Of a stretch of DNA of 24,590 nt, positions 1-24,590 are shown one piece after another (within the stretch, counting starts at the first letter, position 1; each line of letters starts with the position of its first letter). The stretch covers positions 451,369-475,958 of the forward strand of contig WELB01000033.1 in NCBI GenBank assembly GCA_009602725.1, given 5' to 3'. This DNA comes from Spirogloea muscicola. Taxonomy: Eukaryota > Streptophyta > Zygnematophyceae > Spirogloeales > Spirogloeaceae. A program made the translations under genes and the position numbers. The notes under the pieces were generated by a model. It had not been told where the DNA came from and ran no database searches. It worked only from the letters and a program-made list of their open reading frames with translations.

Positions 1-669
<669 letters not shown>

Positions 670-1152
670 TAAGGGCGGGTCTACTCTCAACAGCTTGCTG
701 AGGAGCTGACCACCTCAAGAGACTCGCTGCCCTTACTTTAGCCCCTTACTCATACCTTGAAGAATAGCTCCTCAACTTTCAATGCTTTTTCAAGCTGCTT
801 TTTCAAGCGCCTTGATTGCCTGGCTAGCCCTCTCCATGAGGTGAGCCACTGCATGATATGAAGGCGAGTGGTTTGCAAATAGCACCGCTCTGATACGGTA
901 GTCTGAAAGTCTGCGTCTCTGATTTCAAGAGGAAGCCCACAGTGGTGAGCAGGAAAAACATTGCAGCTTGGGCATGCATTTTGGAGGGTAAGTATCTACC
1001 CGGTTGTGGACATTTGCTGCATCCTGGATTCTTCTGAGGAAGCTGCTCTAATGATGCTGGCCGGCAAAGTTCGTGATCACACGAATGTTCGCGAGACCAC
1101 CATGGAAAGCTATGAGACCTCTTGCCTTTGGCAGGGCACAACCGTCGTTGCA
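670..1152. other. Convergent intergenic spacer
   Basis: This stretch lies between the TGA of the DNL zinc finger gene (+) and the TAG of the HAD gene (-), so it should hold both 3' UTRs. It is of lower GC than the flanking exons. Open frames of about 110-140 codons cross it on both strands, but they have no recognisable domain and overlap the HAD last exon in the wrong frame. I see no further gene. Confidence 0.6.
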
Positions 1153-2380
1153 CTACTGACTGCTCACCAGCTGTCGGGTAATATCCACCATGTTGGAGCT
1201 CTCACAATCCACACGCATCAGTGGGCTCAGAACCTTCCCAGGCCTGGCAATGAACACCGTGTGCAGGCCTGCTGCCTGCGCCCCCATGAGGTCCCAAGCG
1301 TGTGCCGCCACCATCCACACATCGCTTGGCTGCAGCACTCCCAGTTTCTCCACCACCATCTGCAGCAGTGCATCTTCCGGACTGAGTCATAGTCCCTTTA
1401 GCGACATCCTCGGAGCTTGGCGACTTCCAGCATGCGTACTGGTCTATGCACTGCCGCTTAAAAGCGCCTGCATCTTATGCACCTCTCTGTCATCTCATTG
1501 ACAATGAGGACACCATCATAATGATCACGAAGGCCACACTGATTGTGATGGGTCAAGAGTTCAGGAACAGCTCACTTGGTAGGGCTCAGGTGCCGGCTTC
1601 AAGCGCTGGACATCGTCTGCCGAGAACACCTCAGCGAAGCAGTCGTCCAGACCTGCGCCAAGAACAGCCGCCACTCAGCGCGACGAGCTACCTAGGTGGG
1701 GCGTTGCCCAGCACGCCATTCTCTGCAACGAGCACAGCAGTGCATACCACAGCCAGTCAGCAGCAGGAGCGCGGCGCCATGCTGAGCACAGGAGGCAGTA
1801 CAAGAGCAAGGGGACCCATCTGACCGGCGTAGAGCAGCTGCGCAGTGACGGTCTTCATGGTGCCGTTGGTGAGGGCCACCAGCGTGAAGCCGGCCTCCTG
1901 CTCTGACGGCCGCCGCGGACGCACTGAGCTGAGCAGCATCAGTGCCAGCGGCTCCGTTGCTGGAGCAAGCGCTGTACGTCGCCATGCCGACGTCGCCAAC
2001 GGTGTAGCCGTGCTGCCATGGCTCACCTTGAGCTCCCGAAGGCTGTCCCGCACCTCCGGGTACGCCGGCAGCTGCACCATGCCCTCCTCCACGACCATCG
2101 ACCTCTCCGCGGCGCCCAGCTGCGCGCCGCGCGCGGCGGCCACCATGTCTAGCGCCGCGCCGCCGAGCTCGGCGTAGCTGCGGTACTGGCGCGTCACCGT
2201 GGACGCCAGCGCCAGCTCCACCAGCTGGCTGAACCACGCGCGGCGCAGAGCGACCGGCGGCTCGCCTGCGCTGCCGCCGCCGCCGCTGCCGGCGAGGGCG
2301 AGCGAAAAGCGGGCGTCCAGCGCGGAGAGGTCCAGGAGCGTGTCGTTGACGTCGAAGGCCAGCACCCGCGGCGCCGCCAT
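1153..2380 (-). CDS. HAD-superfamily hydrolase, haloacid dehalogenase type II-like (4 exons)
   Basis: The model joins 2027-2380, 1816-1897, 1576-1652 and 1153-1359. All introns are GT-AG with matching phases, giving 239 aa, the usual length for the type II subfamily. Motif I is FDVNDT with the nucleophile Asp10. Motif II is LTNGT (about 127-131). The Lys motif is LKPAPEP (Lys164). Motif III is VAAHAWDL (about 188-195). A type II-like cap lies between motif I and motif II. Family members hydrolyse C-halogen or phosphate-ester bonds through an aspartyl-enzyme intermediate. The D-x-N-D form of motif I differs from the D-x-Y-G of characterised bacterial dehalogenases, so the substrate is unknown. 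A Gly/Ser-rich insert near residues 28-38 is an oddity. The ATG at 2380 sits in a good GCCGCCATGG context; the frame is open further upstream, so a longer N-terminus is possible. The last exon is open to a TAG at 1153-1155; a GTGAGC just before it could be another donor. Confidence 0.85.
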
Positions 2381-2544
2381 GGCGGCCTCCGGAGGAGAAC
2401 CAGAGGCGGCCGCTCCGGGGGGGCCGGGTCGAGGCAGTGAGCAGCAGTGAGCTGTTCTGCCAGTTGGCATGCTTGTCAGTCGCGTGTCAGACTGTTTGCA
2501 GCGAGCTCAGAGCTCAGGCTTGGCACCAGAAAGCTGGTCGAGCC

Positions 2545-2691
2545 TTAGGGCCACTTCACACCGGGTCGGTCGGTCGCGGCTGAGGGGTACGTGTCGCGTG
2601 TCGCATGGATGTTCGGGGTCAACAACGCAGCCACTTCCAGGCCAAGAAGGGGCAATTTGCGACCGACCGACCCGGTGTGAAGTGGCCCTTA
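2545..2691. mobile_element. PIF/Harbinger-like MITE with TTA target-site duplication
   Basis: A 141-bp element (2548-2688) has perfect 30-bp terminal inverted repeats: left arm 2548-2577, which starts GGGCCACTTCACACC, and its exact reverse complement at 2659-2688. TTA lies directly outside both ends (2545-2547 and 2689-2691), as expected for a 3-bp target-site duplication. GG-starting termini plus TTA/TWA duplications are typical of PIF/Harbinger and Tourist-like MITEs. The roughly 80-bp interior has no coding capacity, so the element is non-autonomous. It lies about 165 bp upstream of the HAD start codon, so it may sit in that promoter or 5' UTR. The perfect arms suggest recent insertion. 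Confidence 0.8.
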
Positions 2692-3927
2692 GCTGGTGGC
2701 ACGAAAGCTTGTCAATCGTCGTCGGATCTCGGGCATCGGTCAGCGGCCTCTATGTGCTCACTCGTGGTTACTGAGCGGGTCAGCTTAGCAGCGGGTGACG
2801 TACATCTGCCAATGTGCTTGCCCTTCGTACTTGGCCACTCAGGCCCTCCATCACTCAATATACACTATTTTTTCTCTACGAGCCTGCGAGTTTCCGTGGC
2901 TTTACATTTTTCAGAGTCAGCAGCCGTAAGTGGCAGCTGGAAAAGAGGCACCCCGACGAGACGTATTAGTAGCAGCCAAAGCGCGGCCTGCAAGTGCACT
3001 GCGTGGGAATGTGGGAAGCAAATGGTTAGACGCATAAGGTTTACCTGGAATATCCTGGCCCCTCTGAACCGTGTTCTATGTCCATGGCCACGGCCACTTC
3101 AGATCATCTCCTTGTCTTCCTTGGACCCTGGTCCATGTCCGTTTCCGAAGAAAATGAACAAGGTCCAAAGGTAAGAACCTCTTGAAAAGGAAAATAAAAG
3201 AAACAGCTCTTTCAACCGTGAGGCGATGACTAGGAGAAGCCAGCCCAAAACTAGTATAGAAGGTCTGAAAGGGCCGGAAGGGGCAAAAAGCACGAAAGTA
3301 CTCCTCTTGACTCCTGCAAGTGGGCTCATCAATGAACCTGGTCAGCAAGTGCAGATCAGAGGGCGGAAAAGCGTCGCCCTGTCGAAAGTTGGAGGCAGCA
3401 GCCAAGGTGCGGCTTGCCCGCAAGTGGACGGCAAGTGCCAAAGAACGCTGCAGGCTGATGACAAGGCGCATGCTGTACACCCGGAGAAGGGACCTGGCAA
3501 CTTTGAAGCCAGGCTGCTCTCTGCCGCCCTAGACTGCGAGTCCTAGCACGTCACGTAAGCTGCTGGGTAGGCTAAGCCAGCGAGTCTCGAAGGCCAAAGT
3601 GATGATTGCTGTAAGCAACTATGAGTGTTGCATGCCTTCAAATGCTTTGCAGTAGGTTGCAGCAGGTAAGCCTTGGCACATCCATAGCAAAGCAGATATG
3701 CAACAGCTGCAAAATCGCCATTTTTTGCGGTGTGCACAAGGACATGCATCACTGCGGGCACGGTCACAGCAAGGTAGTTGACTAATCAGAACCGTTTGAA
3801 CCTCAAAACCATGGCGTCAAGAAGCTACTTGATGGAAGACCCTGCTTCGACCCGAATAGGGTCAAAGAATCTGATCTCCGGTTCGTCTAAGCCGTACGCA
3901 GCACCTGTACCTTCCACCTCCTAATAC
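2692..3927. other. Repeat-rich intergenic spacer
   Basis: This 1.2-kb stretch lies between the MITE and the HUB stop codon. I see no supportable gene. Open frames of 70-190 codons exist on both strands but lack domains, and one runs through the MITE. The part at 2812-2850 resembles the arms of the foldback element at 13711-14017 (shared words AATGTGCTTGCC and GTACTTGGCCA). The part at 3230-3310 resembles 10555-10630. The right end should contain the 3' UTR of the HUB gene. Confidence 0.55.
3230..3310 (+). repeat. Dispersed repeat, copy 1
   Basis: This segment aligns by eye with 10555-10630 in the same orientation. Shared blocks include GCCAGCCCAAAA, GAGGGCCGGA (GAAAGGGCCGGA here) and GCAAAAAGCA, separated by substitutions and small indels. 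The two copies flank the HUB gene about 7.3 kb apart. I see no coding signal, so the repeat type is unknown. Confidence 0.5.
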
Positions 3928-6900
3928 CTAGATGTACACTGGGTGGACATCATTTGCACCAAATGCTACATTGCAGCCGGGGCACTTGCGGTGCCGAATT
4001 TCTAAATTCCGTTGAATGCACGGACTGCAGAAGAGATGATAGCATTTTGTGATTACCACCTGTCAGCAAGGTTACCTTGCATTGATCAGTAAACACCACC
4101 TAGGACCAACTTATGTGATACTAGCAGTCTAATAGCTGGAGGCATGATACAAGCTAACTGAATGTTTCTTGCTCTTGCGGAAAGCGAGACATCTGTGTCA
4201 AACATTCTTGCAACTCCTTACTCCTAGAAGGCTTTCATTAGATCCATGGTAAGACCAAGCTGTATAGGTCAGGGAAGCCATAAGTAGATGCCAATTGCGT
4301 GCAGGTGCACAATACAACCTGTGCATCTCTATCCGAGTAAAGGAGGAAGAACGTGCAGAACCTACCTCCTTTGGACGGTCGTGGCAGACACCACACTTAA
4401 GTATTGACTTGTACTCCTTGATCTCTTCCAAAAGAAGCTCAATTGTGGAGCCCCTGCTGTCTTGGCCCCCAAGCCTCAGGACCTTCTCCTTCAATCTATC
4501 AGCCTCCTCCTCTACTCGTTTCCTCTTGAATCTGCGGGAGAGCCATGGTAGGCCTCAACTGGCAGCACTTGACAACAAAGCCCAACACTTCAGGATGCAG
4601 ATGCTATGGTTGCTCCAGTGGCTAATGACCTGGGAGCTCCTGGAGTTACTGGTGGCTTCAACGGGTCATGACATAGCTGATGCAACCACATACATTCTAA
4701 GGAAAGTGGCTGCAAATCGGATATATAGAAGTGAACAAGTACAAGCAACCATGTCAACTGTTACTTGCCTTTCTTTCTCTGCCTCGCCACTCCTCTCTGC
4801 AAGAATGCGGTCTCTATTCTCAAGCTCCTCCCGGACCCTTTCGACTTCTGCCTTGTTCCGTAAGGCATCTCTTTCAGCATCTTCCGCACTCCTCTTGACT
4901 GCCTCCAAAGCAACCTTGTGCTGCCTACTCTCCTCTGCTGTCTTGACTAGCTGCTCAAAAGTTGCCCTTGCCTGCTCACAACCACCAACTCAAGAGACAA
5001 GGTAAGGACGTCATAGATGCCAGCAAGCGGAATGTCAGCGGAAATGTAACACAGCACCAAAACGAACAAGGTGCATTACCTGCTCTTCAAGGCGAGCAAC
5101 ATGCTGCTTGTGTACTTCTGCTGTTGCATCTAGATGCTTTGACCTTGATTCCAAGGCCTCCCTCTCCACCAACAAGGCTGACTGCATCTGCTTTGCCTTC
5201 ATACTCTCTGACATAAGCTGTCACAGCACAATAGAACATAAGACATGTTCAACGCTCGTATAAGCGCTGCTGCTCCCTTGCCCATAGCAAGTCCAAAGAA
5301 GCCAAGTCTTCAAAAGTAAGTAAAGGTCTACACCGTGAGTCAGCCATAGCCAGCTGACCTGCATATTCTCGCCATCTTTCTGTAGTATCTGCTGCATTAA
5401 TCGGTGGTTCTGTGCCTGCATTTCCTCGTAGGCTTGGCCAATGGTCTGCATTGTGGACAATTCCAGGTCCTTAGTAGAGAGATCATTGCAACAACCTGGT
5501 TGGGCTTTGGTTGATGGTCTTCACAATATTGACAATGGCCACAAAGACCATAAATGGAGCAATGGCTAATAACATGATAGATAATATCAACTGCCTGTTT
5601 CTTTCTAGGGTTCTTCTAAGCATGGGCAACGCGTATAAACAGATTAAACATGAAAACATGATAATGCATGTGCTTCAGAGACAATGCTCCTCCAAAGTGG
5701 GACTACCTCAATCTCTGCAACATATGTCTCACTCTCCTCATCTTTAGCCTTAATGTTTTCCCTCATCTCAAACTCCCTCCTGCAGTGATTAAGCAATTGC
5801 TTAGCATGCAGATGAAGTATTGTTACCACTTTGTAACAAATCAAGCTCAAAAGAGAGGTCAATAGCAATTCCTGTTAGCATGTACTGGAAAAACAGTGAC
5901 CAACCTCTCAGCAAAGTCCAAGCGCTCCTGAAGCTTGCCCAACTTGGTTTCCAGTGCAAGTAGGTGCTCTTGGCAAGCCTTCTCGGACTCTTGGGCTTGC
6001 TTGGCTTGCAGCTCCAGGCTGTCCTGATTCAGTGCAGCTTTCAAAATTTCTACTTGAGCTAAGGCTCTCTGTTCGGCTTCCCTCATTTCTACCACCGTCC
6101 TGCTGACAAGAGAGAGAGAGAGAGAAGGCGCGCGGGGCGCATGAATTGAAAGGGAGGCCAATTCAAGCCAATACATTGTTCAGGCAAGGAGACCAAACAA
6201 CCCTCCCAAGTATCACAAAGTGAGAAATGCCTGTGTCACACCAAGCTGAACACGTTAAGTGCATCGTGATGAAATATGACAAATGTGCTATCTCCTGACC
6301 TTCTTCGTTTAGGAAGGTTAATCCTTGAAGTGACAATACTACGACCAGCATGGCCTCCTAAGATATTCATTCGAAATACCACATATATTAAGTCACACAG
6401 CATGAAAGCCCAACTGAACCACACCTTGACTCAGGTGACTCTCGCTCGAACATCTCAATGAATAAATGTAATTCCTGCTCGTTTAGCTTGAGCTGCTTCA
6501 CCTGCTCAATCACGTCTAAAAGCATGAGCTTACTTAGCAGTAAGGATTTATCTGTAGGCTCCCAATGACTACGAGTTTGATTAACCTTCCTTGATTAACA
6601 ACCCCTATCATGTCATCCATGCATGCCAGCTGCATGGTACCTCTTCCCTTGCAGCTTTCACTTGTGCTGCTTGCAAGTTGTGCGATGTGAGAAGCTCCTC
6701 ATACTCAAGAACCTGCCACCGTGATTGGCAGCAAGTTTAGCTTTCTTCCAGGCAAACATGCTAGGCGAATATGCTTAAGTCTGCTATATATCTGCACTTG
6801 TCTACAGCAGCACAACTGCCCTGATATACATACAAACTTGTGATTAACGTAGTTCACATAAGAGGGACATGAGCAGACCTTTCTCTCGAGGACAGATCTC

Positions 6901-9900
6901 AGAGAGTGAGTCTCTGCTTGTAAAGAATGAACATCTTGAGCAGCCTTTTTGTACACCTTGAGCTGCTCGGATATCATATTCAACTCCTTCATGAGGGTTG
7001 CTTGTAGCGACTTCATTTCTGCCACAGTTTCCTTATTGCCTGCCAAGAAAAGCTTCTGGTCAATGCTATGATTGATGTACAAGACAGAAGCAACGCACAA
7101 TAGGCGCTGTTGTTGGACCTTACAAGAGCTTGATTGGGGATGTAAGCACACAATTGCCATTGCAGATTATACATGCATACCTGCTGCTTGATGAGCTTCT
7201 TCAAGCCTAAAAAGCAACTCCTCCCTGTCTGCTATCAATTGCCTGCACTTGGCCTCCACCTCAACTAGCCTAGCTTCTGCAATGTGTCCTGTGGTGCGAT
7301 CAGCATCACTCGCGTCCACCTTGTACTTCATCTCCCTTTCACGCAAAACAGCTGAGTCTCGTTCATGCTGCCAAGGTTCCAAGAGCATGCAGGTATGATA
7401 ACACAGCCAGCGGTGGGTTTATAAACAGAAACACTACTATCAACACATGCAGATGTAGCAGGCAGTCAGGGGCATTGTGACGTGCCTGGAGCTGCTCGAC
7501 GACTGTCCGATAGTGCTCAAGCTCGCCTTGCAGGTGGTGAACTTTCTCACTAAATGCTCTGTAGGCTTGCACAGAGTGAGTGCGCTTCTCATCTCTGACA
7601 GCAACCTGAAATGACACCAACGAAGATAATTTTCTTGCCATCAGCGATTGATGTAGAGATGTTAATACAATCATAGTTCTGCCATAAACATTGAGATCAG
7701 AGATATAAATACCAATATTGTTCAGCTTCTTGCCTTGCAAAGCTTCCTAAAAACCAGATAGATACTGCAGAATGTGACAACAACATATCATACTTCTCAG
7801 GGAGTAGAGAAGGAGCCCACCTCGAGCTGGGAAATGTGCTGCTGAAGTTTCACGTGAGCTTGATGTGCCTCCTCAAGCTCTCCCAGTCTTCTTGCAGCAA
7901 GTTGCTGTAAGAACACATGTGTACTGTGTCATGCTTGCTGCCCTCATGAGAAGTATCTCAGGCAATGGCAGCAAACCGGGAAAAATGGCATAATGCGTGC
8001 ATGATCCATCAACTTAACAGTACAACTCCACCACCACCTCCACAGCCCTAAGAGATGAGAGCATACTCGAGCTTTTTCCAAAGCCATTTGTACATCCCCA
8101 AGTGGCAGCTCTGAATCAGCAGCCTGTTTTCCCTGATGAACCCCCGATTCAGGCTTCCCTGATGATCCTGGTGCTGTGGGTCCTGAGACTGAGCCCTCCC
8201 ACAAGATTCCATTCTTTTGTGCACTCACAGAGGCCATCTTCCGTCTTGCTTGTTCCAACTCCAGTAATGTGTCCTCCAATTCCTCTGGCAGCACAACAAA
8301 GACAAACATTGATTCGTCAAAGTCAAGATGTCTGCAGTTTGTTTCTCTGCTTCCTCATGCTGTGCTTCGGGCAATTACAACAACAAGGGATACCTATGTG
8401 TCTCAAGCACAGTAATGAATGCGGATGAGCCTTATGAAATCTACCTGCCAGTCTCGTTCTCTCCATCTGAGTCTTTGCACTTGTGTCCTTCAAGTGGGCT
8501 ACCTCACACAAAACCTCCTTGTGCCTGACATGAATGGCATCAACCGCAGCTCTTGCAGCAGCTACTTCTGCCTCAAGTTGCTTATGTTGAACCTGAACGA
8601 CTTCAGCAACATCTGCACACGGCGTGGAAATATTCATTGGGCAATTACTGATATCACTTGTAACTCCCAAGAGACGCCCTAAAAGCCTAACAACATCCAG
8701 GAATATGAACATACACAAGCAACGTCTGCTGAGCAATAAGCTGACCAGAGATGTACCACATTGCTCTACATATGGTTGTATGACATATTTGGCTTGCCTC
8801 TTACGATACAACATGGCTTCATGGCATCCAAGTAGTGGCAAATGACAGAATGCAGAGGTTATCAGCATGGACCTACCAGAGGCTGTGACTTTGTCTTCTA
8901 GGGTGGCCATGCATTGGTCATGCCTTCTCCGCTGGGCTTCAATTGCTTTGATCAAACACTCTAGAATCTTTGTGGTCATGCCCGACCGCTGTTGGAGGGC
9001 TACATCAAGGCTGCTGGGCTCTTCAGTCGCCACCAACGAGCCTGCTTTCGTGAGCCGCTTGAGGAGATTATCCCCAGTGACAGGCTCATCCTGGCGCTCT
9101 CCTACACATCATGCAGCAGCTTGGTAAACACTACCCCAAGTCAGATATCACTGTCCCATTAGTATTGTAACCTAAGTGACTGGCAGTGTACAGCCTATGG
9201 TCGCCTTAGAAAGAACATACGACAGCCACTGCCCTGCGGTGCAATGTCCTTCGAGCATATCAAGCGAATATGATTTGCGTTGGAAGGCACATGAATATGA
9301 TATGACGAAGTCCAATGTAGCACACCTTCCTCAAAGCCGTCTTTGTCCTCAAGAATTTGCAGGCCGAGAGTGTTGGCATCTGCTTGCACTGTCAAGAGCT
9401 CAAGCTCTTGCACAAGCTGCCAGAGCAACAAGACATACTTGTCAGGCAACCTTCTTGCCCCAATTCACAAAGTCCTCACATGTAGCACAAGAAAAAATAA
9501 GGTAGTCAGGATACAGCCTTGCATAGACTGAGGGATCAACAGAGGTCTACCTGATTCCAAGCTCTGTTGACCACCAACAGCGTGTCATCATAGTGGGCCT
9601 GCTTGCTCCGCAGATCCTTGATTCGATTTTCTAGGCTTTGAATCTCCTCCCTTTGCACCTCCAACTGTTGAGACAGCTTCTGATTCTGGAATTGCAGCAT
9701 CCCTGGATCTAGCTGGAGGTACATGCAAATTCATGTGAACAAGTGAGTCACTTCCTGTAAAATCTGCTGCCGCCCATCTGGACATGATTGTGTGATTCAC
9801 AAATTGCAGGGAACACCTGCTTTAAAGTCCAGGCACGAGTGCATGTCATTTACAACACTTAGAGGCAAGTGATAGACATCCTGTTATCTCGTACTCTGAC

Positions 9901-10064
9901 GACCTAAATCACGGGACACCGAGGAGCCAGCCATCGCCGGGACTACCAGCTGGACATACCCTCTTCTCATCGCCAGCAGATTTCTTTGCCGGGGGCGACC
10001 CGCCGTGGCCATTGAGCTGGCGCTTCTTGCGCTCGGGCTCCTCCGAGACGAGCTCAAGCGCCAT
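3928..10064 (-). CDS. HUB1/BRE1: BRE1/HUB-type E3 ubiquitin-protein ligase for histone H2B (20 exons, 914 aa)
   Basis: The exons, 5' to 3', are 9960-10064, 9551-9712, 9326-9416, 8877-9101, 8445-8612, 8067-8284, 7821-7904, 7690-7746, 7486-7605, 7181-7367, 6879-7039, 6641-6712, 6425-6501, 5905-6099, 5707-5779, 5359-5469, 5080-5217, 4769-4971, 4366-4531 and 3928-4059. They total 2745 nt with every phase matching. The N-terminus is basic (RKKRQ), followed by the family signature LQFQNQKLSQQLE and a long coiled coil over most of residues 40-840. The C-terminus is a C3HC4 RING: C862GVC865, C877YHLFC882, C885 and C897PGC900, ending in VYI and a TAG at 3928-3930. Family members monoubiquitylate H2B with a RAD6-type E2, promoting H3K4 methylation and transcription. 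The length fits plant HUB1/HUB2 (near 880-900 aa). Two introns appear to use GC donors. Exon 8 (57 nt) is the least certain, with a donor at AAT|GTTTAT. The ATG at 10064 opens a GC-rich first exon. Confidence 0.92.
4767..4768 (-). other. GC splice donor in the HUB gene (intron 18)
   Basis: On the - strand exon 18 ends AAAG|GCAAGT. This is the full consensus for a GC-AG intron (AG|GCAAGT). The nearby GT four bases downstream would end the exon in phase 0 and send the next exon into a stop within about 11 codons. The GC donor gives phase 2 and continues ERFKRKRVEEE, consistent with the family. The acceptor is CCGCAG before 4531. Confidence 0.75.
6109..6124. repeat. (AG)8 microsatellite in a HUB intron
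   Basis: Eight AG units lie in the intron upstream of the exon that starts at 6099. On the transcribed strand they form a CT tract directly before the acceptor CAG at 6102-6100, so they probably serve as its polypyrimidine tract. Length changes here could alter splicing strength. Confidence 0.8.
7484..7485 (-). other. Probable GC splice donor in the HUB gene (intron 9)
   Basis: Exon 9 ends CTCCAG|GCACGT on the - strand, and the next exon begins in phase 0 at 7367 (HERDSAVLRERE). A GC donor at 7485-7484 keeps phase 0 and joins VVEQLQ to HERDS, as expected of the coiled coil. The only nearby GT (GCAC|GTCACA) would change the phase. This match (GCACGT) is weaker than the one at 4768. Confidence 0.55.
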
Positions 10065-11236
10065 GCCAGCGGGCCGCCCGCTGGCGCACGGACGCCAGCG
10101 TGCGGCCCCAGCCTGCGCGTCTCTGTTGCAGCGGCTTCGCCACGCCGGGCCGCGCGGAGGAGAGAGCGGGCCGCTCAGGCGCGCTCGAGAGCGGCGGCGG
10201 CGACGACGGCGGCGGCGGCAGCGGCGGCGACGGGGAAGAGAATTGATGGCGGCGGCGGGGCCCCGCCAGAAGCCATGGCCATCCGCGGCGCGGGGGCGGG
10301 GGACCCTCTCCGTGGGGCCGGGGGGGGAGGAAATACTCTCATCAGGCCCCTTTCGCGAGGCTTCTGCAGTTGGAGCAATCTGACACTGATGTCGATTTTG
10401 CTATTTCATCACGGAACGCGGGCCGGGGCTTGGTGACACGCAACGCCGAGCGGACGGAAGCAAACCCGTTCCGTCCGGAAGCTGCAACCAGGTGCCTGGT
10501 GGCCGTGATCTATGCAAGAAAAGAAGACAGCGCTTCCAGATTGACAGCAGTGGCTGTGAGAGGCCAGCCCAAAAGTTTGGCCAAGGTTTGAGAGGGCCGG
10601 ATGGCGCAAAAAGCAAGATACTGATCTCGAACACGTCAGCAAGGAGGCTCTCAGTAAACTCTAGTCAGTAAGAAACAGCTCTCCCAATGTGCTTAGTTTA
10701 CCGAGGTGAGACATGGTGTTTAGACAAGTCATTCAGGCCAATAAAGGCCTCAGCAACAAGGACGAACGGCAGCGGTGGGTTGATTGCCAATTAATAAAAT
10801 TTGACAACGTAAGGGGGGGGGCCTCTAAGCTGTACACCGTGCGCGCCGGAGTGGCGGAGCCATGACACCCACTTCTCTATGGTGCCTGTACATCACTTCA
10901 GCTCGTACACTGAACTTACTATTCTTTGCATGTGTGTACGCGGTGGCAGCTGCCCTTCACTTCGCCTTAGCACATTCAAAGGATGCAGACGACGTCTCTG
11001 CTTTTAGATTGAATGTAAAGAATGGTTGCAAGGGCTGTCGATGAAGCCTTGAGCCCGTGTTGTTGCATCTAAGCTCGTCATTCTACAGCAGGCACCTTCC
11101 GCCCGTCCTCAATAAACCAGATGGCGCTTTCAGGAATCTGCACTGCCAGGGAACAACACTTACATACAAAGCACTTGCTCCGATGTTAACTGAAATGGGT
11201 TTCTTACAGAGCGATGAGAAAGTGCCTTCATGTCCA
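10065..11236. other. Spacer between HUB 5' end and DENR 3' end
   Basis: The part 10065-10350 is extremely GC-rich with GCG/GGC runs and should be the HUB 5' UTR and promoter; no TATA box is obvious. An imperfect hairpin region follows: a 9-bp inverted repeat CGGACGGAA at 10451-10459 with its complement at 10469-10477, and a palindrome ACCAGGTGCCTGGT at 10487-10500. The dispersed repeat copy (10555-10630) and a G10 run near 10811 come next. No gene is supportable; short open frames here lack domains. Confidence 0.55.
10555..10630 (+). repeat. Dispersed repeat, copy 2
   Basis: This is the counterpart of 3230-3310 in the same orientation, sharing GCCAGCCCAAAA, GAGGGCCGGA and GCAAAAAGCA at similar spacing. 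It lies about 490-570 bp upstream of the HUB start codon, next to the small inverted repeat at 10451-10477. The repeat class is unknown. Confidence 0.5.
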
Positions 11237-13356
11237 TCATGTGGAGTGTACATGGATACGTACATCCTTCCAGTTGGATGTCACGAATTCCACAACTTCG
11301 TACATGATGTCCCCTTGTACATCAATCTGCTCCTTCTCCGTTGGGCCCTGCATAAAGCTTGTGCTACCTTAAGTTATTTGTTGACCACTCAAATCGACCA
11401 TCTACACACAGCTCATCAGGGAGCAGCATCATGTAGGTGTTGGACCAAAGTGAATGAGAAGCTCATTCACCTTAGTCTAAAACATACAGACTTTGTTACG
11501 AAATAGATTCTCCTGAATGGGACAGCGATTCAACGAAGCCCCACAGTGATTGACACGGTCGGGCTACAAAACCAGCATGCAATGCTTCTGCAGACGTGAC
11601 GCTGAGCTCCCCAACTCTGCTCTCGCCATGTCACCTTCACAACTGAAGCTCCGCTGGCAAACCGCTTCCCAAACTTCTTTGCAGCATCGGCAAGTTTCAC
11701 CCCTGCACTCAGAGGTGGGACTGACTGAGAAGGAAGCATATCACAACACAACAGGGCCTCCACATGAGCAACTGCCGAAGATCGGATGATATGTTTAGGA
11801 CTAAAGCACATATGGTAGTTTGTTGCAAACAGGCGGGGTAGTCTTGAAAAGGCAAGGCAGCATCACGCTGCAAATGGGCATTTCGCCAACAAATCTAATG
11901 GGTGAGCTGAATCAAGCATTTGCATCTGCGCTTAAGAATTGCACATACCAAAGAGCTCCATGCCCTTGATGGTAGTTACAGCCTTTCGCTTGTTCCGCGT
12001 AAATTTCTCAACCAGCACTTCTGGCCTTTCCTGCAAAGCCCGTGTCCACAGAAGAAGTAGCTCAGCCAAAAGCCCTGATCGATGCACTGGCAAATACCAG
12101 TGCATCCATCAGGCAGGATGGCACAGGATGGAGCCTGTACACACTGCTGCCACATTAGGCTCCAAATGTTGCAGCAAAACGTGCAGGCTTCATTCTGGTT
12201 TCTAAGCGGCAAAAAGTCACTGTGAGCACCTTCTTCTTTGTCTTGCCACCAGGCAGCTTCTTGACAACCTCCGGAACACTGTTGGAGCTTCCTGCTGCCG
12301 CTTCTGTGTGTCAAAACTTCATAGACTGTCACAAATATCTTAGTGAGAAAGCCTCCTACTGACTGAAACATCAGGAAGCTTCGATCAGTCATCAGAACAG
12401 CATACTAGAACGAAGATGAGCGATGAAATTAGCAATGCAAGTCGAAGTTTCTGCTCCAATCCAAACGCCACGAGGGGAAGTTGAAAGAGCTGCCTCCAAT
12501 CCTCACCTACACCCTTGGGCAGAAGATCCAGCGAGGGCTCCCCACTAAGCTGCAGCCGCTCAAGCTTCTCGGCAGCCTTATCTTCAGCTTCTGCTGCATG
12601 CAACGACGTCGGAATGAGAAAATCGAAGAAGCTCACATGACCGCACAGGTCACCGAGTCCACTTATCCACTTCCAACCACGCATCCTACACCGTTACCGA
12701 AGCCCTTGTCTATGCATGGAATAGCTCCGAGGTAAGTAGTGAGCTGCCAAATTTAGCCGGGGGGTCAGCACGGCAGGGCCATGTGCACGCTGTCAGAGAA
12801 AGGCCACCTTTCTGAAGCTCCGGATACAGCTCGGGGAAGTTCTCTAGCAGCCACGGCTTGCACTTGCTGAAGTCTGGCCCAAACTCGCAGTACTCCGGGG
12901 GCATGCTGCATACTGCTTACACCAGGAGCAAAAGAATTTCTTTAGTTGCTGCAGAAGAGAGGTCTTGCTGTTGCCTAGACCCTAGCCCCTGAACCCTTGT
13001 CTAAACCCATGCTCAAGATGTACAGACTAAACAGAGCATGGTCTGCGAGGCTCCTTGACAGGCACCAAGGTTGGCCAAGGAAGGCAATGGCCGCAGTCTC
13101 AAGCCCCTCCTACAAGGCCCCCTCAATAGGTCAGCCGGACGCCAACCGGCAGCTCCCGCCAGCCACTTTACCGTCGGAAGGCAGCGGGGACCGCTCAATT
13201 AGCCGCTCAGAGCCATGACCGACGGACTTCGCTAAGGCCGGACGGCCGAGGCGCAGGAGCCCGACCCGCCTGAACGCCCGCCTTGGAGCTGCGGGCCAGG
13301 GCGGAGAGCTTACCTGGGCAGTAGACCACCGTCTGGGGCTTGGGCTTGTCGCCCAT
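11237..13356 (-). CDS. DENR: Density-regulated protein DENR/TMA22-like (7 exons, 185 aa)
   Basis: The exons are 13314-13356, 12808-12912, 12507-12593, 12291... to 12230, 11949-12030, 11635-11702 and 11237-11347. They total 558 nt with all phases matching and GT-AG borders. DENR pairs with MCT-1 on the 40S ribosome to recycle subunits and support re-initiation. The N-terminus has a zinc site VVYCPVC...EYC...SKC (Cys13, 16, 23, 32), with the family block PPEYCEFGPDFSKCKPWL. The middle is acidic and charged, then a basic KLPGGKTKKK. The C-terminal SUI1/eIF1-like domain carries RNKRKAVTTIKGMELFG, KKFGKRFASGASVVK and KEQIDVQGDI. The short KLPGGK linker and the overall size resemble plant DENR rather than animal DENR. 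The start is the ATG at 13356; the stop is a TGA at 11237-11239. For exon 3, a donor at 12506 is preferred over one 6 nt earlier, since both keep phase. It is head-to-head with the FHY1-like gene, 760 bp apart. Confidence 0.92.
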
Positions 13357-13710
13357 GGCGCCGGGCCAATGGGGCGCCGGTCACGGCGCCCGCCCCGGCG
13401 GCGGCGGCGGCCGCGGCGGCCGCCGGTGCTGCTGCCGCATCGGCGAAGGCCCCGACGCGTCGTGGCCCTCCAGCGACGGCCTCTTCCAGCAGCCGCGAGA
13501 GCGGCGGAGGCGGCGGCGGCCTGGCGTTGCGCTGGGAGACGGTGAGGGGGCGCCTTTTGATGGTAGGGCCGACCGAACACCAACGAAAGGCTGGCGCCTG
13601 GCTCCAGGACGGCGCGGCAGGTGGGGCAAGGCCAGCGGCCGTCTGGTGTCCAGTNTATCTGCCGCTGAGCCGCGGATCTGGCTCCAGAGGGCAGACCCCA
13701 TCCTACGATC

Positions 13711-14017
13711 TTAGATGTGCTTGCCTTTGTACTTGGCCATTTGGCCTTCGTTTGTATCAAATACACGAATCCTTTTATCCTACGACCGCTCAAAGAGCCC
13801 AAAGGGGAGCCAAAAAGCCCTAAGGCCCGCTCCAATGGGATGACCCATCCTGACGACCGAAGGCGAGTACCGGCCAGGCTAGCGGTGGGTAAAGGTCAAA
13901 GGATGAGGGGATAGCAATCCAGGCTACACTGGCCTTGGGGGTTAAGGGTGGAGGGAAATACGTGCATTTGAAAAGAAACGAAGGCCAAATGGCCAAGTAC
14001 AAGGTAAGCACATCTAA
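13711..14017. repeat. 307-bp foldback (inverted-repeat) element
   Basis: The left arm 13711-13767 and the reverse complement of the right arm 13961-14017 match over about 57 bp with few differences. Both read TTAGATGTGCTT, then CTTGGCCATTTGGCC, ending near CACG. The roughly 190-bp interior has no coding potential and contains words repeated just outside the element. Both arms end in TTAGATGTGC and no clear target-site duplication is seen, so it may be a MITE-like foldback element or a rearranged repeat. Similar arm sequence occurs near 2812-2850. Confidence 0.7.
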
Positions 14018-14076
14018 AGAAAGAGCAGCAATAGCCGTCTCAGGCTACACTGGCCTTGGGATCAAGGGTGGAGGGA
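13920..14076 (+). repeat. Pair of about 36-bp direct repeats
   Basis: CAGGCTACACTGGCCTTGGG followed by AAGGGTGGAGGGA occurs at 13920-13956, inside the foldback element, and again at 14041-14076, just outside it. A related word, AAAGAGCC...GCTCCAATG, occurs near 13793-13838 and 14091-14109. The second copy lies just 5' of the FHY1-like start codon. This suggests partial duplication of the element's interior. Confidence 0.65.
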
Positions 14077-14116
14077 GGAGCCAAATGGGCCAAAGAGCCT
14101 GCTCCAATGCCACACA

Positions 14117-14996
14117 ATGCCATTTCTGCCGACCGTCACAAGCGAGCGGAGGGCTGGGACCGAGCAGTTCTACTCGGTCCAGTCTCGTTCCCTAAGCCGA
14201 TTCACCGCCGCCGCCGTCGCCGCTGCCGCCGCCGCCACCGCCGCCACTGCCGCCGTAGCTCCTGCCGAGGCTGCTGCCACAGTCCTGCCGACCAGCGGGC
14301 TCAAACGCAAGGAAGGCAGCGGCGAGGGTGACGAGGAGGGTAGTGCGTCAGCGCCTGCTGCGGAGGCCGTCAGCGGCAATGCTGGCGGCGGCGGCGGCGG
14401 CGGCGGCGGCGTCGCCTGCCTTGCCGCCGGCAAGGCCACGCAGCGCCGGGTACGCCGCATGGAGTCCGCCGAGGAGGTGGGCCGGCGGAAGCAGCGCCGC
14501 CTGGTGCGGGAGGAGGCTCTGCGAGGCGGCGGCAGCAGCGGCAGCTGCTGCGGCGGCGGCGGCGGCGGCGGTGGCGGCAGGAATGCCAAGCCGGAGTCTT
14601 CCACACTGAGCTTTCCCCCCCGCATGACTGCAACGCTGCCCAAAGACATTGTTGCTGCTGCCGCTGAGTGCGACAAAGACGATGAGGATGGCAAGGAGAG
14701 CGGCGGCAGCGCTGACGTCTTCGTCCTCTCCACCCGCGAAGGCAGAGGTATGACGAGCTTTGATTCGACGGCAAATGTCAAACTGGCATCCTGTAGTATG
14801 GGCCCCTCGTGCTGGTGCTGCGCTGCTCTGTGCTTGGGTACTCGCTGACCCACTGAGGCTGGCTCCATCTTCCCCCGCTGCTCCGCGGCCAGATGGTAAA
14901 GCTGGCATGGAGGTCTCGCTGAAGCCAGCCGTCGTAGAGAAGCGCGTCACGATTGACAGCGAGTTTGAGGAGTACTTTGCCAAGCTCCTCGTCTGA
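14117..14996 (+). CDS. FHY1/FHL-like phytochrome-A nuclear-import adaptor (2 exons, 244 aa)
   Basis: The exons are 14117-14747 and 14893-14996 (GT-AG, phase 1). FHY1/FHL proteins bind light-activated phytochrome A through a short C-terminal domain and carry it into the nucleus by an N-terminal NLS. The C-terminus here has FVLSTREGR (202-210), 13 residues before VVEKRVTIDSEFEEYFAKLLV (224-244), matching the family layout of a VLSSGRW-like block and a terminal TID.EFE.YF.xLxL motif. Candidate NLSs are LKRK (62-65) and the stronger basic cluster QRRVRRM...GRRKQRR (110-128). The rest is low-complexity: an Ala run at 31-47 and Gly runs at 89-98 and 146-154. An acidic stretch (185-194) precedes the conserved block. 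The ATG at 14117 is the first in frame after the repeats; ATGs at 14460 or 14625 are alternatives. The call rests mainly on the last 45 residues. Confidence 0.7.
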
Positions 14997-16397
14997 AAGG
15001 CTCGCTCCTCGGTCATCGCACAAAGACGTACTCTGCTGGTGATGAAAGGGCGCCCACAACAGGCAGACCCGCATGACCCTAAGGACTGAGCGGCTCGTAG
15101 CCCACATTGGCGGGCGACGTGCGTCAACCCACTTAGACGTACTCAATCAGCCAACGCATGGGCCTGGTAATCTACGGCCCCTGCTAATTGCCTGCTTGAA
15201 TGTATGTCAAACTTGCAGTGCGTCTCTGCATGAGTGGATGCCAAATCAGCACCTTCAACTACATTGTAGTTGCCAATGGTCGCCACCGTGCGACCTTGCC
15301 TTTAGCGCTCTGCCAGAAGGCTATGCATCAAGACTCACCTCAGTGACTCTTCAATCACTGCCAATACAAGGCAGTGAGCAGTCAGGTCCACTGTACTGAA
15401 CCTGTTGTGTGTGTTGTGCTCTTGGACCGCAGCTTGTTGCCCAGCTCTCTTGGCATTTCTGGGCGTCGCTGGCCACCATTGAGCGGCACCATGCATGACA
15501 GCGTCAGTGGTGGCTGTCGGAGGCCATGGTGAGCCGCTGTCTTCAGGGAGCCTCCCTAGCAGTGTATGCCATGGCTCCAATGGAGAAGCACCCTGCCTTG
15601 GATCTTGCGCGATACAGAAGATCACGTCAAAGTGTTTCTGCACGTTGTCCACCAGGAGGTGATCTCCTTGTTCCCCACACACTCTACTTGTCGGCAGCTG
15701 GAAGTACTTAGCACGCACTTTGCATGCGACGTTTCTCTTTCTAAGATTAGCTCCGGTGCCACACCTGCAGGAGCTACAGGAGGTGCTCGACTGGAGCTTC
15801 TTGTGTGGATGAGGAGGCCAAGGAAGGAGGCCATATTGACATTGCAGGTAGCTGCTCATTTGTATGACACTATTTAGCTTGCGCTTGGTAAGAGGTGGCA
15901 AATCAGCCCCATTGGCCACAGGTCCCAGCAACCCGCCTGAGTAAGCAGTCGGCCATTCTCTCGCTTTCTTGTGTGCAGGCAAGCAGATGAGCAGCCTGTA
16001 TAACGCCTGCACTATTTCCCCACCATACTCTGCTCACAAACTTGTACAAGCTCATGCTGTTGGCTGGCATCACTGGGTGTTAGCCAAACAGCATGCCCTG
16101 ATTGGCCTAGCTTGCAAGTCGTAGGCTCTTCGAAGGTGTAGGAGCAGAAGAAGCTACTGGAAATCAGTAGTACTTGTGCATACCCCTGCCAGGATTGCTT
16201 TTACAGTAATTAGAGCCCTTTCTGGTACCCCACTGCAGATGGCCGTATGGTCTATCATACCCAGAACGTCTCACAGCATGGCCGCCGGCAGGGCAGTAGT
16301 AGCCAAACATAATTTGAGAAGCCTGCGATGTGGAGCTTCGTGACAAATTGCTTTGTTGGGATTCATTATCACCTTGTCTGGCACATTGGAGGAGTCA
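14997..16397. other. Unassigned 1.4-kb region between convergent genes
   Basis: This lies between the FHY1-like stop and the ATRIP-like stop, so both 3' UTRs fall here. Long open frames occur on both strands. On the - strand 15335-16012 is open for 225 codons. On the + strand 15566-15877 is open for 103 codons and includes plausible folded sequence (HVKVFLHVVHQEVISLF at about 15621-15671, and RLELLVWMRRPRKEAILTLQ ending at a good donor AG|GTAGCT near 15847). I recognise no family for either. A small spliced gene is possible, but neither frame is supported well enough to call. Confidence 0.4.
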
Positions 16398-21052
<4,655 letters not shown>

Positions 21053-21053
21053 C

Positions 21054-21112
21054 AAGCCGATCGGCATGTGCCCCAGCTGCTACCTGCGGATACACTCCAC
21101 CTGCGTCCTCTG
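21054..21112 (+). other. Orphan Cys-rich exon fragment
   Basis: Directly after the N, one + strand frame reads KPIGMCPSCYLRIHSTCVLCA, a C-x2-C-x7-C-x2-C array that could bind zinc, and then meets a good donor-like CCA|GTGAGC at 21112/21113. Upstream is the poly-T block, so nothing can be joined 5'. Its phase does not fit the next GhrA-like exon. It may be an exon of an unrelated gene whose rest lies in the hidden sequence, or chance. I do not recognise a family. Confidence 0.3.
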
Positions 21113-21355
21113 CGCCAGTGAGCGTCTCTCACTCGGCCGCGCAAGATATTTGCTGCTGTGGACGTCACCGCGAGTGCCTCACAAGGATAGCTTCGGGCTT
21201 TTGCAAAGCAAACGACGAGCGAGCTTAGCAATGCAGACTGCATGAGGGTGCCAGACATGAATTAACAATAACACCTGTGAAAAAAACGATAAGAATGATA
21301 AACACTAAGTACAAGAGCACCGATGTCGTCTGACGATTCCCTGTTGTCGCTGCAG

Positions 21356-21371
21356 CTCCGCCGCCGCCGAG

Positions 21372-21409
<38 letters not shown>

Positions 21410-21415
21410 TGCCGC
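21356..21415. repeat. (CCG)n microsatellite
   Basis: This is a nearly pure run of CCG/GCC triplets with one interruption (CCGAGGCC). It lies 5' of the first recognisable GhrA-like exon, in its 5' UTR or first intron. Similar triplet runs occur at about 14380-14410, 14550-14580 and 21905-21935, so triplet expansion is a general feature of GC-rich gene starts here. Confidence 0.85.
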
Positions 21416-21453
21416 TGACGGGCAGTCCATCGTGAGGCGGCTGCCTCTGGCAG

Positions 21454-23797
21454 GGCGACTGGATGCCGGCGCTGCGCGAGGCTCTGCCGCAGGACCGGCT
21501 CCGCGTTTACCCCGACGTCGGCGACGCCGCCGACGTCGACGTCGTCATCATCGGCGAGGTCCGCAATCGCGGCCGCCGCAGCCGCCGCCGCCGCCGCAGC
21601 AGCCGCCGCTGCGCCACGATGTCTTGCCGGCTCCGGAAGCTCGCCTGCAGCTGGGCCAGGAGATGCGGCTGCGAGTCCGGGCCTCTCCCGCAGTGGCGGC
21701 GGCAGCAGATCCGCCTCACCGGCCGCGCGCCTGCGCCTCAGGCGCCGCCGGGCCTGCTGGCGACGCTCCCCGCGCTGCGGCTCGTCTGCAACCTCTGGGC
21801 CGGCGTCGACCACGTCCTCGCCGACCCGACGTTCCCGCGGTGCGCATCCGATGCCGTCGGGAGCTTCCGGTGGCGGAAGCCTTGCAGTGGCAATCACTGA
21901 TCGGACGGCAGCGGCGGCGGCGGCGGCGGCGGCGGAGGCGCAGGCACATCCCGCTGGTGCGCCTCGTGGACACCACCATGACGCGCGCGATGACTGAGAG
22001 GTAAAATCCCTTGCACGTGGTTGACAATGTCGCGCTTAATTAGCTATATAGCCAGTAGTTAATTTAGCTAAGTAGCTGAATTGCTGATTGCTAGCGCGTA
22101 AGTAGCTAAACAGCTAACAGCTGTTAGCTAGCTCAGGCCTGTCGCATGGCGAAGGCCGACCCGCCTCCGGCTGGCTCTGAAGGCTCCCAGCTTGGCACCG
22201 CTTGCATTGGCACTGCCCTCCTGGCCTTCTCACTAATTTTCTCCATTACCAATGACCACTCACTTCTAACCTATTCTTTCTCGCTTATATCTTCACTTAT
22301 CATTACCGCCCTTTCCTCCTCTCGCTCGCAAGCAGCGTGCTGATGCACGTCCTGGCGGTGCACCGTCGCCTGCATGAATACCTGCAGCAGCAGGCGGCCA
22401 GCACGTGGCTCAAGCTCCACCAGGTAAATCACCGCTGTGGGAAGCCCGTTGCTATTGCTCCTGCCTTCCCAAGTGCTTGGCAGCTTGGCAGCTCCAGCTC
22501 AAGCATGGGCTGTCGCTTCAGCAGCTCATAATTACGTATAGGTGATGGTCAGGGTAGAGTTATTCCCTCACCCTGACAATGTTGAGGCCTAACTCTTGAC
22601 ACAGGTGTTTAGAGTTAGGCCTTATGACCCCCCTCCATTTACCTTGCCCTCCTTGTAAATCTTGGCAGCCACACGCCCCCGAACGGCGCGTGGGCATCCT
22701 TGGCCTTGGCGAGCTCGGCACAGACGCGGCACTTAAGGTGGCTGCTCGCTACTACCCTCTCCCTGGAGAGCTTTTCTATAGTTATTGCTGGATGAGCACT
22801 GGAGCGAGGATTGCACCTGAAGGAGGGTGCTGACGCAGGCGCCGCCGTGCAGCTGAGCGCCCTCGGCTTTGATGTCAGCGGCTGGAGCAGGAGCGGCAAG
22901 GCCATTCCTAGTGAGAGGCCGCACCAAGCAGCTGTCGTGGTGGTCGATATCAGCTGCCGGCATTCGCGGCTCAGGCAAAGCGGGCTCCGCGGAACCGGCA
23001 GGAGTTCGGACATTCACCGGGCCCACTGAGCTGGACGCATTCCTCGGCGGTGCTGAGATCCTCGTCTGCCTCCTCCCCCTCACCGCCAGCACAGCCGGTA
23101 TCCTGGACGTAAGCCCCGCCGCGCTGCCGCCAGGCCGCCTTGAGCAGCAGCTTGCCCTCCTTGCCTAGCTAAAAACCGTGGGGCGCAGCGGACGGCGCTG
23201 GACAAGCTGCCGCGCGGAGCAGTGCTCGTCAACCTGGCCCGCGGCGACATCGTTGTGGAGGCCGACCTCTTGGACGCGCTCGCGTCCGGCCAGCTCTCTC
23301 GCGCTCTCCTTGACGTCTTCTCCACAGGTCAGCATCCTTCCCCCCCTTCCTCCTCTGTCCTCTACTCTGTCACTCCCTCTCGTCCCTTACCCTCCCCTCT
23401 CCTCCCCTCCTCTCCATCCACCACCCTCATACTCACACGTCCCTCATCCACCTTCTCTTAGCATCCTTACCTTAGCCACAACATTTCTGACAATATGGAA
23501 GGAGCCTGGCTGCGCAGAGCCGCTGCCAGAGGGGCACCCATTTTGGCAGCACCCACGAGTGGTGGTCCTGCCGCACGTAGCCGCGTACAGCGATGCAAGG
23601 TGCGTCGTCGTCGCCCGCCGCGGGCGCTCGTCGGCTGCCTGGCCCAGCCGCCGGCATCGCTGTGCCATCAGCCTTTGACACTGATGCACAGTTGCTCTGG
23701 TGCCTGGTCTGCGGCAATGCGTACGGCTCTCAACATCCAGAATCTGCGTCTCGGGTTGCCACTGGAGAACGTCGTCGACTGCCACCGGGGGTACTGA
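21454..23797 (+). CDS. GhrA-type D-2-hydroxyacid dehydrogenase (glyoxylate/hydroxypyruvate reductase-like), 10 exons, N-terminus uncertain
   Basis: The exons are 21454-21558, 21742-21839, 21944-22000, 22336-22423, 22669-22737, 22853-22910, 23002-23108, 23189-23327, 23518-23599 and 23692-23797. They total 909 nt (302 aa) with all phases matching. The family reduces glyoxylate or hydroxypyruvate with NADPH. The order is as in Ghr[11 protein letters not shown], then [32 protein letters not shown], the helix [15 protein letters not shown], the Rossmann motif [26 protein letters not shown], the catalytic-Arg strand VNLARGDIV, Glu in DVFSTEPLP, and the catalytic His in LPHVAAYS. The C-terminus ends VVDCHRGY with a TGA at 23795-23797. 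Bacterial GhrA is near 312 aa, so about ten N-terminal residues may lie in an upstream exon. Otherwise the ATG at 21463 is the start. The acceptor at 21453 (CTGGCAG) favours an upstream exon. The head-to-head arrangement with the ATRIP-like gene is seen only across the poly-T joint. Confidence 0.88.
22035..22134. repeat. AGCTA-rich simple repeat in a GhrA-like intron
   Basis: About 100 bases are built from overlapping TAGCTA, AGCTAA and GCTAGC words, at much lower GC than the exons. The words are self-complementary, so many small hairpins can form. It lies in the intron after the exon ending at 22000. No coding signal is present. Confidence 0.6.
22548..22622. repeat. Two adjacent inverted repeats in a GhrA-like intron
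   Basis: GTCAGGGT (22548-22555) pairs with ACCCTGAC (22570-22577). AGGCCTAACTCT (22585-22596) pairs exactly with AGAGTTAGGCCT (22611-22622). They form two consecutive hairpins with 14-base loops in the intron between the exons at 22423 and 22669. GAGTTA/TAACTC words are also shared between the first loop and the second stem, allowing an alternative fold. No known element matches. Confidence 0.65.
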
Positions 23798-24590
23798 TCA
23801 TTAGTATTAGCCAACCCTTTGTAGCGGCTGCCATTTAGGCCCTGCTGGCAACATATGTTATTACATTTTTCCCTCCCCTCAACCAGTTGACACGGGGGTA
23901 TTGAGGGCGCCCTGTCTGCCTAGCCTTTGGCTCCGTCATGAACACCTGTATGCATCTGGCTGGCAGTTTACAGCCGATTCTTTTACATCAGCAGCCGCAT
24001 TTCACCGGCTCAACTGCCTGCAACAGCTGCCCACCACGGCTTGCATGATGCATGCTCTGCCGCCGGGATCATTGGGTCCTGGAAAAGTGTGCCGATCCAG
24101 GCCGCGGAAATGCAGATACTGCATTGCCGTGCGTCTGCAGCGCAGTGCTCATATTGGATGAGCGCAGCACTCAGAGGCAGCGGCAAGATAGATCTAGCCG
24201 TGTATCAATTTGGGTTACCCGTGTGCGTCCTGATTTTTATTGGTTATTGGCAAATCTGTGTTGCTCTGCGGGTCTATTTCCAGGCAGAAGCCTTGGCGCG
24301 CCGCGGCGCGGCAGGTGGAGAGGCTGCACTGGCAGCGGCGGCACTGGCGCCGGCGGCAGCATAAGCCCCCTCTGGCGTGAAAGCCGAGTAAAGGCCTGGG
24401 AGGTCGTCCCTGGGCGGTAGCCCGCCGGCATCCTCTGATGGGAGGGTGAGCTGCGGCGGCCGAAACTCAGCCCGCTTGCACCTGCTGCGGTGGCAAGCGA
24501 GGTCGCGGGTCTGAGTATGGCAAGGTGGGTCGCTGAAGATGGAGGGAGGAAGTCATTAAAGAGAGAGAGAAAGAAAGAGGGGGTGGGGGG
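23798..24590. other. Right-end region without a supportable gene
   Basis: This stretch follows the GhrA-like stop. An exon-like piece at about 24283-24363 follows a TTTCCAG acceptor and reads AEALARRGAAGG... to a TAA, but its composition is Ala-rich and no upstream exon could be joined. The region ends in (GA)n at 24561-24578 and a G-rich tail. I see no domain on either strand. Confidence 0.5.

Follow-up and report, generated by a model that had tools for sequence, protein, structure and literature searches.

The gene described here most probably encodes an FHY1-type adaptor in the zygnematophyte alga Spirogloea muscicola, a reading of its sequence to which we give a probability of about 0.82. 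It lies in a window of 24,590 nucleotides, by which we mean the whole stretch of DNA that was analysed (bases 451369-475958 of contig C33, in a genome of 153 Mb and 471 contigs). This is a short gene with a predicted intron before its last exon, and the protein runs from basic motifs through a variable Gly/Ala/Ser/acidic spacer to the C-terminus VTIDSEFEEYFAKLLV. We favor the FHY1-type adaptor because of where the C-terminal motif lies, at the stop and behind the NLS candidates, because of the variable spacer, and because the same genome has phytochromes.

The features of the gene are collected in Table 1. The 3' end of exon 1 reads ...SADVFVLSTREGR, with position 14747 opening the codon that follows, and exon 2 completes the protein as (D)GKAGMEVSLKPAVVEKRVTIDSEFEEYFAKLLV-stop. 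A preliminary description of this DNA had joined 14747 to 14893, and this junction is exact as a prediction, with splice sites and phase kept in the three homoeologous copies of the gene; the terminal motif, the VLS...GR block and the stop are also where it had placed them. The two basic NLS candidates and the low-complexity Ala/Gly sequence that it had described are present in the frame, with Gly/Ala/Ser-rich spacers, and LKRK and the bipartite motif recur in the homoeologues. As for its reading frame, the exon junction and the 3' part stand, whereas the frame upstream of about 14237 is not trustworthy.

Table 1. Features of the FHY1-like gene and of the stretch upstream of it (positions in the window)
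Feature	Positions	Strand	Remarks
Probable assembly artefact (or very recent repeat insertion) in place of the true 5' end of exon 1	13656..14236		581-bp exact duplicate
Trustworthy part of exon 1	14237..14747	+	Ala/Gly-rich, with basic motifs, an acidic stretch and the VLS block; collinear with the C17 and C63 copies; open from PTSGLKRK onward in 3/3 copies
First basic NLS candidate, LKRK	14300..14311	+	same in 3/3 copies; NLS function presumed
Bipartite basic NLS candidate, TQRRVRRMESAEEVGRRKQRRLVREE	14438..14515	+	NLS function presumed
Middle block, KPESSTLSFPPRMT	14588..14629	+	between basic motif and C-terminus; invariant in 3/3 copies
VLS...GR block, DVFVLSTREGR	14714..14747	+	end of exon 1 (letters 14714-14746); DVFVLS[TS]R[ED]GR in 3/3 copies
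Predicted intron	14748..14892	+	GT-AG, phase 1, 145 nt; conserved in 3/3 copies
Last exon, C-terminal peptide of phytochrome-binding type, VTIDSEFEEYFAKLLV, and stop	14893..14996	+	last 19 residues same in 3/3 copies

Searched as protein, the spliced end of 87 residues revealed the copies through six exon matches, two each on C33, C63 and C17; when only the last 49 residues were searched against the genome, no paralogue beyond these came up at E values as high as 10. Two other places in the genome are homoeologous and collinear with most of the window. When compared with 40-kb stretches of C17 and C63, it aligns in order, with breaks, from 287 to 20888 (C17) and from 115 to 20929 (C63), and the long collinear blocks are about 85-91% identical, non-coding sequence included. 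The window also holds a divergent neighbor on the minus strand at about 12800-13356, which matches Pfam DENR_N (E 4.1e-14) and corresponds to density-regulated protein, a translation factor, and a frame at 268-669 with a DNL zinc finger (zf-DNL, E 1.8e-25).

The three copies share the splice signals of the intron, which starts with GTATGACG and ends with AG in equal phase, and its length is 145, 144 and 145 nt. Exon 1 ends with ...VLS[T/S]R[E/D]GR and exon 2 with TIDSEFEEYFAKLLV and the stop in all of them. In addition to the invariant C-terminal residues, the 24 residues TQRRVRRMESAEEVGRRKQRRLVR, which are the first 24 of the bipartite motif and extend to RRLVR, are the same in the three copies despite synonymous changes, and are then followed by one E/D change. 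The spacer is the most variable part, with substitutions and indels of whole codons. Over the alignable coding sequence, dN/dS (Nei-Gojobori) is 0.30 (C33-C63), 0.40 (C33-C17) and 0.79 (C63-C17). For the three pairs, it amounts to 0.06, 0.12 and 0.36 in the bipartite basic stretch, to 0.35, 0.72 and 1.10 in the part of the spacer before KPESS, and to 0.60, 0.10 and 0.29 in the C-terminal block, with just 7-9 differences per pair in the latter. The conservation and these ratios support a coding gene in which the basic motif is kept. They are weak evidence for selection on the terminal peptide: since the copies are merely about 8-10% diverged in the intron, dN/dS does not prove strong selection there, and the three copies are to be counted as a single evolutionary observation.

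The 5' end of the gene is affected by defects of the assembly. Positions 13656-14236 are identical to C99:21967-22547 (100% over 581 bp); this duplicate starts directly after a single N at 13655 and ends inside a (GCC)n run, which suggests an assembly artefact, and it is probably a gap-fill chimera. Positions 13700-14206 within it have many partial relatives in the genome (90 matches, with 40 of 2214 candidates scored). Except for a short shared repeat (13711-13776), the duplicate has no counterpart at the homoeologous place on C17 and C63, where the frame carries instead [F/L][V/L][Q/R]LVPTLRRDEKRLK[S/L]EHTPLREAAAA. As this stretch is probably an artefact, the true N-terminus of the window copy would be missing, and one should not read the ATG that the window frame has at 14117 as its start. 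Near the 5' end of the gene, C17 has poly-T and a run of N, and C63 has an N. Upstream of the gene, these two contigs have in common a block of 419 bases at 100% identity (L003:2341-2760, C63:662059-662477), against about 88% over the rest of the compared stretch; about 110 bases in the middle of the block are an interspersed repeat, and the identity of the block would reflect gene conversion or shared gap filling. Because of these N and poly-T runs and of this identical block, none of the three copies has a secure N-terminus.

Both ends of the window carry poly-T as well. A run of 112 nt occupies its start (1-112) and is akin to the poly-T and N run of the C17 homoeologue; these two look like assembly filler. 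A run of 123 nt with an N lies at 20929-21052, where the collinearity with C17 and C63 ends. Beyond 20929, nothing aligns to the remaining 9.8 and 14.9 kb of the C17 and C63 stretches. Positions 22000-23500 equal C4:1242518-1244018 (100% over 1501 bases), which makes a second exact duplicate after another N, and the right end of the window (20929-24590) is possibly a mis-join or a duplicated assembly.

The replacement of the 5' end by an exact duplicate of another contig is also what one would see if the window copy were 5'-truncated and decaying, its function being kept by the copies on C17 and C63. We regard this as unlikely: the replaced stretch runs from an assembly N to a simple repeat, as expected of an artefact, a comparable duplicate follows an N at the right end of the window, and the remaining part of the copy has an open frame and intact splice sites. 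Such a decay would, in any case, be compatible with an FHY1-type adaptor as the product of the gene.

The preliminary description had proposed to identify the phytochromes of the species. The PHY domain gave 21 matches in the genome, at nine loci: C16, C101 and C175 have a single locus each, while C48, C72 and C146 have a pair each, about 13-16 kb apart. These loci form three triplets, with identities of 86.5-91.8% in the six of the nine within-triplet pairs that were compared. The architecture was scanned for two of the nine, the gene on C16 and one of those on C48. In the ten exon frames of the C16 gene, Pfam finds PAS_2 (two frames), PHY, PAS (four frames, one of them below the cut-off), HisKA and HATPase_c. 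Two frames have no Pfam match, including that of the chromophore site (GAF), which matches phytochrome structures around GCHRQYMANMGS (17 PDB sequences, E up to 0.001, named phytochrome, phytochrome A or phytochrome B). Six of the ten frames of the C48 gene have a Pfam family, namely PAS_2 (two), PHY, PAS_4/PAS_9, PAS and HATPase_c, three of these only below the curated cut-off, and the other four have no match. The plant-phytochrome architecture is that of one sampled gene, the one on C16.

The bearing of the gene had also been made dependent on a charophyte source. GRAS genes, which are linked to Zygnematophyceae, account for 92 matches in the genome, and none of the 14 control genomes was matched. 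A genome triplication, as the homoeologous stretches and the PHY triplets suggest here, has been reported for Spirogloea muscicola (PMC7994812). Together with the phytochromes, these two features support such a source by inference. A strict DNA pattern for the APB core, used as a check for PIF, gave one match against one in the reversed control, that is, no signal, from a pattern that was built on a presumed motif and would miss introns or variants; this would leave some room, weakly, for an adaptor present without a land-plant-type PIF.

If the protein acts like Arabidopsis FHY1, its terminal peptide would bind light-activated (Pfr) phytochrome in the cytosol, and the basic motifs would bind importin alpha, so that the complex of adaptor and phytochrome could enter the nucleus. 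Once the phytochrome is back to Pr, the adaptor would be released and recycled. The layout of the protein is observed, while every one of these functional steps is borrowed from the Arabidopsis protein. In FHY1 and FHL, a nuclear export signal is reported to be present as well (PMC2483295, PMC4406131). The basic region and the disordered-looking acidic/Gly spacer would also suit a phytochrome-binding nuclear protein with an FHY1-type C-terminal peptide that works mainly as a transcriptional co-regulator or chaperone instead of carrying phytochrome into the nucleus. Fusions of FHY1 and FHL to a DNA-binding domain are reported to activate reporters in mammalian cells (PMC11161646), and the conserved middle block KPESSTLSFPPRMT, which has no Pfam match, is without an assigned role. 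This possibility nevertheless seems decidedly unlikely to us, as Pfam finds no DNA-binding or other domain in the gene and phytochrome import in moss is reported to be FHY1-dependent (PMC4406131, PMC6864062).

The C-terminal motif exceeds what chance would give. A degenerate DNA pattern for I-D-x-E-F-E-x-Y-F has three matches in the 153 Mb, all of which are the copies of the FHY1-like gene, and the reversed-pattern control has none in the genome; about 0.01 matches would be expected by chance, assuming equal base frequencies. In the C-terminal register, 9 of 15 residues are identical to the 15-mer that we take to be the end of Arabidopsis FHY1, whereas shuffling the last 45 residues 200,000 times gave at best 7 matches in any register; with a presumed reference, this agreement is a lead. 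The last 12 residues are not unusually amphipathic as a helix, 11% of shuffles being as high. With the last exon, 26 stretches of the viral collection and 185 of the prokaryotic one matched the short peptide pattern, and none was confirmed as a relative in either. The scan of the gene against Pfam, which may lack an FHY1 model, gave no family up to E 10, and among the PDB sequences no chain matched the window peptide or the presumed FHY1 peptide. The earlier call of an FHY1-like adaptor is supported in part, by layout, motif and phytochromes but not by a family profile, and formal membership in FHY1/FHL would rest on a presumed FHY1 sequence and motif. That the gene encodes an unrelated, lineage-specific disordered nuclear protein with a C-terminus made FHY1-like by chance or convergence is very improbable, for although no family profile matches, the shared motif is short and the comparison sequence is presumed, this motif is rare in the genome and placed exactly at the C-terminus, the VLS block and the basic motifs co-occur with it, and phytochromes are present.

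FHY1-like proteins were reported in ferns, mosses and green algae by a review of 2014 (PMC4406131), which makes the earlier statement that FHY1 is known from land plants out of date; the passage concerned leaves the green algae unnamed and is alone, in the literature covered, in stating a green-algal presence. It is also a review that puts the phyA-binding site in the N-terminal half, at odds with Genoud et al. (PMC2483295). Light-driven nuclear entry of phytochrome is reported in marine algae (PMC6864062) and in Micromonas pusilla (PMC8209157). The latter source also reports that FHY1 went undetected in the prasinophyte Pycnococcus; in its Table 1, the column 'FHY1,3' has none in the five chlorophyte rows covered. 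Since such entry is reported for algal phytochromes and FHY1 was not detected in Pycnococcus, an FHY1 adaptor need not be the sole or first import route, and it may not be the oldest one.

A working adaptor would mean that light-gated nuclear import of phytochrome has its components in an alga from the lineage that is sister to land plants, and the timing of that import step would become testable. As green-algal FHY1-like proteins and FHY1-dependent import in moss had already been reported, the gene adds a data point and does not open the question, and we make no claim of a first report for the S. muscicola gene. The contribution lies in the three homoeologues, the gene model and the phytochromes of the same genome, and is useful rather than surprising.

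When the gene is set beside Arabidopsis FHY1, with the sequence that we presume for the latter, a C-terminal TID-x-EFE-x-YF-x-x-L peptide stands at the stop in both. The VLSTREGR found here has two residues more than the VLSSGR presumed for FHY1, and the protein ends with LLV where FHY1 presumably ends with LML. Basic motifs lie upstream in both, followed by a variable spacer, which is Gly/Ala-rich here, and the protein is of the same type as the FHY1-like proteins of cryptogams (moss, green algae). The distance to TID is 164 aa from LKRK and 96 aa from the bipartite motif, in keeping with the spacer of about 150 aa reported between NLS and binding site in FHY1/FHL (PMC2483295). The preliminary description had read the large spacers as a linker-tolerant tether, which it may be by analogy, such tolerance being reported for Arabidopsis FHY1 (PMC2483295). 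In particular, Genoud et al. reported that an SV40 NLS, a YFP spacer and the last 36 residues of Arabidopsis FHY1 together complement the fhy1 mutant, and they proposed to define FHY1-like proteins by such a layout (PMC2483295). This layout, made of an NLS, a spacer and a C-terminal binding peptide, is matched by the gene of Spirogloea muscicola, in which the peptide ends at the stop.
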